DNA of 64,000 nucleotides from Seleniivibrio sp. (lineage in GTDB: Bacteria; Chrysiogenota; Deferribacteres; Deferribacterales; Geovibrionaceae): contig NZ_JAJOIL010000001.1 in the NCBI RefSeq assembly GCF_021209385.1, forward strand, positions 124,001 through 188,000. The letters run 5' to 3'. The notes beneath the pieces are model-generated. The model saw only the letters and a list, made by a program, of their open reading frames with translations. It did not search any database and was not told the DNA's origin. A program made the position numbers and the translations under genes. Positions 1 through 64,000 of this stretch are shown here, piece by piece (within the stretch, counting starts at the first letter, position 1; each line of letters begins with the position of its first letter).

Positions 1-2
1 AC

Positions 3-47
3 TGTAAAGGATGCCTATTCCACGCCGAATCCAAGAGAGCAAACTGA
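3..47 (+). CDS. 3' end of an unidentified upstream gene (partial)
   Basis: The frame starting at base 3 is open from the window edge and ends in TGA at 45-47, giving a 14-residue tail with a CxxC pair (Cys-Lys-Gly-Cys). The stop overlaps the ATG of the next gene as TGATG, a layout typical of translationally coupled genes, which is the main reason to believe this frame. The protein family cannot be named from so short a tail. A longer frame (1-90) is also open but would overlap the DUF2023 gene by 44 bases, so it is less likely. Confidence 0.35.
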   Translation, partial: CKGCLFHAESKRAN

Positions 48-403
48 TGAGCAACGGGGAGAACAGGCTCTTTTCACACCTTCTTTATGAATACAAAAAG
101 GGCATACGCCGCCTGGTGCTTTACACAGCGCGGATTGAAGAGGCGGACGTATGCCGTATTAAACTGAAAAAAAGCAATATAAGCTGGCACGAAACCCCCG
201 CAAAAGAGGGACGTATAAACTTCTTTTTCGGCGACTGCCCGTGCATCAGCATAATAAAAAGCTTTGGCGATAAGCCGCTTAACGGATTCGACGAAAAAGA
301 GGATTTCATATTGGGAGTTCTGCTCGGATACGACGTTACAAAACAGTGTGAGCGTTACCTCGGCAACGTAGAGAAGCAGTATTGCGCCGCCTGCTGCAGT
401 TAA
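47..403 (+). CDS. DUF2023 family protein
   Basis: A 118-residue protein with the core pattern HLLYEYKKGIRRLVLYT near the N-terminus, a central GDCPCISII segment and a Cys-rich tail (CAACC). These match my memory of the DUF2023 family, small proteins of unknown function that often lie beside flavodoxin genes. I chose the ATG at 47 because it has an AAGAGAG ribosome site seven bases upstream and overlaps the stop of the gene before it; an ATG at 11 has no usable spacing. The stop overlaps by four bases with the convergent cobA stop. No function can be assigned. Confidence 0.7.
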   Translation: MSNGENRLFSHLLYEYKKGIRRLVLYTARIEEADVCRIKLKKSNISWHETPAKEGRINFFFGDCPCISIIKSFGDKPLNGFDEKEDFILGVLLGYDVTKQCERYLGNVEKQYCAACCS

Positions 404-1110
404 CCGGAAACGTCGCCTATTATTATGGTTGCCGGGTGGTCATACTCGCCCGTTGCCAGCACTTCGCCAAGAGAGGCGAGTGTCGTTATGCACAATTTTT
501 CATCGGCTGATTCCAGTCTGCTTCCGATAACTGTCTGAGTGTTGCCGCTCATTCCGTATTTCATGAGCTGTTCGGCTATATAGCCGCCGTTTTTCACACC
601 CATATAAACAACAATGGTAAGCCCAAGCTCTGCGAGTGCCTTAAAGCTGTAAGGACAGTCACCGTTCTTCGAGTGACCTGTGATGAACACACAGCCGGAT
701 ACTTTGCGCCTGTCGGTGAGTGCTTTTGATATCTTCGCCGCCAGAGTGGATGCTGATGTCACGCCTGGAATTATCCTCGCGGACGCTCCGCAGGATTCGG
801 CTGTTTCAGTTTCCTCAAGCGAACGGGCAAATAGTGTGCTGTCTCCGCCTTTCAGCCTTACAACCCGTTTGTGCCGTTTCAGATGTTCGCAAATTGCGCC
901 GTTTATGTCTTCCTGCCTGATGCAGTGCTTGTTATAAGGGTCTTTGCCGACGCTGACGCGCTCGGCAGTTTCAGGTATCATGTCCAGAACGGCAGGATGC
1001 AGAAGTCTGTCATAAAGAACGCTGTCTGCACTTTTAAGAGCCTCAACACCTTCCAGTGTGATGGATTTAGCTCCCAGCCCCGCTCCGATTATAATAAGTT
1101 CTCTTTTCAT
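400..1110 (-). CDS. cobA: Uroporphyrinogen-III C-methyltransferase (SUMT)
   Basis: A 236-residue protein of the tetrapyrrole methylase family. It should add two SAM methyl groups to uroporphyrinogen III, giving precorrin-2 for cobalamin and siroheme. Visible motifs are the N-terminal GAGLGA glycine loop, the VRLKGGDSTLF motif (normally VRLKGGDPFxF, the S for P and T for F changes are mild), the PGVTSA motif and the YMGVKN strand. Length is normal for a single-domain SUMT, without the CysG oxidase or HemD fusions. It is the second gene of the riboswitch-controlled operon with cbiK, 65 bases downstream, so it probably serves cobalamin synthesis. Confidence 0.9.
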   Translation of the reverse strand: MKRELIIIGAGLGAKSITLEGVEALKSADSVLYDRLLHPAVLDMIPETAERVSVGKDPYNKHCIRQEDINGAICEHLKRHKRVVRLKGGDSTLFARSLEETETAESCGASARIIPGVTSASTLAAKISKALTDRRKVSGCVFITGHSKNGDCPYSFKALAELGLTIVVYMGVKNGGYIAEQLMKYGMSGNTQTVIGSRLESADEKLCITTLASLGEVLATGEYDHPATIIIGDVSG

Positions 1111-1128
1111 TTACGTCTCTTTTTTAAA

Positions 1129-1154
1129 CGCCGGAGTGTGAGGGCACTCCGGCG
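1129..1154 (-). promoter_or_regulatory. Perfect intercistronic hairpin between cbiK and cobA
   Basis: CGCCGGAGTG and CACTCCGGCG form a perfect 10-bp stem with a 6-base loop in the 65-base gap between the two genes. On the transcribed strand it is followed by GTTTAAAAAAG and not by a U-run, so it does not look like a normal terminator. It could block 3' exonucleases and stabilise cbiK mRNA, or partly attenuate cobA. Confidence 0.5.
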
Positions 1155-1175
1155 CAATGTCTGCAAAACAGGCTG

Positions 1176-2153
1176 TTATTTCAGCTTTATATCTGCTTCA
1201 GCAGCAGCTTTCAGCATATTGTCCACAATTATCCTTCTGACTTCCGGGTTTTCCCCCAGACCTTCCAGAACAGGTGTGACTTTTATTCCCGCTTTAACAA
1301 AAACGGTTTTCCATGAATCCTCTTCATCTCCAGCCATATCGTTGTTGGCATGGTCGCCCGCAACGATCATAAGCGGTTTCAGGGTTATCTTTTTAACCTT
1401 GTCAGCTTTCAGTTTACCGACCACTTCATCCAGATCAGGATGCCCTTCTACAGTTCCCACATATATTTTAGTTTTGGGATACGTTTTGTTCAGAAGTTTT
1501 TCCAGTTCGTAATATATCCCTGTTGAAAGGTGTTCGTTGCCGTGTCCCATGTAAACCAGAGCAGATGAGGATGCCGCCGCAAGGTCAACGTCTTTTTCAA
1601 GGGCTTTTGCAAAGGTCTCAAGCTCTTCATGATAATCATAGTTTCCTGTAATAGGGTTGCCGGTCGCAAGTTTATTGAAGGGCTTCCATTTGTCTTTCAG
1701 CGTTTTTATGCTGTCCAGACCATCAACATAGGCTTTGAGGTCACTGAATTCCTCTCCTGATGTCAGATATGTCGGCTGAACCACTATATTGCGATATCCG
1801 GCGTTCTGAAGATCCGCCATTGTACCCAGAACGTTTTTGACTTCATAAAGATACGCAGGCACGTTCTTATGCTCCGCTTTGTAAGCGGCGTCATTTTGTC
1901 TTTCGTGCCAGACTTTTCTGATGATATTTGATGTGAACGCCATGCGGACGGGAACATCTTTTCCCACCGCGGCTCTGATATCCTGTTCAATTTTAAGAAG
2001 TGAATCCAGTGTGGATTCGTAAGTGGTTCCGAATGCGGCTATAACAACCGCGCTTTTCTCTTTTGCTTTCTCTTTTTCCATATTCATCTCCGCTGCAAAG
2101 GCACCCGAAACAGCCAGCAGGAGTACGACTACGGACGTGATAAATTTACGCAT
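1176..2153 (-). CDS. cbiK: Sirohydrochlorin cobaltochelatase, exported form
   Basis: A 325-residue CbiK-type chelatase that would insert Co(II) into sirohydrochlorin in the anaerobic cobalamin pathway. Family signs are VVIAAFGTTYxSTLDS after the leader, the active-site-like VYMGHGNEH (His), GTVEGHPDLDEV (His) and the metal-adjacent LMIVAGDHANNDMAGD. The first about 20 residues are a clear signal peptide (RKF, hydrophobic VVVLLLAVSGAFA, then AE), so the mature enzyme is likely periplasmic, as described for the CbiK-P form of Desulfovibrio. I start at the ATG at 2153 because GGAGG lies just upstream; a longer frame to 2240 runs into the riboswitch. It is first gene of the operon with cobA. Confidence 0.88.
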   Translation of the reverse strand: MRKFITSVVVLLLAVSGAFAAEMNMEKEKAKEKSAVVIAAFGTTYESTLDSLLKIEQDIRAAVGKDVPVRMAFTSNIIRKVWHERQNDAAYKAEHKNVPAYLYEVKNVLGTMADLQNAGYRNIVVQPTYLTSGEEFSDLKAYVDGLDSIKTLKDKWKPFNKLATGNPITGNYDYHEELETFAKALEKDVDLAAASSSALVYMGHGNEHLSTGIYYELEKLLNKTYPKTKIYVGTVEGHPDLDEVVGKLKADKVKKITLKPLMIVAGDHANNDMAGDEEDSWKTVFVKAGIKVTPVLEGLGENPEVRRIIVDNMLKAAAEADIKLK

Positions 2154-2231
2154 CAGCGCCTCCATGAAAAATATTAAACTGTACAGGGTGTTCTTGAACG
2201 TGGAACGGGGTTCCTCTATCCTCGTAAAGTT

Positions 2232-2402
2232 CATAGGCAAAGAAGGTGTTCTGGCTCACCGTCATTCTAATCCCCCTGCCTTCCCGCGCCAACCGGCGCA
2301 GTGACAATAAATCGGGGTTTCGTCAGGTTTACAGCTGCGGGACAGCACCGGATTTAAACCGGTTTCCCTTTTTCTGCCTGCACCCTTGTCAGACTGCAGA
2401 AT
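2232..2402 (-). promoter_or_regulatory. Cobalamin riboswitch
   Basis: On the minus strand the aptamer reads in order: GGGAAACCGG, AATCCGGTGCTGTCCCGC, AGCTGTAA, GTCACTG, GGGAAGGC, and a B12-box-like GAGCCAGAACACC. Order and spacing match the conserved cobalamin aptamer. It lies 80 bases upstream of cbiK and should turn the cbiK-cobA operon off when adenosylcobalamin is plentiful. The expression platform (2154-2231) holds small inverted repeats (GGAAC/GTTCC) but I cannot tell whether it acts by termination or by hiding the ribosome site. Confidence 0.92.
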
Positions 2403-2442
2403 GATTTTGAACGATAAATCAGAAGTTGTCAAGCAGACATAG

Positions 2443-2474
2443 AAAAACCCCTCCGAAGGGGTATTACGGAGGGG
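2443..2474 (-). terminator. Terminator-like hairpin upstream of the riboswitch
   Basis: CCCCTCCG and CGGAGGGG pair over 8 bp (2448-2474), and on the minus strand the stem is followed by TTTTT (2443-2447). The direction is leftward, but no leftward gene lies to its right before 5833, so it would insulate the cobalamin operon from antisense transcription or end an unseen short RNA. The rest of 2475-2651 shows no gene or clear promoter. Confidence 0.5.
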
Positions 2475-2651
2475 ATTTCAAATGGAAACAAGATAGGAGT
2501 TGAATTCAGGGATAATAGGCTTAAAAAGCCGGATCCGGAGTACCTGCAATTACACCGGAATATTATCTTAAATAAAGACTACCACAGATATCTTAAAAAA
2601 ATCTTAAACAAATAGCTTGCGTACACTATATTCTTTTGTTACTAGTGTTAT

Positions 2652-5600
2652 ATGAATGAAAATAAACAGACGGAAACCAAATTTTTAAGCAGAAGTGCAA
2701 AACTATCCACTATTGCCGGTCAATTGAATACAAAAAATATTTTTCTTCTGACAGCGGGCGAAGGGGCTGGAAAAACCAGCTTTGCGCTCGATATAGGAAA
2801 GAATTTTTTCGACAGGACAATATATTACCAGATAACCCAAAAAGACAAAACGCCTGCAAACCTTTGTCAGAATATTTACAGAACCATTCAGGCAGCGCTT
2901 CCGGGATTTGTCTCAGAAGACATAAAACAGGCGGAAATGTTCGGCATAGCCCCTCTGGAAACCGGAAACCTGCTCTCTTCACTCATGCGCGAATACAAAA
3001 AAAGACCCGCACGAAAACACTCGTAATTCTGGATGATTTCCATATGCTTCCGGTCATCGGCGTTTCATATCTCGCAGTGATGTCCACCCTTTCCATTGCC
3101 GGCGGAACCCTTTCATTTGCCGTAATCACCCAACGAGCAAAAGGTTTTTCAGGATCATTTTCAAAACTGAACAAAGACACATACATAATAGACGAGAACT
3201 TCCTTAAACTCACCAATGACGAATTCAGGGAATTTGCAGTGATGCGGCTGGAGGATAAAACAATTTTCAGCTCACTCGACAAGATGCATGAAATCACCGA
3301 AGGAGTGCTTTCCCATACCTCTGAAATATTTGACACTCTGTCTGCAACAGGCTCGGACTTTACCACAGAACTTGCACTGGAGGCTTGCAGCGGCATATTC
3401 AATTCAACAGCAAAAGGACTGCCGTCGGACGAGTATCACTATCTACTCAAGCTGGCACTGATCCCATCGTTCAACATGCAGCTTCTCAACCTGATAGACC
3501 ATACGGGTACCGCAGAAAAACTTATAACAAGACTGAATGAAAAAACAGTTCTGATAAACAGGAACAGAGACGAACAGTACAGATTCAACAGACTTTTCCG
3601 CGAATGGCTCCGTGGGGAGGCAATGATAAGACTGGCGGAGAGTGAACGCCGGAATTTTTATGATATGGCGGCTTCATATGAAGAAGAGAAAAAAAACCTC
3701 TCTTCCGTAGTGGAATTTCTTATTGCGGCAGAAAGTTTTGACCGCCTCGAAGATTATCTCCAGAAAAACTTTCAGCATCTCATTCTTCAGGAGAACAGAG
3801 CGCATCTTGTCGACGTCTTCTCCGAGATACCTGCCGACGTTTTCAGAAACAGGGCATGGATACCTCTAGCATTCGGATATATACTAATCTCCGTTTCACC
3901 TGAAAGAACAAAGGACATCTTCCTGCACACACTGGATACCTTCACAGCTTTCGGAAACCGTTCGGGAACTATAATATCCGCCTGCGGAATGTTGATCTAT
4001 TACTGCGGCGTCGCAGGAGATCTCTCTGAAGGTGAAAAATATTTCGTCAGAATATCGTCTATGATGACAGAAACCTGCGACGAACTGGAAGAACCGCTTA
4101 AAATGGTTGTCTGCGCGGCATACGGTCAGGGCTGTATGAATTTCAAAAGCGGACACACAGCTGCGGAATATCTCAACAAATCCCTTGCTATAGCCGAGAG
4201 ATACAACGCTGAAAACTTTAAACTGTACCTTTATTCGCTGTTAGTTTCGGCATATATGACCATGTGTGAACGGAAGCTGGCGGAAAAATACTGCAATCTT
4301 ATTTTCCAGAAACTGACCACAGTGAAATATGACAGTTTTATGAAACTCTCCCTTATAAATCTTCTGATTCACCACCTTGCAATGACCGGACAGTTCCATT
4401 TCATGCATCTTCTCATGAATATGGTACGCAGCAAATACCGCCTTCATATGGAACACAGTTTCAGGCTGTCCGGTTTTGCCAGCATATGCGAACTTGAATA
4501 TGCCTTTTCAAGAGGCGACTTTGACTACGCGAAGATGATTTTCAGCAGGCTTCCCGAAACCAATGTAAAAAACATGCCGGATCACATAGCTGCCATACTT
4601 CTTAGTTTCAAGGCTATATCCATGGCACGCGAATGTAACGACAACGCGTCTGCTGCTGCTGAGTTATCGGTTAAAACAAGACAGAGCGAAACGAACCCCT
4701 TCTTCACAGCCTTTGGCGAAGTGTCGGCGGGAGCCGCCTATACTTTCGCGGGAAACCATAAAAAAGCTATTCTGCACCTCACGAAAGCGGCAAATCAGGA
4801 AAAACCTCCGATAAATGAAAATGCGGCAGCCTGCGCCCATGCTTATCTTTCATATCTTTACAACAACATCGGCGACAGAATGCGTGCCAGAGAACACGCA
4901 ATATTCTGCATACGGCTGATGAAAAAAATAGGCTATACCCATCTCAGCGCTCTTCTGCCGGAAGTGCTTCAGAACACCTGTCTTTACACTGTGAACGAAC
5001 CTTCCGCATCCTCTTTCGCGGCGGATATAGCCCGTGCAAAAATTGATCTGGCATTCGACAAAAAGATGCGCCCTATCCCCATAATGCACATAAAGGCGCT
5101 CACAAGCCTCTCCATCACCGTAGGTCAGAGTCAACTGGACTGCTCAGATATCAGCGTCCTGTTCCGTACGATGCTCGCCATTCTGCTTTCAAGTCACGGA
5201 TTTTCTATTGATCAGGAGCTGATGCAGGTGTATCTCTGGCCGGAAAGCAGCAAGGAAAACGCGCGGAGAAGTCTCGACAACCTTTTGTCACGTTTCAGAA
5301 AACTTTTAACCGATACCTTCACCGGCATCGACCCGAAAAACTATATAACCCTTCAGAACGGGATGCTCAGAATGCATAACATCAACTGCGATCTGGAGAG
5401 ATTCAACGCACTGATAAAATCCGCATCGGACTACTATTCCCGCGGGGAATACATGTTAACAGCGATTGCCGTTGCAGAGGCGGCAACCATTTACGAAGGC
5501 AGATTTTTCGAGGGGCTCACAGAAATTATACCCGTGGACTGCAAGAGAAGTGAAACTGACGCAAGTTTTATAAATATGCTGAAACTGATGAACAGTCTAT

Positions 5601-5836
5601 GGTATTTCCTGCCGGAATGTTTCAATCCGGAGCGTTTTTTCGATACCTTTCTCGACAGTTTCATGCACGAAACCGACATGGTATCCCTTGCGTACAGCTA
5701 TTACGCGAAGAAAGGCAGAATACAGAAATGCAGGGACATACTGAACAGGTATATTGAATTTCTGAACAAGGAAGGATATTCAAAAACTGAAAAAGCAGAA
5801 CTGATATATCTGATCAAAACTTCGCATATAAATTAA
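2652..5836 (+). pseudogene. STAND ATPase / TPR / SARP-type transcriptional regulator, frameshifted
   Basis: Two frames together make one protein of about 1060 residues. The first part (2652-3026) carries Walker A, AGEGAGKT, at residues 35-42. The second part continues at about 2999 with Walker B, LVILDDFH, then a long TPR-like helical region, and ends in a SARP-type winged helix plus BTAD-like region (LWPESSKENARRSLDNLLSRFRK split by hydrophobic segments, then CDLERFNALI and AATIYEGRFFEGL). It resembles MalT/LuxR-like STAND regulators whose DNA-binding part is replaced by a SARP/BTAD module. The break is at A7 (2997-3003): eight A residues would join the frames. It may be a sequencing indel, a true lesion or slippage. 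Target genes are unknown. Confidence 0.75.
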
Positions 5837-6360
5837 ACAGGAAGAGCATCGGTTTCAAACACCTGCTTCAGAAATGCGGTAACGGCGTTCTTTCCGTACT
5901 CAGCCATCTGGGTCTCAAACGAAGAATTGCCGGTGGAGCGCTCTTTGCGTATGCGGCGTTCGATACCTTCTCGCACGCTCTCCTGAACGTCATCCGCAGC
6001 ACGTTTTGACATATTGCCCAGAATCTCGTGGGCAAGCCGCAGATCGCCCATATACCAGACAACGAAAGCAATATCCTCCTGTTTCATACGGCGCAGAACC
6101 TCCTGCACCTTCGGCTTGTTTGAAACAAGTGCGTCCGCCATGACTTTTTTAAGTGCGTCTTTGCCGAGCTTCGGGTTGTCCTGCAATTGCGCCCCAATGA
6201 GCGCATGCATGAGCTTCAGCTCCGCCTTTGCAAGCCTCACTGTCACTCTGGAATCAATGCACATTATAAAACTGTCGGAAGTTCCTTCACGCTCTATTGT
6301 TATGTTGTTGCTCTCTTCCAGATTGACCTGCATATACGTCTCCGTCTCTTGATACTGCAT
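5833..6360 (-). CDS. Orphan FliG C-terminal-like protein
   Basis: A 175-residue protein. Residues about 95-130 (QEDIAFVVWYMGDL, then HEILGNMSKRAADDV) closely resemble the C-terminal motor domain of the flagellar switch protein FliG, where NMSKRA is a hallmark. The N-terminal half does not look like FliG, and the protein is half the normal length, so it is not FliG itself. No flagellar genes are adjacent. Its stop overlaps tail to tail with the regulator's stop (5833-5836). It could be a motor-associated adaptor or an unrelated protein that reuses the fold; function is not known. Confidence 0.6.
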   Translation of the reverse strand: MQYQETETYMQVNLEESNNITIEREGTSDSFIMCIDSRVTVRLAKAELKLMHALIGAQLQDNPKLGKDALKKVMADALVSNKPKVQEVLRRMKQEDIAFVVWYMGDLRLAHEILGNMSKRAADDVQESVREGIERRIRKERSTGNSSFETQMAEYGKNAVTAFLKQVFETDALPV

Positions 6361-6475
6361 TATATATCAAAACATTTAAAAAAAAAGAGCATAAATAGTA
6401 ATCAAAACAAATTATTTTTAAAGTATCGGAAATAGTCTCTTGCATGTGGGCATACTATAAGATAATGTTATGGGG

Positions 6476-6507
6476 GTTAAGCAATAAGGCGGCGGCTGCC
6501 GCTTAAC
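6476..6507 (+). promoter_or_regulatory. Leader hairpin before the nitronate monooxygenase gene
   Basis: GTTAA/TTAAC (6476-6480, 6503-6507) encloses a GCGGC/GCCGC stem with a GGCT loop, ending 13 bases before the start codon. This would fold in the mRNA leader next to the ribosome site GAGGCAAGG. It may influence translation; I could not match it to a known riboswitch. Confidence 0.3.
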
Positions 6508-6520
6508 ATATGAGGCAAGG

Positions 6521-7945
6521 ATGAAAGAGTATAGAATTTTGCAGGGCGGCATGGGCGCAGGTGTTTCCGACTGGCGTCTTGCCCGCGCCGTGGGAGAAAG
6601 CGGTGAAATAGGTGTTGTTTCCGGCACCGCTATGGACGTTATTTTAACACGCAGACTTCAGAACGGTGACAAGGACGGTCAGATGCGCAAAGCACTCGCC
6701 GCATTCCCTATCAGAGAAATAGCAGAAAGAATAATCAGAACTTACTTCATTGATGGCGGCAAAGACGAAAAAGCCCCCTATAAACAAATTGAGATGTACA
6801 CCATGACACCTTCCAGAGAACTTCAGGAGCTTACCGTTGCGTCAAACTTCTGCGAAGTTTATCTGGCAAAAGAGGGACACAGCAACCCCATCGGAATCAA
6901 CCTGATGGAGAAAGTGATCCTCCCCAACCTCAGCTCAATCTACGGCGCAATGCTTGCCGGAGTTGACTACATAGTCATGGGAGCAGGCATTCCCAGAGAG
7001 ATCCCCGCAGTTCTCGACAGCTTCGCAAAGGGCGAAGACGCAAGCCTGCGCCTTTTCGTTGCAGGTGCCGAAAAAGACGAGGACTACAGGATCAGATTCA
7101 GCCCGAAAGAGATAATGGGCGAATATCTTACAGAGCTTAAAAGACCTAAGTTCTACGCCATAGTTTCATCAAACATTCTGGCGACAACAATGGTTAAAAA
7201 GACAAAACCCGCTGTTGACGGGCTTGTTATAGAACACAACTCAGCAGGCGGTCACAACGCTCCCCCCAGAGGCGGAATAGAGCTTGATGCCAACGGTGAA
7301 CCCATCTATACGGAAAAAGACGAAGTGGAACTGGACAAGGTTCAGTCACTGGGTGTTCCTTTCTGGCTGGGCGGTTCATGGGGCGAACCCGGTAAACTGA
7401 AAGCCGCAATAGCCGCAGGCGCACAGGGTATTCAGGTTGGAACCATCTTTGCCATGTGCAGAGAATCCGGTTTTGTGGACAGCATTAAAAAAGCGATAAT
7501 ACAGCATATCCCCGACGTTTTCACCGACCCGAAAGCCTCCCCAACGGGATTCCCTTTCAAAGTAGCGAAAATTCAGGATACCCTTTCCGAGCTTGAGACA
7601 TATCTGAAAAGACCCAGAATATGCAACCTCGGTTACCTGCGCTCACTCTATAAAAAGGCTGACGGTTCAATAGGCTATCGCTGTGCAGCGGAACCCGTTG
7701 ACGCTTACATCGCAAAGGGCGGGCTTAAAGAGGAAACAGAGGGCAGAAAATGCCTCTGCAACGCTCTGGTGGCTAACATCGGACTGCCAACGATATATAA
7801 AAGCGGATACATTGAACACTATCTTATAACTGCCGGCGATACGCTGAAAAAGATAGGGGATTTCATAAAAGACGGCAGAGACAGCATCTCCGCCGCCGAG
7901 ATAATAGAAATCCTTCGCAGCGATCTTGCACCTTCAAAGGCATAA
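6521..7945 (+). CDS. Nitronate monooxygenase / 2-nitropropane dioxygenase-like flavoprotein
   Basis: A 474-residue FMN-dependent TIM-barrel protein. Supporting patterns are GGMGAGVSDWRLARAV at the N-terminus, the glycine-rich FMN region (AGVDYIVMGAG), the catalytic-His-like region EHNSAGGHNAPPRGG, and the phosphate-binding AAGAQGIQVGT. The family normally oxidises alkyl nitronates, but this longer subtype also occurs as enoyl-reductase-like enzymes, so the true substrate is open. The start has GAGG five bases upstream. Three bases after its stop lies the TTG of an ABM-domain gene, so the two probably form an operon ended by the terminator at 8288. Confidence 0.8.
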   Translation: MKEYRILQGGMGAGVSDWRLARAVGESGEIGVVSGTAMDVILTRRLQNGDKDGQMRKALAAFPIREIAERIIRTYFIDGGKDEKAPYKQIEMYTMTPSRELQELTVASNFCEVYLAKEGHSNPIGINLMEKVILPNLSSIYGAMLAGVDYIVMGAGIPREIPAVLDSFAKGEDASLRLFVAGAEKDEDYRIRFSPKEIMGEYLTELKRPKFYAIVSSNILATTMVKKTKPAVDGLVIEHNSAGGHNAPPRGGIELDANGEPIYTEKDEVELDKVQSLGVPFWLGGSWGEPGKLKAAIAAGAQGIQVGTIFAMCRESGFVDSIKKAIIQHIPDVFTDPKASPTGFPFKVAKIQDTLSELETYLKRPRICNLGYLRSLYKKADGSIGYRCAAEPVDAYIAKGGLKEETEGRKCLCNALVANIGLPTIYKSGYIEHYLITAGDTLKKIGDFIKDGRDSISAAEIIEILRSDLAPSKA

Positions 7946-7948
7946 ACC

Positions 7949-8281
7949 TTGAGCGGGTTTGCCGCCGATACCTGCGGTTCAGACCGCTATGCAGTGATCT
8001 TCACATCCAAGCGCACCGAAGGTGACAAGGGATATGAGAACACAAGCAACCGTATCGTTGAACTGGTATCGCACTTCAAAGGCTTTCTGGGTGCGGAAAG
8101 TGTTCGCGGTGCCGACGGATTCGGGATAACCGTTTCCTATTGGGACAGCCTTAAAAGCATTGAGGAATGGAAGAACAATGCCGAACATGCAAAGGCGAAG
8201 CAGAGCGGGATAAACGAGTGGTATGAAGAATACCGCATCCGCATATGCAGAATAGAAAGCGAAACATCATTTACAAAATAA
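7949..8281 (+). CDS. Antibiotic biosynthesis monooxygenase (ABM) domain protein
   Basis: A 110-residue protein with a ferredoxin-like ABM fold pattern: YAVIFTSKRTEGDKGYE, FKGFLGAESVRG, ITVSYWDSLKSIEEWKNNAEH. Such small proteins act as cofactor-free oxygenases or heme-degrading enzymes in some bacteria, but many have no known job. There is no in-frame ATG; I use the TTG at 7949 with AAAGG eight bases upstream, although the domain itself begins near residue 14. It is coupled to the flavoprotein gene just before it, which suggests a shared redox task. Confidence 0.7.
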   Translation: MSGFAADTCGSDRYAVIFTSKRTEGDKGYENTSNRIVELVSHFKGFLGAESVRGADGFGITVSYWDSLKSIEEWKNNAEHAKAKQSGINEWYEEYRIRICRIESETSFTK

Positions 8282-8287
8282 CAGAAG

Positions 8288-8316
8288 AAGGCGGTCGGCT
8301 GACCGCCTTTTTTTTA
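8288..8316 (+). terminator. Rho-independent terminator after the flavoprotein operon
   Basis: AAGGCGGTC and GACCGCCTT form a 9-bp stem with a GGCT loop, followed by a run of T. The T-run overlaps the last codons of the convergent nifV gene. Confidence 0.9.
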
Positions 8317-9435
8317 TGCACCTATACAAAGTCCCATTTTTTCGCAAAGACCGGACACATCCTTATTCTTAAGAACAGCCTTATTCTTTCTGGCAAGTTT
8401 TTTCGCTTCATAAAGAAGTCCTGTGAGCTGCCAGCGGTCAAGGTGTATCCCCTCCTGCGCAAGCATATGCTCCAGAACGTGCAGTCCGGACTGATTGCCG
8501 AAAACTATATTGCGTTTCATGTCCAGCTCTTCTGGATCGAAAGCTTCGTAATTTTTAGGATTTTTCAGCACGCCGTCGGTATGTATTCCCGATTCGTGGG
8601 TGAACATATATTCACCGATAACTGGACGCTGGGGATCAACGTGTCTGCCTGCCGCCTGTGCCACATATTCGGAAAGAGGACGAAGATGTTTGGTGTTGAA
8701 AGTGTCCTGATTTCCGTAGACGTGGCGCGCCGCCATTATTATCTCTTCCAGAGGAGCATTGCCAGCGCGCTCGCCAAGTCCCATAACGGTGGTGTTGACG
8801 TGTGTGGCGCCTGCCTGAACAGCAGCCAGTGCGTTCGCAGTCGCCATGCCGAAGTCGTTATGGGTATGAACCTCAAGGTCGAGTTTTGTGGATTCGCGGA
8901 TCCTCTTTGTCATATTATATGTGCGGAACGGGTCAAGTATGCCCACCGTATCGCAGAAGCGGAAACGGGAAGCTCCGTGCGCCTCTATCGTCTGAACGTA
9001 CTGCTCGATAAAATCGGGATGCGCCCTTGAAGCGTCTTCGCCGCCCACAGAAACATAGAGGTTATATTTTGCGCAATAATCAAGCACCTCTGCTATCTGT
9101 TTAAGCACCCACTCCCTTGTTTTGCCCAGCTTCGTTTCTATCTGTATATCCGAAAGGGGCAGTGATATCTCTATTGAGTTCGCACCTGCTATGACCGATG
9201 CCTGAACGTCTTTCACAAGCGCACGGTTCCACGCAATGATGCGTGCTTTGAGCCCTAAGTCCATGATGGATGCGAACATTGCGGACTCGTCAGTACCCAT
9301 CACAGGTATACCCGCCTCTATCTCCTGAACACCGATAGCGTCCAGTCTGCGGGCTATCTCCAGCCTTTCCTTGCGGGTGAACGCCACTCCGGGTGTCTGT
9401 TCACCGTCTCTGAGTGTAGTGTCGTCTATAATCAT
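8314..9435 (-). CDS. nifV: Homocitrate synthase
   Basis: A 373-residue DRE-TIM metallolyase that condenses acetyl-CoA and 2-oxoglutarate to homocitrate, the organic ligand of FeMo-co. It shows DDTTLRDGEQTPGV at residues 4-17, the metal-binding HTHNDFGMA and the GLGERAGN motif typical of NifV/LeuA-type enzymes; it lacks the long C-terminal regulatory domain of LeuA, and its length fits NifV. I start at the ATG at 9435, which has GGGAGG seven bases upstream; the longer frame to 9528 would read through the sigma-54 promoter. The gene is divergent from nifB, and both have sigma-54 promoters. Confidence 0.92.
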   Translation of the reverse strand: MIIDDTTLRDGEQTPGVAFTRKERLEIARRLDAIGVQEIEAGIPVMGTDESAMFASIMDLGLKARIIAWNRALVKDVQASVIAGANSIEISLPLSDIQIETKLGKTREWVLKQIAEVLDYCAKYNLYVSVGGEDASRAHPDFIEQYVQTIEAHGASRFRFCDTVGILDPFRTYNMTKRIRESTKLDLEVHTHNDFGMATANALAAVQAGATHVNTTVMGLGERAGNAPLEEIIMAARHVYGNQDTFNTKHLRPLSEYVAQAAGRHVDPQRPVIGEYMFTHESGIHTDGVLKNPKNYEAFDPEELDMKRNIVFGNQSGLHVLEHMLAQEGIHLDRWQLTGLLYEAKKLARKNKAVLKNKDVSGLCEKMGLCIGA

Positions 9436-9460
9436 GGTTGCCTCCCTTGCACTGTTACTT

Positions 9461-9475
9461 GCAAAAGGTGTGCCA
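9461..9475 (-). promoter_or_regulatory. Sigma-54 promoter of nifV
   Basis: On the minus strand TGGCACA-CCTT-TTGC has the GG and GC dinucleotides exactly 12 bases apart as in the -24/-12 consensus. It ends 26 bases upstream of the nifV ATG. I saw no perfect TGT-N10-ACA NifA site nearby. Confidence 0.85.
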
Positions 9476-9530
9476 ATGATTAAAAAACAGACGATTGCAC
9501 AAGAAATGACCAGATAGAAATGAATCACCT

Positions 9531-9614
9531 ACCCTCTTCTGCAAAGAGTAGTTGGAGGGAATTTACATTTATTATTAATAAAATCCACCCCAACCCTCCT
9601 TTGTCAAAGGAGGG
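9531..9614. repeat. Long imperfect palindrome (MITE/REP-like) between nifV and nifB
   Basis: A left arm (9531-9564) and right arm (9581-9614) of 34 bases each are imperfect reverse complements around a 16-base AT-rich centre. The right arm itself contains CCCTCCTTTG/CAAAGGAGGG. The element sits between the two divergent sigma-54 promoters and is not part of either. It looks like a small non-autonomous mobile or REP-type repeat. Confidence 0.65.
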
Positions 9615-9656
9615 AGTAAGAATAAGGATGACTGTGTTCCAATATTTATTATTTCT

Positions 9657-9671
9657 TGGCACGGTCATTGC
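9657..9671 (+). promoter_or_regulatory. Sigma-54 promoter of nifB
   Basis: TGGCACG-GTCA-TTGC is a perfect match to the -24/-12 consensus, with correct 12-base GG-GC spacing, 24 bases upstream of the nifB ATG. Confidence 0.92.
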
Positions 9672-9695
9672 TTTCACCAGAGTGTGAGGTGACAA

Positions 9696-11048
9696 ATGGA
9701 TAGAGACGCAGTTAAAGCTAAAATTGATAAGCACCCCTGCTACTGCAAGGATGCCCACAATAAATTTGCAAGGATACACCTGCCTGTTGCGCCCGCCTGC
9801 AACATCCAGTGTAACTATTGCAACAGGAAATATGACTGTTCAAACGAGTCCCGCCCCGGCGTGACCAGCAGTATACTGACACCAGAACACGCCCTTGAAA
9901 AGGTCATTATGGTGAAACATTCAATCGAAAATCTCTCCGTGGTTGGCATAGCGGGTCCCGGCGATGCACTTGCGAACCCCGAAGCGACTTTCGAGACGCT
10001 GAGACTTCTTAAAACATATGACAAAGAACTTATCCCCTGCATAAGCACAAACGGTCTGGCACTGCCCGACCATCTGGACGACATTGCAGAGCTTAAAATA
10101 GGACACGTTACCGTAACCATGAATGCAGTTGACCCCGAGATCGGTCAGAAAATCTACAGCTGGATACACTACAACGACAGGACGTATCACGGTGTCGAGG
10201 CCGCCCGCATTCTTATGGAACGCCAGATTGAGGGTATCAAAGGGCTTGTTGAGCGCGGAATACTCGTCAAGGTGAACACTGTTCTTATCCCCGGCATAAA
10301 CGACGCCCATATAGGTGAAGTTGCCAAAAAGATAAAAGAACTGGGCGTGTTCATCCACAACATCATTCCGCTGATGAGCAAACCCGAATACGGAACAAAA
10401 TTCGCAAACGACGGCGTACCGGAACCCACTCCGGAGCTTATCGGAAAGGTTCGCTTCCAGTGCGCGGAGATAATGGGCGGATTTGATTCCGTTATGCAGC
10501 ACTGTCGTCAGTGCCGTGCGGACGCTATCGGCAAACTCGGTCAGGACTGGGATTTCAACAACGTCACAGAAGACGTTAAAGCCGCAGCATCTATGCTTAA
10601 AGCACAGGTTATCAACAACAGACGGCACAGCTTTTCAGAGCAGTTCCACAGCGAGTGGAAGGTCAGAACCTATGACCGCAGCAAGATGGTGCTGGTTGCC
10701 GTTGCAAGCAATAATCACCGCATGGCTGACATCTCTTTCAAAAACGCAAGAAACTTTTATGTATACGAAGTTTCCGGATGGGGAGCGCACCTGCGCGAGA
10801 TACGCACACTGGACTATGACAACTCTCAGGCGTGCATAAAACTCTCCGGTCACCTTAAAAACGTCGCGGCTCTCCTTAAAGACTGCGCTGTTATGGTATG
10901 TACAGTAGCAGGCAAAAACGCTTTTAACGATATGAACAAAAAAGGAATACTTGTTGACACCAGACAAGCCTACAAAGGTATCGAAGAGGCGGCATGGGAA
11001 GCCGGAAGCAAACGTCTCGCCGAAATGAACCGTTCAAAAACGGCATAG
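9696..11048 (+). CDS. nifB: FeMo-co biosynthesis radical SAM protein NifB
   Basis: A 450-residue protein that builds the 8Fe-9S-C precursor (NifB-co) of FeMo-co. The radical-SAM cluster motif is C35-x3-C39-x2-C42, with extra cysteines at 15, 17 and 48 in the N-terminal region. The C-terminal third (about 335-440: MVLVAVASNNHRMADISF, FYVYEVSG, VMVCTVAGKNA) is a NifX/NafY-like cofactor-carrier domain, so this is the fused NifB-NifX architecture. The start has GAGGTGA close upstream. It is followed 21 bases later by a TOBE-like gene with a strong ribosome site, which should be co-transcribed. Confidence 0.96.
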   Translation: MDRDAVKAKIDKHPCYCKDAHNKFARIHLPVAPACNIQCNYCNRKYDCSNESRPGVTSSILTPEHALEKVIMVKHSIENLSVVGIAGPGDALANPEATFETLRLLKTYDKELIPCISTNGLALPDHLDDIAELKIGHVTVTMNAVDPEIGQKIYSWIHYNDRTYHGVEAARILMERQIEGIKGLVERGILVKVNTVLIPGINDAHIGEVAKKIKELGVFIHNIIPLMSKPEYGTKFANDGVPEPTPELIGKVRFQCAEIMGGFDSVMQHCRQCRADAIGKLGQDWDFNNVTEDVKAAASMLKAQVINNRRHSFSEQFHSEWKVRTYDRSKMVLVAVASNNHRMADISFKNARNFYVYEVSGWGAHLREIRTLDYDNSQACIKLSGHLKNVAALLKDCAVMVCTVAGKNAFNDMNKKGILVDTRQAYKGIEEAAWEAGSKRLAEMNRSKTA

Positions 11049-11069
11049 CGGAAAGGGGGAATTATTATT

Positions 11070-11351
11070 ATGCAATCAGAACTTACAAACAGAGCAGACA
11101 TATCCGCACTGCTTAAAAAAGACGGATATAAACTCATCAAAGGCTATGTTGAAGACCTCGACATCGGACATGTCACAGCAAGTATGCAGATACGCTCCGG
11201 TCAGCGGCTGGTCTCTCTTCTTCTGCCTGTGAAGGATGCAAAACTTTCGGGAGCAGAGGTGGGCAGACCCATCTATTGCCTGATGAACGGAAAAGACGTT
11301 CTCGTTTTCCGCGACATAAACTACATGATGCGGAAAATACTGAATAAATAA
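11070..11351 (+). CDS. Small TOBE/Mop-like protein in the nifB operon
   Basis: A 93-residue protein. From about residue 22 the pattern KGYVEDLDIGHVTASMQI, LVSLLLPVKDAKLSGAEVG and RPIYCLMNGKDVLVFRD resembles the TOBE/Mop molybdate-binding fold of molbindins and ModE (which read KGKV..V..G.VTAEV..., LTS.IT..SAEELGLK.GD.VYALIKA..V). It would be a single-copy version, with no helix-turn-helix. Its place after nifB suggests molybdate storage or delivery for FeMo-co. The homology is by eye only; it could instead be an unnamed nif accessory protein. Ribosome site AAGGGGGAA is strong. Confidence 0.55.
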   Translation: MQSELTNRADISALLKKDGYKLIKGYVEDLDIGHVTASMQIRSGQRLVSLLLPVKDAKLSGAEVGRPIYCLMNGKDVLVFRDINYMMRKILNK

Positions 11352-11356
11352 AGAAG

Positions 11357-11475
11357 CTACTGAGGTTTCAGGATGAAACCTCGTGGAATGAGCTAAGACG
11401 GATTTATTCGGATTAGCGAATGAAACGTGAGCGCAGGAAGGCTCTGCCGACAGGAGCGTTCACAACATTTTTCTA
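11357..11475 (-). repeat. Dispersed intergenic repeat, copy A (left half, inverted)
   Basis: Read on the minus strand it matches the left half of the repeat at 34143-34246: ACGCTCC, GTCG, CCTGCGCTCACGTT, CCACGA and TTCATCCTGAAACCT occur in the same order with diverged spacers. It contains no gene. It lies just after the nifB operon. Confidence 0.6.
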
Positions 11476-11492
11476 CGATGGAAAAATGTTGT
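11462..11492. repeat. 12-bp-stem hairpin at the end of repeat copy A
   Basis: ACAACATTTTTC and GAAAAATGTTGT pair perfectly around a 7-base loop. In repeat copy B a hairpin of different sequence (34112-34142) also lies directly next to the AACGCTCC end, so a hairpin at this edge seems to be part of the element's architecture. Confidence 0.6.
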
Positions 11493-11506
11493 TATCTGAT
11501 AGGTTT

Positions 11507-11599
11507 GCGGGGCGTACAAAGAAGGTCTGTCACCCCCACAAAAGATTAATCTTCTTTGTACTTAGGAGGAGTGTTCTGTCCTCCGCCCCGCTTTTTTTT
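11507..11599 (+). terminator. Three-way-junction structure ending in a T-run, after the nifB operon
   Basis: An outer 8-bp stem GCGGGGCG/CGCCCCGC (11507-11514, 11584-11591) encloses two hairpins: TACAAAGAAG/CTTCTTTGTA (11515-11524, 11551-11560) and GGAGGA/TCCTCC (11565-11570, 11579-11584). Eight T residues follow. It should act as a terminator for nifB and the TOBE gene; its branched form is more elaborate than needed, so it may also be a stable small RNA 3' end. Confidence 0.6.
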
Positions 11600-11647
11600 A
11601 TTATTAATCAGTGGTTCATATAATTGTTTTGTTGTATACTTGAGTAT

Positions 11648-13492
11648 ATGCCGAAATGGGCGGGGTATGCTTTGAAGGTAAAAAACAGAACCATTTATAT
11701 GCTTGTGGGTATCATGCTCTTCATCACAGGTTTTTACCTGTTCGACGAATGGTACCGCTATGAAAAGCATCTTCAGATTCTCCGTCAGGAACATATTTCC
11801 ATCGTCACAAAGTTTTACGAAAATATACCCAGACGTACTACAGCAATTCTCAAGGCATATGCAAACCTTATCGCAAACGATAATCAAGTCATTAATGCAT
11901 ACGCAGAGGGCAACAGAGAGGTTCTGAACGATCAGCTCAAGCCTTACGTTGTGCTGCTTGAAAAATCATTTCCGGGGTCAACTGTTGTACTCACTTTCCA
12001 TACATCAGGCGGCAAAGTGTTTCTGAGAACCCTTGACCCGAAAAAATTCGGCGATAAAAGCACCGACTACCGCCCCATGCTTAAAACAGTTCTTAAGACT
12101 GAAAAACCGCTTTCAGGGCTTGAAGTCTGCACAAAACTGGTCGGTCAGAGGTTTATGACTCCTTTAAAAAGCGACGGAAAAGTAATAGGCGTTATAGAGG
12201 TCGGAGCTGATCTGAATTTTGTTGCGCAGAGAGTAGCAGGCATATCCAACATCAAAAGCGTAATAACCGTTAACAGGGACGTTGCAAAGCTTCTGAGCAT
12301 GAAAACGGACGGGCTTGATCAGACAGTATATTTCAACAATAGCAAAGTTCCGATGGGGCTGATGCTGAACGGCGGCAATCTGAAAGATTCCGTTAATACC
12401 GCAGACGGTCGCTATGAGATAGTCAAAGGATTTAAACTTTACGACTATTCAGGAAAGAACGTCGGCAGTTTCATATTTATCTCAAAATCAGGCGGGATGG
12501 AAGAATGGATGCAAAGCCATTTTTACAACGTGCTGATAATCTGTGCAGCGGGACTGCTTCTCATCATTTATGTGGCGCGCAAAGGCTTCATAGACTCCAT
12601 AGCTGAACTTGAAAAAGAACATGAAACGGTGCTCAAAGAGCTTAAAGAGATCAACACCGGACTTGAGGAACGCATCCGCAAAGAGGTTGAGAACTGTCGT
12701 ACCAAAGACCAGATAATAAATCAGCAGCAGAAGATTGCGGATATGGGGCTTATGCTCTCCGCCCTCGCCCACCACTGGCGGCAACCGATTAACGCGGTTG
12801 GACTGTATGTGCAGGATCTGTCCGAGGCATACAAAAGCGGCGAACTGAACATACAGTATATCGAGGAATTCGAGAAAAAAAACATGAATCTGCTGAATAA
12901 ACTCTCAGAATCTATTGACAAGTACAGAACCTTCTTTGAACCCAGTGTCGAAAAGGAGAGCTTTGAGGTAATAGACATCCTGCGCGAGATAGGAGAGATA
13001 CTAAGCGCCACACTGGCAACACAGAATATAAAACTGATGGTAAGCTGCAAATGCTCCCAAAAGGAATTTGAATGTATCTTCCTTGAAAGGATGCCGGAAT
13101 GCGAATTCGGAAACACCCGCATAACAGGCTTTCTGAACGAGTTTAAGCAGACGCTTCTGAACATCATATACAACTCTGTTGACGCCATCAAAACAAGATA
13201 CGCGGAAGAGAACGGATCTTCCGACGGGCTTATCATGGTGAACATCGGCGTTGAGGGTGAAATAATCAGGATAATCGTGACAGATAACGGAACTGGCATA
13301 CCTGATGACGTTATAGACAAGATATTCAACCCCTTCTTCACAACCAAGGAGGCGGGCAAGGGAACCGGCATCGGTCTTTACATGGCAAAGACCGTCATAG
13401 AGAAATATATGTGCGGCACTTTGTCCGCAAGAAACAACGGAAGAGGGGTCACAATGGAGATCACTCTGCACAAAAGCGCCCAATGCTTGTAA
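11648..13492 (+). CDS. Membrane sensor histidine kinase with periplasmic Cache-like domain
   Basis: About 614 residues: an N-terminal membrane segment (TIYMLVGIMLFITGFYLF), a large periplasmic region resembling a double-Cache sensor (residues about 45-285, with RPMLKTVLKTEKPLSGLEV and GVIEVGADL), a second membrane segment (NVLIICAAGLLLIIYVA), a coiled coil, the H-box AHHWRQPIN, and an HATPase domain with NIIYNSVDAI, DNGTGIP and GKGTGIGLYM. The ligand is unknown. No response regulator is adjacent, so it is an orphan kinase. The start is uncertain: I give the ATG at 11648, but a TTG at 11672 after GGGG is also possible. Confidence 0.82.
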   Translation: MPKWAGYALKVKNRTIYMLVGIMLFITGFYLFDEWYRYEKHLQILRQEHISIVTKFYENIPRRTTAILKAYANLIANDNQVINAYAEGNREVLNDQLKPYVVLLEKSFPGSTVVLTFHTSGGKVFLRTLDPKKFGDKSTDYRPMLKTVLKTEKPLSGLEVCTKLVGQRFMTPLKSDGKVIGVIEVGADLNFVAQRVAGISNIKSVITVNRDVAKLLSMKTDGLDQTVYFNNSKVPMGLMLNGGNLKDSVNTADGRYEIVKGFKLYDYSGKNVGSFIFISKSGGMEEWMQSHFYNVLIICAAGLLLIIYVARKGFIDSIAELEKEHETVLKELKEINTGLEERIRKEVENCRTKDQIINQQQKIADMGLMLSALAHHWRQPINAVGLYVQDLSEAYKSGELNIQYIEEFEKKNMNLLNKLSESIDKYRTFFEPSVEKESFEVIDILREIGEILSATLATQNIKLMVSCKCSQKEFECIFLERMPECEFGNTRITGFLNEFKQTLLNIIYNSVDAIKTRYAEENGSSDGLIMVNIGVEGEIIRIIVTDNGTGIPDDVIDKIFNPFFTTKEAGKGTGIGLYMAKTVIEKYMCGTLSARNNGRGVTMEITLHKSAQCL

Positions 13493-13576
13493 TTTTTCGG
13501 TCAAAATATTAAAAAAACCTTTTCTTATTTTAAAATCTGTTGAATACTGGCAGGTTCAAATTTTTTCAGGTGTAAA

Positions 13577-15406
13577 ATGTCAAAACAAAGAAACGAGAAG
13601 CTAAGAAATATAGCTATCATTGCTCACGTTGACCACGGTAAAACAACGCTGGTCGATACGCTGTTCAAACAGAGCGGACTTTTCCGCGAGGAACAGCAGG
13701 TTGAAGACAGGCTCATGGACAGCATGGACCTTGAACGCGAAAGAGGTATCACAATCTCCGCTAAAAACTGCGCAGTTCGCTGGGGAGACGTTAAGATAAA
13801 CATCCTCGACACCCCAGGTCACGCCGATTTCGGCGGTGAAGTTGAGCGTGCACTCTCTATGGTTGACGGTGCGATACTCCTTGTGGACGCTTCCGAAGGT
13901 CCCCTGCCCCAGACAAGATTCGTCCTCGGAAAAGCTTTCGAGGCGGGTCTTAAAATCATCGTGGTGGTGAACAAGATCGACCGTCAGGATGCAAGACCTA
14001 ACGAAGTTCTGAACGAGGTATACGACCTGTTCATCGATCTGGGCGCTGATGATGAGCAGATAGAATTCCCCGTTTACTATGCAATAGGACGCGAAGGTAT
14101 CTGTCAGAAAACCCTTGAGGAACGCGGAACAGACATGAAACCGCTTTTCGAGGCTATCGTCAGCGAAATACCCGCTCCCGAATATGACGACGAGGAACCT
14201 TTCCAGATGCTCGTCAGCGACCTTGGCTACTCCGATTATCTCGGCAGGCTCGCCATCGGTAAGGTCATCAACGGTTCCGCCAAGGCGAACGAATCCCTTG
14301 TCCGCATCGGTGCTGAGAACACAGCATCCCTGCGTGTAAGCAAACTTCAGATATACGAAGGTCTCGGTACGAAAGAGGTGGATTTTGCCGAACCCGGCGA
14401 GATAATCGTTCTCTCCGGTATCGAGGACATCGCCATAGGCGACACCATCTGTACAAAGGAATCACCCAAAGCACTGCCCAGAATAACCGTGGACGAACCC
14501 ACAGTGTCCATGAAGTTCAGCCCCAACACAGGTCCCCTCGCAGGACGTGAAGGCAAACTGGTGCAGTCCAACAGAATTAAAGAAAGACTTCTTAAAGAAA
14601 CACTTAAGAACGTTGCGATAAAAGTTGAGGAAAGCCCCGACAAAGAGAGCTATATCGTTAAGGGACGCGGCGAATTTCAGATGGCTATCCTGCTCGAAAC
14701 CATGCGCCGCGAAGGTTTTGAAGTGTGCGTGGGCAGACCCGAAGTTATCTGTAAAACAATTGACGGCGAACTCTGCGAACCCATCGAACACCTCTTCATC
14801 GACTGCGAAGAGATATTCGTCGGCGTTATCACTGAAAAACTCTCCATCCGTAAAGGACGCATGATAAATCTTGTGAACAACGGCACAGGCAGAGCGAGAA
14901 TTGAATTCTCAATCCCCAGCCGCGGGCTTATCGGATATCGTGACGAGTTCCTCTCCGACACCAAAGGTACCGGAATAATGAACTCGCTTCTGCTCGGTTA
15001 TGAACCCCACAGAGGCGATATACCCAGCCGATTCACCGGTTCCATCGTTGCAGACCGCGCCGGAAAAGGCGTTGCTTACGGTCTCTTCCACCTTGAACCC
15101 AGAGGAACCCTGTTCATAGTTCCCGGCGACGTTGTATACGAAGGTATGATCATCGGCGAATACAACAAGGATAACGATCTTAACGCAAACCCCTGTAAAG
15201 AGAAAAAACTTACTAACATGAGGGCATCAGGAAAGGACGAAGCTATCATCCTTACCCCCGTTCCTCCCATGACTCTTGAAAGGGCGATACATTTCCTCGC
15301 AGACGACGAGATGGTGGAGGTTACTCCCAAGTCCATCAGACTGCGTAAAAAAATACTGTCTCAGCAGGAAAGACACACTGCCAGAGGCAAAGCACTCGGT
15401 AAATAA
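13577..15406 (+). CDS. typA: Translational GTPase TypA/BipA
   Basis: A 609-residue ribosome-binding GTPase of normal family length. It shows the G1 motif [18 protein letters not shown], the G3 motif [12 protein letters not shown], the G4 motif NKIDRQDAR, then the domain II barrel, EF-G-like domains III and V, and the BipA-specific C-terminal domain ([16 protein letters not shown] and later [10 protein letters not shown]). BipA helps late 50S assembly and growth under stress. The start has CAGGTG upstream. It stands alone, ended by a strong terminator. Confidence 0.97.
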
Positions 15407-15410
15407 AAAA

Positions 15411-15439
15411 AGGCGGTCACTTTGACCGCCTTTTTTTTG
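15411..15439. terminator. Bidirectional terminator between typA and a kinase gene
   Basis: AGGCGGTCA and TGACCGCCT form a 9-bp stem with a CTT loop. It is preceded by seven A and followed by eight T, so it works in both directions for the convergent genes. Confidence 0.92.
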
Positions 15440-15447
15440 ACCACATA

Positions 15448-16986
15448 TTAATCGTGCCCACAGGGAAGGAAGCGGAAAACAAAACATTTTCCGTTGGTGT
15501 CGTCGAAGAACAGGTCTCCGCCGTCGAAATTGGACGCGAGATTCTGTGCGGTGAAAAGCCCTATGCCCTTGCCTGCACCGCAGCCTTTGGTTGAAAAATA
15601 AGGCTCGAACAGTCTGTGTTTCACCTCAACGTCAATAGGCGCGCCGTTGTCGCATATCTCTATCTGGGCATACTCGCCTTTTTTCATAAATCGAACGGTG
15701 ATAAGTCTGTCTTCACCATGTTTTTTTTCAACAAGGCAGTCGTATGAGTTTTTCAGCAGTATCAGTAAAATCTGTTTGAACATGGATTCTTCGCCGTAAA
15801 CATAGACGTGGCTGAATCCGCAGACATCGTCACAGAAGAACCGTCCCCGCCCGCAGGAATGGAACAAATTCTCTTCTGCTGTCATCTGTATTTCCTCTGA
15901 ATCTCCACCCATGGCGCAGAGGATATAAACCTCTATGCCGACTGATTCAAATTCCGGTCTAAGCAGTTTCAATGTATCGAACACCATCTCCTTAACATCC
16001 ATCCTGACCATATTCTCCGCTTTCACTGCGGATGTGAACAGGTCGATGGTCTCGCTCATCTCGCGTACAATCTTAATTGCCTGAACGGAAGCCTCGTCCT
16101 CTTCCTGTCTGGTGTTCGCCACCTGAATGGTCTGTATAAGAAGTCCTATATTGTTAAGCGGCTGCCGCCAGTGGTGGGCAACCATACGAAGTATCTCGTT
16201 TATGGACGAGCTGCGGGTCTTGTGTATAAGCGCCGCCTCGCTCATCTCCCTTCGCTGCATCTCTGTTTCAAGTTCGGCTATATTTTTGAGTTTTTCATGC
16301 CACGCCTTTTTCAGTTCCCGACTGGAAAGCACGATGAGTCTTATAACAAGAGCGGTCACCAGCAGATAAGCCAGTATCGTCAGAAGAGTGAATCTGAGCT
16401 GTCTGTTGTGTTCTTTGGCAACGGGAAAGCTGACGCTCATAGCGCCGCGCATATCACCTGTTTTATATTGAGCATATTCGTGACATCTCAGGCAGCTGCC
16501 GTTTATAAAAAGCGGAGTCATGTACTCGAAACGGATGTTGTGCAGATTAGTATACTCAAGTCTGGAATACTCTTTTTCACCCGCGCGCATAGCCTTTAAC
16601 CCCTGTTTTTCCCATCCGTCAGGTGAATTCAGCGGGTTTATCGGTTTATCGCTTATCAGTCTCAAATTCATGCCGGTTGCAATGTTCAGCTCTTTAGACG
16701 ACATACGCATCATATATGCTGGATTTATGCTAGTAAGATTAAGCCCCTGCTCTGTGATTTCTTTTTTTGTTTCAGAATTATATTTCAGACCGGATAAATT
16801 TTCAGATGGTGCATATATGGTGCCGACTTCGGCGCTCCAATAGCCGAATGCGCGGTTCACATCGGTGATATCCCTTGCCTTATTAAGAACACTGGTGCGA
16901 AAATTAGAATAACCTTGATACAATTCATAGCAGGAAAGGAGTACGAAAAAAACTAAGGTTATGATTACAAAAGGATATTTATTCAT
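15448..16986 (-). CDS. Sensor histidine kinase with DUF3365/Tll0287-like c-heme domain
   Basis: A 512-residue membrane kinase. An N-terminal anchor (FVIITLVFFVLLSCYEL) is followed by a periplasmic region ending in C165-L-R-C168-H169, a c-type heme attachment site, in the context typical of DUF3365 (INPLNSPDGWEKQGL, then YMTPLFINGSCLRCH, GAMSVSFPV). A second membrane segment (about 199-222), a coiled coil, the H-box AHHWRQPLN and a divergent HATPase domain (DNGAPI, GAGKGIGLFTAQNL) follow. It probably senses redox state or a heme ligand. No cognate regulator is adjacent. Its H-box is close to that of the kinase at 11648, so the two may be paralogues. Confidence 0.85.
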   Translation of the reverse strand: MNKYPFVIITLVFFVLLSCYELYQGYSNFRTSVLNKARDITDVNRAFGYWSAEVGTIYAPSENLSGLKYNSETKKEITEQGLNLTSINPAYMMRMSSKELNIATGMNLRLISDKPINPLNSPDGWEKQGLKAMRAGEKEYSRLEYTNLHNIRFEYMTPLFINGSCLRCHEYAQYKTGDMRGAMSVSFPVAKEHNRQLRFTLLTILAYLLVTALVIRLIVLSSRELKKAWHEKLKNIAELETEMQRREMSEAALIHKTRSSSINEILRMVAHHWRQPLNNIGLLIQTIQVANTRQEEDEASVQAIKIVREMSETIDLFTSAVKAENMVRMDVKEMVFDTLKLLRPEFESVGIEVYILCAMGGDSEEIQMTAEENLFHSCGRGRFFCDDVCGFSHVYVYGEESMFKQILLILLKNSYDCLVEKKHGEDRLITVRFMKKGEYAQIEICDNGAPIDVEVKHRLFEPYFSTKGCGAGKGIGLFTAQNLASNFDGGDLFFDDTNGKCFVFRFLPCGHD

Positions 16987-17236
16987 CTGCGATGGTTCCG
17001 CTTCCCTTTAAAACGGGACTCTTACGCCCCATTGCTGACATTAATTAATAATATTAGAATATATGGTCTAAAGCAACACGCATTTTGAACGAAGTTTTCC
17101 ATATTTTAAGCTAATTTTCTCCTTATCCATAGTATAAACATAATTGTTTCAAATCATGCACACAACCTAAGACTATATTATAACATGTCGCAGACCCGTT
17201 CTCTCGCTGCTCCTATCTAGACAATGGAGGGATAGA

Positions 17237-17848
17237 ATGAGTATCAGCAGCATAAACAGCCAGAGTTCCGCCCTTTACAGCTATGCCCAGAACAAGCTTT
17301 CTTCGGCAAAACAGCAGGGAAACGGCGCGGAATCTTTCTTCAGCAAGGTTGACACAAGTCAGGACGGGACAGTAGACAAGAGTGAACTCCTTGCACTGGT
17401 AGACGACATTACGTCCAAAACGGGACAGGATGTGGACACAGAGTCCCTTTTCAGCCAGTATGACACGGACGGTGACGGAAGTTTCAGCGATGATGAACTC
17501 CAAAGCCTTGTGCAGTCGGAAGACCTAAAGCCGAAAGGCGCACCCATGGGACCTCCTCCGGCGCAAGAGGACGAGGATGAAAACAGTGACTACAGCTCAG
17601 AGAGCATCATAAGTCTGCTGACTTCCATACAGAACAGTCTTTCGGCTCTGCTTTCAGCAGAAGACAGCGAAAGCTCGTCCGATTCATATTTTGACAGCAG
17701 CAGTGACTCCGGTACAACAGATTACCTTAGTATGCTCCAGTCGCTTCAATCCGACGATTCGGATGAGTCAACAGGAACAGCTTACTACCAAAGTACAATT
17801 GATAAACTCCTTCAGGGATTGTATTCACAGAATTCCTATGAGGCGTAA
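17237..17848 (+). CDS. EF-hand calcium-binding protein
   Basis: A 203-residue acidic, Ser-rich protein with two canonical EF-hand loops: D39-TSQDGTVDKS-E50 and D76-TDGDGSFSDD-E87. After a PPP-containing linker (residues about 102-108) the tail is rich in Ser, Asp and Glu and has no further motif. There is no signal peptide, but the N-terminus SISSINSQSS with amphipathic spacing resembles other non-classically exported or flagellar-type proteins. It may bind calcium as a buffer or sensor; the role is not known. GGAGGG lies at good spacing before the ATG. Confidence 0.75.
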   Translation: MSISSINSQSSALYSYAQNKLSSAKQQGNGAESFFSKVDTSQDGTVDKSELLALVDDITSKTGQDVDTESLFSQYDTDGDGSFSDDELQSLVQSEDLKPKGAPMGPPPAQEDEDENSDYSSESIISLLTSIQNSLSALLSAEDSESSSDSYFDSSSDSGTTDYLSMLQSLQSDDSDESTGTAYYQSTIDKLLQGLYSQNSYEA

Positions 17849-17894
17849 TAACTGAGAAACAGCAGGGAGAATGGTCTGAGACGTTACACAAATG

Positions 17895-17920
17895 AAAAAG
17901 CGGCTCTTCAGCCGCTTTTT
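17895..17920. terminator. Terminator after the EF-hand gene
   Basis: AAAAAGCGGCT and AGCCGCTTTTT form an 11-bp stem with a CTTC loop; usable in both directions. Confidence 0.9.
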
Positions 17921-17957
17921 CTAAGGCGTGCAAGGAGTACTTTTTAAAGGAGGTTAT

Positions 17958-17978
17958 AAAAGGTATCGTTACCTTTTT
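17958..17978 (+). terminator. Second small terminator-like hairpin
   Basis: AAAAGGTA and TACCTTTT pair with a 4-base loop, followed by T. It lies 38 bases after the main terminator and may be a backup. The region up to 18101 shows no gene. Confidence 0.45.
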
Positions 17979-18101
17979 CCTTTGAACAAGAATAACACAA
18001 GATTGTGGATAAATCATGGAGAAAATGTGTATTTGAACTACCGTTTATATTTTTTGATTGGATTTTGCTGATCCGCAGGGTTATTTTATATCAGGTGATA
18101 A

Positions 18102-19574
18102 ATGAAAATAAGACTTTTCTATAAAATATTCGCTTTAACTCTGGTAACAGTAGTCGTAAGCATGTCCATAATGATACTTATGGTGGGTTATTTCGGCTAT
18201 TTTAATTTCAGAGAGTATCTCATTAAGTCAAAAATACAGGAATTATCATGGCTTACTGATAAACTGGGAGAATATTACGAAACACATGGCAACTTTGATG
18301 AGATAAAGGACATAATGGACAACCCTGACAGGGCAATGAACTTTGCCCCTCCTCCTCCGCCACCGCCGCCGGGTTTAGATATTAAAGGTCGCAAAAATTC
18401 ACCTGGCGATGATATTGAGATGCTGAAAAAGATCTTTCTCACAAAAGACAATAAGCTCAACGTGGCATCTTTCATCCATTTCAGACCCTTTCTGACAATG
18501 CTGGACGCTGACAAGAAGGTAATTGTCGGTAAAGAATATAACAGAAATAAAGATGAGTTCGTTTTGTTGCCCATCGAAACACACAAAAAAACCGTAGGTT
18601 ATTTGGGGGTAAGGAAACCGCCGCAGGTTACATATCCCCTGGCTATCGGTTTTTTGCGGCAACAGCTCAGTATGATGCTTTTCTGTGCGCTGATCATAAT
18701 AATTCTGACAGGCTTTTTGTCATGGCTCTTCGCAAAGAAACTTCTGGCTCCGGTACCCATGCTGATAAATGCCACACAGAAGCTGGCTTCCAGAGATTTT
18801 ACTGTTGATATCCGGCAGATGTCCAACGACGAACTCGGAGATCTTGCACTGAATTTCCGCAAAATGGCAAATGATCTGCGGATGTACGAACTGAAACAGA
18901 ACCGCTGGATATCAGACATATCGCACGAATTGCGTACACCGCTGTCTGTTCTTCTGGGAAATATCGAGGCGATGCAGGACGGCTTAAGAAATACTGACAC
19001 CGAAACACTGAACATTCTTCACAGTGAAGTGTCAAGATTAATAAAGCTGGTTAACGAACTCCATGAAATAACTATGGCGGAGTCGGACAATATGCAGTTC
19101 AACTTCGTTTCTGTCAATGTGCGTCAGATAGTTGAAGACACTGTAGACCTTTATAAAAGCCGTGCGGAAGAGTTCGGTTTTCAGCTGCGCACAATGATAA
19201 AGTGCAACAGCAAACTTGTGCGTGCCGATGTTTCAAGGCTCAGACAGGTTCTCATAAATATTATGGAGAACTCTTTGAAGCATGGTAAGAGTCCTGGCAT
19301 AATCTTCATTTCCTGCATCGAAAATGAGAACGGAGTCGGGATAACCATTGAAGACACAGGACCGGGCGTTTTAGAAGGACAGCTTTGCATGCTTTTCGAC
19401 AGACTTTACCGCGCCGACACTTCAAGAAACAGACAAACAGGAGGCAGCGGGCTTGGGCTTGCCATTTGTAAATATATTATTGAAAAACACAGAGGCGCCA
19501 TAAATGCCGTAACCGGCAGCATGGGCGGTCTCAGAATTGAAATAAATCTCCCCGAAGAGGAAAAAAATGAATAA
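18102..19574 (+). CDS. Sensor histidine kinase, BaeS-like
   Basis: A 490-residue two-membrane-segment kinase. The periplasmic region holds a run of eight prolines at residues 84-91 (FAPPPPPPPPG), then VGYLGVRKPP. The second membrane segment is about 190-212 (MMLFCALIIIILTGFLSWLF), followed by a HAMP domain, the H-box ISDISHELRTPLSVL, and an HATPase domain with NIMENSLKHG, EDTGPGV and GGSGLGLAICKYI. The stimulus is probably envelope stress or a metal, judged only from the family. It overlaps the response regulator gene by eight bases. Translation of the proline run should need EF-P. Confidence 0.88.
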   Translation: MKIRLFYKIFALTLVTVVVSMSIMILMVGYFGYFNFREYLIKSKIQELSWLTDKLGEYYETHGNFDEIKDIMDNPDRAMNFAPPPPPPPPGLDIKGRKNSPGDDIEMLKKIFLTKDNKLNVASFIHFRPFLTMLDADKKVIVGKEYNRNKDEFVLLPIETHKKTVGYLGVRKPPQVTYPLAIGFLRQQLSMMLFCALIIIILTGFLSWLFAKKLLAPVPMLINATQKLASRDFTVDIRQMSNDELGDLALNFRKMANDLRMYELKQNRWISDISHELRTPLSVLLGNIEAMQDGLRNTDTETLNILHSEVSRLIKLVNELHEITMAESDNMQFNFVSVNVRQIVEDTVDLYKSRAEEFGFQLRTMIKCNSKLVRADVSRLRQVLINIMENSLKHGKSPGIIFISCIENENGVGITIEDTGPGVLEGQLCMLFDRLYRADTSRNRQTGGSGLGLAICKYIIEKHRGAINAVTGSMGGLRIEINLPEEEKNE

Positions 19575-20247
19575 GAAAGTGCTTATTATTGAAGACGAAT
19601 CTCAGATAGCATCTATACTGCAGGACTACTTTCAACAATCCGGATTTGAGGTGCATACTCTGGATTCCGGCGCAAAGGCGGTGGACACAATAAAAAAACT
19701 GGTGCCCGACGCCGTTGTGCTTGACCTTATGCTGCCGGACACGGACGGACTGGAAGTTTGCAGACAGGTTCGCAAGTTCTCAAATGTGCCTATGCTAATG
19801 GCAACTGCGAAGGTAGAGGAAATTGACAGGCTGATAGGACTGGAGCTGGGAGCAGATGATTATATCTGTAAGCCATACAGCCCCAGAGAGGTTGTCGCAA
19901 GGGTAAAAGCAGTTCTTCGCAGACTCACACCGGAAACGACAGAAGAAGTGCTTACTGCAGGTCCTGTGGTTATACAGCCTTCAAAGTATCAGGTGACTGT
20001 AAACGGAAATGATCTGACGCTTACAAGAAGCGAGTTTGAACTCCTTTACATCATGGCGAAACAGCCCGGCAGGGTGTTTTCAAGAACCGATCTCATTGCC
20101 AATGTTCACGGTTATGAATTTGAAGGCTATGAGCGCACCATCGACAGCCACGTTAAAAATCTGCGCAAAAAAATATCAGCAGTGCTTAATGACAAAGATG
20201 TAATACAGACAGTGTACGGCGTCGGCTATAAATTTGAAACTATATAA
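19567..20247 (+). CDS. OmpR-family response regulator
   Basis: A 226-residue regulator. Receiver domain: EDE near the start, the phospho-acceptor in VVLDLMLPDTDG (Asp53), the conserved Thr/Lys region ATAKVEEIDRL and YICKPYSPREVVARV. C-terminal winged helix: LTRSEFELLYIMAKQPGRVFSR and RTIDSHVKNLRKKI, VYGVGYKFE. It is the cognate partner of the overlapping kinase gene. Targets cannot be told from the sequence. Confidence 0.92.
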   Translation: MNKKVLIIEDESQIASILQDYFQQSGFEVHTLDSGAKAVDTIKKLVPDAVVLDLMLPDTDGLEVCRQVRKFSNVPMLMATAKVEEIDRLIGLELGADDYICKPYSPREVVARVKAVLRRLTPETTEEVLTAGPVVIQPSKYQVTVNGNDLTLTRSEFELLYIMAKQPGRVFSRTDLIANVHGYEFEGYERTIDSHVKNLRKKISAVLNDKDVIQTVYGVGYKFETI

Positions 20248-20258
20248 GTTCTTCTTTT

Positions 20259-20288
20259 AAAAGGCTCTGCTCCGCACAGAGCCTTTTT
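20259..20288 (+). terminator. Terminator after the two-component operon
   Basis: AAAAGGCTCTG and CAGAGCCTTTTT form an 11-bp stem with a short loop and a T-run. Confidence 0.92.
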
Positions 20289-20311
20289 CAATGTTCTCCG
20301 TTTTTTTATTC

Positions 20312-20375
20312 AGGTGCCTAAATAAATCTCTTGACAACTTCAGGTCTCTCATCTATTTTTTTTCATAAGGTACCT
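20312..20375 (+). promoter_or_regulatory. marR promoter flanked by two operator-like palindromes
   Basis: A perfect -35 TTGACA (20331-20336) is followed after 17 bases by a -10-like TATTTT (20354-20359). AGGTGCCTAAATAAA (20312) and AGGTACCTAAATAAA (20368) form a direct repeat of a palindrome on both sides of the promoter, 56 bases apart. This fits an autorepressor binding two sites. Confidence 0.65.
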
Positions 20376-20398
20376 AAATAAAAAATGAGGAAAAAATA

Positions 20399-20971
20399 AT
20401 GAACAATAATTCCGCTAAAATTCTTTCGGCTTTCATCCGCCTTTCAAGGCTGGTGCACAGAGAAAGCCACAAACACGCACACGATATGCACGACCGCAGA
20501 ATGCATCACGGGCAGTGGCATCTGCTTTCGCTCATAGCAGAAAACAGCGGTGCGAAGCAATCCGAGCTTTCTGAGATACTTGATATGCGTCCGTCATCTA
20601 TGACGGAAATGCTTGTCAAACTTGAGCAGTCCGGATTGATTGAGCGCAGACAGGACGAAAAAGATCAGCGCGTAATGCGCGTTTATCTTTCAGAAAAAGG
20701 TGAAAAAGCCCTTAAAGCCTCCAAAGCGGCAATAGTTGAAATGTCGGACGCTCTTTTCGGTTCGCTCACAGAGGAGGAACAGACACAGTTTCTGGCTCTG
20801 ATGGAAAAACTTACTGCGAACCTTGAAGACAAAGGCGGCAATCTTAATCTTGATGATCATATCGGACATCACCACGGAGGTCGCTGCGGGCGCGCGAATC
20901 ATGACATGCACCACGCAGGCGAAAACGACGGGGGATTTTTCAGCAGAAAATGCAGAAGGGAAAGAGAATGA
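20399..20971 (+). CDS. MarR-family regulator with His-rich tail
   Basis: A 190-residue winged-helix regulator. The recognition region reads AKQSELSEILDMRPSSMTEMLVKLEQSGLIERR, here seen in segments, with the wing DEKDQRVMRVYLSEKG. The C-terminal 40 residues are rich in His (DDHIGHHHGGRCGR, HDMHHAG) and the N-terminal helix is also His-rich (ESHKHAHDMHD), which suggests metal binding. It probably represses its own operon through the palindromes at 20312 and 20368. Its stop overlaps the ferredoxin start as ATGA. Confidence 0.85.
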   Translation: MNNNSAKILSAFIRLSRLVHRESHKHAHDMHDRRMHHGQWHLLSLIAENSGAKQSELSEILDMRPSSMTEMLVKLEQSGLIERRQDEKDQRVMRVYLSEKGEKALKASKAAIVEMSDALFGSLTEEEQTQFLALMEKLTANLEDKGGNLNLDDHIGHHHGGRCGRANHDMHHAGENDGGFFSRKCRRERE

Positions 20972-21249
20972 GTGTAGTTATAACAGACAGCTGCTCTGCA
21001 TGCGGCAAATGCATGGAACAATGTCCTGCCGAAGCTATTGTTAAATCGGCAGAAGGTTATGCAGTTGACACCGGAAAATGCACAGGATGCGGATTATGTA
21101 TTGATATTTGCCCGGCAGGTGCAATCCTCAGGACAGCTGAGGACATAAAACAGCCGACTACTAAACACATCAGAAAACACCATGGACAAAAAATACACTA
21201 CAGAAATGGAAGTTTTCTTTCCAGACTTGTTCACAGACTTCATCTTTAG
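20968..21249 (+). CDS. 2[4Fe-4S] ferredoxin
   Basis: A 93-residue ferredoxin with two classical cluster motifs, CSACGKCMEQCP and CTGCGLCIDICP, in the first 55 residues. The remaining 40 residues are a basic His/Lys/Arg-rich tail (KHIRKHHGQKIH, SRLVHRLHL) not usual for clostridial-type ferredoxins. I start at the ATG at 20968, which overlaps the marR stop and has AAGGGAAAGAG upstream. It should be controlled by the MarR protein. It is an electron carrier; partners are unknown. Confidence 0.88.
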   Translation: MSVVITDSCSACGKCMEQCPAEAIVKSAEGYAVDTGKCTGCGLCIDICPAGAILRTAEDIKQPTTKHIRKHHGQKIHYRNGSFLSRLVHRLHL

Positions 21250-21276
21250 TGTCGGGGTTAGTGCATAACCCCGACA
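21250..21276. terminator. Strong hairpin between ferredoxin and the nif operon end
   Basis: TGTCGGGGTTA and TAACCCCGACA form a perfect 11-bp stem with a 5-base loop between two convergent operons. Neither side has a long T-run, so termination is likely but not certain. A second stem, ACGGATC/GATCCGT (21297-21320), followed by TTTT, overlaps the 3' end of the DUF269 gene. Confidence 0.5.
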
Positions 21277-21301
21277 AACAACACGGGGAATTAAATACGG
21301 A

Positions 21302-21727
21302 TCAGAAATCTCCGATCCGTTTTGCATTCTCCAATGCCTTCGCGGCAAGGGTTTCACCCTCTTCCACCACCTCTTCAAGCGTAGAAAACCCGAATTTATG
21401 GGCATTGCGGTGGAATTTTTGCAGGAAAATATAGTCCTCGTAAACCAGAAGAGCCCTTCCGAAGCCTTCGGTGTTGATATCCAGAACAGTTATGACCATC
21501 TTTCCGCACTGTTCCTCAACGTAGAGAGCAACAGCTTCGTAATAAAGGCGTATTTTTGCCACAGTCTCCGGAGAGATAGCGGCAAATGCATCTATTTTCT
21601 TCTTGTCCTCCTTTGTGAGGACATAGTATCTGGTCATAAGCGTATCGTCCGCCACGTTCTTCCATATATTGTGCGGATCATGGGAACGGATCTTTGTTAT
21701 AAGTACGTCCTTGAAAGCTTTCGACAT
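21302..21727 (-). CDS. NifX-associated nitrogen fixation protein (DUF269)
   Basis: A 141-residue protein of the DUF269 family found next to nifX. Typical pattern: IRSHDPHNIWKN, DDTLMTRYYVLTKEDKKKI, then RLYYEAVALYVEEQCGKMV, INTEGFGRALL and HKFGFSTLEEVVEEGE. Its biochemical job in FeMo-co assembly is unknown. I start at the ATG at 21727 with AAGGA upstream; a longer frame to 21820 overlaps nifX. It is the last gene of the nifHDKTENX operon. Confidence 0.85.
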   Translation of the reverse strand: MSKAFKDVLITKIRSHDPHNIWKNVADDTLMTRYYVLTKEDKKKIDAFAAISPETVAKIRLYYEAVALYVEEQCGKMVITVLDINTEGFGRALLVYEDYIFLQKFHRNAHKFGFSTLEEVVEEGETLAAKALENAKRIGDF

Positions 21728-21737
21728 AAAAAAATCC

Positions 21738-22118
21738 TTATTCCGGCTGTCTGTCTCTGTACAGTGCTTTTTTAAGCCACGGTGCAGGATTTCCGCCCAG
21801 TGTTGTCTTGAGATTCTCAAGTATCTCAGCGATCGGCACGGGATCGTTCACTTTGACGGGGTGTATCTTATTCTTTATGACGTGCGCAGCCGCGGGACCG
21901 CCTATCTGTGCTACATAAAGTATTGCGCAGTCTGAAAGCTTCTCAGCTTTAGAACCTGTGTCGAGCTTATGTTCGACGCCCTCCTCCTGTTCTGCGAATT
22001 CACGCACTTCGCTTAAGGAGTATGACTTTTCGTCTATCTCATAGATTGCAACTTTTGTCGCTCTGCCGTAATGCTCGTCAACTGTCTTAAGATCGTTTGT
22101 ACAAAAACCGATTTTCAT
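21738..22118 (-). CDS. nifX: FeMo-co carrier protein NifX
   Basis: A 126-residue member of the dinitrogenase iron-molybdenum cofactor family. It shows KIGFCTND..TVDEHYGRA at the N-terminus, and ILYVAQIGGPAAAHVIKNKIHPVKV in two halves, which is the NifB-co/VK-cluster-binding fold. It ferries cofactor precursors between NifB and NifEN. The start at 22118 has GGGGG upstream. It sits 10 bases after nifN. Confidence 0.9.
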   Translation of the reverse strand: MKIGFCTNDLKTVDEHYGRATKVAIYEIDEKSYSLSEVREFAEQEEGVEHKLDTGSKAEKLSDCAILYVAQIGGPAAAHVIKNKIHPVKVNDPVPIAEILENLKTTLGGNPAPWLKKALYRDRQPE

Positions 22119-22128
22119 AATATTCCCC

Positions 22129-23439
22129 CTAGTGACCCGACCTTTCAATGTCGAGGGTCATGCATATATTTCCTATGTCAAAGGCAAGCATCATGGCACC
22201 GTAATAACCGATGAAGGTTCTGTGGAAGTGTCCCAGATAATCTTTAACCGGATAGCCCACGCGATAAATCGGCTTATGCGCCCTGTGACACATTGGTATT
22301 GCGTTTGAATTGGCTATTATAAAGTCTGACGCCTTTGAATATTCCTCAAGGTCTTCCAGATCGCCCATTATTATATTTTCGGCAGGCAGATTTTCAAACG
22401 CCCCGTGGCGCGCTGTGGTGACCGCTGTTTCAAGTCTGATGCCCATCTCTTTCGTGAGATATTTTCCAAGACCGTAAAGCAGATCTGGTTCACCCGCTAT
22501 TGAAAAACTCTTCCCGCTGAAACTGAAATGCGCGTCAAGCAGCGCATCCACAGCTCTCTGACGCTGGATGCGCATCCATGAGGGAGCCTGTTTGCCTGTA
22601 TAGTCCATGAGCCATGAGACGAGTTCATCTGTCGCCTCAAGCCCCGTGAGGGTATCGAATTTTTTATAGGGGACCGTACAGCGCTCAAGGAGTATATCCG
22701 CAGAAGCTTCCATACAGCCGCCTACAACTATTGAAAAATCAGCATGAGCCATCTTTCTGATGGTGTCGATGGACGTTCCCTCTTCCGGCAGACCGTAGAA
22801 GTGATTCACCTGACCGCCCATGCTTGCCGACAGGTCGGGATAAACAATCACGTCCAGTCCGAAAGCCTCGAAAGAACGTTTCAGCCAGTCGATATCTCCG
22901 GCAGTCAGGTGCATACCCGCAAGGATATTCACCATCTTTCTTGTTCTGTAGTCCGTTCTCACCGCAGGTTCTATAAGGAGTGAAAGAGTCGCCGCACAGG
23001 CAGCTCCGTACCCTGTTTCCGCATCCCCTTTGAAATCGGGACAGGCGACCGGAACAACCGGTGTGCTGTCGTACTGGGGATATTTTTCACGGAATCGGAT
23101 GAGGCTTCCTTTTATATCGTCCCCGCGAACTTCGGTCATACCTGTTGTTACAAGTCCGATGAAGTCCGGTTTCTGTTTCTCAATGACGTTTGCGATACCT
23201 TCGTGGAGGTTGCTGTCGTCACCGATGATGGTAGCTATATCAAAAACAGCGGTGGACTGCATGGGAGTGACCTCCCTGTAGTGCTGTGTCAGAAAGTTCT
23301 TTGTGAATGCCATGCATCCCTGCGCACCGTGAACCAGAGGCATAACTTTGTGCATACCCAGAAAAGCGGTTATCGCGCCCATTATGGAGCCTTTTTTCAG
23401 AGGGTTAACGGACAGCGGTTTTTCGATTATCTTAACCAA
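22129..23439 (-). CDS. nifN: FeMo-co scaffold protein beta subunit NifN
   Basis: A 436-residue nitrogenase-like protein, partner of NifE in the NifEN scaffold where NifB-co matures with Mo and homocitrate. Signs: KPLSVNPLKKGSIMGAI, the cluster-ligand region HGAQGCMAFTKNF, TTGMTEVRGDDIKGSL, and C-terminal GYPVKDYLGHFHRTFIGYYGA in segments. It overlaps nifE by eight bases and ends 10 bases before nifX. Confidence 0.93.
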   Translation of the reverse strand: MVKIIEKPLSVNPLKKGSIMGAITAFLGMHKVMPLVHGAQGCMAFTKNFLTQHYREVTPMQSTAVFDIATIIGDDSNLHEGIANVIEKQKPDFIGLVTTGMTEVRGDDIKGSLIRFREKYPQYDSTPVVPVACPDFKGDAETGYGAACAATLSLLIEPAVRTDYRTRKMVNILAGMHLTAGDIDWLKRSFEAFGLDVIVYPDLSASMGGQVNHFYGLPEEGTSIDTIRKMAHADFSIVVGGCMEASADILLERCTVPYKKFDTLTGLEATDELVSWLMDYTGKQAPSWMRIQRQRAVDALLDAHFSFSGKSFSIAGEPDLLYGLGKYLTKEMGIRLETAVTTARHGAFENLPAENIIMGDLEDLEEYSKASDFIIANSNAIPMCHRAHKPIYRVGYPVKDYLGHFHRTFIGYYGAMMLAFDIGNICMTLDIERSGH

Positions 23440-24802
23440 AGCTGACCTCCCACGGAGCAGGCTTCTTAACTATTGAGAACACGGGGGATGTCAGTGTTCC
23501 GCATATTTTCTGTGCAAGCACCAGCGAACCTTCGTATCCGGCGAATGCAAAGTGTCTCTCCTGATTCACGTCAACAAAAGGAACCTGTCCTTTCATAGCG
23601 TTGTACATGTTCCGTCCGCCCGCAAGGAACAGATCGGCATCGTATTCTTTCATATATTTCAGAAGGGTCTTTCCGTCCCCTTTGGGCATCAGACCATCTT
23701 CGTTTCCTTCAAAGTATTCAAGTATTCTGGCGATATCCTCTTCTGTTGATTTTCTGGTACTGGATTTGATAACTTCCATGCCCAGTTCCTCAAGCTGTTT
23801 CAGTATCGACCAGCTTTTCACGCCACCTGTGTACACAAGCACTTTTTTACCTTTCATTATAGGAAGATAAGGAGCAAGTTGCTCCATTGTTTCCTTCTCT
23901 TTTCTGGTGGTGAGTTCTTCAACCTTCCTTTTCAGAAGATCGCTGCCCATCATATCTGCTATGGTCATAAGAGTTCTTTTTGTTTCACCCATGCCGTAGA
24001 ACGAACCTTCAAAATAAGGTATACCGTATTTTTCATCGAGCTGACGCGCAAGTGAAATAAGCGCACGGCTGCATATGACCACGCTGAGTTTAGAGCGGTG
24101 TGCATAACACAGTTCGTCATATGTGGCATTGCCTGTCATCTTGCTGAAAAGGCTGATGCCAAGCTCTTCAAAAAGCGGCTCAACCTGAAAAAGCTCACCG
24201 GCTATGTTATACTCCCCGATAAGATTTATTGGGAACATCGGAACATTCTCCGGTTCTTTCGAGCCGATGACATGGTTGAATAGAGCGTGTCCGGCAAATT
24301 TATTACCAAGGTTCTTACTTCCTGAAAATCCGGGAGAATCCACGGGAATAACCTGAAGCCCGAGTTCTTCGGTCATCTCTTTTGCGACAGTGTGTATATC
24401 CTCACCTGTCATAGCCGTAACGCATGTTGAATAGATAAAGACAGCTTTGGGCTTAAACTTGCCCGCAACATAGCGCACCGATTCCTTAAGTTTCTTTTCG
24501 CCGCCGAACACTATGTCCAGTTCGCTCATATCGGTGGTCATGCCGTATTGGTGGAGGTTACCCACATGTGTGCGGGTACCTCTGTTGTTATAGCTTTGTC
24601 CGCAGCATGTTATCGGACCATGTATAATGTGTGCCGCATCCGCAACGGGAAGCAGGACTATCTGTGCGCCGTCGAAAGCGCATCCGCCTGCTGTCGCTCC
24701 GGGAGTGGGCTTTTTGCATGCTTCTTTTTTCTGCTCTGCCGTTTTCTTTTGATTATGATCGCAGCCCGGCTCTTCCGTAAGCTGCTGAATTGCCAGTCTC
24801 AT
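23432..24802 (-). CDS. nifE: FeMo-co scaffold protein alpha subunit NifE
   Basis: A 456-residue NifD-like scaffold subunit. Motifs: GGCAFDGA, HGPITCCGQSYNNRGT, YSTCVTAMTGEDI (cluster cysteines), and VDSPGFSGSKNLGNKFAG. The N-terminal 40 residues are an extra Lys/Cys-containing extension before GGCAFDGA. The gene follows nifT in the nifHDKTEN order and overlaps nifN. Confidence 0.94.
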   Translation of the reverse strand: MRLAIQQLTEEPGCDHNQKKTAEQKKEACKKPTPGATAGGCAFDGAQIVLLPVADAAHIIHGPITCCGQSYNNRGTRTHVGNLHQYGMTTDMSELDIVFGGEKKLKESVRYVAGKFKPKAVFIYSTCVTAMTGEDIHTVAKEMTEELGLQVIPVDSPGFSGSKNLGNKFAGHALFNHVIGSKEPENVPMFPINLIGEYNIAGELFQVEPLFEELGISLFSKMTGNATYDELCYAHRSKLSVVICSRALISLARQLDEKYGIPYFEGSFYGMGETKRTLMTIADMMGSDLLKRKVEELTTRKEKETMEQLAPYLPIMKGKKVLVYTGGVKSWSILKQLEELGMEVIKSSTRKSTEEDIARILEYFEGNEDGLMPKGDGKTLLKYMKEYDADLFLAGGRNMYNAMKGQVPFVDVNQERHFAFAGYEGSLVLAQKICGTLTSPVFSIVKKPAPWEVSFG

Positions 24803-24820
24803 AGCTTCTCCTTAGAGACT

Positions 24821-25032
24821 TCAGTCTCCTCTGGTAAGCAGTTTAGCCTCCATAGTTCTCGGCAGTGTAGGTTCTGCGTCCAATGTTTCAAACTCCAGCA
24901 CCCAGCCGTTTGCCAGAGTAAATTCACCGCCCCATGCACCCTTTTGCTCAATGGAGACAACTATCTGTTCCATGTCTTTTTTAGGGACGTATACTGAGTA
25001 TACGTCCCTTTTTTGTTGAGTGTAACCTTCAT
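24821..25032 (-). pseudogene. nifT: NifT/FixU, apparently frameshifted
   Basis: A start frame (ATG at 25030-25032: MKVTLNKKG) lies five bases after nifK, the normal place of nifT. The conserved remainder, YSVYVPKKDMEQIVVS then KGAWGGEFTLANGW and LPRTMEAKLL, is in another frame and ends at 24821. One more A in the A6 run (25009-25014, T on the plus strand) would join both into a normal 70-residue NifT. If no shift occurs, an internal ATG at 24973 could give only a 50-residue C-terminal piece. NifT's role is unknown and it is dispensable in Klebsiella, so loss would be tolerated. The break adjoins a perfect palindrome at 24983-25009. Confidence 0.75.
24983..25009. repeat. Perfect 12-bp palindrome inside nifT
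   Basis: AGGGACGTATAC and GTATACGTCCCT pair perfectly with a TGA loop. On the plus strand T6 follows, so it looks like an antisense terminator; on the nif strand it follows A6, the frameshift point. The 5' and 3' arms both lie in the coding region. Confidence 0.8.
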
Positions 25033-25036
25033 TGGC

Positions 25037-26545
25037 TTATCTGAGAATATCGTAGCTTGTTGTGTACATAGTCTTTTTGTCTATGTCGTCAAGCATACGG
25101 TTAACGATCCATGTCATCATCTGAAGTCCGCCTTTGTATCCTATTGTAGGATATCTGTGCAGGTGATGTCTGTCCTGAAGCGGGAAGCCTATTCTGCAAA
25201 GAGCGATGCCTGTATCTCTTTCAAGATATTTAGCATATGAGTTGCCTATTATCATATCCACCGGTTCTGTGAAGAGCAGTGAACGGAAGTGCCACATGTC
25301 TTTTCCTGCCCAGATCTGAGCGCCTTTAGCGAACTCATATTTGGAAAGGTTTTCTTTTGTCTCAGCTTCCCAGTCTTTTGAACCGTTGGAAACGAGAACG
25401 TGGATAGGCTCGCCGCCCATTTCCATAACAACTCTGCAAAGACCGTATGCAAGGTCGGGGTCGCCGTTGATACCGAATGTTTTGCCGTGGATCCAGTAAT
25501 AGGAATCCGCGATAGCATCCACAAGCTGACCTCTTTCAAGCTCAAGTTCAGCAGGCACAGGCTTGCCGGTAAGCTCAGAGATTGCCATAATAAGTTCATC
25601 TGTACCTTCAATACCGTAAGGGTTAACAACTTTAACGGGTTGATGCCATTCTTTTTCGATGAACTCAGCAGTTTTCAGCAGAGACCATTTCTGAAGCAGA
25701 AGTGTGCCTTTAGAGTTGGGAGCGTCTCTGAGGTCATCAAGGGAAGTACCGCCTCTGTACATTTTGTATTCACCGTCGGTGGGAGAGTTAAGTGTTTCAG
25801 AAGGATCTGAAAGCAGGTTAATCTCTGCACCGAACAGTTTGAAGATACGTTTGATCTCTTCGTAGTTTGCAAGATAAGTATCAAAGCCCATAATGACGTT
25901 GATTTTGTCATTTTTATGATCTCTTTTCTGTCCCATCTGAGAAAGGATAGCCATCATAGTGTTGTCGTAACCTACGATGTGCGAACCAACGAAAGAGGGT
26001 GTGTGTGCAAATGTTACAGGGAAGTCGGCGGGGATGTAACCCTGTTCTTTCGCGTTTTTAACGAAAGAGTTCATGTCGTCACCGATAACCTCTGACATGC
26101 ATGATGTAACCATAGTTATCATTTTGGGGCTGTAAAGTTCATATGTGTTTTGCAGACCCAGATAAAGTGCATTGTGACCGCCGAAAACCGCTGCATCCTC
26201 AGTCATGGCATCGCATGATGTGGGGAAGGGTTCACGGAAGTGACGCATAAAGTGCGAACGGAAGTATGATGCACAGCCCTGTGAACCGTGTACGAAGGGC
26301 ATAGTGCCTTCAAAACCGATGGCTGCAAACAGACCGCCTGAAGGCTGGCAAGCTTTCAGAGGGTTAACAACGAGATCCTGTCTTTTAAAGTTAAGGTCTC
26401 TGTATTCCTGTGTTTTTGTCCACTCAAGAGTTTCCTGTACTTTTGCGTCTGTTTCGGCATTTTCGTATTTAGCTTTTTCAGCGAACATATCCTGATATTC
26501 GCAGCCGTTAAACAGGGAAACGTGGTCTTTTATTTTTTCACTCAT
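25037..26545 (-). CDS. nifK: Nitrogenase MoFe protein beta chain
   Basis: A 502-residue subunit that shares the P-cluster with NifD. P-cluster cysteines are in VNPLKACQPSGG, HGSQGCASYFRSH and TSCMSEVIGDDM. Other hallmarks: MTEDAAVFGGHNAL and the C-terminal GFPLQDRHHLHRYPTIGYKGG in parts. Length is normal for the shorter NifK type. It follows nifD by 31 bases. Confidence 0.97.
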   Translation of the reverse strand: MSEKIKDHVSLFNGCEYQDMFAEKAKYENAETDAKVQETLEWTKTQEYRDLNFKRQDLVVNPLKACQPSGGLFAAIGFEGTMPFVHGSQGCASYFRSHFMRHFREPFPTSCDAMTEDAAVFGGHNALYLGLQNTYELYSPKMITMVTSCMSEVIGDDMNSFVKNAKEQGYIPADFPVTFAHTPSFVGSHIVGYDNTMMAILSQMGQKRDHKNDKINVIMGFDTYLANYEEIKRIFKLFGAEINLLSDPSETLNSPTDGEYKMYRGGTSLDDLRDAPNSKGTLLLQKWSLLKTAEFIEKEWHQPVKVVNPYGIEGTDELIMAISELTGKPVPAELELERGQLVDAIADSYYWIHGKTFGINGDPDLAYGLCRVVMEMGGEPIHVLVSNGSKDWEAETKENLSKYEFAKGAQIWAGKDMWHFRSLLFTEPVDMIIGNSYAKYLERDTGIALCRIGFPLQDRHHLHRYPTIGYKGGLQMMTWIVNRMLDDIDKKTMYTTSYDILR

Positions 26546-26576
26546 TTTAATCTCCTTTCCTTAATTTCCGGTCAGA

Positions 26577-28019
26577 TCATTTCCACGGGGGAGTGATCTT
26601 CTTCCAGATGGCTCCGTTTACAGCCATATCCATATCTCTTGCGAATACTTTGAAGCCGTCTACGCCGTGGTAGGGGCCTGAGTAATCCCATGAGTGCATC
26701 TGGCGGAAGGGGATACCCTGTTTCTGTGTTGAATATTTTTCCTTGATACCGGAACCGACAAGGTCAGGTTTGAAGTTCTCAAGGAGTTTTTCCATTTCAT
26801 ATTCGTTCATGTCGTCTACGATGAATGTAGTGTTTTCAACGTATTCGAGTGTTCTTGCGTAGTCGTCGTTGTGAGCGAACTCATAACCTGTGATTACAAC
26901 CTGTACACCAAGGTCGCGGAAAGCGGGGATGATGTGTCTGGGGCGAAGACCGCCGACAAACAGCATACAGTTCTTGCCGTCGAGTCTCGGTTTGAACTTG
27001 CTCACTATTTCATCAAACTGAGGCTGGTATTTCTCAGCGATGATCTTTTCAGTCTGCTGCTGAATCTTTTCATCGAAATGAGAAGCTATCTTTCTCATGC
27101 TTTTTACGATCTGAGTGGGACCGAAGAAGTTGAACTCAACCCACGGAATACCGAATTTTTCTTCCACATATCTTGATATGTAGTTCATTGAACGGTAGCA
27201 GTGGAGAAGTACAACCTTAGCTTTTGTCAGGTTCGCAATTTCGCTTACTGTGGAATCGCCTGTGGACTGGGAAATAACATTAAGTCCCATCTCCTCAAGG
27301 ATCTTTCTGGAGCTCCATGCGTCACCGCCGATGTTATAGTCGGCAAGCAGAGCCACGTTATAGGGGCTGTCTTCGATCTCGACGCCTTTAACTTCTTTTT
27401 CATATATCCAGTCGCGCAGTGAGTCGTTTGCAATGTGGTGACCCAGTGACTGGGAAACACCGCGGAAACCTTCACAGCGGCAGGGGACAACAGGTTTTCC
27501 GATCTCTTTGGATGTCGCTCTGGAAACCGCTTCGATGTCGTCACCGATGAGACCGATAGGACATTCGGAAAGAACGGAAACGCCTTTGTTCAGAGGAAAA
27601 AGCTGGTCAGCCTCTTTGATGAGGTTTGTCAGCATTTTGTCGCCGCCGAAAACGATGTCTTTTTCCTGAAAGTCTGATGTTATCTGCATTGTAACAAAGT
27701 TGTTGATGCCGGGTGTACCGTTTGCAAAGTTACGTCTTGCAGACCATGAATACTGACCGCAGCCGACAGGTCCGTGGCTGATGTGTATCATGTCTTTGAT
27801 GGGTCCGAAAACCACACCTTTTGCTCCCGCATATGCGCAGCCTCTCATAGACATAACGCCGGGGCGGATTTTTCTGTTTGCGTTAATGCCGCATTTCACA
27901 TCTTCGGCTTTAACGACCTCTATTTTTTTCTTTCTGTCTTTCGCAGTTCCGTCGTTGTATCCTTCAAGGATTTCCTCCATGACCTCAACGCCGTGTTCAT
28001 GTACATTTTTTCCAGACAT
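26577..28019 (-). CDS. nifD: Nitrogenase MoFe protein alpha chain
   Basis: A 480-residue subunit carrying FeMo-co. P-cluster cysteines are in [24 protein letters not shown] and [13 protein letters not shown]. The FeMo-co cysteine is in [22 protein letters not shown] (split here as [12 protein letters not shown]) and the FeMo-co histidine in [14 protein letters not shown] near the C-terminus. The active-site region is intact, so it should be catalytically competent. Confidence 0.98.
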
Positions 28020-28064
28020 AGATTGACCTCTTAATTTTCAGTACAGTCGCTAATTAAACGTGGT

Positions 28065-28122
28065 GTCTCGAAAATGCCTGAAGAATCCGGCGGTCTGCCG
28101 AATAGGAAAGGCACTTTGAGAC
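28065..28122 (-). promoter_or_regulatory. Structured nifH-nifD intergenic element
   Basis: GTCTCGAAAATGCC (28065-28078) and GGCACTTTGAGAC (28110-28122) form a long stem with two irregularities, enclosing a second hairpin CGGC-GGTCT-GCCG (28088-28100). Such hairpins after nifH are known to stabilise its mRNA relative to nifDK, which fits the need for more NifH than NifDK. Confidence 0.6.
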
Positions 28123-28149
28123 TTCCCACTCTTTTTAATTCCTATGGGG

Positions 28150-29037
<888 letters not shown>

Positions 29038-29060
29038 TTATCGTTGACGCTTATTATGTA

Positions 29061-29075
29061 GCATCAGTCGTGCCA
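29061..29075 (-). promoter_or_regulatory. Sigma-54 promoter of nifH
   Basis: Minus strand TGGCACG-ACTG-ATGC: perfect -24 element, -12 GC in the right place, with A for T at its first base. It ends 42 bases before the nifH ATG. Confidence 0.85.
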
Positions 29076-29117
29076 GTTTTTGCAACTTACTGATAAAACG
29101 CTAATATTCCCTTATAT

Positions 29118-29132
29118 GCATTTTCCGTGCCG
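29118..29132 (-). promoter_or_regulatory. Second sigma-54-like element upstream of nifH
   Basis: Minus strand CGGCACG-GAAA-ATGC keeps the 12-base GG-GC spacing and lies 57 bases upstream of the first promoter, in the same direction. It could be a tandem promoter or a decoy binding site. Confidence 0.5.
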
Positions 29133-29173
29133 TTTTTGGTCTTGTTTTCGCCCAATAAATGCTCAATACCATT

Positions 29174-29189
29174 TGTAATAAATCTTACA
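29174..29189. promoter_or_regulatory. NifA upstream activator site
   Basis: TGT-AATAAATCTT-ACA is a perfect match to the TGT-N10-ACA consensus, about 100 bases upstream of the proximal -24 element, the usual distance for NifA with DNA looping. Confidence 0.8.
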
Positions 29190-29601
29190 ACAGAGATAAA
29201 AGTTATTATTTTTAAGGTTTTAGAACATGCAGGCACCTTTTTTGGATTTTTCATTCTCCCTTTTCGTCGGTTTTACCCAACCTTATTGGTAAAAATTGTA
29301 ATGTTTATTACACATTCAAATATGAATCCTTACTGATCAAAAAAGCATCAGCTGGTTATTTTTTGTTCTCCGCATCGCTTTTTTTGCCTGACCGACGATC
29401 CTATTATAATAAATCAACATTATTCTGTTCACGATACAGCATTAAAAACAGGACTGATTCAGACTTAAATTAAATTTTTTACGTCTTTACATTTTTTATT
29501 CATAGGCGTCACAATCACTTCCAGAAGCGGAACAGATGTAAATCAGTTTTACTCTTGAACTAAATATAGAATGATTTATATATGTCTCATGGAGGTGTGC
29601 T
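29190..29601 (+). other. AT-rich intergenic region with a candidate promoter
   Basis: About 410 bases without a gene. Near its end, TTGAAC (29555-29560) and ATATAT (29578-29583) with 17-base spacing make a plausible housekeeping promoter for the gene at 29602. Ribosome site GGAGGTG follows at 29591. I see no other structure. Confidence 0.4.
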
Positions 29602-30048
29602 ATGATACACAAGATGACACACTGCCTTCTTATGATTTTCGTTGTAATATTTGCAGTTCAAACAGCGAATGCCTTTGAGATAGGCGATACGGTTAAGGCT
29701 GTCGGAAAGACGGGAAAGGTTTACGAAGCGAAGATAGCTTCAGTGGCTCTCAGTAAGAACCTGCTTCTCATCAGAGAGGACGGGACTCAGTTCAAAATAC
29801 CTGTTTCAGGTATCAAAGCAATTCATAATATCGAAGGCGAGCTTTACAAAGCCGCGAACGGAACGTTCATGAAAGTGGTTAAAATAGTCACAAAGGACGG
29901 AAGAACACTTATGGGCGGAGTAAATGTCAGCGCAACAGTGGCTATCGAACACATGAACGGCATTGTTACAAATCTTATGATTCCGGACATGCATCGTTTT
30001 CAGTCAATAGAAACCGATAGCAGTTTGACAGTAAGCAGTATTCAATAA
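29602..30048 (+). CDS. Secreted hypothetical protein
   Basis: A 148-residue protein with a clear signal peptide (KMTHCLLMIFVVIFAVQTANA, cut here, cleavage about residue 24). The mature part is a beta-rich domain: EIGDTVKAVGKTGKVYEAKI, NLLLIREDGTQFKIPVSGIKAI, VKIVTKDGRTLMGGV. It has no cysteine in the mature form and no motif I recognise. It stands between the nif promoter region and a chemoreceptor gene and ends with its own terminator. No function is proposed. Confidence 0.7.
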   Translation: MIHKMTHCLLMIFVVIFAVQTANAFEIGDTVKAVGKTGKVYEAKIASVALSKNLLLIREDGTQFKIPVSGIKAIHNIEGELYKAANGTFMKVVKIVTKDGRTLMGGVNVSATVAIEHMNGIVTNLMIPDMHRFQSIETDSSLTVSSIQ

Positions 30049-30054
30049 TTTAAC

Positions 30055-30079
30055 GGGGCGGTCTCTGAACCGCCCCTTT
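30055..30079 (+). terminator. Terminator after the secreted hypothetical protein
   Basis: GGGGCGGT and ACCGCCCC form an 8-bp GC-rich stem with a 6-base loop, followed by TTT. Confidence 0.8.
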
Positions 30080-30241
30080 CATATTCCAACATTAACATTT
30101 CAATATTACAACTTCCAATTAGACAATATGTAATATATATAATATAATATCATAGTGTTTTCTATTTTATTCTTTTAAGTGACTTATTTTGTAAATTAAT
30201 AAATACCATTAAAGAAAATATATATTAAAGAGGAATTCAAA

Positions 30242-31918
30242 ATGAAATCACTAAAGATGAAAATAACACTGATGGTCGTAATCCCTATCATCGCCATCGC
30301 TCTCTTCGGAGCCTTTTCAAACATCAGAACAATCATGCAGGACAGCAAAGAGGAGATTGAGCGCACAAGAAATGATCTTATGGAAGCCAAAAAAGAAGAG
30401 CTGAAATCCTACATTGAGATTATGCTGACCGACGTAAACCACATCATAGAAACAGCACCATCCGAAGAAGAGGCAAAAAACATTATTATCGAAAAAGTCA
30501 AAAAGATACACTGGGGCGAAGAAGGATATTATTTCATTTATAATATGGACGGTATAATGATTTCAACCCAGAACAGCTACAAGTCCATAGGTACAAACAG
30601 GCTCAACATACAGGACGACAAAGGCTTTAAATATATTAAGGCAATGCTTGAAAAAGCCGCTTCCGGCAGCGGATACATCAGCTACATGAAGCTAAAAAAC
30701 TCCACAAACACTATTGTCCCTAAACTCGTTTATTTCGATGTAATTAAAAGATGGAACTGGGTGGTTGCCACCGGCTTTTATATAGATGACATAGACGAAC
30801 AGATAGCCGTTCTTGAAACCGACACAAAAGCAAAGCTGAAAAGCTTAATCATATCCACAATAATCAGCACTGCCGTTGTTGCACTGATAGCGCTGGTCAT
30901 CGTTATGTATTTCATCAAAAAACTCAGCGACAATATCAACATGGTCACTGAATCCCTTAAGGAAATTTCCACAGGCGAAGGTGACCTCACAAAACACCTG
31001 CCGGTTCTGTCCAATGATGAAGTCGGTCAGCTCTCAACGTATTTCAACAACTTCACGGCAAAACTGAGGGAAATAATAGCCGCCGCCCACGAAAGCTCCC
31101 AGTCTGTGGCGTCCGGCAGTGCCGAGCTGGCATCTTCAACAGAGGAACTCTCCGTGACGGTACGCGATCAGGCGGCACAGATAAATTCAGTCGCATCCGC
31201 CACAGAGGAAATGAGCGTTTCCGCCGCACAAACATCAGGCAACCTAGACAACAACCGCGCCGCAGTAATTGAAACAACCAACGATACTGCCGAAGGCAGC
31301 AAAATGCTTAATCAGGCTGTGGATGAGATAAATTCTATCAAAAACAAAGTTGACCAGCTGAACATGACCATTAAAAAACTCGCGGAGTCTTCCAACAATA
31401 TAAATGAAATAATAAACGTCATAAGCGATATAGCAGACCAGACAAACCTTCTGGCTCTTAATGCCGCCATTGAAGCGGCAAGAGCAGGAGAACACGGGCG
31501 GGGATTTGCAGTTGTCGCAGACGAAGTGCGAAAACTCGCGGAAAGAACCCAGACAGCCACAGGCGAGATAAACTCAATAATATCAGGCTTCCACAGCGAA
31601 TCCACCAAAGCATCTGAAGATATGGGATCTGCCATAAAACAGGTGGAACTCGGTGTAAACACCATGAAGACAACATCGACCTTTTTTGACAAAATAGTGT
31701 CATCCGTTCAGAAAATAAGCAAAATGAACGACGAGATAAGCGGAGCTGTCGGTGAACAGATAAAAGCCATAGACAACATAAACGCCAATGCTCAGTCACT
31801 TTCATCGGGAGTTGAGCAGAGTTCACAGGCGCTTCAGGAGGTCAGCCGGACAATTTCCGATCTTGAAACGCAGGCAGGAAACCTCATGGAACTTATAGGT
31901 CATTTCAAAGTTAACTGA
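30242..31918 (+). CDS. Methyl-accepting chemotaxis protein with single Cache domain
   Basis: A 558-residue receptor. Membrane segment 1 is about 8-26, the periplasmic part (30-200) is a single-Cache (sCache_2) type sensor with [20 protein letters not shown] and [15 protein letters not shown], membrane segment 2 is about 202-227, then HAMP, then the signalling domain with the hairpin tip [23 protein letters not shown] and [18 protein letters not shown]. The ligand is likely a small organic acid, by family habit only. There is no C-terminal CheR-binding pentapeptide. AGAGGAAT ribosome site. Confidence 0.93.
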
Positions 31919-31924
31919 TCGCTC

Positions 31925-31956
31925 AGGCTGCCGGATATCATCCGGCAGCCTCTTTA
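31925..31956 (+). terminator. Terminator after the chemoreceptor gene
   Basis: AGGCTGCCGGAT and ATCCGGCAGCCT form a perfect 12-bp stem with a 3-base loop and a short T-rich tail. It overlaps the last codons of the convergent macro-domain gene. Confidence 0.85.
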
Positions 31957-32378
31957 TTAAGCACTATAAATCTTTCATTAAGTATGGGCGCCAGAATTGC
32001 AATCACATCCGACGGACGAAGACCGCCCTTTCCGCATCCCGGAAGCGGCATATAAACCTTTTTCCATCCTATCTGATCCACAAGCATGACAAGCTCCAGC
32101 GCGGAACGCTTTATAAGCCCAAGATCGGCACGTTCCTGCCAGCTGTGTTCAACGGGAAAGCTGACTATCATATTGTCCAGATGATGCACATGGTTGCCGA
32201 ACTGGTCAACCAGATACCCCAGCTTAGCGTCAAGCCACGGCTGAACCTCGCCCACCTGTTTCGCGTTGCCGGAACCGAGATTTGCCTTGCCGTTCTTTCT
32301 CACAGTGCCGTTTGTGGTTATCACCACAGGATCTTTGCCCACATGGTCCAGAAGATCGCCCGTTTCAAATCGCATCAT
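31938..32378 (-). CDS. Macro-domain-like protein coupled to draG
   Basis: A 146-residue single-domain protein. The strand-loop VVITTNGTVRKNGKANLGSGNAKQ replaces the usual NAAN..L.GG loop of macro domains, and VYMPLPGCGKGGLRPSDV matches the second ADP-ribose phosphate loop (compare GCGxGGL in DarG-type macro domains). It should bind or hydrolyse ADP-ribose derivatives. It overlaps draG by 14 bases, with GAGGG as ribosome site inside draG, so both are made together. A task in handling free ADP-ribose or in de-modifying NifH is inferred from this context alone. Confidence 0.72.
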   Translation of the reverse strand: MMRFETGDLLDHVGKDPVVITTNGTVRKNGKANLGSGNAKQVGEVQPWLDAKLGYLVDQFGNHVHHLDNMIVSFPVEHSWQERADLGLIKRSALELVMLVDQIGWKKVYMPLPGCGKGGLRPSDVIAILAPILNERFIVLNKEAAG

Positions 32379-33258
32379 GCACCCTCACTTCCAGATTCAA
32401 AAGCTTGCCGGTCTGTTCCGAAACGGCATCCACAACCTTTGTCTCCAGCTTTCTAAGCCATTTTGAAGGAATATTGTTAACCCCGTAAAGCGCACCTGCA
32501 AGCATACCCACGATAGCGCCGTTGGTGTCCGCGTCGCCGCCCTGATTAACGGTGTTCACAAGAGTATCCTCGAAATATTCGCCCTCTGCAAAAAAATGCA
32601 TCACTGTTTTAAATGTATCCACAACATATCCGGAACATTCGCCCTTGTAGTTTGAATAAGAATACTTCGGAAACTCCCTTATCAGCCTGTTCCCTATGGC
32701 AAGCGACTTCAATTTGTCGCCGCTTGTGAATATTTCCCGCATCATCTCGCCGAAAACCAGTGTTATGCGGTCGGAATGTTCATTGTTATGGGTAAGCCTG
32801 CTCTGAGCAAGCGACATTTCTTCAAACTTTGACCAGTCCTTAAGGCTGTAAAGCACCAGCGGCAGATTGCGCATAGCGCCCCCGTTGCCTGCGGACTGCT
32901 CCGAATATGGCGATTCAGTTCTTCCCATGGTCACATAGTCTCTCAAACCGCGGCGCACAGTGGAGCCGATGTCAACAGGTTTTGATTTCATCCAGTTCAC
33001 AAAGTGGTCGGCAGCGGATGTCAGCCTGAATCCTTTCTGCTCAATTATGCTGGCACCCAGAGCAAGACACATCTCCGTATCGTCGGTCACTCTGCCCGCA
33101 CGGAGCTTAAGCCAGCCGCCCCCTATTATTCTGTTATGCACGCCGTAATGTTCTTTTATCTCTCTCGGATTCATAAATTCTGTGGTGGCGCCCAGCGCGT
33201 CGCCGACGGCAAATCCCAGATAACTTCCGAGCGCTCTGCGCAGTAGCTCATTTTTCAT
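32365..33258 (-). CDS. draG: ADP-ribosyl-[dinitrogen reductase] hydrolase
   Basis: A 297-residue ADP-ribosylglycohydrolase that removes ADP-ribose from the NifH arginine and reactivates nitrogenase. Motifs: GSYLGFAVGDALGATTEF, the Mn-binding TDDTEMCLALG near residue 60, SAGNGGAMRNLPL, and NQGGDADTNGAIVGMLAGA for the second metal-binding site. I start at the ATG at 33258, with GGAG seven bases upstream; a TTG two codons before is possible. It is divergent from draT with only 35 bases between the starts. Confidence 0.94.
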   Translation of the reverse strand: MKNELLRRALGSYLGFAVGDALGATTEFMNPREIKEHYGVHNRIIGGGWLKLRAGRVTDDTEMCLALGASIIEQKGFRLTSAADHFVNWMKSKPVDIGSTVRRGLRDYVTMGRTESPYSEQSAGNGGAMRNLPLVLYSLKDWSKFEEMSLAQSRLTHNNEHSDRITLVFGEMMREIFTSGDKLKSLAIGNRLIREFPKYSYSNYKGECSGYVVDTFKTVMHFFAEGEYFEDTLVNTVNQGGDADTNGAIVGMLAGALYGVNNIPSKWLRKLETKVVDAVSEQTGKLLNLEVRVHDAI

Positions 33259-33293
33259 TTGCAAACTCCGCGGATTTCCTCTATTTGATTATC

Positions 33294-34118
33294 ATGGGTG
33301 TAGAAAAACAGAAAAGCAGCATATCCCGTCTTAAGGATCTGAAGAGGTTTTACCATTACTCCAACCTCATCAATATCCCCACTTACATGTTTGTAAGCAA
33401 CGAATACAATCTGAACGTCATGCCTATCACCATAAGCGGGGTGTGGGAATACTATGCCGATATTTTCAATTCCATCAAACAGGCTGATACAATTGAAAAT
33501 GCCGCCAAAGTATTCACAAACGCAATGGACACGCTCTTCTCTCTTTCCGAAAAGCACAACGGGAAAAAAATGGGAAGCTACACCAGACTGCTGAAAGGAT
33601 GGCTTTTCGATTCCAACAGCATTGAAGGCGCCGTTATGAAGGGATGGGTTGAAAGCCGCTTCGGAATCATGCCGTTCTTTCATAAAGAGATCATCCCCGA
33701 TGTCAACAGCGAGGAATATTACGGATACATGGTTGAGAAGATGGATAGCAAACATAACAAAAATCTTATCTTCCATCAGCTTGATCTCCTCTACACCTAT
33801 ACCCAGTGCATCCTCCAGACGTTCTACAGGGATTCTCTGCCGAAAATCACGCTGTACAGAGGCGTTAACGACCTTTCGGAACACCTTGTGGTCAAGGAAT
33901 ATGACAAAACAAGGCTTTGCATAGAACAGAATTCGCTCGTGTCTTTCACATCCGACAGAGACATAGCGTCCCAGTTCGGCGATTATATACTGACCTCGGA
34001 AATACCGTACACCAAGATAGTTTTCTTCTCGGAAGTTCTGCCTACACTGAGTTTCGTCGGGGAAAAAGAATACCTTGTCCTCGGCGGGCGGTACGATACA
34101 ATTGTGACCTACTATTAA
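33294..34118 (+). CDS. draT: NAD+-dinitrogen-reductase ADP-ribosyltransferase
   Basis: A 274-residue DraT that moves ADP-ribose from NAD+ to Arg101 of NifH when fixed nitrogen is present or energy is short. Family patterns: FYHYSNLINIPTYMFVS, FDSNSIEGAVMKGWVESRFGI, ITLYRGVNDLSEH (the R of the NAD site) and ENSLVSFTSDRDIAS-like NSLVSFTSDRDIASQFG (the S-T-S core), with EKEYLVLGG holding the catalytic-type Glu. Start ATG at 33294; there is no good ribosome site, so the TTG at 33285 cannot be ruled out. Confidence 0.92.
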   Translation: MGVEKQKSSISRLKDLKRFYHYSNLINIPTYMFVSNEYNLNVMPITISGVWEYYADIFNSIKQADTIENAAKVFTNAMDTLFSLSEKHNGKKMGSYTRLLKGWLFDSNSIEGAVMKGWVESRFGIMPFFHKEIIPDVNSEEYYGYMVEKMDSKHNKNLIFHQLDLLYTYTQCILQTFYRDSLPKITLYRGVNDLSEHLVVKEYDKTRLCIEQNSLVSFTSDRDIASQFGDYILTSEIPYTKIVFFSEVLPTLSFVGEKEYLVLGGRYDTIVTYY

Positions 34119-34142
34119 AAGTGCGTCCTGCACTTTTAATAG
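34112..34142 (+). terminator. 13-bp-stem hairpin spanning the draT stop
   Basis: CTATTAAAAGTGC and GCACTTTTAATAG pair perfectly with a GTCCT loop and contain the draT stop codon. There is no T-run after it. It directly adjoins repeat copy B. Confidence 0.6.
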
Positions 34143-34371
34143 AAACGCTCCGGTCGCTTCAAGCTCCCTGCGCTCACGTTCCGCTTTCTCAGTCTGCTAA
34201 AGCAGCCCTCAAAATCTCCACGAAACTTCATCCTGAAACCTTGACTGTCTTCGCGAGGAGCACTAGCCGAAGGCTGAAAACATTTGCCTATTTTTGCAAA
34301 TGTTTCTGTACCGAGCTTGCTGAAATGAGTCCACTTTAAACTATTTGTCGAATAAAGTGACGACGCGATCT
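34143..34371 (+). repeat. Dispersed intergenic repeat, copy B (full length)
   Basis: The most complete copy. Bases 34247-34354 are identical, as far as I can read, to 56564-56671. The left half (34143-34246) matches copy A at 11357-11475 in reverse. It contains an AAACATTTGC/GCAAATGTTT hairpin (34278-34305). Short open frames across it are not conserved genes. Confidence 0.85.
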
Positions 34372-34381
34372 AAAAAAGACC

Positions 34382-34654
34382 TTACGCCGATTTTTTGTCC
34401 AGAACTATCCACTTGCCCTCTTCTTCGTCGAAATCCTCGATAACTTCGAGTTCCTGTGCGCGAAAGCCGAGTTTTTTGTTTACATCAAGAAAATGAACCA
34501 CATATACAGGCTCGAAATGGAATTCGGTTATCTCGCAGATGAACCCTTCCATTCCTTCATATGCAACGGGGGTGCCTCTTTTGCATCCGGCACAAGTTCC
34601 GTCATCTCTTATCATTTTTGTGACCATAACCTTCTGATTGACCTTAAGTTCCAT
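34382..34654 (-). CDS. nifZ: NifZ family protein
   Basis: A 90-residue protein of the NifZ family: VNQKVMVTKMIRDDGT, CKRGTPVAYEGMEGFI, EFHFEPVYVVHFLD and GFRAQELEVIEDF. NifZ helps the second P-cluster of NifDK mature. It lacks the long C-terminal part of proteobacterial NifZ. The extra CAGC at residues 21-24 replaces the usual PGR-type segment and is an unusual CxxC. It follows fdxB across a terminator-like hairpin. Confidence 0.85.
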   Translation of the reverse strand: MELKVNQKVMVTKMIRDDGTCAGCKRGTPVAYEGMEGFICEITEFHFEPVYVVHFLDVNKKLGFRAQELEVIEDFDEEEGKWIVLDKKSA

Positions 34655-34666
34655 ATCTCACCTCTG

Positions 34667-34698
34667 AAAAAAGCCCCTCCCCGAAAAAAAGGGAGGGG
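34667..34698 (-). terminator. Terminator between fdxB and nifZ
   Basis: On the minus strand CCCCTCCC pairs with GGGAGGGG around a 9-base loop and is followed by TTTTTT (34667-34672). It should reduce, not abolish, transcription of nifZ after fdxB. Confidence 0.75.
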
Positions 34699-34710
34699 AC
34701 ATGTCATTTG

Positions 34711-34974
34711 TTACGCACTAACAGGCGCGTGAGTAAAGCAGCCTTTGGGGCAGGCTTTTGAGCAGGCTTCACAGCCTATGCAGGCGCCATCATCCACTAT
34801 TGTCATATAGGTTTTTTCGCAGTCTTCGTCTTCGTATTCTTCAAGTGCGAGGCAGGCGTATGCACACGCTTTGAAGCAGCGTCCGCAAGCGATACAAGTA
34901 TCCTTGTTGAGTTCCATGATGAACTTGGGAATCCATTCTTTACCGTTTTTTCTGATTCCAGTAATAAATGCCAT
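34711..34974 (-). CDS. fdxB: Nif-specific ferredoxin III
   Basis: An 87-residue ferredoxin of the FdxB type: ITGIRKNGKEWIPKF at the N-terminus, cluster motifs CIACGRCFKAC and CIGCEACSKACPKGC, with the characteristic acidic insert between them (EEYEDEDCEKTY). It probably donates electrons for cofactor assembly or to NifH. It has a sigma-54 promoter 46 bases upstream and is divergent from nifA. Confidence 0.92.
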   Translation of the reverse strand: MAFITGIRKNGKEWIPKFIMELNKDTCIACGRCFKACAYACLALEEYEDEDCEKTYMTIVDDGACIGCEACSKACPKGCFTHAPVSA

Positions 34975-35020
34975 TTTAAACCCTCCATAGCGGTTATTCG
35001 TTGTGACACATATTCAGCAA

Positions 35021-35035
35021 GCAATCTCTGTGCCG
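35021..35035 (-). promoter_or_regulatory. Sigma-54 promoter of fdxB
   Basis: Minus strand CGGCACA-GAGA-TTGC with correct 12-base GG-GC spacing, 46 bases before the fdxB ATG. One base (C for T) differs from the -24 consensus. Confidence 0.8.
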
Positions 35036-35186
35036 TTTAGAAAATCTTCCTTTTACAGCCGTTAAACCAGAATAGAACAGATCATATGACTTTTTTCTGA
35101 ATACTTTTTGCGCTATTGCTGTCTATTTTTTAACCACCTTTTAAAATATTATCCTCTGCAACCCTTATCGTTCGCAAATTATTGCG

Positions 35187-35201
35187 TGGCACATATATTG
35201 C
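35187..35201 (+). promoter_or_regulatory. Sigma-54 promoter of nifA
   Basis: TGGCACA-TATA-TTGC matches the -24/-12 consensus. Its -12 GC lies only 12 bases before the nifA ATG, so the predicted transcript starts at or within two bases of the start codon. Confidence 0.85.
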
Positions 35202-35213
35202 TCGCATTTATGC

Positions 35214-36773
35214 ATGAAATACCTCAACTATTTTAAGACAGCTCTCAACAGTATCTATGAGATAAGTGTTATTCTGAATAGTTCGACCAACAGAAGACAC
35301 GCTCTTTACGGTGTTGTTAAGCAGATGCAGAACACCCTTTCGGTGGAACGCGCTTTCATCCTTCTGCACGACCAGCACACCCATAGGCTTATGCTTGAGG
35401 CGTCGGCAGGGCTGGACGAAGCCATCGCGGCGTCAGTCTCTTTCCAGAGCGACGAGGGCATGGTGGGCAAGGTATTTCGCCTCGGAGTACCGATACTCAT
35501 ACCGGATATTGAGCGGGAACCGCAGTTTCTGAACAAGCTCAAACGTCCTCCAGCGTCCGAGCAGACTTCTTTTATTGCGGTTCCGCTGAAATTTCAGGCA
35601 AACACACTGGGCGTGCTTGCTGTGGACAAGTTCAGCTCGCGCATGAACAGCGTAACCACAGAGGTTGAGATTCTTAAGATGATCGCAAACCTCATCGCAT
35701 CATTTCTGCACAAGAACGAATTTTTCGAGAACGAACTCTCGATGGTTCAGGATGAAAAGATACGCATTGAAGCGGAAAACCTGAGCCTCATTAACGAAAT
35801 AAAATCCAAATACAGCTTCAAGGGACTTGCCGGAACAAGCAAGCTGATGGAAAAAGTATTCGATAAAATAACTATGGTAACAAATACTTCTGCATCCGTG
35901 CTTATCCGCGGCGAAAGCGGCACCGGAAAAGAGGTTGTCGCCAAAACCGTACATTATAACAGCGACAGAAGCACAAAGCCTTTTGTGGCTGTTAACTGCG
36001 CTGCGATACCCTCCGACCTAATTGAAAGCGAACTTTTCGGATATGCAAAGGGCGCGTTTGCGGGAGCATCCGCAGAAAAGAAGGGAAAATTTGAGCAGGC
36101 AGAGGGCGGAACCGTCTTTCTGGACGAAGTGGGCGACATGCCCATGGAGGCACAGAGCAAACTTCTGCGTGTTTTGCAGGACAAGACTATAGAAAAACTC
36201 GGAACCGTTGAAAGCACAAAGGTTGACGTGCGGATTCTGGCGGCAACCAACAAAAATCTGGAAGAGGCTGTTCAGGCTGGTAAATTCCGTCTCGACCTGT
36301 ATTACAGGCTGAACGTATTCACCATAGACCTTCCCCCTCTGCGCAAGCGGAAAGAGGACATACCCGCCATCTGCGAGGTGATCCTAGGAAAGCTCAACAC
36401 ATCATACGGCAAAAACTACACTCTGGACGCCACTACAGTGGCGGCGCTGTCACACTGCAACTGGCCGGGAAACATCCGCGAACTTGAAAACTGCCTTGAA
36501 CGCGCCGCGCTGACAGCAGGCGACGGACTTATAAAACCTGAGCATATTTCATGCTCACGGGGCGATTTTTGCCTTTCTCACGTCATCGGCGAAGAATGTC
36601 CCGAAGGGGACGAACCCATCAGCGACGACGGCAATTCAGACAAGACACAGCTTCTCCTCGCCCTGCAAAAAGCCGGCTGGGTACAGGCAAAGGCAGCCCG
36701 TATGCTGAACATGACCGTCCGTCAGGTCAACTACCGCATCGCCAAATACGGCATCGAAGTCAAAAAGATATAA
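35214..36773 (+). CDS. nifA: Sigma-54-dependent nitrogen fixation activator NifA
   Basis: A 519-residue activator: GAF domain (about 20-170), AAA+ domain (about 195-430) with Walker A GESGTGKE (233-240), Walker B-type GGTVFLDEVGDMP, and a Fis-type HTH at the end (AKAARMLNMTVRQVNYRIAKYG). The sigma-54 contact loop, normally GAFTGA, is GAFAGA here (280-285). Cysteines 415, 427, 447 and 453 give C-X11-C-X19-C-X5-C, one residue from the C-X11-C-X19-C-X4-C of O2-sensitive rhizobial NifA. No ribosome site precedes the ATG, in line with a leaderless mRNA. It probably controls all nif promoters here, its own included. Confidence 0.93.
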   Translation: MKYLNYFKTALNSIYEISVILNSSTNRRHALYGVVKQMQNTLSVERAFILLHDQHTHRLMLEASAGLDEAIAASVSFQSDEGMVGKVFRLGVPILIPDIEREPQFLNKLKRPPASEQTSFIAVPLKFQANTLGVLAVDKFSSRMNSVTTEVEILKMIANLIASFLHKNEFFENELSMVQDEKIRIEAENLSLINEIKSKYSFKGLAGTSKLMEKVFDKITMVTNTSASVLIRGESGTGKEVVAKTVHYNSDRSTKPFVAVNCAAIPSDLIESELFGYAKGAFAGASAEKKGKFEQAEGGTVFLDEVGDMPMEAQSKLLRVLQDKTIEKLGTVESTKVDVRILAATNKNLEEAVQAGKFRLDLYYRLNVFTIDLPPLRKRKEDIPAICEVILGKLNTSYGKNYTLDATTVAALSHCNWPGNIRELENCLERAALTAGDGLIKPEHISCSRGDFCLSHVIGEECPEGDEPISDDGNSDKTQLLLALQKAGWVQAKAARMLNMTVRQVNYRIAKYGIEVKKI

Positions 36774-36782
36774 ACCGCTTTA

Positions 36783-38090
36783 TCACTGCTCTTTAAGCGA
36801 CATAGCGAATCTGTTCATAAAAGGACGTACCAGATATTCCATAAACGTCCGTTCGCCCGTCTTTATGATAACCTCAACAGGCATCCCCGCCTGCAATCTG
36901 TTCACCGAACCTAATTTTACAAGCTCTTTCTCCGGTATGCGGATCTGGCAGATATAATATGACCTGCCGGAATTCTGCTCAAGGAAAACGTCGGGAGAAA
37001 CCATAATGACCTCGCCGAACAGCGAAGGGGTTTTGTGGATATCCAGAGCGGATATGCGCACTTCCGACTGTAACCCCGCCCGCACAGAATCTATGTCGCG
37101 GGGGGATATCTCCGCCTGAACGATAAGTGCCTCGTGCATGGGCGCGATGTCCATTATCTTCTGCCCGGGCGTAATTACACTGCCTGCGTTATGCACAGCA
37201 AGCCCCAGAACAATTCCATCTTCGGGAGCCTTTATTATCATGGATTCATGGTTGATGAGTGCAGCGTTGTATTCTTCCTTAAGCCCTGCTATGCGCTTCT
37301 GCACGTCAGTAAGTGCCGTCTCCACATCTTTGCTAAACTCGCTGTCAACCTGAAGCATTTTGAGGTCAAGCTCCGAAAGATTGCGGCGGGTGCGCTCAAT
37401 GGTGGCAAGCTCCTCACTGCGTGTCGCTTCCATTCCCTGCAAATTCTGCTGTAACTCTATCATTTTGTTTCTGGGATAATATCCTTCGTCCGCAATGGTT
37501 TTAACGGATTCTATCTCTTTTTCAAGCAGGGCAACCTGCCTTTTTCTGGATGCCGCGAGCTGTTCCATCTGTGCCACATAGTCAATAACGCCCTGTTTCT
37601 GGTTCATCAGAATCCGTTTTTCGTTTGTAACGGAATCCCTTCGCTTTCTGAAAAGGTCGTTCTGCGTTCTGATCATATCCGCAACCTCCGCATCGGAAGC
37701 CGCGTCCCTGAGCACTTTCGGATATTCTATGGATGAGCGCCCCAGTCTTTCCGCCGTCAGTCTCGCCTCAAGCGCGAGGTTGGTGTAATATTCAGACCGC
37801 ACGCCGCTGAGTTTCGCATTTGTGACTGAATCGTCCAGTTTCATAAGAACCTGTCCTGATTTCACACTGCTGCCCTCTTTAACGGATATCTCCTGAACCG
37901 TTCCGCCGTAAAGGTGCTGAACCGTTTTGCGTTTATCCACGAACGCCAGCGTACCCGGTGCAACAACGCCCTGACTGAGCGGAGCCGTGAATGCCCAGAT
38001 GCCGAAGAAACCAAGCCCCAGAATAAGCACCGCAAGCCCTATGTAGATATATCTTTTGGAATCTTTTCTTATGTTGTTGTCAATATTCAT
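36783..38090 (-). CDS. Type I secretion membrane fusion protein (HlyD family)
   Basis: A 435-residue periplasmic adaptor. One N-terminal membrane segment (about 15-34), a lipoyl-like half motif (GTVQEISVKEGSSVKSGQVLMKLDD in two parts), a long coiled-coil hairpin (about 130-290), the second lipoyl half (IKAPEDGIVLGLAVHNAGSVI) and a beta-barrel end (SSYYICQIRIP-like YYICQIRIPEKE, GMPVEVIIKTGERT). It links the ABC transporter to TolC. Last gene of the operon, 12 bases after the ABC gene and convergent with nifA, with no terminator in the 9-base gap. Confidence 0.93.
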   Translation of the reverse strand: MNIDNNIRKDSKRYIYIGLAVLILGLGFFGIWAFTAPLSQGVVAPGTLAFVDKRKTVQHLYGGTVQEISVKEGSSVKSGQVLMKLDDSVTNAKLSGVRSEYYTNLALEARLTAERLGRSSIEYPKVLRDAASDAEVADMIRTQNDLFRKRRDSVTNEKRILMNQKQGVIDYVAQMEQLAASRKRQVALLEKEIESVKTIADEGYYPRNKMIELQQNLQGMEATRSEELATIERTRRNLSELDLKMLQVDSEFSKDVETALTDVQKRIAGLKEEYNAALINHESMIIKAPEDGIVLGLAVHNAGSVITPGQKIMDIAPMHEALIVQAEISPRDIDSVRAGLQSEVRISALDIHKTPSLFGEVIMVSPDVFLEQNSGRSYYICQIRIPEKELVKLGSVNRLQAGMPVEVIIKTGERTFMEYLVRPFMNRFAMSLKEQ

Positions 38091-38102
38091 GCTTCCCCGC
38101 CT

Positions 38103-39833
38103 TTAAACCGCTCTTGTCTGTGGAACTTTTGCCTGCATCCCGTTGCGCACTGAGTCCATTATTTGCTGTTTGGGTCCATACACCTGTATGGTTCCGCTGT
38201 TCAAAACCATTATTTTATCAGCAACGGACAGCACAGGCGTTCTGTGTGTGATAACGAATATCGTTTTGTTCATAGCTTTCAGCCTTTTCAATGCCTCAAC
38301 AAGCGCCATCTCGCCAGGTTCGTCAAGGTTTGAGTTCGGCTCGTCCAGAACCAGAAGAACCGGATCGTCGTAAACAGCCCTTGCAAGTGCGATACGCTGG
38401 CGCTGTCCGCCGGAAAGCACCGTTCCGCCCTCACCGATGTACGTCTCATAACCTTCGGGAAGTGCGAGGATCATATCATGCACGCCCGCCATTTTTGCCG
38501 CAGCGACTATCTTTTCAGGATCCAGCTCGCCGAAACGGGCTATGTTCTGCGCGACCGTACCTTCCAGAAGCTCAATATCCTGAGGAAGATAACCGATGTA
38601 TTTTCCCATTTCGCTCTTGTCCCATTTTGAAACGTCCGCCCCGCCGAGCCTCATTTCGCCGACGACTGGCTGCCATATGCCCACCAGAACCCTCGCCAGT
38701 GAAGATTTACCCGATGCACTGGGTCCCAGCACAGCTACCAGTTCGCCGGCAGGAGTTTCAAAGTTTATGTTTTTAAGTACCTGTATATTCGCCCCGGGAG
38801 GAGCCGCTATGATACCTTTTGCGGAAACTGTACCTTCCGGTCTGGGCAGTTTCATCTTTTCACCCGCCTCAGGGAAACTGTCAAAAAGCTCACCCAGTTT
38901 GCGGTATGAGTTCCTCGCAGAAACAAAACCTTTCCAAGATGAGGTTATCATCTCAACCGGTGCAAGCGCCCTGCCCATGAGTATTGAGCCTGCTATCATG
39001 GCGCCTGCCGTGAGATCCATGTTTATAACGTAATAAGCACCGACGGCATAGACCATCGACTGTGCGGATATCCTTATGAATCTGGTCAGCGCATTGATTC
39101 CCGCCGCGCGTTCGCTTGCCACGCTCTGGAGTTTCATAAAGGCAAGATGCTTCGGAAGCCACTGTCTGCGGACGTTCTCAAGCATCCCCATGGAATCTAT
39201 CACTTCTGCGTTGCGGAAGTTTGTCGTGGCAAACATGGTAGCCCTGCGGAAGTTCACATTCGCCTCTTCAATGGGTTTCTTGCTCATGTATTCCGTGAGA
39301 ACTGTAAGAAGTATCAGCAGTATCGCCGCACATGTGGCAAGGATACCCAGAGCAGGGTGCAGAAGATAAATAACTATCAGATATATAGGCGACCAAGGCG
39401 CATCGAGGAACGCGAAAAGCCCGTGTCCCGTCAGAAACTGCCTTACAGCGGTTACATCCTGAAATATCTGCGAAGCCGCACCGGAACCGCTTTTAAGCGC
39501 GTTTTCAAATGCAACCGCAAACGCTCTGCCGGAGAGTGTTTCATCCATGCGGTTTCCCGCGACTATCATTATCTGCGAACGCACCCATTCCATCGCCGCA
39601 AGCACAACGAACATAAACAAAGTTATCAGCGTTATGACAAGGAGCGTCTCCTTGTTTCGGCTGGTGAGAACGCGGTCATATATCTGCAGCATATAAATTG
39701 ATGGTACAAGCATCAGCATGTTTATCACGAAGCTGAAACCGGCAAGTGCAATGAATGTGCGCTTGAAGCCCATCAGTATGTTTTTCAGTTCTCCCGCGGG
39801 AATCCCGCCCGGCATATGCCTTTTGTTGTTCAT
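38103..39833 (-). CDS. Type I secretion ABC transporter (permease-ATPase)
   Basis: A 576-residue inner-membrane exporter of the PrtD/LapB-like kind without an N-terminal C39-like domain. Six membrane segments lie in residues 15-300; the ATPase has Walker A GPSASGKSS, signature LSGGQRQRIALARA and Walker B VLLVLDEPNSNLD. It should export the RTX-type adhesin at 46096. I start at the ATG at 39833, which overlaps the tolC stop (TGATG) and has AAGGTG upstream. Confidence 0.94.
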   Translation of the reverse strand: MNNKRHMPGGIPAGELKNILMGFKRTFIALAGFSFVINMLMLVPSIYMLQIYDRVLTSRNKETLLVITLITLFMFVVLAAMEWVRSQIMIVAGNRMDETLSGRAFAVAFENALKSGSGAASQIFQDVTAVRQFLTGHGLFAFLDAPWSPIYLIVIYLLHPALGILATCAAILLILLTVLTEYMSKKPIEEANVNFRRATMFATTNFRNAEVIDSMGMLENVRRQWLPKHLAFMKLQSVASERAAGINALTRFIRISAQSMVYAVGAYYVINMDLTAGAMIAGSILMGRALAPVEMITSSWKGFVSARNSYRKLGELFDSFPEAGEKMKLPRPEGTVSAKGIIAAPPGANIQVLKNINFETPAGELVAVLGPSASGKSSLARVLVGIWQPVVGEMRLGGADVSKWDKSEMGKYIGYLPQDIELLEGTVAQNIARFGELDPEKIVAAAKMAGVHDMILALPEGYETYIGEGGTVLSGGQRQRIALARAVYDDPVLLVLDEPNSNLDEPGEMALVEALKRLKAMNKTIFVITHRTPVLSVADKIMVLNSGTIQVYGPKQQIMDSVRNGMQAKVPQTRAV

Positions 39834-41137
39834 CAGTTCACCTTGCATTCAGAGTTTATGAGCGATCCCAGGAAATCCACGTCTGCGGGTGTAAGTACGC
39901 CCGCATAGTATTTGAGGTCAATATATCCCGTAAAGTATTCGTATTTAGCCTGTAAAAGTCTTGAGAGGGCATCGAACATGTTGTTCTGGGCATTTATGAC
40001 ATCAACAAGTGTAACAACACCCGCCGCCATACTTTTTTTGTTCGATTCATAGGCGAGAGTGTTGGATGCGGCTGTCCTTTCCAGAGCGGCTATCTTCGCC
40101 TTGCTTCCCAGAAGGGACGTATATTTTTCGGAAACGTTCTTTTTCATCTCGTTCACGGCAGTGTTCATATCACTGACGGACTGATAGAATTTTTCTTTAT
40201 TTTCCATAACCTTGGCGGATGTGTAGCCGCCGTTGAATATCGGAACGGACAACTGGGCGCCAACACTTTTATAAACCGTCTCAGTGCTTTTAATGTTGCT
40301 GATCTGGTCGGATCTCCTGTAGGTTGCGATAAGGTTAAGAGTTGGTATATGCTGGGTTCTGGCTATCTTTACGCTTTCATCGGCATACCTGCTCTGTGCT
40401 TTGTAATATTTAACTTCGCTGCTGTTCTGCATCGCAGTATCTATCCATTTTTCAAGAGTGCCGATGTCGTGGTCGGAATAGCTGAACCCCTGACCCAGAC
40501 AGCGGACGCCGTCTATTTTTCCGGATATGGACTCCAGCTCAACCATGTTGTTCAGGTATGCGTTTTCAGCGTTCACAATGTCATATTCGGCAGTGTCCAG
40601 ATTCGCCTGCGCCTCGTGTACGTTCGTAACGGCGGCTATGCCTGCGCGGTACATCTTTTCCGCCTGAACAAGCTGTTCCTGCGCACCCTGTTTTTTCGAT
40701 TTCATAAGATCAATGTTGTCCTTGGCAAACAAAACGTTCATGTATGCCGTCACCACCCGCACAATGAGATTTGACTCGGCGGATTTCAGCTTCGCGCCGG
40801 ACGACTGGAGCGTATATTTGCTCTGTCCGTGCTGCAGGTACTTACCCATATCAAAAACGGGCTGAACCAGATTCACCGTAAGGTCTCTGGTGTCGTAATC
40901 CCCGTATCTGTCAGTATCATATTTCAAAGCCGTATACTGACCTGAAAGGTTGGGCAGAAGCCCCGCCCTCGTCTGTTTCCGCACTGCTTCGGCAGATTTC
41001 TGATAGTGCTGTGCGGACTGCAGGATACTGTCGTTTTCAAGGGCGCGGTCGTACGCCTCTTTTATCCCCGTGTCCGCATAGGCAAAGCCCGCCGAAAGTA
41101 CGGACGACACGACCAAACCGGCAATTAACCTCTTCAT
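39833..41137 (-). CDS. TolC family outer-membrane efflux protein
   Basis: A 434-residue outer-membrane channel with signal peptide (KRLIAGLVVSSVLSAGFAYA). Two internal repeats of long coiled-coil helices are visible, e.g. NLVQPVFDMGKYLQHGQSK and LSVPIFNGGYTSAKV at the strand-helix turns, typical of TolC repeats. It forms the exit duct for the type I system. The start at 41137 has GAGGGG eight bases upstream; the glycosyltransferase stop lies just before. Confidence 0.92.
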   Translation of the reverse strand: MKRLIAGLVVSSVLSAGFAYADTGIKEAYDRALENDSILQSAQHYQKSAEAVRKQTRAGLLPNLSGQYTALKYDTDRYGDYDTRDLTVNLVQPVFDMGKYLQHGQSKYTLQSSGAKLKSAESNLIVRVVTAYMNVLFAKDNIDLMKSKKQGAQEQLVQAEKMYRAGIAAVTNVHEAQANLDTAEYDIVNAENAYLNNMVELESISGKIDGVRCLGQGFSYSDHDIGTLEKWIDTAMQNSSEVKYYKAQSRYADESVKIARTQHIPTLNLIATYRRSDQISNIKSTETVYKSVGAQLSVPIFNGGYTSAKVMENKEKFYQSVSDMNTAVNEMKKNVSEKYTSLLGSKAKIAALERTAASNTLAYESNKKSMAAGVVTLVDVINAQNNMFDALSRLLQAKYEYFTGYIDLKYYAGVLTPADVDFLGSLINSECKVN

Positions 41138-41142
41138 AACCG

Positions 41143-43800
41143 TCACCCCTCTGTTATATCCAATTTATTTCTGAGCATCTCTGCACTTTCAAACCATGTG
41201 AGATATTTCATTCCACCACTTTCGGGATGTTCGCCGCGGTCGTAAAGCTCTATCCAGCTTTTCACGCTCCCTGCAAGTCCCGAAGCTGTCAGACCTTCAA
41301 AATAGAAGGCATTGCCGCCCGCAACCTCACGGAAGACAGGAATGTCCCTCACCAGAAGGGGTATCCCTCTCTGCGCCGCCTCTATGAGAGGCAGTCCGAA
41401 CCCTTCCCCGAAACTTGCCGAAAGCAGGCACACAGAAGCGTCATAAAGCCTGTTCAGATATTCGTCGCTGGCATCCTCTATCCAGAAAATCCCCTTGCCG
41501 AAGTGTCTGCTGTTGCGTATGGCTCGTACTGCCTCGTCAGCCATCCAGCCGAAACGACCGACAATGACAAGCCGAACGTCCGCTCCCTCGTCCAGAAGCA
41601 CATCGAAAGCTTTGACCGTTTGATAATGCCCTTTGCGCGGTTCCACCGTTCCCACCATGAGAAAGGTTTTTACATCCCTGCATCCGTCAATGAAGCCTTC
41701 GGCATCGTCCGGCAGACCGCCGGTGGGTACGGAAGACTCTATATCAGCACCGAGATGAAACCAGTCCACCTTTGCGGATGCGTTGCGCACATTTTCAGCC
41801 AGCCAGTGTTCAAGTTCGTCCGCCACCGCCTTTGATATGCAGAAAAGTTTTTCCGCAGATTCCCCCACGGCGCATAACCAGTCTGCATGTGTACCAATCG
41901 CATGGTGCGGGAAAAACTGGGGGAATTTCAGCGGCAGAAGGTCGTACACTATAAAGTGTATTCTTGCGCCCCTGTCACTCCATTCCCTGAAAAGCCCGTC
42001 GCGGTATGCCTCGTAAATTTTTACCGAATCGAAATCCGCACCCAGGAAAATATCATTCTGGGTCGGCTCTATTATATCTCCCGCCTCGTCAATATCCGTG
42101 AGTTCTCTGAGACCGGGTTTCTCATCAAATTCATCCATCAGTTTCAAAAGATATTCCGGCGCCTTTCTGTAGCACCTGCGCCCGCCTGCCGAGGAGATGT
42201 AAATCGGCATAACTCTGTATGGAGACACAAAATCCAGAGCGAACGAACGCAGAAGCGAGCGCACCACCCGCTGAATACCCGTTCTGTGGTCTGTGCGCCA
42301 TATCACAGATATATCAAAGTATATATTATTTCGTCCGACAGCGCTCCGGCAGTGCATCACCGATTTTGTGAGCTGTTCCAGCGCCCCTTCGTCCATAGTT
42401 TTTATCTTCGGCTCCGCTTTTTTAAGAAACTCTTCAAAGTGCGTTTCGGCATCATGTGCGTAAAGGCTCTCAAGCTCACCGCATACCAGTCTGCCAACCT
42501 TTTCAGGTGAGAAATCTGCGGCATGGTTTCTGCCTTTACTGCCCATGCTCCGGCGCAGGTCTTCATCCCCTTTCAGAAGAAGCACGGCATCTGCAAGTTC
42601 GTCATCAGAAAAATCACCGCCTATTTTAAGAACACAATCATCGGGCAGTTCATCCATTGCACCACCGTCGCCCACTATCACGGGAACGCCGTATGCCATG
42701 CAGTCCAGAACGGCGCGGGAGGTTTCGCCCCTGCCCGCCTTTCTGAGCTGAACGGCAATATCCGCCGCATTCAGATAAAGCGCGTACGTCCCGTCGTCAA
42801 CACTGCCTGTGACACATACATCAGCCATCTTTTCAGCGTAATCAGCCTCCATACATCCGCCGACGAAAACGGTTTCAATATCGGGGATGCCTCTTAACAC
42901 GGAGGCAAGCCTGTCACAGCATTTAAGCCCTGTCACATGCCCGAACGAACACACCAGAAAAACATCCTGCGCTATGCCGAGCCTTTCCCGTGCGCTTCGT
43001 CTGTCAACGGTTTCCGGCAGAGCATGAACCTGCGGAACAACCCGCGTCCTCTGCGAATATTCCTGACCAAAGAACTTCTGCGACAGATTTTCAGCATACC
43101 GCGAATGGACAAGCACACCGACGCTTCCTGCAAAAAATTCCCTGCAGGAAGGCAGTTTCTCCATCGCCGCCTCGTGTCCTTCCCGTGCAAGAAGATTCAG
43201 TCCCGCAAGTCCGTGGGAGAACAGCACCGCCTCCGTATGGAAGTCGGACGCGTGCTCCATATACTGCATCCACGCGGCAAAATGCCCGAGGAATATTTCG
43301 TGCAAAACTGTGACGCCCGGATAATTCCTCATAAGACGCGGCATGTGCGCGTGATATCCTGAGTTTCCCATCTGGTAAAGCACACGGTCATAGCGTCTGT
43401 AATTCTTTTTGAAATACGAAACGCTTCTGACAGCGCATCCGTCGGGAATATCCGCCGCATCGGTCTGGTCTGTGATAAGCTCAACCATGTAATGCTCTTT
43501 AAGCCCCTCTGCAAGTTCGACCGCATATTTAGCGATACCGGTCTTAAGGGGCGGGAGCGGAGAGACTACAGCCAGCAGTTTTCCGCCGCCTGCGACATTC
43601 ACTTTCGGCGTATTCATCAGTGCTTCCGCGTAATCCGCAAGCTCCGGAACACCTATATCTTTAATGGCGAGAAGTCTGTCCCACGCGACCTTTCCGCGCA
43701 GTTTCTCCCTTATGCCTGCGGGGTCTTTACCGTAATAAAGCACACTGTCGGCACTCTCTGTCATATCGGTTTCATCATTCAGACGGACGAAATCTGTCAT
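41143..43800 (-). CDS. Double GT4 glycosyltransferase
   Basis: An 885-residue fusion of two GT-B (GT4-type) glycosyltransferases. The N-terminal one (about 50-440) begins with VVSPLPPLKTGIAKYAVELAEGL and has the acceptor-nucleotide region DCMAYGVPVIVGDGGAMDEL. The C-terminal one (about 480-880) begins with YFDISVIWRTDHRTGIQRVV, has MVGTVEPRKGHYQTVKAFD, and the EX7E-type motif in FGEGFGLPLIEAAQRGIPLLV. It should build an alternating sugar polymer or glycan for export by the adjacent Wzm/Wzt. It starts with ATG overlapping the stop of the preceding small gene. Confidence 0.9.
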   Translation of the reverse strand: MTDFVRLNDETDMTESADSVLYYGKDPAGIREKLRGKVAWDRLLAIKDIGVPELADYAEALMNTPKVNVAGGGKLLAVVSPLPPLKTGIAKYAVELAEGLKEHYMVELITDQTDAADIPDGCAVRSVSYFKKNYRRYDRVLYQMGNSGYHAHMPRLMRNYPGVTVLHEIFLGHFAAWMQYMEHASDFHTEAVLFSHGLAGLNLLAREGHEAAMEKLPSCREFFAGSVGVLVHSRYAENLSQKFFGQEYSQRTRVVPQVHALPETVDRRSARERLGIAQDVFLVCSFGHVTGLKCCDRLASVLRGIPDIETVFVGGCMEADYAEKMADVCVTGSVDDGTYALYLNAADIAVQLRKAGRGETSRAVLDCMAYGVPVIVGDGGAMDELPDDCVLKIGGDFSDDELADAVLLLKGDEDLRRSMGSKGRNHAADFSPEKVGRLVCGELESLYAHDAETHFEEFLKKAEPKIKTMDEGALEQLTKSVMHCRSAVGRNNIYFDISVIWRTDHRTGIQRVVRSLLRSFALDFVSPYRVMPIYISSAGGRRCYRKAPEYLLKLMDEFDEKPGLRELTDIDEAGDIIEPTQNDIFLGADFDSVKIYEAYRDGLFREWSDRGARIHFIVYDLLPLKFPQFFPHHAIGTHADWLCAVGESAEKLFCISKAVADELEHWLAENVRNASAKVDWFHLGADIESSVPTGGLPDDAEGFIDGCRDVKTFLMVGTVEPRKGHYQTVKAFDVLLDEGADVRLVIVGRFGWMADEAVRAIRNSRHFGKGIFWIEDASDEYLNRLYDASVCLLSASFGEGFGLPLIEAAQRGIPLLVRDIPVFREVAGGNAFYFEGLTASGLAGSVKSWIELYDRGEHPESGGMKYLTWFESAEMLRNKLDITEG

Positions 43801-44012
43801 GTGCGTCCGCTTCTTATATCTTTCAGACGTTTCAGCACACCCCTGCCGTCACGGCTGAGAGCGGGTTTAACGGACGGAATCCCAAGCCTCAGGAACATCT
43901 TTTCCGCGAGAACCTCAGGTACAAGGGCGAAAAACACTCTTTTGCCGTAGGGTATTCTGAAAATTACGCCGCATATGCGCCGCACCGCCGCCTTTATAGT
44001 CTGTTTATTCAT
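43797..44012 (-). CDS. Small hypothetical protein in the glycan operon
   Basis: A 71-residue, basic protein (KQTIKAAVRRICGVIFRIP, then LAEKMFLRLGIPSVKPALS). It overlaps the wzt gene by eight bases and the glycosyltransferase gene by four, so it is very likely translated. I recognise no domain. Its amphipathic, positively charged N-terminus could associate with the inner face of the membrane. A role with the exporter or the transferase is only inferred from coupling. Confidence 0.7.
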   Translation of the reverse strand: MNKQTIKAAVRRICGVIFRIPYGKRVFFALVPEVLAEKMFLRLGIPSVKPALSRDGRGVLKRLKDIRSGRT

Positions 44013-45222
44013 ATTCTATCTCAATCACCGAAGGGACGTAGCTGTGTCCCTCAAAATGCGTTCTGTCAGTGTTCACTGTTTCAAACATCATGGCGAAATC
44101 GCGCCATTCAAAATTGCGGTCAAGATGGGTCATGCCGCCTGAAAGCGCAGTTGAAACAGAATAACTGCCCACGCCTATATCCGCCCTGAACCTTACGCGA
44201 ACCATGAATCTGTCGTTCTTCTTAACGTTCAGCACCTGCCCTGTGAACCATGTGTTTGTGCCGTACACCGTCTGCCCCAGTCTGTCTTTCAGCATATAGC
44301 CGAATACCAGCCCGTCTATGTCTTCATAAACTTCCACATGTACACACAGTTCATACTGTCTGCCCACGTGCAGAAGTGTCACAGGGGTTCCTTCACTGTC
44401 GTATATTTCAACCGAAACACACTTTGCCTCACCCGTACCGGATACTGTCTGCATCCGTCCGCCTGTTACGGCTGTCTGGCTCACAGCGGTGCCGCTGCGT
44501 TTAGCCATCAGTCCGTTATAATAGTCCAGAACTTCCGAAGGTCTGCCGTCCATCACCAGCTTTCCGCCGTCCAGAAGCAGTACGCGCCCGCAGATGCTCT
44601 GCATCGCCTGCCTGTCATGGGAAACAAGCAGAACAGCAGTTCCGTGATTCAGAAACTCCCTTATCCTGCCGAAACTCTTGTGCTTGAAATAGGCATCGCC
44701 CACTGACAGCGCCTCATCCACCATAAGTATGTCAGGACGGAATGCCGTTGCCGCCGCAAAAGCAAGCCTAGACTGCATCCCGCTTGAATATATTCTTACG
44801 GGCTTGTCGAAATATTCGCCAAGCTCCGAGAACTCTTCAACAAAATTGACGCCCTCTTTTATGTCTGCCGACTGAAAACCGCTCATGGCAAGATACTGCG
44901 CGGCGTTCTGTCTGCCCGTGAGATCGGGATGAAACCCAAGCCCCAGCTCTATTATGGCGGATACCGTACCGCTGTATTTTATATCGCCCTCTGTCTGCCG
45001 CGTCATGCCTGCTATCATCTTAAGCAATGTGCTTTTTCCGGCGCCGTTATGTCCGGCTATGCCCACAGCCTCGCCTTTTTCAACGGTGAAGCTGACACCT
45101 TCCAGAACGCGGCTGTCAGAATATCCGCCGCTTCCGATGCCGAACCACGACAGCACACGGCGAAGTCCCGAACCGTATGTCCGGTAGACCTTTCCGACAT
45201 TTTTCGCACTGAGCAGGCTCAC
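44005..45222 (-). CDS. wzt: Polysaccharide ABC exporter ATPase with substrate-binding C-terminal domain
   Basis: A 405-residue ATPase: Walker A GHNGAGKSTLLK, a signature region IYSSGMQSRLAFA (variant of LSGGQ as usual in Wzt), Walker B ILMVDEALSVGD. The C-terminal domain (about 255-400) is the beta-sandwich that recognises the end of the glycan (CVSVEIYDSEGTPV, VFGYMLKDRLGQTVYGTN, MTHLDRNFEWRDF). GTG start overlapping the wzm stop by four bases. Confidence 0.92.
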   Translation of the reverse strand: MSLLSAKNVGKVYRTYGSGLRRVLSWFGIGSGGYSDSRVLEGVSFTVEKGEAVGIAGHNGAGKSTLLKMIAGMTRQTEGDIKYSGTVSAIIELGLGFHPDLTGRQNAAQYLAMSGFQSADIKEGVNFVEEFSELGEYFDKPVRIYSSGMQSRLAFAAATAFRPDILMVDEALSVGDAYFKHKSFGRIREFLNHGTAVLLVSHDRQAMQSICGRVLLLDGGKLVMDGRPSEVLDYYNGLMAKRSGTAVSQTAVTGGRMQTVSGTGEAKCVSVEIYDSEGTPVTLLHVGRQYELCVHVEVYEDIDGLVFGYMLKDRLGQTVYGTNTWFTGQVLNVKKNDRFMVRVRFRADIGVGSYSVSTALSGGMTHLDRNFEWRDFAMMFETVNTDRTHFEGHSYVPSVIEIEYE

Positions 45223-46004
45223 AGCACATCCGCCATCTCAGCCGCAGCCTTTCTGTGGAGCACCAGTGAAAAAAATACCAGAACAAGTCCGAAAACCGCA
45301 GTGAACAGGAGCGGCACAGGCTCCGGTTGCCTGCCGAAAACAAGCGCATCCTGAAACCCTGTAACAACCGGATACATTGGATTGAGTTTCAGAAGGTGCC
45401 TGTATGCGGCAGGAATAATGCTCTCCATATAAACCACAGGAGTTAGCCAGAACCAGAATTGCAAAACAACCTGCATCATATGTTTGATGTCTCTGATGAA
45501 AACATTAAGTATGCCGAGAATTGCCCCAAAACCCAAAGCAAAGAGAAGTGCTGTTAAATAAAGCGGAATAAGCCAGAGGACGTTAAAAGTAACATGCTGA
45601 CCGATAAATGCGAACACTATACCGACCGCCGCGATGAACAGAACCGCATTTATCAAAGAGGTTCCCACAGCGATCAGAGGCAAAGCGGCGGAAGGAAACG
45701 AAACTTTTTTTATTATGCCTGCGTTGTCGGTAAATACGTTAACACAGCCGAGAACAACGTCGGAGAAAAAAGCCCAGCCGAGCGTTCCCGCAAGCAGATA
45801 GGCAGCATATGAAACATCTGCGCTACCTTTTGGAGAAAGGACAGAAGACAGGACAAGCGCATAGACCGCCGACTGGCAAAGTGGAGCTATAACCCCCCAA
45901 AGACCGCCTAGTCTACTTCTGGCAAACTTCACCCGAAATCCGGTGACAACAGACCCGATAATAAAATATCTGAAACGCCATATCTGACAAAAAGTATCTT
46001 TCAT
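45219..46004 (-). CDS. wzm: Polysaccharide ABC exporter permease
   Basis: A 261-residue inner-membrane protein of the ABC-2 family with about six membrane segments. KFARSRLGGLWGVIAPL, LRNINVxxRD-like ILNVFIRDIKHMMQVVLQFWFWLTPVVY (shown in parts) and LNPMYPVVTGFQDALVFG are typical of Wzm/TagG. It forms the channel with Wzt for an undecaprenyl-linked glycan. First gene of the seven-gene operon, starting at the ATG at 46004 after GGGAAC; a TTG at 46016 is a less likely start. It lies 92 bases after the adhesin stop, with a terminator between. Confidence 0.92.
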   Translation of the reverse strand: MKDTFCQIWRFRYFIIGSVVTGFRVKFARSRLGGLWGVIAPLCQSAVYALVLSSVLSPKGSADVSYAAYLLAGTLGWAFFSDVVLGCVNVFTDNAGIIKKVSFPSAALPLIAVGTSLINAVLFIAAVGIVFAFIGQHVTFNVLWLIPLYLTALLFALGFGAILGILNVFIRDIKHMMQVVLQFWFWLTPVVYMESIIPAAYRHLLKLNPMYPVVTGFQDALVFGRQPEPVPLLFTAVFGLVLVFFSLVLHRKAAAEMADVL

Positions 46005-46043
46005 TTGTTCCCGCAAAGGTTAAAAATATTCAGCAGCAGCGAT

Positions 46044-46080
46044 AAAAAAAGCTCCGGTGCATAGTATTATGCTCCGGAGC
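46044..46080 (-). terminator. Terminator after the adhesin gene
   Basis: On the minus strand GCTCCGG and CCGGAGC (46074-46080, 46051-46057) close an inner GCATA/TATGC stem, and TTTTTTT follows (46044-46050). It separates the adhesin from the wzm operon. Confidence 0.9.
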
Positions 46081-46095
46081 CTTTGGAAAAAGCTG

Positions 46096-49000
46096 TTAAA
46101 CTGTAAAATCCCATTCGTTCGGCAGGTTATAAATCCCCTGCATTTCAACGGACGTAACGAAGCTCTCGGCAACCTCTGCGATGGTATGCCCGTGTTCAAC
46201 ACAGTCTACCCAATACGCCTTGCCGTCCGTATCCGAAGGTCTGCCGAGCAGGGCAACGTAAAGCTGTTCTACCTGATCGTCAACAGACAGGGATGCAAAG
46301 TCAACGCCAGTGGCGTCCTGATATTCGGCGGATTTCATAAACCATATGGTCATGTCGCCGACAGAAAGATCTTTATCAAAAACAGCATCCGCCCAGTACT
46401 GGAATCCGTTCACCTCCGGCTGTCTGTCGAGTACCTGCTCGTACAGAGAAGCGATGAAAGTGAGTTCCTCACTGTTCTGGATTGTGTAAGTACCGTCGGC
46501 AAACTCTATCGTCTCCGCGTTGAGGATGGTATCCACCTCTGACGGATTTGAAACAAGGCTGACATAGGTCAGACCGTTATCGCGTGTTATTATGTAGTCA
46601 CTCATGCTTCCGCTGTAAACAACAGTATCTGTTCCGCTTCCGCCGTGGAGCAGGTCGTTTCCGTCTCCGCCGGACATGCGGTCGTTACCGCTTTCACCGT
46701 AGATAATGTCGTCGCCTGCGAGAGAGCCGACGATATCGTCGCCTGCACCGGCGTGCAATTCGTCATCATCCGCACCGAGCAGAATATCCTGAGTTCCGTC
46801 ACCGGCATAAACAATATTCGCGCCGTCGCCGCCGCGCACTGTGACACCGCTGCCGATTATCACCGCAAACTCAATATTCTGCAGATCAAGTTCCGTTCCG
46901 GCAGGAAGAGCCGAAGCGTCTATGACCACCGCCTCTTTGGGCGTTGCGTCTCCGTCAGATGTGGAAACCGTGTTGGGCGTGCCGTTGATGATTATCGGCG
47001 AATCGGGAACATCGCTTCCGGATACCGTCAGGACTATCTTATTTACAACCAGAGTGCTTGTGGAATCCGACAGAGTATTGAGGAAATCCGCGCCTCCGGC
47101 AAGCATAGCTGTTCTTCCGGCATCAGCGTCGGACGCCGTGCTTTCAATATAAAAGATAAGATCGCCGATGGCGTCGTTAAGTGTTCTGCTGTCCACAGGC
47201 GAGCGGGTTCCGACGGTGGTGATGCCCACACCCACAGGAAGGCTTGCCGTTGTTGCCCATTCAGTTCTGGAGCTTTCGCCCCAGAAAAGCGGTATCTCCG
47301 CTGTGCCTGCTGCACCGGTGTCGTTCACCCTTGTATCTTCAACAGGGTCAACCGTCAGAGTCTCCGTTGTGACAACGCGTGTGACGGTATTTCCTTCAAG
47401 GTCTGTATATGTCTGGGTTTGGCTCACTGTCTCGGTGGTAACGGCAACACCGTCCACCGTTTCCACTGTTTTTACGCCTGTAACCGTAACTGAATTTGTC
47501 GTGTCGGCGGTATCGCCTCCTGTAACGGGTCCGTTCCAGTCGTCGGCTACGGAAAGATTGTATGTCGTTCCGCCTGAAGACTGGGTTCCGCTGTTGTCCA
47601 GAATCGCATTGACAAGCGCCTTATCAGCGGTACTCAGCGTTATGGTAAAGCTTGTGGAGGATGTTATCTCCACATCAGATGTGGTTGAAAGTGTTACGTT
47701 TCCGCCTTCACCTGTAAAAGTGAATTTTGAAACGTCTATGTCATTGGCAGAGCCGGACTGTTTAACAAAGTTTGATCCGGTGACCGTGATAACGCCTGTT
47801 TCGGCATTATATGTAACAGCGCTTATGGCAGGAGCGGTCACGCTTCCCGCTGTCACGGCATTACCTGTCAAATCTGCTGCGGCGGCTCTTGTTCCGTTCC
47901 AGCCGTCGCTCGCCGCTATATTAAATGTCGTGCCGCTAACAGCAGAAGTACCGTTGGTGTTCAGCAGACCTTCAACGTTTATCTGATCCGTTTCTGTAAG
48001 GGTCAGAGTGAAACCTGTTGCAGTTGCCGCAACCGTGTAGGTTCCTGCAAGAGTATAGCTGTTTCCGCCCTCTCCGGTGACGCTGAGTTTTGAAGCGTCT
48101 ATGATATCGCCTGCAACCAGTCCTGTGCCTGTAACGGTAAGAACTCCGGTTTCGGCATTGTATGATGCGGATGTTACGGCAGGGCTGTTGCCCACGGTAA
48201 CAGTGGTCGATACGTTCAGTGATGCCGTATTATTTCCTGCAGAGCTGTCGGAAACCTCGGTCAGCGTTATTGTTCTGTCACCTGAAGTGGGTGTAGTGTC
48301 GCTGTTCTTATAGCTTGCGCCGTCAATCAGCGAACCTAACTGCGTACCTGTGAGACTGAGCCCCGTCAAAGTGACAGTCGCTGTCCCACTGACAACTGTA
48401 ACTGTTGCTGTTCCGCCAGAAACGGTGGCAGTCGCTCCGTTTGTAAGAGCGATATCCACTCCGCCGACAGTTATATATTCTGTGGTATCGGCAACGTTTG
48501 TCACCGTAAGTTTGAGACCTGTAAATGTCTGATCAGTTTCGCCCGCGTCAGCCGTTACACTGCTGAACAGGTCTGCGGAGGACGTTGTGCTTCCGTATGC
48601 CACTGCGCCGTTCACGGCTGTTGCCGTTACTGTGGGCAGAATATTCAGATCAACGGTGATATCGGTTCCGCTCAAAACAAAGTCGGACGCTTCAAATTCC
48701 CCGTTAAGTCTTATCGTGAGATCAGCACCCGCAATACCGTCCGTGTCGATATAAAGAAGAGTATCGGTTCCGTCAGCCACCACCTCGATAGTATTAGCGG
48801 CAACGTTAAGACCATCTCCCGCCTCAACAGTATCGTCAGTGAAGTCGGCTCCGGAGACCCTGATTACATCGTTCCCCTGAAGGTCGGTTATGGTGTCGGT
48901 TCCGTAATCATCAACATTGTACATAACCAGATCGCCGTCGGAATTGAGTTCCTGTGACTGATAGAGGAATACGTCAGAACCGCTTCCGCCTGTCATGGTA

Positions 49001-52000
49001 TCGTCTCCGAGACCGCCGACAATAACATCGTCGCCGCTACCTGTGCTTATGGTGTCGTTTCCTGCGCCGGCATATACTATTGAATCAACCACACCGTTGT
49101 CTGTGAAAGAGTCGTCACCGCCGAACAGATAATATGAAAGTGCGCCGGATGCCGGAGCCGAAACACTTGTGACATTCAGAACAGTCGGGTTAGCCACTGG
49201 TGTTTCAGTTGAAGGATCGCTTATGTCATAGCCGTCATAAAACGCCACTGTAGCACCGCTGAGATCGTTACTGCCGACATTCAGCGTAAAAGCATCATCA
49301 GATTCGTTCAAAATACCGATGTCAGCTGATGAAACGGTATTGCCAGAAATACCCACTACCGTTCCGTTGTCATAGACATACATAATATCTATTCCATTGA
49401 AATTGCCGCCTGTGGCACCGCTCAATGTGTTACCTGTGATGGTGGTATCGTCAGCATAAACAAGAAGGATACCGCTTGAAGTATAGGTCGGGTGATCGAA
49501 TGCAAGATTTGTTATAGTGTTGTCGGTTATTGTTGCGGTGGTGCCTGTACGCAGACCGCCGGAACCTATCTGTATACCGTTCTGACCGCACTCTCCGTCT
49601 ACGCCCATACCTGTAATCACGTTATTGTCAATGGTTATATTGAGGTTGGGACCCCATCCGATGATTCCGGTTTTCTGATAGTTATATATTTCCGAATTGG
49701 TTATTGAAACATTTACGGTTTCGCCAAGAGACGCTCCGGCTTCTACAAGGATACCGTAGTTTTCGCTGAATCCCCACTGGGCATCGCTTTCGTCGCTTCT
49801 GATATTCATGACCGTGACGTTGTCTACCTGAACGTTTGAATCAACTATGGCTATGCCTATGAAATCCTTATTGCCGTTGTATTCGTCAACAACCGCCTGA
49901 TCGCGTCCGTCAACCGTAATGTTCTTTATGACGACTGTGCCGTTTGTCGTGTCAGTATCCACGTTGATGACAGGCATACGCCATTTGCCGTTGTTTGTAA
50001 GCTGATCGGGAAGAACCTGCTGGAGGTCGGCTGAATCCGGCGATTCTATCACCACGTTTCCGTTTTCGCCGTTCAAAGCGTCTATGGTAATGTTCTTGGT
50101 TATGTTGAACTGCCCTCTGTAAACCCCGTCGTGGATAAGGATGGTGTCTCCGTCCTTCGCAATGGCAAGGGCTTCATAGAGGCTCATTCCGTCCGCTGTG
50201 TCGCCGTCGGTATCGTAATCCGTCTGGGTAACGTGTATAACGGTGCTTGTGACAGTTACTTCGGCTGTGGTTGTGGCTGTTCCGTCATTCACAGCCACCT
50301 CAATTACGGCATCACCGTAAGGAGTATCGTTTTCATAGCCTATATGTGCCAGAACGTCGTTCACATCAGCAGTTGAGGCGTCGCTGTCAAAACTGACAAC
50401 AAGCTTGCCGTCTGCAGACGTATAGCTCCATGTGGCAAACTGAGTGCCGCCGCTTGAAAGGGTTCCGCTTGAATCCGAACCCTGTTCGATGGTTCCTGTG
50501 ACAGTAAAATTTCCGCCTGAAACAAAAGTGTATACGTCGTTGGCGTTGCCGTCCGCATCGCCGTTGGAATCCACTCGCTGAATTGTGATACTTCCGCCGT
50601 CCCAGTCACCTGAATCATTCTCCGTATCGCTTATCACTGCGTCGGGAACAAGTCCGCTGCCTGCATCTGCGAGACTGACTGTGCTGTCTGTTCCGGTATC
50701 CGCGCCGTTGAGGTCTAAAACTGCCGCATCATTCGTGGTGAAACCCGATACCGTAACAGAGCTGGTTGCATCTGCAATGTTTCCGCCCGTTGTCGTACCG
50801 TTCCAGTCGTCCGCAGCACTGATATTATAAGTTGTGCCGCCGTCAGAAGATGGTCCGTTTGCCGTAATAAGATTGGCAACAGCATCCTTATCCGTGGAAC
50901 TAAGCGTAATTGTAAAAGACGTTGCAGAGGTTATCTCCACATCGGAAGTATTCGTAAGGGTATATGTCGCTCCCCCTTCTCCTGTGAAAGTGAAAGCGGA
51001 TGCGTCAATATCGTTTGCAGCACCGGGCAGGTGCACCAGATTTGTCGCTGTAACAGTGAGAACACCTGTGGAAGCGTTATAGGATGTTTCAGTTATTGTC
51101 GGTGCAGATACGTTTGAAACGGTTATTCCGTTGCCGGTGGTATCGGCATCGGCACCGCTCAGCCAACCGGAAGCAGCCGCAAGATTAAACGTTGTCAAAT
51201 CTGCGGAGGAACCTCCGTTATTATTCAGTATACCGTTGACATTCAGTTTGTCGGTGGCATCAAGAGAAACTGTAAAAGATGTTGAACTTGAAGCCGTTAC
51301 TGTGTATGAGCCTGCAAGAGTGTATGTATTTCCGTCTTCACCGGTGAATGTCAGTTTTGAAGCGTCAATTGCTGCGCCGGGTGTCATTCCTGTTCCAGTG
51401 ACAACAAGCGTACCTGTTGAAGCATCATATGTAGCTAATGAGATTACAGGGGTAACAACTGAAACAGTTGCCGAAACACCTGAAACGTCGGCGAAACTCT
51501 TGGTGGCTCCATCGTCTGTTACCTGTATGACGGATATCACACGATCGCCGTCTGTAGCGCTGACTGTAGTATTTTTATATGTTATGCCGTCTATCAATGT
51601 TCCGAATGATGTATTGTCCGCACCAAGCCCTGTTATTGTAACCGTTGCGGTACCACCGGTAATGCTTACGCTTGCCGTGCCGCCGGAAACTGATACGGAG
51701 TTGCCGTTTGTAAGGGCAACGTCCGTTCCGCCTATGGTAAGATACTCTTCACTGTCGGTAACGTTTGTCACTGTAATTTTAAATCCGGTGAACGTCTGAC
51801 CGCTGTCCTGAGTATCTGCCGTAACGGTTTCAAAAAGGTCAACTCCGGTTGAAGTTCCGGTAGTAAAATATGTGGCTTCACCAGACGCAGAGAGCGTCGG
51901 CACATGGTATATGGTTACAGGGGTGGATGAAATATTGCTGAGATATATGTTATCCAGCGCAAGCTGCATCGGCATGCCGCCCGCATATACATAGAAAGAA

Positions 52001-54873
52001 GTAATATTCTCAAAACCGCTTATACCGGAAAGATCTATTGTAACACCGCCGTTATCGTCTCCCGCATAATCGATGACAACGGTATATTCGGTTCCGTTGC
52101 TGGCTACAATTTTGATATCCTGTCCGTTATGGTCTACATTGTAATTATCAAATATAGTCAGAGACGACAGGGTAAAATACTTACCGGATTGAAGAGCCAC
52201 ATCTATACGTGTTGATGCATATTCAGAATCCGAATCACCATCCATCATATCAAATGAAAGAATATCTCCGCTGAATCCCGTTCCGATGTCAGTACCGTAG
52301 GTTGCCGTTTCATCTGCGACTATGAAATCTCCGCCTGTTGAAACAATTTCAATTGTTTCACCGTATTTTGTCTGCGTTGCGGTAGATGCGGCGGTAGCCC
52401 CTGTATCGTCACTGACAGGTACTGTACCGGATTCAAAATCAAAGTTTATCGTCCATGGAGACTGTTTGATGTCTGTAACATCCATGTTATTGAAAAGAGC
52501 ATAATTCTCGCTTATGAGTTCAACCATTGTCACATCATTGGTTGATATTGTGAATGAAGAGAAATCAAACACTCCATCCTGTCCAGTGGTGTCAATAATC
52601 TGAGAAGCTGTTGTGCCGTCTCCGTATGTGACTCTAACCTCTATTTGCGCGCACTGATTGTCAACGTAGTACTCGAAACCGTTAAAATCGAAGCTATGTC
52701 CTTCAGCATAAAACTTGACAATCAAGGAATTGTCATTTGAAGGGTCTGAATCCGTTAATACAGCGTTATCGTACACATACAGTCCCGAAAATGAAGCTAA
52801 AGGGATATAGTCAACGTAGGCATCAGCAGGTGCAGCAAAAGTGAACGTGACACCGCCTATAGACTTGGTAAAGCCCTGTGTATTGGAAACCAAATCCGAA
52901 GCTTCCAGCAGATAATCACGTGTCACTGCAACAGTTGAGGCAATAGAAAGAGATGTGCTGTTATTTGAACTGCCGTCATCCGTAACCTGAGTAATAGTTA
53001 CAACACGGTTTGCCGAAGTAACGCTTGCAGTAGTATTTTTATATGTTATGCCGTCTACCAGAGTTCCAAATGATGTATTATCCGCGCTAAGCCCTGTTAT
53101 TGTGACCGTTGCGGTGCCTCCGGAAATGCTTACGCTCGCTGTGCCGCCGGAAACTGATACGGAGTTGCCGTTTGTAAGTGCAACGTCTGTTCCGCCTATG
53201 GTAAGGTACTCTGCGCTGTCCGTGACGTTGGTCACGGTTATCGTAAACCCTGTGAATGTCTGACCGCTGTCCTGCGTATCTGCCGTAACACTGCTGAAAA
53301 GATCGACAGCGCTGCCGCCCTCGGTAAAAGTGGGGGAAGCTCCTGTCGCTGTCAATGTGGGAGCAGTATCGGTAGGCGCAGTTGTAATATTTTCTACGCT
53401 TATGTTGTCAAGTTCAATATACGCGCCGCCTGCCGGAGAAGTTATGATAAACCATGTGATACCGTTGAAATCGGCATCACCGGTCGGTATTGTAACAAGC
53501 TGCTTTGTGATTGATCCGGTATCGGTATACGTGAAAGTATAGGATCCGCCTTTATCAGTTGTTATGGTAAAATCTTCATTTCCTGTACCGTTCTGGTTGC
53601 TTATGTAAAATGAAACAAGGTCAAAAGCTTTGCCGGATTCCACGGAAACTTTTATTGATGTTTCCTTCTCATCCCACCCGAAATATAAAGCCTCAGCATC
53701 CACACGCCCGTCGGCATCACCGCCGGTGGATGAGCTGACGATCTGGGATGCAGTCGCCTCAACCGTAAATTCAACACCTGAACCGGTATCATCATATGTA
53801 ACCGTTTTAGTTCCGAGTCCGGATGTGGTGCCGTCTCCGGTTTCAAAAGTCAAAAGAGCTGTATCAGCAGGCGCAGCAGGGGTCGTTGATGCATTTGCAA
53901 TGGTTATGTTGGCAACGTTGAATGCCGTTTGAGGTGTGCCGACGTCCCATGAATAATAAACTCTGATAGAATCTATTACAACACCGTTGAAATTTGTAAA
54001 GTCCAGACCGTAGTCAACATCCTCCATTACGCCTACGCTTGAGTGATGGTTTGATTCGGCAACCTGAACCCCGTTTGCATAACCGACAACATAAACATCA
54101 GTGAAATCAGCTGTATTTCCGTCTATTTCATTGATTACAGCACTGACAAGATTAAAACTTCCGCCTCCGTTGACACCGATTTCAATATATGATGTTCCGG
54201 CACCCAATACACCGTTATCATCTATAAATGCTCCGTATTCATCAGCTTTTACAGGGTCGGCTGTTCCGTATCCGTCTGAACCGGTGATAACAAAAAAGTT
54301 ATCCTGTGTTATATAGGAACCGTCGCCCTGATCAACCGCATTTATAAACGTATAAAGTCCGTCTGAGGGCACCGCCAGAAGACCATCGTAGCTGTCTGAA
54401 CTTAAGACATCCGCCTCTACAGAGCCGGAAGAAAATTCCAACACCCAATCGCCACCCTTATCAGCAGCTCCGGTCAAATCATCAGAAGCCGAAATATCGG
54501 CTCCAGTCGCTTGCGCCAGAGATGCGATGAGAGTTTTCCCGCTTTCTCCCGCCGCAACTTCGCATCCGTAAACAAGGATGTCTCCGTCTGCTGAAAGCGA
54601 AGAACCTATCTGATTGAGCAGCTCCGTATAATCGCTTACGTTATCGTTGGTAATCTGGATAAGTCCGAGATCTATTACACCGCTGTCACCGTGTGACATG
54701 ATATGAACAGCATTCAGGTCATGATAGCCGCTTAATATGTCCGCCATCTGTGCCAACGCATCAGATCCGGCATCAATTATATAAACTGTGGAGGAATCGC
54801 CTATTTCACTCACTATAGATTCATAATCCGATACGTTATTAAGAACAAATGTAATCTGGTTTGATGCAGCCAT
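46096..54873 (-). CDS. Giant RTX-type surface protein (DUF4347, beta-helix, RTX, DUF4214)
   Basis: 2925 residues. Order: DUF4347 (6-165; VHIMSHGDSG with His61 and VYGCEVAAGESG with Cys104); a repeat module starting near TVTADTQDSGQTFTGF in three copies (about 500-640, 985-1125, 2078-2215); a second module (TGEGG..YTL.. and ..DDWNG) in four copies (about 1145-1375 and 2230-2465); a right-handed beta-helix region (1545-1900; MSLYEALAIAKDGDTILIHDG); RTX repeats GxGxDxxx (1933-1970 and 2695-2752); DUF4214 at the end (2798-2920). No Sec signal; likely exported by the adjacent type I system via its C-terminus. Few Cys, rich in Thr/Ser/Asp. Probably an adhesin or biofilm protein; enzyme activity of the beta-helix is possible. 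Confidence 0.9.
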   Translation of the reverse strand: MAASNQITFVLNNVSDYESIVSEIGDSSTVYIIDAGSDALAQMADILSGYHDLNAVHIMSHGDSGVIDLGLIQITNDNVSDYTELLNQIGSSLSADGDILVYGCEVAAGESGKTLIASLAQATGADISASDDLTGAADKGGDWVLEFSSGSVEADVLSSDSYDGLLAVPSDGLYTFINAVDQGDGSYITQDNFFVITGSDGYGTADPVKADEYGAFIDDNGVLGAGTSYIEIGVNGGGSFNLVSAVINEIDGNTADFTDVYVVGYANGVQVAESNHHSSVGVMEDVDYGLDFTNFNGVVIDSIRVYYSWDVGTPQTAFNVANITIANASTTPAAPADTALLTFETGDGTTSGLGTKTVTYDDTGSGVEFTVEATASQIVSSSTGGDADGRVDAEALYFGWDEKETSIKVSVESGKAFDLVSFYISNQNGTGNEDFTITTDKGGSYTFTYTDTGSITKQLVTIPTGDADFNGITWFIITSPAGGAYIELDNISVENITTAPTDTAPTLTATGASPTFTEGGSAVDLFSSVTADTQDSGQTFTGFTITVTNVTDSAEYLTIGGTDVALTNGNSVSVSGGTASVSISGGTATVTITGLSADNTSFGTLVDGITYKNTTASVTSANRVVTITQVTDDGSSNNSTSLSIASTVAVTRDYLLEASDLVSNTQGFTKSIGGVTFTFAAPADAYVDYIPLASFSGLYVYDNAVLTDSDPSNDNSLIVKFYAEGHSFDFNGFEYYVDNQCAQIEVRVTYGDGTTASQIIDTTGQDGVFDFSSFTISTNDVTMVELISENYALFNNMDVTDIKQSPWTINFDFESGTVPVSDDTGATAASTATQTKYGETIEIVSTGGDFIVADETATYGTDIGTGFSGDILSFDMMDGDSDSEYASTRIDVALQSGKYFTLSSLTIFDNYNVDHNGQDIKIVASNGTEYTVVIDYAGDDNGGVTIDLSGISGFENITSFYVYAGGMPMQLALDNIYLSNISSTPVTIYHVPTLSASGEATYFTTGTSTGVDLFETVTADTQDSGQTFTGFKITVTNVTDSEEYLTIGGTDVALTNGNSVSVSGGTASVSITGGTATVTITGLGADNTSFGTLIDGITYKNTTVSATDGDRVISVIQVTDDGATKSFADVSGVSATVSVVTPVISLATYDASTGTLVVTGTGMTPGAAIDASKLTFTGEDGNTYTLAGSYTVTASSSTSFTVSLDATDKLNVNGILNNNGGSSADLTTFNLAAASGWLSGADADTTGNGITVSNVSAPTITETSYNASTGVLTVTATNLVHLPGAANDIDASAFTFTGEGGATYTLTNTSDVEITSATSFTITLSSTDKDAVANLITANGPSSDGGTTYNISAADDWNGTTTGGNIADATSSVTVSGFTTNDAAVLDLNGADTGTDSTVSLADAGSGLVPDAVISDTENDSGDWDGGSITIQRVDSNGDADGNANDVYTFVSGGNFTVTGTIEQGSDSSGTLSSGGTQFATWSYTSADGKLVVSFDSDASTADVNDVLAHIGYENDTPYGDAVIEVAVNDGTATTTAEVTVTSTVIHVTQTDYDTDGDTADGMSLYEALAIAKDGDTILIHDGVYRGQFNITKNITIDALNGENGNVVIESPDSADLQQVLPDQLTNNGKWRMPVINVDTDTTNGTVVIKNITVDGRDQAVVDEYNGNKDFIGIAIVDSNVQVDNVTVMNIRSDESDAQWGFSENYGILVEAGASLGETVNVSITNSEIYNYQKTGIIGWGPNLNITIDNNVITGMGVDGECGQNGIQIGSGGLRTGTTATITDNTITNLAFDHPTYTSSGILLVYADDTTITGNTLSGATGGNFNGIDIMYVYDNGTVVGISGNTVSSADIGILNESDDAFTLNVGSNDLSGATVAFYDGYDISDPSTETPVANPTVLNVTSVSAPASGALSYYLFGGDDSFTDNGVVDSIVYAGAGNDTISTGSGDDVIVGGLGDDTMTGGSGSDVFLYQSQELNSDGDLVMYNVDDYGTDTITDLQGNDVIRVSGADFTDDTVEAGDGLNVAANTIEVVADGTDTLLYIDTDGIAGADLTIRLNGEFEASDFVLSGTDITVDLNILPTVTATAVNGAVAYGSTTSSADLFSSVTADAGETDQTFTGLKLTVTNVADTTEYITVGGVDIALTNGATATVSGGTATVTVVSGTATVTLTGLSLTGTQLGSLIDGASYKNSDTTPTSGDRTITLTEVSDSSAGNNTASLNVSTTVTVGNSPAVTSASYNAETGVLTVTGTGLVAGDIIDASKLSVTGEGGNSYTLAGTYTVAATATGFTLTLTETDQINVEGLLNTNGTSAVSGTTFNIAASDGWNGTRAAAADLTGNAVTAGSVTAPAISAVTYNAETGVITVTGSNFVKQSGSANDIDVSKFTFTGEGGNVTLSTTSDVEITSSTSFTITLSTADKALVNAILDNSGTQSSGGTTYNLSVADDWNGPVTGGDTADTTNSVTVTGVKTVETVDGVAVTTETVSQTQTYTDLEGNTVTRVVTTETLTVDPVEDTRVNDTGAAGTAEIPLFWGESSRTEWATTASLPVGVGITTVGTRSPVDSRTLNDAIGDLIFYIESTASDADAGRTAMLAGGADFLNTLSDSTSTLVVNKIVLTVSGSDVPDSPIIINGTPNTVSTSDGDATPKEAVVIDASALPAGTELDLQNIEFAVIIGSGVTVRGGDGANIVYAGDGTQDILLGADDDELHAGAGDDIVGSLAGDDIIYGESGNDRMSGGDGNDLLHGGSGTDTVVYSGSMSDYIITRDNGLTYVSLVSNPSEVDTILNAETIEFADGTYTIQNSEELTFIASLYEQVLDRQPEVNGFQYWADAVFDKDLSVGDMTIWFMKSAEYQDATGVDFASLSVDDQVEQLYVALLGRPSDTDGKAYWVDCVEHGHTIAEVAESFVTSVEMQGIYNLPNEWDFTV

Positions 54874-55384
54874 AAATCACCTATAAAATATCCATAATAA
54901 TTTCTATTTTACACCATGTTACTAAAATTATCATTACCAACTCTGGTAGTTCATGGTATTTTTAACAACATTCTACACAAAACATGTAAAATTATTTTAC
55001 TCACTAATTATTTAGTATATATTATAACTACTTATACCATCATCATAATCGATGGTTATAATATTTAAATAGAGTTTTATATTTCAGGTAATGTTATTTT
55101 TCCCAATAAATATTCACGATAATTTTAATATCTTTTATTCATAACAAATTACTGGGATTTTTCCGGTTTTATTCATAATTTTGCCTCATGTATTACAACT
55201 TTGCTCTCATAAATGCACATATAATGACACTACGAATATTTTACTGCTAAATTCTTTACCAATTTGTACTATAGAGCTTTTTCCTTCTCTCCATTTAAAT
55301 ATCTCTTTATTTTGAGAAATTATTAATTATGAAAAACAGATATTCTTGACATGTTCACACTACTTAGGCAGAATTCCTGAACTT
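54874..55384. other. AT-rich divergent intergenic region
   Basis: About 510 bases of very AT-rich DNA between the adhesin and a rightward glycosyltransferase gene. The adhesin start has AGGTGA just upstream. A TTGACA at 55346-55351 is followed after 17 bases by a poor -10 (CAGAAT). No gene, repeat or strong hairpin is visible. The composition fits a regulatory region controlled by silencing or bending proteins, but nothing proves it. Confidence 0.5.
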
Positions 55385-56510
55385 ATGAAAAGAACTATTA
55401 TTAACTCTGTCCCTCTTCTTTCGCCATTGAGCGGCGTGGGCAGATATACTTATGAAATATGTAAACGGCTGGATCGCGGATCACTGGGCGCAGACATCAC
55501 CTTCTTTTACGGATACAAATCCGGCAAGGTGTTTAGTCCCGGCGCTTCCGCTTTCGGTAAGGATACTAATTCAACGTTCAGCAGGCTGCTCAGAAGGTCG
55601 GCAAAAAAAAATCTTAACTGCCGTTTCAGCATTATCTCCTGACAGATACGACCTCTACTGGGAACCAAACAACATAGTGGAGGACTACTTTAAAGCACGC
55701 GCAATACTATATACTCTCCACGATATTTCAGTTATTAAACATCCGCAATGGCATCCTAAAAAACGTGTGGAACTTTTCACGAACCGCCTTCGTCGCAGTA
55801 TTGAAAAAGCAGATATGATAATCACAGACTCTCATTTTTCAAAATCCGAAATAATTCAATATTTCAATCTGCCATCAGAAAAGGTTAGAGCCGTTTATCT
55901 TGGCTATGACGCAGAGCTTTTTCATAACGATTGCAACAAAACGACAGCTTCTTATTTAAAGAACAAATATACTGACGGACGTGATTTTATCCTGTTTTCA
56001 GGCAGTCTGGAACCGCGGAAGAATCTTTCCGGTCTGATAAAAGCCTATGCCACACTGCCTATGGTTATCAAAGAGAATTTCAAACTGCTCCTCGTCGGCG
56101 GGTATGGGTGGAACAATGACGAAATCCTGGAACTTATAAAGATGAACTCACCCTATGTCGTTCACGGCGGGTATGTTGATTATACTGAACTGGCAAACCT
56201 TTACAGAGCTGCATCTCTGCTCGCTTATCCTTCTCACTACGAAGGTTTCGGGCTGCCGCCTCTTGAAGCCATGGCGTGCGGATGTCCCACACTGGTATCC
56301 CCTAGTGCATCTATTCCGGAGGTATGCGGCGAAGCATCCTTGTATGTCGATCCCGACAGCGTTGAAAGTATACGGGAAGGGCTTACCAAAATACTCATAG
56401 ACACATCATTTGCACAACGGCTCTCACAATCCGGTCTTATACAGTGCAAAAAATTCGACTGGAACACGACAGCAGCAGAACATATGAAGTGTATGAGAGA
56501 ATTGCTGTAG
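55385..56510 (+). pseudogene. GT4 glycosyltransferase, frameshifted in an A9 run
   Basis: Two frames make one GT4 enzyme of about 375 residues. Part one (55385-55642) starts MKRTIINSVPLLSPLSGVGRYTYE in pieces, the usual N-terminus. Part two continues from about 55611 with YDLYWEPNN, LYTLHDISVIKHPQW, SGSLEPRKNLSGLIKAY, and the donor-site EX7E region YEGFGLPPLEAMACGCPTLV. The frame changes at nine A (55603-55611); eight A would restore it. A run of nine A can support transcriptional slippage, so the gene may still yield some full-length enzyme. It may decorate the adhesin or act in the nearby glycan pathway. Confidence 0.8.
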
Positions 56511-56563
56511 CCTGCAAGACTGCTTCACCACTGCAGGGTTCGCAGAGACGGATAGATATAAAC

Positions 56564-56687
56564 GTCTTCGCGAGGAGCACTAGCCGAAGGCTGAAAACAT
56601 TTGCCTATTTTTGCAAATGTTTCTGTACCGAGCTTGCTGAAATGAGTCCACTTTAAACTATTTGTCGAATAGAGCGACGAAGCGATC
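56564..56687 (+). repeat. Dispersed intergenic repeat, copy C (right half)
   Basis: 108 bases (56564-56671) read as identical to 34247-34354, then 16 more with three differences. The left half seen in copies A and B is missing. It contains the same AAACATTTGC/GCAAATGTTT hairpin. It follows the frameshifted glycosyltransferase. Confidence 0.85.
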
Positions 56688-56831
56688 TCATTCGTTTTGA
56701 TTTTGATATTTATTCATAAAATGCGTAAATGCTCTAAAACCATCTTAAATTTTTTGTTTAAATGCAAGCAGTTCAAGGCGGGCGAGAAAATATGCGCAGT
56801 GTAAGTTTATGTACATGAGCAATATGTTTTC

Positions 56832-56880
56832 AGGTAGCTTGGTTCAGAAACATTCGCAATGATAGTGCGAATGTTTTGTG
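56832..56880 (-). repeat. Diverged inverted repeat copy D
   Basis: The reverse complement of the core of copies B and C (AGCTCGGTACAG then AAACATTTGC...GCAAATGTTT) matches here as AGCTTGGTTCAG then AAACATTCGC...GCGAATGTTT (56848-56876). The stem changed by compensating bases (T to C with A to G), so pairing is kept. Between copy C and this element (56688-56831) I see no gene. Confidence 0.6.
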
Positions 56881-56925
56881 ATAGCAACGAAGAAATGCTA
56901 AGTGTTATAAACGCCAATAATAAAG

Positions 56926-56948
56926 AAGGGGAGCTTTTGGCTCCCCTT
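56926..56948 (-). terminator. Terminator of the ribosomal protein operon
   Basis: AAGGGGAGC and GCTCCCCTT form a 9-bp stem with a 5-base loop, followed on the minus strand by CTTTATTATT. It lies directly after rplQ. Confidence 0.88.
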
Positions 56949-56955
56949 CGGCTGA

Positions 56956-57309
56956 TTAGTCTACGAATTCGATTATCGCCATTGAGGCATTGTCGCCCTG
57001 ACGAAAACCGGTTTTGATTATTCTTGTATAACCGCCGGGACGCTCTTTAAACTTAGGAGCGATCTCGTCGAAGATCTTATGAACAACCTTGATGTTGGGG
57101 AGCTTGCTGAGTGCTGTTCTGCGTGCAGCAAGGTCGCCTTTTTTGCCAAGTGTCACCAAAGGCTCGATGAACATACGAAGCTGTTTTGCTCTAGCTACGG
57201 TTGTTTCGATACGGCCGTTGTCCACAAGAGAAGTGGCAAGGTTACGCACCATAGCCTTTCTGTGGGCAGGTTTTCTGCCGAGTCTGTTTCCACTTACGCC
57301 GTGACGCAT
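56956..57309 (-). CDS. rplQ: 50S ribosomal protein L17
   Basis: A 117-residue L17 of normal length: MRHGVSGNRLGRKPAHRKAM (first residues), RNLATSLVDNGRIETTVARAKQLR, and PGGYTRIIKTGFRQGDNA. Last gene of the alpha operon, starting at the rpoA stop, as is usual. Confidence 0.98.
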   Translation of the reverse strand: MRHGVSGNRLGRKPAHRKAMVRNLATSLVDNGRIETTVARAKQLRMFIEPLVTLGKKGDLAARRTALSKLPNIKVVHKIFDEIAPKFKERPGGYTRIIKTGFRQGDNASMAIIEFVD

Positions 57310-58314
57310 CTATTCTTCCTCCGAATCTGTACTGTTATAACCGATGGCTTCCAGATCCATGCCGAGGGAAAGACCAAGTTCGCAAAGAACTTTTTTGATC
57401 TCTTCCAGTGACTTGCGTCCGAAGTTCTTAGTCTTCAGCATCTCTGCGTCAGTTTTCATGCAGAGTTCTGCAAGTGTTTTTATGTTGGCATTCTTCAGAC
57501 AGTTGTAAGCGCGAACGGAAAGTTCCAGTTCCTCGATGCTTTTGTCGAGCAGGTCAAGAAGATGGTCGTTCTGGCTTGCGTCCTCTGAAACAGAATCGTC
57601 AACCACGGGTTCATCAAAGTTGATGAAAAGGTTCATCTGATCTTTGATGATCTTTGCCGCAAACCCTATTGCGTCCTCAGGATTGATAGACCCGTCAGTT
57701 TCGATTTCAAGAGTAAGTTTATCGTAATCCGTACTCTGACCGACACGGGCGTCCTCAACAAAGTAGTTCACTTTTTTGATAGGTGTGAAAACCGCATCAA
57801 CAGCAAGCATATCCACTTCATCGTTCTCTTTTTCAATCTCTTCGGCAGGCACATAACCGATACCGCGTTTAACAACGAACTCCATATAGAGTTCTTTTTT
57901 GGGGTCGGTCAATGTGCATATATGCTGTTCGGGGTCAAGGATCTCAACCATTGTGTCGCCGGTGATGTCACCAGCGGTAACGGGACCCTCTCCTGTTTTT
58001 CTGATATACACACGTCTTGTTTCATGCGTGTGCAGTTTCAGTTCCAGCATTTTGATATTCAGAAGGATATCAACGACATCCTCATAAACACCTTCGAGTG
58101 CGGCGAACTCGTTGCTTACACCGTCAATCTTAACAGCGGTGACTGCCGTACCCTCTATAGACGAGAGCATAACACGTCTCAGGGCGTTGCCTACGGTTGT
58201 GCCGAATCCCTTTTCATAGGGTTCTGCAACGTATACGCCTTTTCTGTCAGTGACTTCGCCCAGAGCTTCAATCTTTCTGGGCTTTATGATTTCATGAAAA
58301 TTCATGATGATCAT
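57310..58314 (-). CDS. rpoA: RNA polymerase alpha subunit
   Basis: A 334-residue alpha subunit: N-terminal dimerisation domain ([35 protein letters not shown]) and C-terminal DNA-binding domain ([37 protein letters not shown]). GGAGG precedes the ATG at 58314; a second ATG three codons later is possible. Confidence 0.98.
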
Positions 58315-58337
58315 TATGCTAACCTCCGTGTAAAACG

Positions 58338-58964
58338 TTATTTGGAGTAAAGTTCCACTATCAGGTGTTCCTGAATTTCATAACCTATGTCGTCTCTAAC
58401 GGGCATTCTGAGAACAGATGCCTTGTAAGCGCCCTTATCGAGTGTGATCCACTCAGAAACGCCTCTGCCTTCAGCAGTGTCGACACATTCCTTAATCCTT
58501 GTGTTTTCGCGTGATTTTTCGCACACGGAAACAACGTTTCCAGCTTTAACAAGGTAGCTGGGGATGTTTACGGGTTTGCCGTCAACAAGGAAATGACCGT
58601 GACCGACCATTTGTCTTGCTTCTTTGCGGCTGCCTGCGAATCCTGCTCTGTAAACGATGTTGTCCAGTCTTCTTTCAAGAAGCTGAAGCAGGTTTTCACC
58701 GGTGATGCCCTGCATCCTGGTAGCTTTATCAAAGTAGCGGCGGAACTGTTTTTCAAGAACGCCGTACAATCTTTTAACCTTTTGTTTCTCACGCATCTGA
58801 GTACCGTAGTCGCTCAGTTTTTTGCGTGCCTGGCCATGCTGACCGGGAGCGTAAGGTTTTTTCTCAAAACCGCATTTGTCTTTGTAGCAACGCTCGCCTT
58901 TGAGAAAGAGCTTCATGCCCTCTCTACGGCAAAGTTTGCATACTGCACCTGTATACCTAGCCAA
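58338..58964 (-). CDS. rpsD: 30S ribosomal protein S4
   Basis: A 208-residue S4 of the zinc-binding kind: Cys9, Cys12, Cys26 and Cys31 near the N-terminus. The S4 RNA-binding domain is present ([26 protein letters not shown] in parts). S4 often regulates the alpha operon. Confidence 0.98.
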
Positions 58965-58976
58965 CTTAAGCCTCCG

Positions 58977-59360
58977 TTACACTCTTCTCTTCTTTCTGGG
59001 TCTGCATCCGTTGTGGGGAACGGGTGTAACGTCCCTGATAACGGTGATTTTCATTCCGGCAGCGGCGATAGCACGGATTGCGCTCTCACGGCCTGCGCCG
59101 GGACCCTTAACGTTAACTTCCACTTCGCGCATACCGTTATCCACAGCTTTTTTAGCAGCTTGTTCAGCGGCTATCTGTGCTGCGAAAGGGGTGGACTTAC
59201 GGGAGTTTTTAAAACCCACGCCGCCGCCCGCTGCCCAGCAAACAGTGTTTCCCTGTGCATCGGTGAATGTTACGATAGTGTTGTTAAAAGTTGACCTGAT
59301 ATGAGCAACGCCTCTGGGGACGTTTTTTCTCTCTCTTTTTTTAGAGCCTCTTTTAGCCAT
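58977..59360 (-). CDS. rpsK: 30S ribosomal protein S11
   Basis: A 127-residue S11: [38 protein letters not shown] and the conserved end [18 protein letters not shown]. Confidence 0.98.
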
Positions 59361-59373
59361 CTTCGTTCAATCC

Positions 59374-59742
59374 TTACTTTTTCTTAATGCCGCGCTTACC
59401 GGCGAGACCTTTTCTTGTTCTTGCGTTGCTTCTGGTCTTCTGACCTCTGCAAGGCAGGTGCATCTTGTGTCTCTGGCCGCGGTAGCAGCTGATTTCCATA
59501 AGTCTCTTAACGTTCAGGGATATCTCTTTACGGAGATCACCTTCAACTTTAAGATTTTCCTCGATGTACTTTCTGATTTCAGATATGTTCTGTTCAGAAA
59601 GGTCTCCTATCCTTTTGGACAGGTCTACGCCGATTACGCCAAGTATCGTTTTAGCAGTTTCACGGCCTACGCCGTAAATTCCTGTAAGGCCAACCTCGAC
59701 TTTTTTGTTGTTGGGAATGTCCACACCAGCAATACGTGCCAC
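59374..59742 (-). CDS. rpsM: 30S ribosomal protein S13
   Basis: A 122-residue S13: [33 protein letters not shown], and [22 protein letters not shown]. Thirteen bases before rpsK. Confidence 0.98.
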
Positions 59743-59754
59743 AAAAAGCCTCCT

Positions 59755-59868
59755 TTAACCTTGTCTCTGCTTATGTCTGGGGTTTTCACATATTATGCGT
59801 ATTACCCCTTTACGTTTGATAACTTTACACTTAGCGCATATAGGCTTTACACTAGCCCGAACTTTCAT
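59755..59868 (-). CDS. rpmJ: 50S ribosomal protein L36
   Basis: A 37-residue L36 that I translated directly: [18 protein letters not shown] at the start, [11 protein letters not shown] at the end. Zinc ligands Cys11, Cys14, Cys27 and His32 are all present, so it is the zinc-binding form. It lies between infA and rpsM as usual. Confidence 0.96.
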
Positions 59869-59879
59869 TTTTCACCCCG

Positions 59880-60104
59880 TCATTTCTTATGTCGGTAAGT
59901 AATTCGTCCTCTGGACAGGTCATAAGGGGAAAGTTCCACAGTGACCTTGTCTCCAGGGAGAATTCTGATAAAGTGCATCCTCATCTTGCCTGAGAGATGC
60001 GACAGGATTACGTGCTTGTTTTCCAGCTCAACCTTAAACATAGCGTTCGGCAGAGCTTCAAGCACCGTCCCGCTGGCTTCGATAACGTCTTCTTTTTTTC
60101 CCAT
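59880..60104 (-). CDS. infA: Translation initiation factor IF-1
   Basis: A 74-residue IF-1: [25 protein letters not shown] and [36 protein letters not shown] in segments. Single OB fold. Two residues longer than the usual 72. Confidence 0.98.
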
Positions 60105-60111
60105 ATGCCTT

Positions 60112-60855
60112 TTACATGGTTAGTATTTCCGGTCCGCTCGGGGTAATGGCCACAGTGTTTTCATAATGTGCCGCTAAACTGCCGTCTTCTGTAACAGCGG
60201 TCCAGCCGTCTTTGAGGGTTCTAACACTGTAATGTCCTGCGGTTACCATAGGTTCCACAGCGAGGACCATTCCTGCACGCAGCCGCAACCCGCGATTTGG
60301 TCGCCCATAGTTGGGGATCGCCGGTTCTTCGTGCATTTCTCTGCCGATTCCGTGACCGAAAAAATCTCTGACTACTCCGTATCCGTGAGACTCGCAATGT
60401 ACCTGCACAGCGTGCGAGATATCGGTAAGTCTTCCGCCGTCTACGGCTTTTTCTATACCTTTAAAGAATGACTCTTTTGTCACTCTCATAAGATCTTCCG
60501 CTTCTTTGGAAATTTTGCCCACTGCATAAGTGCGGGCAGCATCTCCGTGAAAACCGTTTTTATATGCTCCGACATCAACACTGATGATGTCGCCCTCGAC
60601 TATTTTTCTGTCAGAGGGAATTCCGTGAACTACAACTTCGTTTATTGACGCGCAGATAGCACTCGGATATCCTCTGTATCCCTTAAAAGAGGGCAGAGCA
60701 TCCCGAGAGGATATAATATTCTCTGCGAATTTGTCAATATCTAATGTTGTAAGTCCAGGTTTTATGAACTCTTCCAGTTTTTCCAGCACCTCTTTTACGA
60801 TGGAACCGGCAATTCTCATCAGGTCGAGTTCGGCTTTTGACTTAATTACAACCAT
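60112..60855 (-). CDS. map: Methionine aminopeptidase type I
   Basis: A 247-residue type I enzyme that removes the initiator Met. Metal-binding residues are in [21 protein letters not shown] (two Asp), [13 protein letters not shown] (His), LAVEPMVT (Glu) and [12 protein letters not shown] (Glu). Start overlaps the adk stop by one base. Confidence 0.97.
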
Positions 60856-61502
60856 TATCCAAGTATCTTCTTAATAGCCGCAAAAACGTTGTCGGTTGTA
60901 TCGTCACCGCTGAGTTCAAAGAACTTTCCGCTTTTGCCGTAATAGTCTTTCAGCAAAGCGGTGGTTCCGTGGTATACCGCCAGTCTTTTGCGGATTGTTT
61001 CCTCTCTGTCGTCGTCTCTGTGGACAAGAGTTTCGCCGTCGTTGTCACATTGACCGCCGTGTTTGGGAGGATTGAATTTTATATGGTAAGTGGCGCCGCA
61101 TTTCGGGCATACTCTTCTGCCTGTGTTGCGTGTCACAACCACTTCATCATCAACTTCAAGACTGATGATGTGAGTTATCGACGTTTTAAGATCGTTAACA
61201 AGCATGGCATCCAGAGCTTCCGCCTGTGCGGTTGTTCTGGGAAAACCGTCAAGAATGAAACCGTTCTTACAGTCGTCCGCCTGAAAACGCTCTTTCATCA
61301 TATTGATTATAAGGCTGTCAGGAACAAGCTGTCCGCCGTCCATATACACCTTTGCTTCTTTACCGAGAGCAGTACCTGCCTTAACAGCGGCTCTCAGCAG
61401 ATCGCCGGTGGATATCTGCACAACCTTGTAGTCGTCTATTATTTTTGCCGATTGTGTGCCTTTACCCGCTCCGGGAGGTCCCAGAAAGATAAGATTGATC
61501 AT
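60855..61502 (-). CDS. adk: Adenylate kinase
   Basis: A 215-residue long-form kinase: P-loop GPPGAGKGTQSAK (residues 7-19), DGFPRTTAQAEAL, and a LID domain with RRVCPKCGATYHI and QCDND, i.e. a probable zinc site (three Cys and an Asp). Overlaps secY by one base. Confidence 0.97.
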   Translation of the reverse strand: MINLIFLGPPGAGKGTQSAKIIDDYKVVQISTGDLLRAAVKAGTALGKEAKVYMDGGQLVPDSLIINMMKERFQADDCKNGFILDGFPRTTAQAEALDAMLVNDLKTSITHIISLEVDDEVVVTRNTGRRVCPKCGATYHIKFNPPKHGGQCDNDGETLVHRDDDREETIRKRLAVYHGTTALLKDYYGKSGKFFELSGDDTTDNVFAAIKKILG

Positions 61503-62812
61503 TACATGCCACCTCTGCCTTTGATTCTTCCTTTTTTCAGGAAGCCGTCATAGTTGTTTGTCACCAGAGAAGCCTCAATCTTGGCTATCATATCCATACC
61601 GACACCGATAACGATCAGAACAGACGTACCGCCGAAATAGAAAGGTACGCTGAAGCTGTGAATTATAAACTGCGGCAGGATAGCAACAGCACCGAGGTAT
61701 ATTGCGCCCACAAAGGTCAGCCTTGAAAGTGTAAAGTCGATAAACTTCGCAGTTTCCGCTCCCGGTCTTTTCCCGGGGATGACGCCGCCGGACTTGTTAA
61801 TGTTGTCGGCGATATCATCAGGGTTGAAGATGATGGACGTATAAAAATAGGTGAAAAATACGATGAATCCCACTGTAACTATGTAATAAAATACATGGCT
61901 GGGTGAGAACCAATAGCTTATCTTCTGAACCAGCGGATCCTGACTGAAAGTAGCCATGGTGCTGGGGAAGGCAAGTATTGACATCGCGAAGATGATCGGT
62001 ATAACCCCTGCGGGGTTAAGCCTCAGCGGCAGGTAGGATGTTGTTGCAGCCGAACTGCCGCTTCCGCCTTTTCTGACATATTGTATGGGTATTCTTCTGT
62101 GAGAAGTTTCCATGAATACGATTGCCGCGGTAACAAGGAAGATAAGTGCCAGCACAAATATAAGTATAATGAGCTGGAGTTCGCCTGATTTCAGCAGAGT
62201 TATCGAACGGCTTACCGCAGAGGGGAAGCCGGCGATGATGCCTGCAAAGATCAGAACGGACATACCGTTACCGAGACCTTTTTCAGTAATCTTCTCTCCC
62301 AGCCACATAAGGAATATCGTACCGGTTGTCAGCGTAAGAGCGGTGAGCAGTCTGAAACCCATTCCGGGGAACATGACCACAGGAGCTCCGCCGGGGGATG
62401 TCATCCCCTCAAGACCAATGGCGATACCGAGACCCTGTATCATACTGATGATAACGGTTCCATACCTAGTGTATCTGGTTATCTTGTCCCTTCCCTCCTG
62501 ACCTCTCTTTTTGAGTTCAGCAAGGTGAGGTACCGCAACAGTCATAAGTTCAAGTATGATCGATGCGGAGATATACGGCATTACACCGAGACCGAAGACA
62601 GTCAGCTTTGACAGCGCCCCGCCCGTGAACATGTCGAAGAAACCGAGAAGGTTTCCTGACTGCTGAGCAAAGAACTGGCTGAGAGCTTCGCCATCGATGC
62701 CGGGTGTGGGAACGTGTGCTCCCACCCGGTATACAAACAGGAAGAAGAGGGTCCAAAGGATCCTCTTCCTGAGTTCTGCTATTGAGAAGATTTCTTCTAA
62801 TTTTCTAAACAT
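61502..62812 (-). CDS. secY: Protein translocase subunit SecY
   Basis: A 436-residue ten-helix translocon pore: VGAHVPTPGIDGEAL, the plug region GGALSKLTVFGLGVMPYISASII in parts, LKKRGQEGRDKITRYTRYGTV and LRLNPAGVIPIIFA. ATG at 62812 with GGGG upstream; the TTG one codon before overlaps the L15 stop region. Confidence 0.97.
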   Translation of the reverse strand: MFRKLEEIFSIAELRKRILWTLFFLFVYRVGAHVPTPGIDGEALSQFFAQQSGNLLGFFDMFTGGALSKLTVFGLGVMPYISASIILELMTVAVPHLAELKKRGQEGRDKITRYTRYGTVIISMIQGLGIAIGLEGMTSPGGAPVVMFPGMGFRLLTALTLTTGTIFLMWLGEKITEKGLGNGMSVLIFAGIIAGFPSAVSRSITLLKSGELQLIILIFVLALIFLVTAAIVFMETSHRRIPIQYVRKGGSGSSAATTSYLPLRLNPAGVIPIIFAMSILAFPSTMATFSQDPLVQKISYWFSPSHVFYYIVTVGFIVFFTYFYTSIIFNPDDIADNINKSGGVIPGKRPGAETAKFIDFTLSRLTFVGAIYLGAVAILPQFIIHSFSVPFYFGGTSVLIVIGVGMDMIAKIEASLVTNNYDGFLKKGRIKGRGGM

Positions 62813-62815
62813 CAA

Positions 62816-63265
62816 TTACCCCAGAACAACGACTTCGCAGCCTGCTTTTTCTGCTTTCTCTTTTGCAGAGCCGGAGATTTTGTCAACTTCAAATTTCAGC
62901 TTTTTGCTGATTTCGCCGTCGCCAAGAACTTTAACTCCGTCCTTATTGCCTTTCACAAGACCTTTCTCTTTAAGAGTTATGGAAGATACCACCTCTCCTT
63001 CAGAGAATGCGTTGTTAATAGCTTCAAGGTTTACAGTTTCAAAAACAGTCGCAAACTTAGCGTTGTTGAAACCTCTTTTAGGAAGTCTTCTGTTAAGAGG
63101 CATCTGACCGCCTTCAAATCCGGGTCTGATCTTTCCGCCGCTTCTGGCTTTCTGACCTTTTGTACCCTTGCCGGCAGTAGTACCGTGTCCGCTACCGCTG
63201 CCTCTTCCGAGTCTCTTTCTGTCTTTATTGGCACCGGGAGCCGGTCTCAGATCATGAAGTTCCAT
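62816..63265 (-). CDS. rplO: 50S ribosomal protein L15
   Basis: A 149-residue L15: LGRGSGSGHGTTAGKGTKGQ and GGKIRPGFEGGQMPLNRRLPKRGF. Stop lies four bases before the secY ATG. No rpmD (L30) gene lies between rpsE and rplO; the gap is only 12 bases. Confidence 0.97.
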   Translation of the reverse strand: MELHDLRPAPGANKDRKRLGRGSGSGHGTTAGKGTKGQKARSGGKIRPGFEGGQMPLNRRLPKRGFNNAKFATVFETVNLEAINNAFSEGEVVSSITLKEKGLVKGNKDGVKVLGDGEISKKLKFEVDKISGSAKEKAEKAGCEVVVLG

Positions 63266-63277
63266 CTTTGTATCCTC

Positions 63278-63781
63278 TTACTTAATGATTTCCTGAATGG
63301 TTTTGCCTCTCATTTCGGCAACCTTGTCCAGGGTTCTTATGTTCTTAAAACCGTCCATAACTGCATAAAGCGAGTTATAGGGGTTTCTGCTTCTGGTTGA
63401 CTTGCAGAGGATGTTCTGAACGCCTGCCAGCTCAAAAAGTGAGCGGGTTACACCACCGGAAATGATACCCGTACCGGCTGCGGCGGGTCTCATAACGATT
63501 TCGCTTGAAACGAAACGTCCGATAACGTCGTGGGGGATAGTGCCGTTTACAACGGGCACTTCCACCATACTTTTCTTAGCGTTCTCAAGCGCTTTTTTAA
63601 TAGCGTCCGGAACTTCTCTTGCTTTGCCGTGACCTATGCCGACTTTGCCGTTCATGTCGCCGACAACTACAAGAGCTGTGAACTTGAATATACGACCGCC
63701 TTTAACGACTTTCGTAACTCTGCCTATGTTAACCACTTTATCTACAAGTTGGTTTTCGCCGTTTACGTTAGCATTGCTCAT
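63278..63781 (-). CDS. rpsE: 30S ribosomal protein S5
   Basis: A 167-residue S5: VNIGRVTKVVKGGRIFKFTA, VGDMNGKVGIGHGKAREVPDAI in parts, RPAAAGTGIISGG and STRSRNPYN. RNA-binding S5 and C-terminal domains are complete. Confidence 0.98.
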   Translation of the reverse strand: MSNANVNGENQLVDKVVNIGRVTKVVKGGRIFKFTALVVVGDMNGKVGIGHGKAREVPDAIKKALENAKKSMVEVPVVNGTIPHDVIGRFVSSEIVMRPAAAGTGIISGGVTRSLFELAGVQNILCKSTRSRNPYNSLYAVMDGFKNIRTLDKVAEMRGKTIQEIIK

Positions 63782-63792
63782 AGGTTACCTCC

Positions 63793-64000
63793 TTAGAACT
63801 CAAGTCCGGCTTCGCGTGCGCCTTCAGCCAGCGCCCTGATCCTGCCGTGATAAAGGAAACCGCCTCTGTCAAAGACAACTTTGCTGATTCCCTTTTCGGA
63901 AGCTCTTTTAGCAACCTCTGCGCCGATAGCTTTTGCAACAGTAAGGTTAACACGTCCTTTGAACTGCTCTTTAAGCTCTTTTTCAAGGGAGCTTGCAGCA
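63793..64000 (-). CDS. rplR: 50S ribosomal protein L18 (5' end outside window)
   Basis: The last 68 residues of L18, read in the frame ending TAA at 63793-63795: [52 protein letters not shown] in parts. The start lies beyond base 64000. Position before rpsE is as in other spc operons. Confidence 0.96.

What the first reader, a model, noticed from the sequence alone, without database searches (positions are those of the whole stretch)
31938..34118. DraT-DraG switch with a built-in macro-domain protein
draG and a macro-domain gene overlap by 14 bases, and draT is divergent with 35 bases between starts. Removal of ADP-ribose from NifH releases ADP-ribose; a macro protein could recycle it, bind modified NifH, or provide a second de-modification route. 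I do not recall this gene in classical draTG loci.
Basis: partly seen in the sequence, partly recalled or inferred. Interest (0 to 1): 0.7.

Follow-up and report, generated by a model that had tools for sequence, protein, structure and literature searches.

The report
Macrodomain partner of the DraTG switch
A small ADP-ribose-binding-type protein is encoded directly behind the enzyme that switches nitrogenase back on, and a survey shows that this protein subfamily turns up almost only in bacteria with that on/off switch, in at least two phyla, always with its expected catalytic lysine replaced by glutamate, so the well-known nitrogenase switch probably has an undescribed third part in these bacteria.

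Summary
The anatomy is confirmed. draT and draG are divergent with 35 bases between ATGs; a 146-aa macrodomain ORF overlaps the draG 3' end by 14 bases, inside a nif cluster (Seleniivibrio-like, Deferribacterota). The overlap is kept in all 8 genomes of two genera. The link is not local. In 297 genomes of another phylum, all 6 strong carriers of this macro subfamily are among the 23 DraT+ genomes (chance 1e-7). In one family there, 56 of 57 macro+ genomes have draG or draT; 22 have the macro within 4.1 kb of draG, nine of them divergent at 56-71 bp. In G480 the order is draT-draG-ORF-macro. All 47 DraTG-linked macros read have Glu where TARG1/DarG have the catalytic Lys (K84/K80); all 88 phage, plasmid, viral-contig and DraT-minus kin read have Lys. 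The Glu type is one clade (97/99 support). AlphaFold pLDDT 94; nearest folds are DarG-ADP-ribose and TARG1. Most likely it is a dedicated accessory of the DraT/DraG switch that binds ADP-ribose or ADP-ribosylated NifH. Lysine-type hydrolysis is unlikely; another chemistry (as in SCO6735) is not excluded. Association: shown. Biochemical role: inferred. New variant of a known kind.

The parts
31938..32378 (-). Glu-type ALC1-like macrodomain gene (146 aa; ATG 32378 or 32375), FPVE motif with E76 (numbered from the second ATG) at the TARG1 K84 / DarG K80 position
32365..33258 (-). draG, ADP-ribosyl-[dinitrogen reductase] hydrolase (297 aa)
   Evidence: TIGR02662 372 bits over cut-off; aligns with 2woc/3g9d
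33294..34118 (+). draT, NAD-dinitrogenase reductase ADP-ribosyltransferase, divergent from draG with 35 bases between ATGs
   Evidence: PF07357 308 bits; geometry
32365..32378 (-). 14-base overlap of the draG end and macro start, GTGAGGG purine stretch upstream of the macro ATG inside draG: suggests translational coupling (inference)
   Evidence: overlap of 11-32 bases kept in 7 relatives measured
31925..31951 (.). terminator-like 12-pair hairpin at the end of the macro gene and of the facing chemoreceptor gene
   Evidence: pattern match; not above the number in shuffles
28150..29019 (-). nifH, the presumed target, with the GCAGRGV motif of the modified arginine
   Evidence: TIGR01287 470 bits; sequence

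Best explanation
The macro gene encodes a dedicated third component of the DraT/DraG switch in Deferribacterota and in a second, sulfate-reducer-like phylum. SHOWN by computation: it is a single-domain ALC1-like macrodomain; its Glu-type clade is almost confined to DraT+ genomes and is repeatedly placed next to draG; the lysine used by TARG1 and DarG is replaced by an invariant glutamate while the ADP-ribose-binding loops are kept. INFERRED: it is made together with DraG by translational coupling and binds ADP-ribose, most likely the ADP-ribosyl-arginine on NifH (the glutamate would face the arginine guanidinium at C1'') or the ADP-ribose that DraG releases. By reading modified NifH or removing product it would tune how fast or how completely DraG reactivates nitrogenase. 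It is not expected to cleave by the covalent lysine route. My split: accessory of DraTG about 0.85; given that, reader or product sink about 0.6, hydrolase with a different chemistry about 0.4.
For: Overlap with draG in 8 of 8 genomes of two genera. All 14 own-phylum genomes with a strong match have draG and draT. Second phylum: 6 of 6 strong carriers DraT+, base rate 23 of 297. Family f239: 56 of 57 macro+ genomes have draG or draT; nine divergent pairs 56-71 bp apart, 22 within 4.1 kb, 33 of 37 same-contig pairs within 22 kb. G480: draT-draG-ORF-macro. Glu in 47 of 47 DraTG-linked, Lys in 88 of 88 other kin. One clade with the column removed. Fold of ADP-ribose-binding DarG/TARG1, loops conserved.
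Against: No binding or activity data. Placement next to draG is absent in g3, g4 and f10 of the own phylum, where the macro lies elsewhere. 5 of 19 own-phylum draTG genomes and 14 of 67 f239 draG genomes lack it, so the switch can work without it. Within f239 presence of macro and draG is only weakly associated (P 0.04) because both are common. SCO6735 shows that lack of the TARG1 residues does not mean lack of hydrolysis.
Confidence: 0.6

Rival explanations
1. A second eraser: the Glu-type macrodomain hydrolyses ADP-ribose from NifH-arginine, or from other acceptors that DraT modifies and DraG does not serve, by a water-activating mechanism like SCO6735 rather than by the lysine route.
For: SCO6735 has Gln at the same position, needs it, and is active on acidic-residue and thymidine-linked ADP-ribose (PMC5087735, PMC9967889). 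A fixed Glu is a plausible general base. Some draT+ macro+ genomes gave no draG hit (G872, G888, G905), though these are fragmented assemblies.
Against: No macrodomain known to me cleaves arginine-linked ADP-ribose, which is the ARH/DraG chemistry; the lysine is lost. 53 of 57 macro+ genomes in f239 keep draG.
Confidence: 0.28
2. The macro serves nitrogen-fixing cells in another way (for example cleaning up ADP-ribose-1''-phosphate or O-acyl-ADP-ribose, or countering phages), and its link with draTG reflects shared residence in nif islands.
For: Conserved neighbours also include nifV and a NifB-like gene; the wider family is mostly phage-encoded; in f296 the macro sits beside an unrelated 318-321-aa gene away from draG.
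Against: Only about 4 of 15 nifH+ genomes in the sampled subset are DraT+, yet all 6 strong carriers are. G441 (nifH+, DraT-minus) lacks the Glu type while its family members G505 and G533 (DraT+) have it. draG is the closest recurrent neighbour, at 56-71 bp or overlapping.
Confidence: 0.1
3. A hitch-hiking gene of phage origin that happens to lie behind draG and has no role in the switch.
For: The wider family is common in phages and viral contigs, and in Deferribacterota the placement behind draG is confined to two genera.
Against: Independent linkage to draG in another phylum with different geometry, near-exclusive occurrence in DraT+ genomes, and a fixed diagnostic residue in one clade.
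Confidence: 0.04

Closest known systems
DraT-DraG (draTG, draTGB) nitrogenase switch of Rhodospirillum rubrum and Azospirillum brasilense
   Same: draT and draG families, nif context, NifH target motif.
   Different: draT and draG divergent here; a macrodomain gene overlaps draG; the classical third gene is draB, NifO-like (PMC5249018).
TARG1 (OARD1/C6orf130), ALC1-like macrodomain hydrolase
   Same: Fold and ALC1-like class (TM about 0.75).
   Different: Catalytic Lys84 is Glu and Asp125 is Gly (PMC7050489, PMC5087735).
DarG antitoxin macrodomain
   Same: Closest solved structure, ADP-ribose complex 5m3e; partner of an ADP-ribosyltransferase.
   Different: Lys80 is Glu; Trp83 often lost; no DarG C-terminal domain; the partner transferase is DraT, not DarT; far below the NCBIfam DarG cut-off.
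SCO6735-type macrodomains of Streptomyces
   Same: ALC1-like and lacking both TARG1 catalytic residues.
   Different: Glu here, Gln85 there; no known link to nitrogenase.
Phage macrodomains of PHROG 335 ('phosphatase', 'ADP ribose binding protein')
   Same: Nearest sequence kin, 34-48% identity.
   Different: All 88 Lys-type sequences read have Lys where the DraTG-linked ones have Glu; separate side of a supported branch.

Membership tests
DraT-DraG nitrogenase regulation | DraT and DraG homologues encoded together | tested here: met
   PF07357 and TIGR02662 over cut-off, 35 bases apart
DraT-DraG nitrogenase regulation | NifH with the modifiable arginine motif in the same cluster | tested here: met
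   nifH at 28150-29019 with GCAGRGV
DraT-DraG nitrogenase regulation | reversible ADP-ribosylation of NifH in response to ammonium or energy | not testable with these tools
   needs experiment
classical draTGB operon | third gene draB, NifO-like | tested here: not met
   the gene overlapping draG is a macrodomain; draB as described in PMC5249018
ALC1-like macrodomain class | single small macrodomain fold closest to ALC1/TARG1/DarG | tested here: met
ALC1-like macrodomain class | binds ADP-ribose | not testable with these tools
   loops TTNG, GxGxA, PGCGxGG conserved, which is suggestive only
TARG1/DarG-type lysine hydrolases | catalytic lysine (K84/K80) | tested here: not met
   E76 here; Glu in 47 of 47 DraTG-linked members
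DarG antitoxin | encoded with DarT and over the NCBIfam DarG cut-off | tested here: not met
   28.5 bits against a cut-off of 250; neighbours are draG and draT
PHROG 335 / phage macrodomains | sequence similarity to the family | tested here: met
   E 7.5e-16; but a separate Glu-type clade

The most novel reading that the evidence does not exclude
A previously undescribed class of macrodomain specialised on ADP-ribosyl-arginine of NifH: the catalytic lysine was exchanged once for a glutamate that recognises (or acts beside) the arginine guanidinium, giving the nitrogenase switch a third player that reads, protects or erases modified NifH, linked to draG in different arrangements in two bacterial phyla.
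Probability: 0.4. Interest if true: 0.85.

Novelty: new variant of a known kind. Interest (0 to 1): 0.7.

Why it matters
[quoted passage not shown] its known parts are DraT, DraG, PII proteins and AmtB. The papers searched do not report it (open-access papers only).

Tried and rejected
Pfam and PDB searches with the single sequence were too weak; profiles were needed. A first neighbourhood scan with 1.5-kb flanks showed no macro outside Deferribacterota. It was misleading: the G480 macro lay just beyond the flank and others lie on other contigs, so whole-genome profile searches replaced it. The single-sequence search of viral contigs found nothing; the alignment found 158 kin. Considered and rejected: that the gene is DarG (far below cut-off); that it tracks the second, Anf-linked draT (G027 has the macro but one draT); that nif membership alone explains it (G441: nifH+, DraT-minus, no Glu-type macro, in the same family as two DraT+ macro+ genomes; a single contrast). 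Whether the Deferribacterota members form one clade within the Glu type was neither recovered nor rejected (p-AU 0.14). DraT+ genomes of the phylum of G225 were checked genome-wide for the macro only in G225, which lacks it. No sigma-54 box was found in the draT-draG gap.

Full report
OBSERVATION. The window holds a nif cluster (nifV, nifB, nifN, nifE, nifK, nifD, nifH, then the finding, nifZ, ferredoxin III and a NifA-like activator; several of these named by position and similarity only) on contig C30 of a genome closest to Seleniivibrio woodruffii and Deferribacteraceae MAGs. draG (ATG 33258, stop 32365, minus strand) and draT (ATG 33294, plus strand) are divergent with exactly 35 bases between start codons. 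A 146-aa ORF starts inside the draG 3' end with a 14-base overlap (11 from its second ATG). draG passes the TIGR02662 cut-off and aligns along its length with the solved R. rubrum and A. brasilense enzymes; draT is PF07357. NifH keeps the GCAGRGV motif of the classical target arginine (sequence; the target residue is established knowledge).

WHAT THE SMALL PROTEIN IS. Pfam gives nothing. NCBIfam gives a weak partial DarG match far below cut-off, PHROGs a 7.5e-16 match to a phage 'phosphatase' family. A profile made from its kin finds only DarG and TARG1 chains in the PDB. The AlphaFold2 model (46-sequence alignment, pLDDT 94.4, pTM 0.89) matches T. aquaticus DarG bound to ADP-ribose (5m3e, E 8e-9) and TARG1 best. 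It is therefore a single-domain ALC1-like macrodomain.

DISTRIBUTION IN THE OWN PHYLUM. The gene is present as a full-length strong match in 14 of 51 genomes (12 of family f1, 2 of family f10); all 14 have draG and draT, and 5 further draTG genomes lack it. It overlaps draG in genus g1 (5 of 5) and g2 (3 of 3). In g3, g4 and f10 draG has other neighbours (nifH in g3 and g4) and the macro lies elsewhere. From contig length alone I take G018 to be Denitrovibrio acetiphilus and G003 to be Desulfurispirillum indicum (memory, not tested).

DISTRIBUTION ELSEWHERE. The many weaker matches (1e-8 to 1e-18) lie mostly in open frames of DarG length. In an 80-genome part of that draw nifH occurs in 15 genomes, 4 of them DraT+, so the link is unlikely to be with nitrogen fixation alone; this figure ignores phylogeny. 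In a broad set of 385 genomes the strong matches are the 14 own-phylum genomes, G358, and one DraT-minus genome (G200), whose copy is of the phage-like lysine type. In family f239 (76 genomes) 57 carry the macro, 67 draG and 64 draT; 56 of the 57 have draG or draT (exception G879, an 88% complete assembly). Where macro and draG share a contig (37 genomes), 9 are divergent 56-71 bp apart, 22 lie within 4.1 kb and 33 within 22 kb. In G480, of another family, the order is draT, draG, a 139-aa ORF, macro. Recurrent neighbours are draG, nifV, a NifB-like radical SAM gene and a 95-144-aa protein of no Pfam family.

THE DIAGNOSTIC RESIDUE. In phage, plasmid, viral-contig and G200 members the motif reads xPxK, the lysine corresponding to DarG K80 and TARG1 K84; the neighbouring tryptophan corresponds to DarG W83 at the same offset. 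All 88 such sequences have Lys; all 47 DraTG-linked sequences read have Glu. The tryptophan that in DarG stacks on thymine is often lost in the Glu type (13 of 47 keep it, against 84 of 88), and the GCGNG loop becomes GCG[GKFS]GG. With the Lys/Glu column removed, Glu-type sequences form one side of a single branch (SH-aLRT 100 in a 108-row tree; UFBoot 97 / SH-aLRT 99 in a 73-row tree). The ADP-ribose loops TTNG, GxGxA and PGCGxGG are conserved.

MECHANISM. Shown: a distinct macrodomain clade, linked to draG and almost confined to DraT+ genomes, with the lysine of covalent catalysis replaced by an invariant glutamate. Inferred: it keeps ADP-ribose binding, has lost lysine-type chemistry, and serves the DraT/DraG cycle. 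In the TARG1 mechanism K84 attacks C1'' of the distal ribose, exactly where arginine is attached in modified NifH; a carboxylate there would suit the positively charged guanidinium. I therefore favour a reader of ADP-ribosylated NifH or a sink for released ADP-ribose that tunes DraG. The main rival is a hydrolase with another chemistry: SCO6735 has Gln at this position, needs it, and is active. Nothing here separates these biochemically. A mere hitch-hiker is unlikely given two phyla and several gene arrangements.

KNOWN OR NEW. The classical A. brasilense operon carries draB, a NifO-like gene, as third gene (PMC5249018). Reviews of ADP-ribosylhydrolases and of viral NAD/ADP-ribose systems treat DraT-DraG and macrodomains separately in the passages read (PMC7050489, PMC9503650). 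Paper searches for macrodomains with nitrogenase or draTG found no report of this pairing (open-access papers only).

LIMITS. Genomes are one per species, many are metagenome bins, related genomes are not independent, and within f239 both genes are so common that presence alone is weakly informative (P 0.04). Pseudomonadota with classical draTG could not be sampled as a group. No binding or activity data exist.

Noticed in passing
G000:C12:8699-9460 (L102 8663-9469); also L103, L104, and L220 in another phylum: A second draT sits next to a sigma-54 activator and a few kb from an anfHDGK-like alternative nitrogenase cluster in this genome and in congeners, with no second draG over cut-off; the same pairing appears in G508 of another phylum. 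It looks like a DraT dedicated to the alternative nitrogenase sharing one DraG.
   Followed up: partly
L212 5510-5926, L215 6407-6838, L213 9757-10071: A 95-144-aa protein of no Pfam or NCBIfam family (KFSGLPDPxPFNRxDLYEVLPML) recurs beside the macro, nifV or draG in the second phylum; it may be a further accessory.
   Followed up: partly
window 29602-31918: A chemoreceptor-like gene and a small exported protein sit between nifH and the macro here, while other genomes have different or no genes there.
   Followed up: no
window 9460, 9657, 29060, 35187: Exact or near-exact sigma-54 boxes lie upstream of nifV, nifB, nifH and the NifA-like gene, none in the draT-draG gap; total matches in the window are not above shuffles.
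   Followed up: no
L216 2069-3034, L217 5841-6797: In family f296 the Glu-type macro follows, with a short overlap, a 318-321-aa protein with weak MORN-repeat similarity, away from draG: another possible partner.
   Followed up: no
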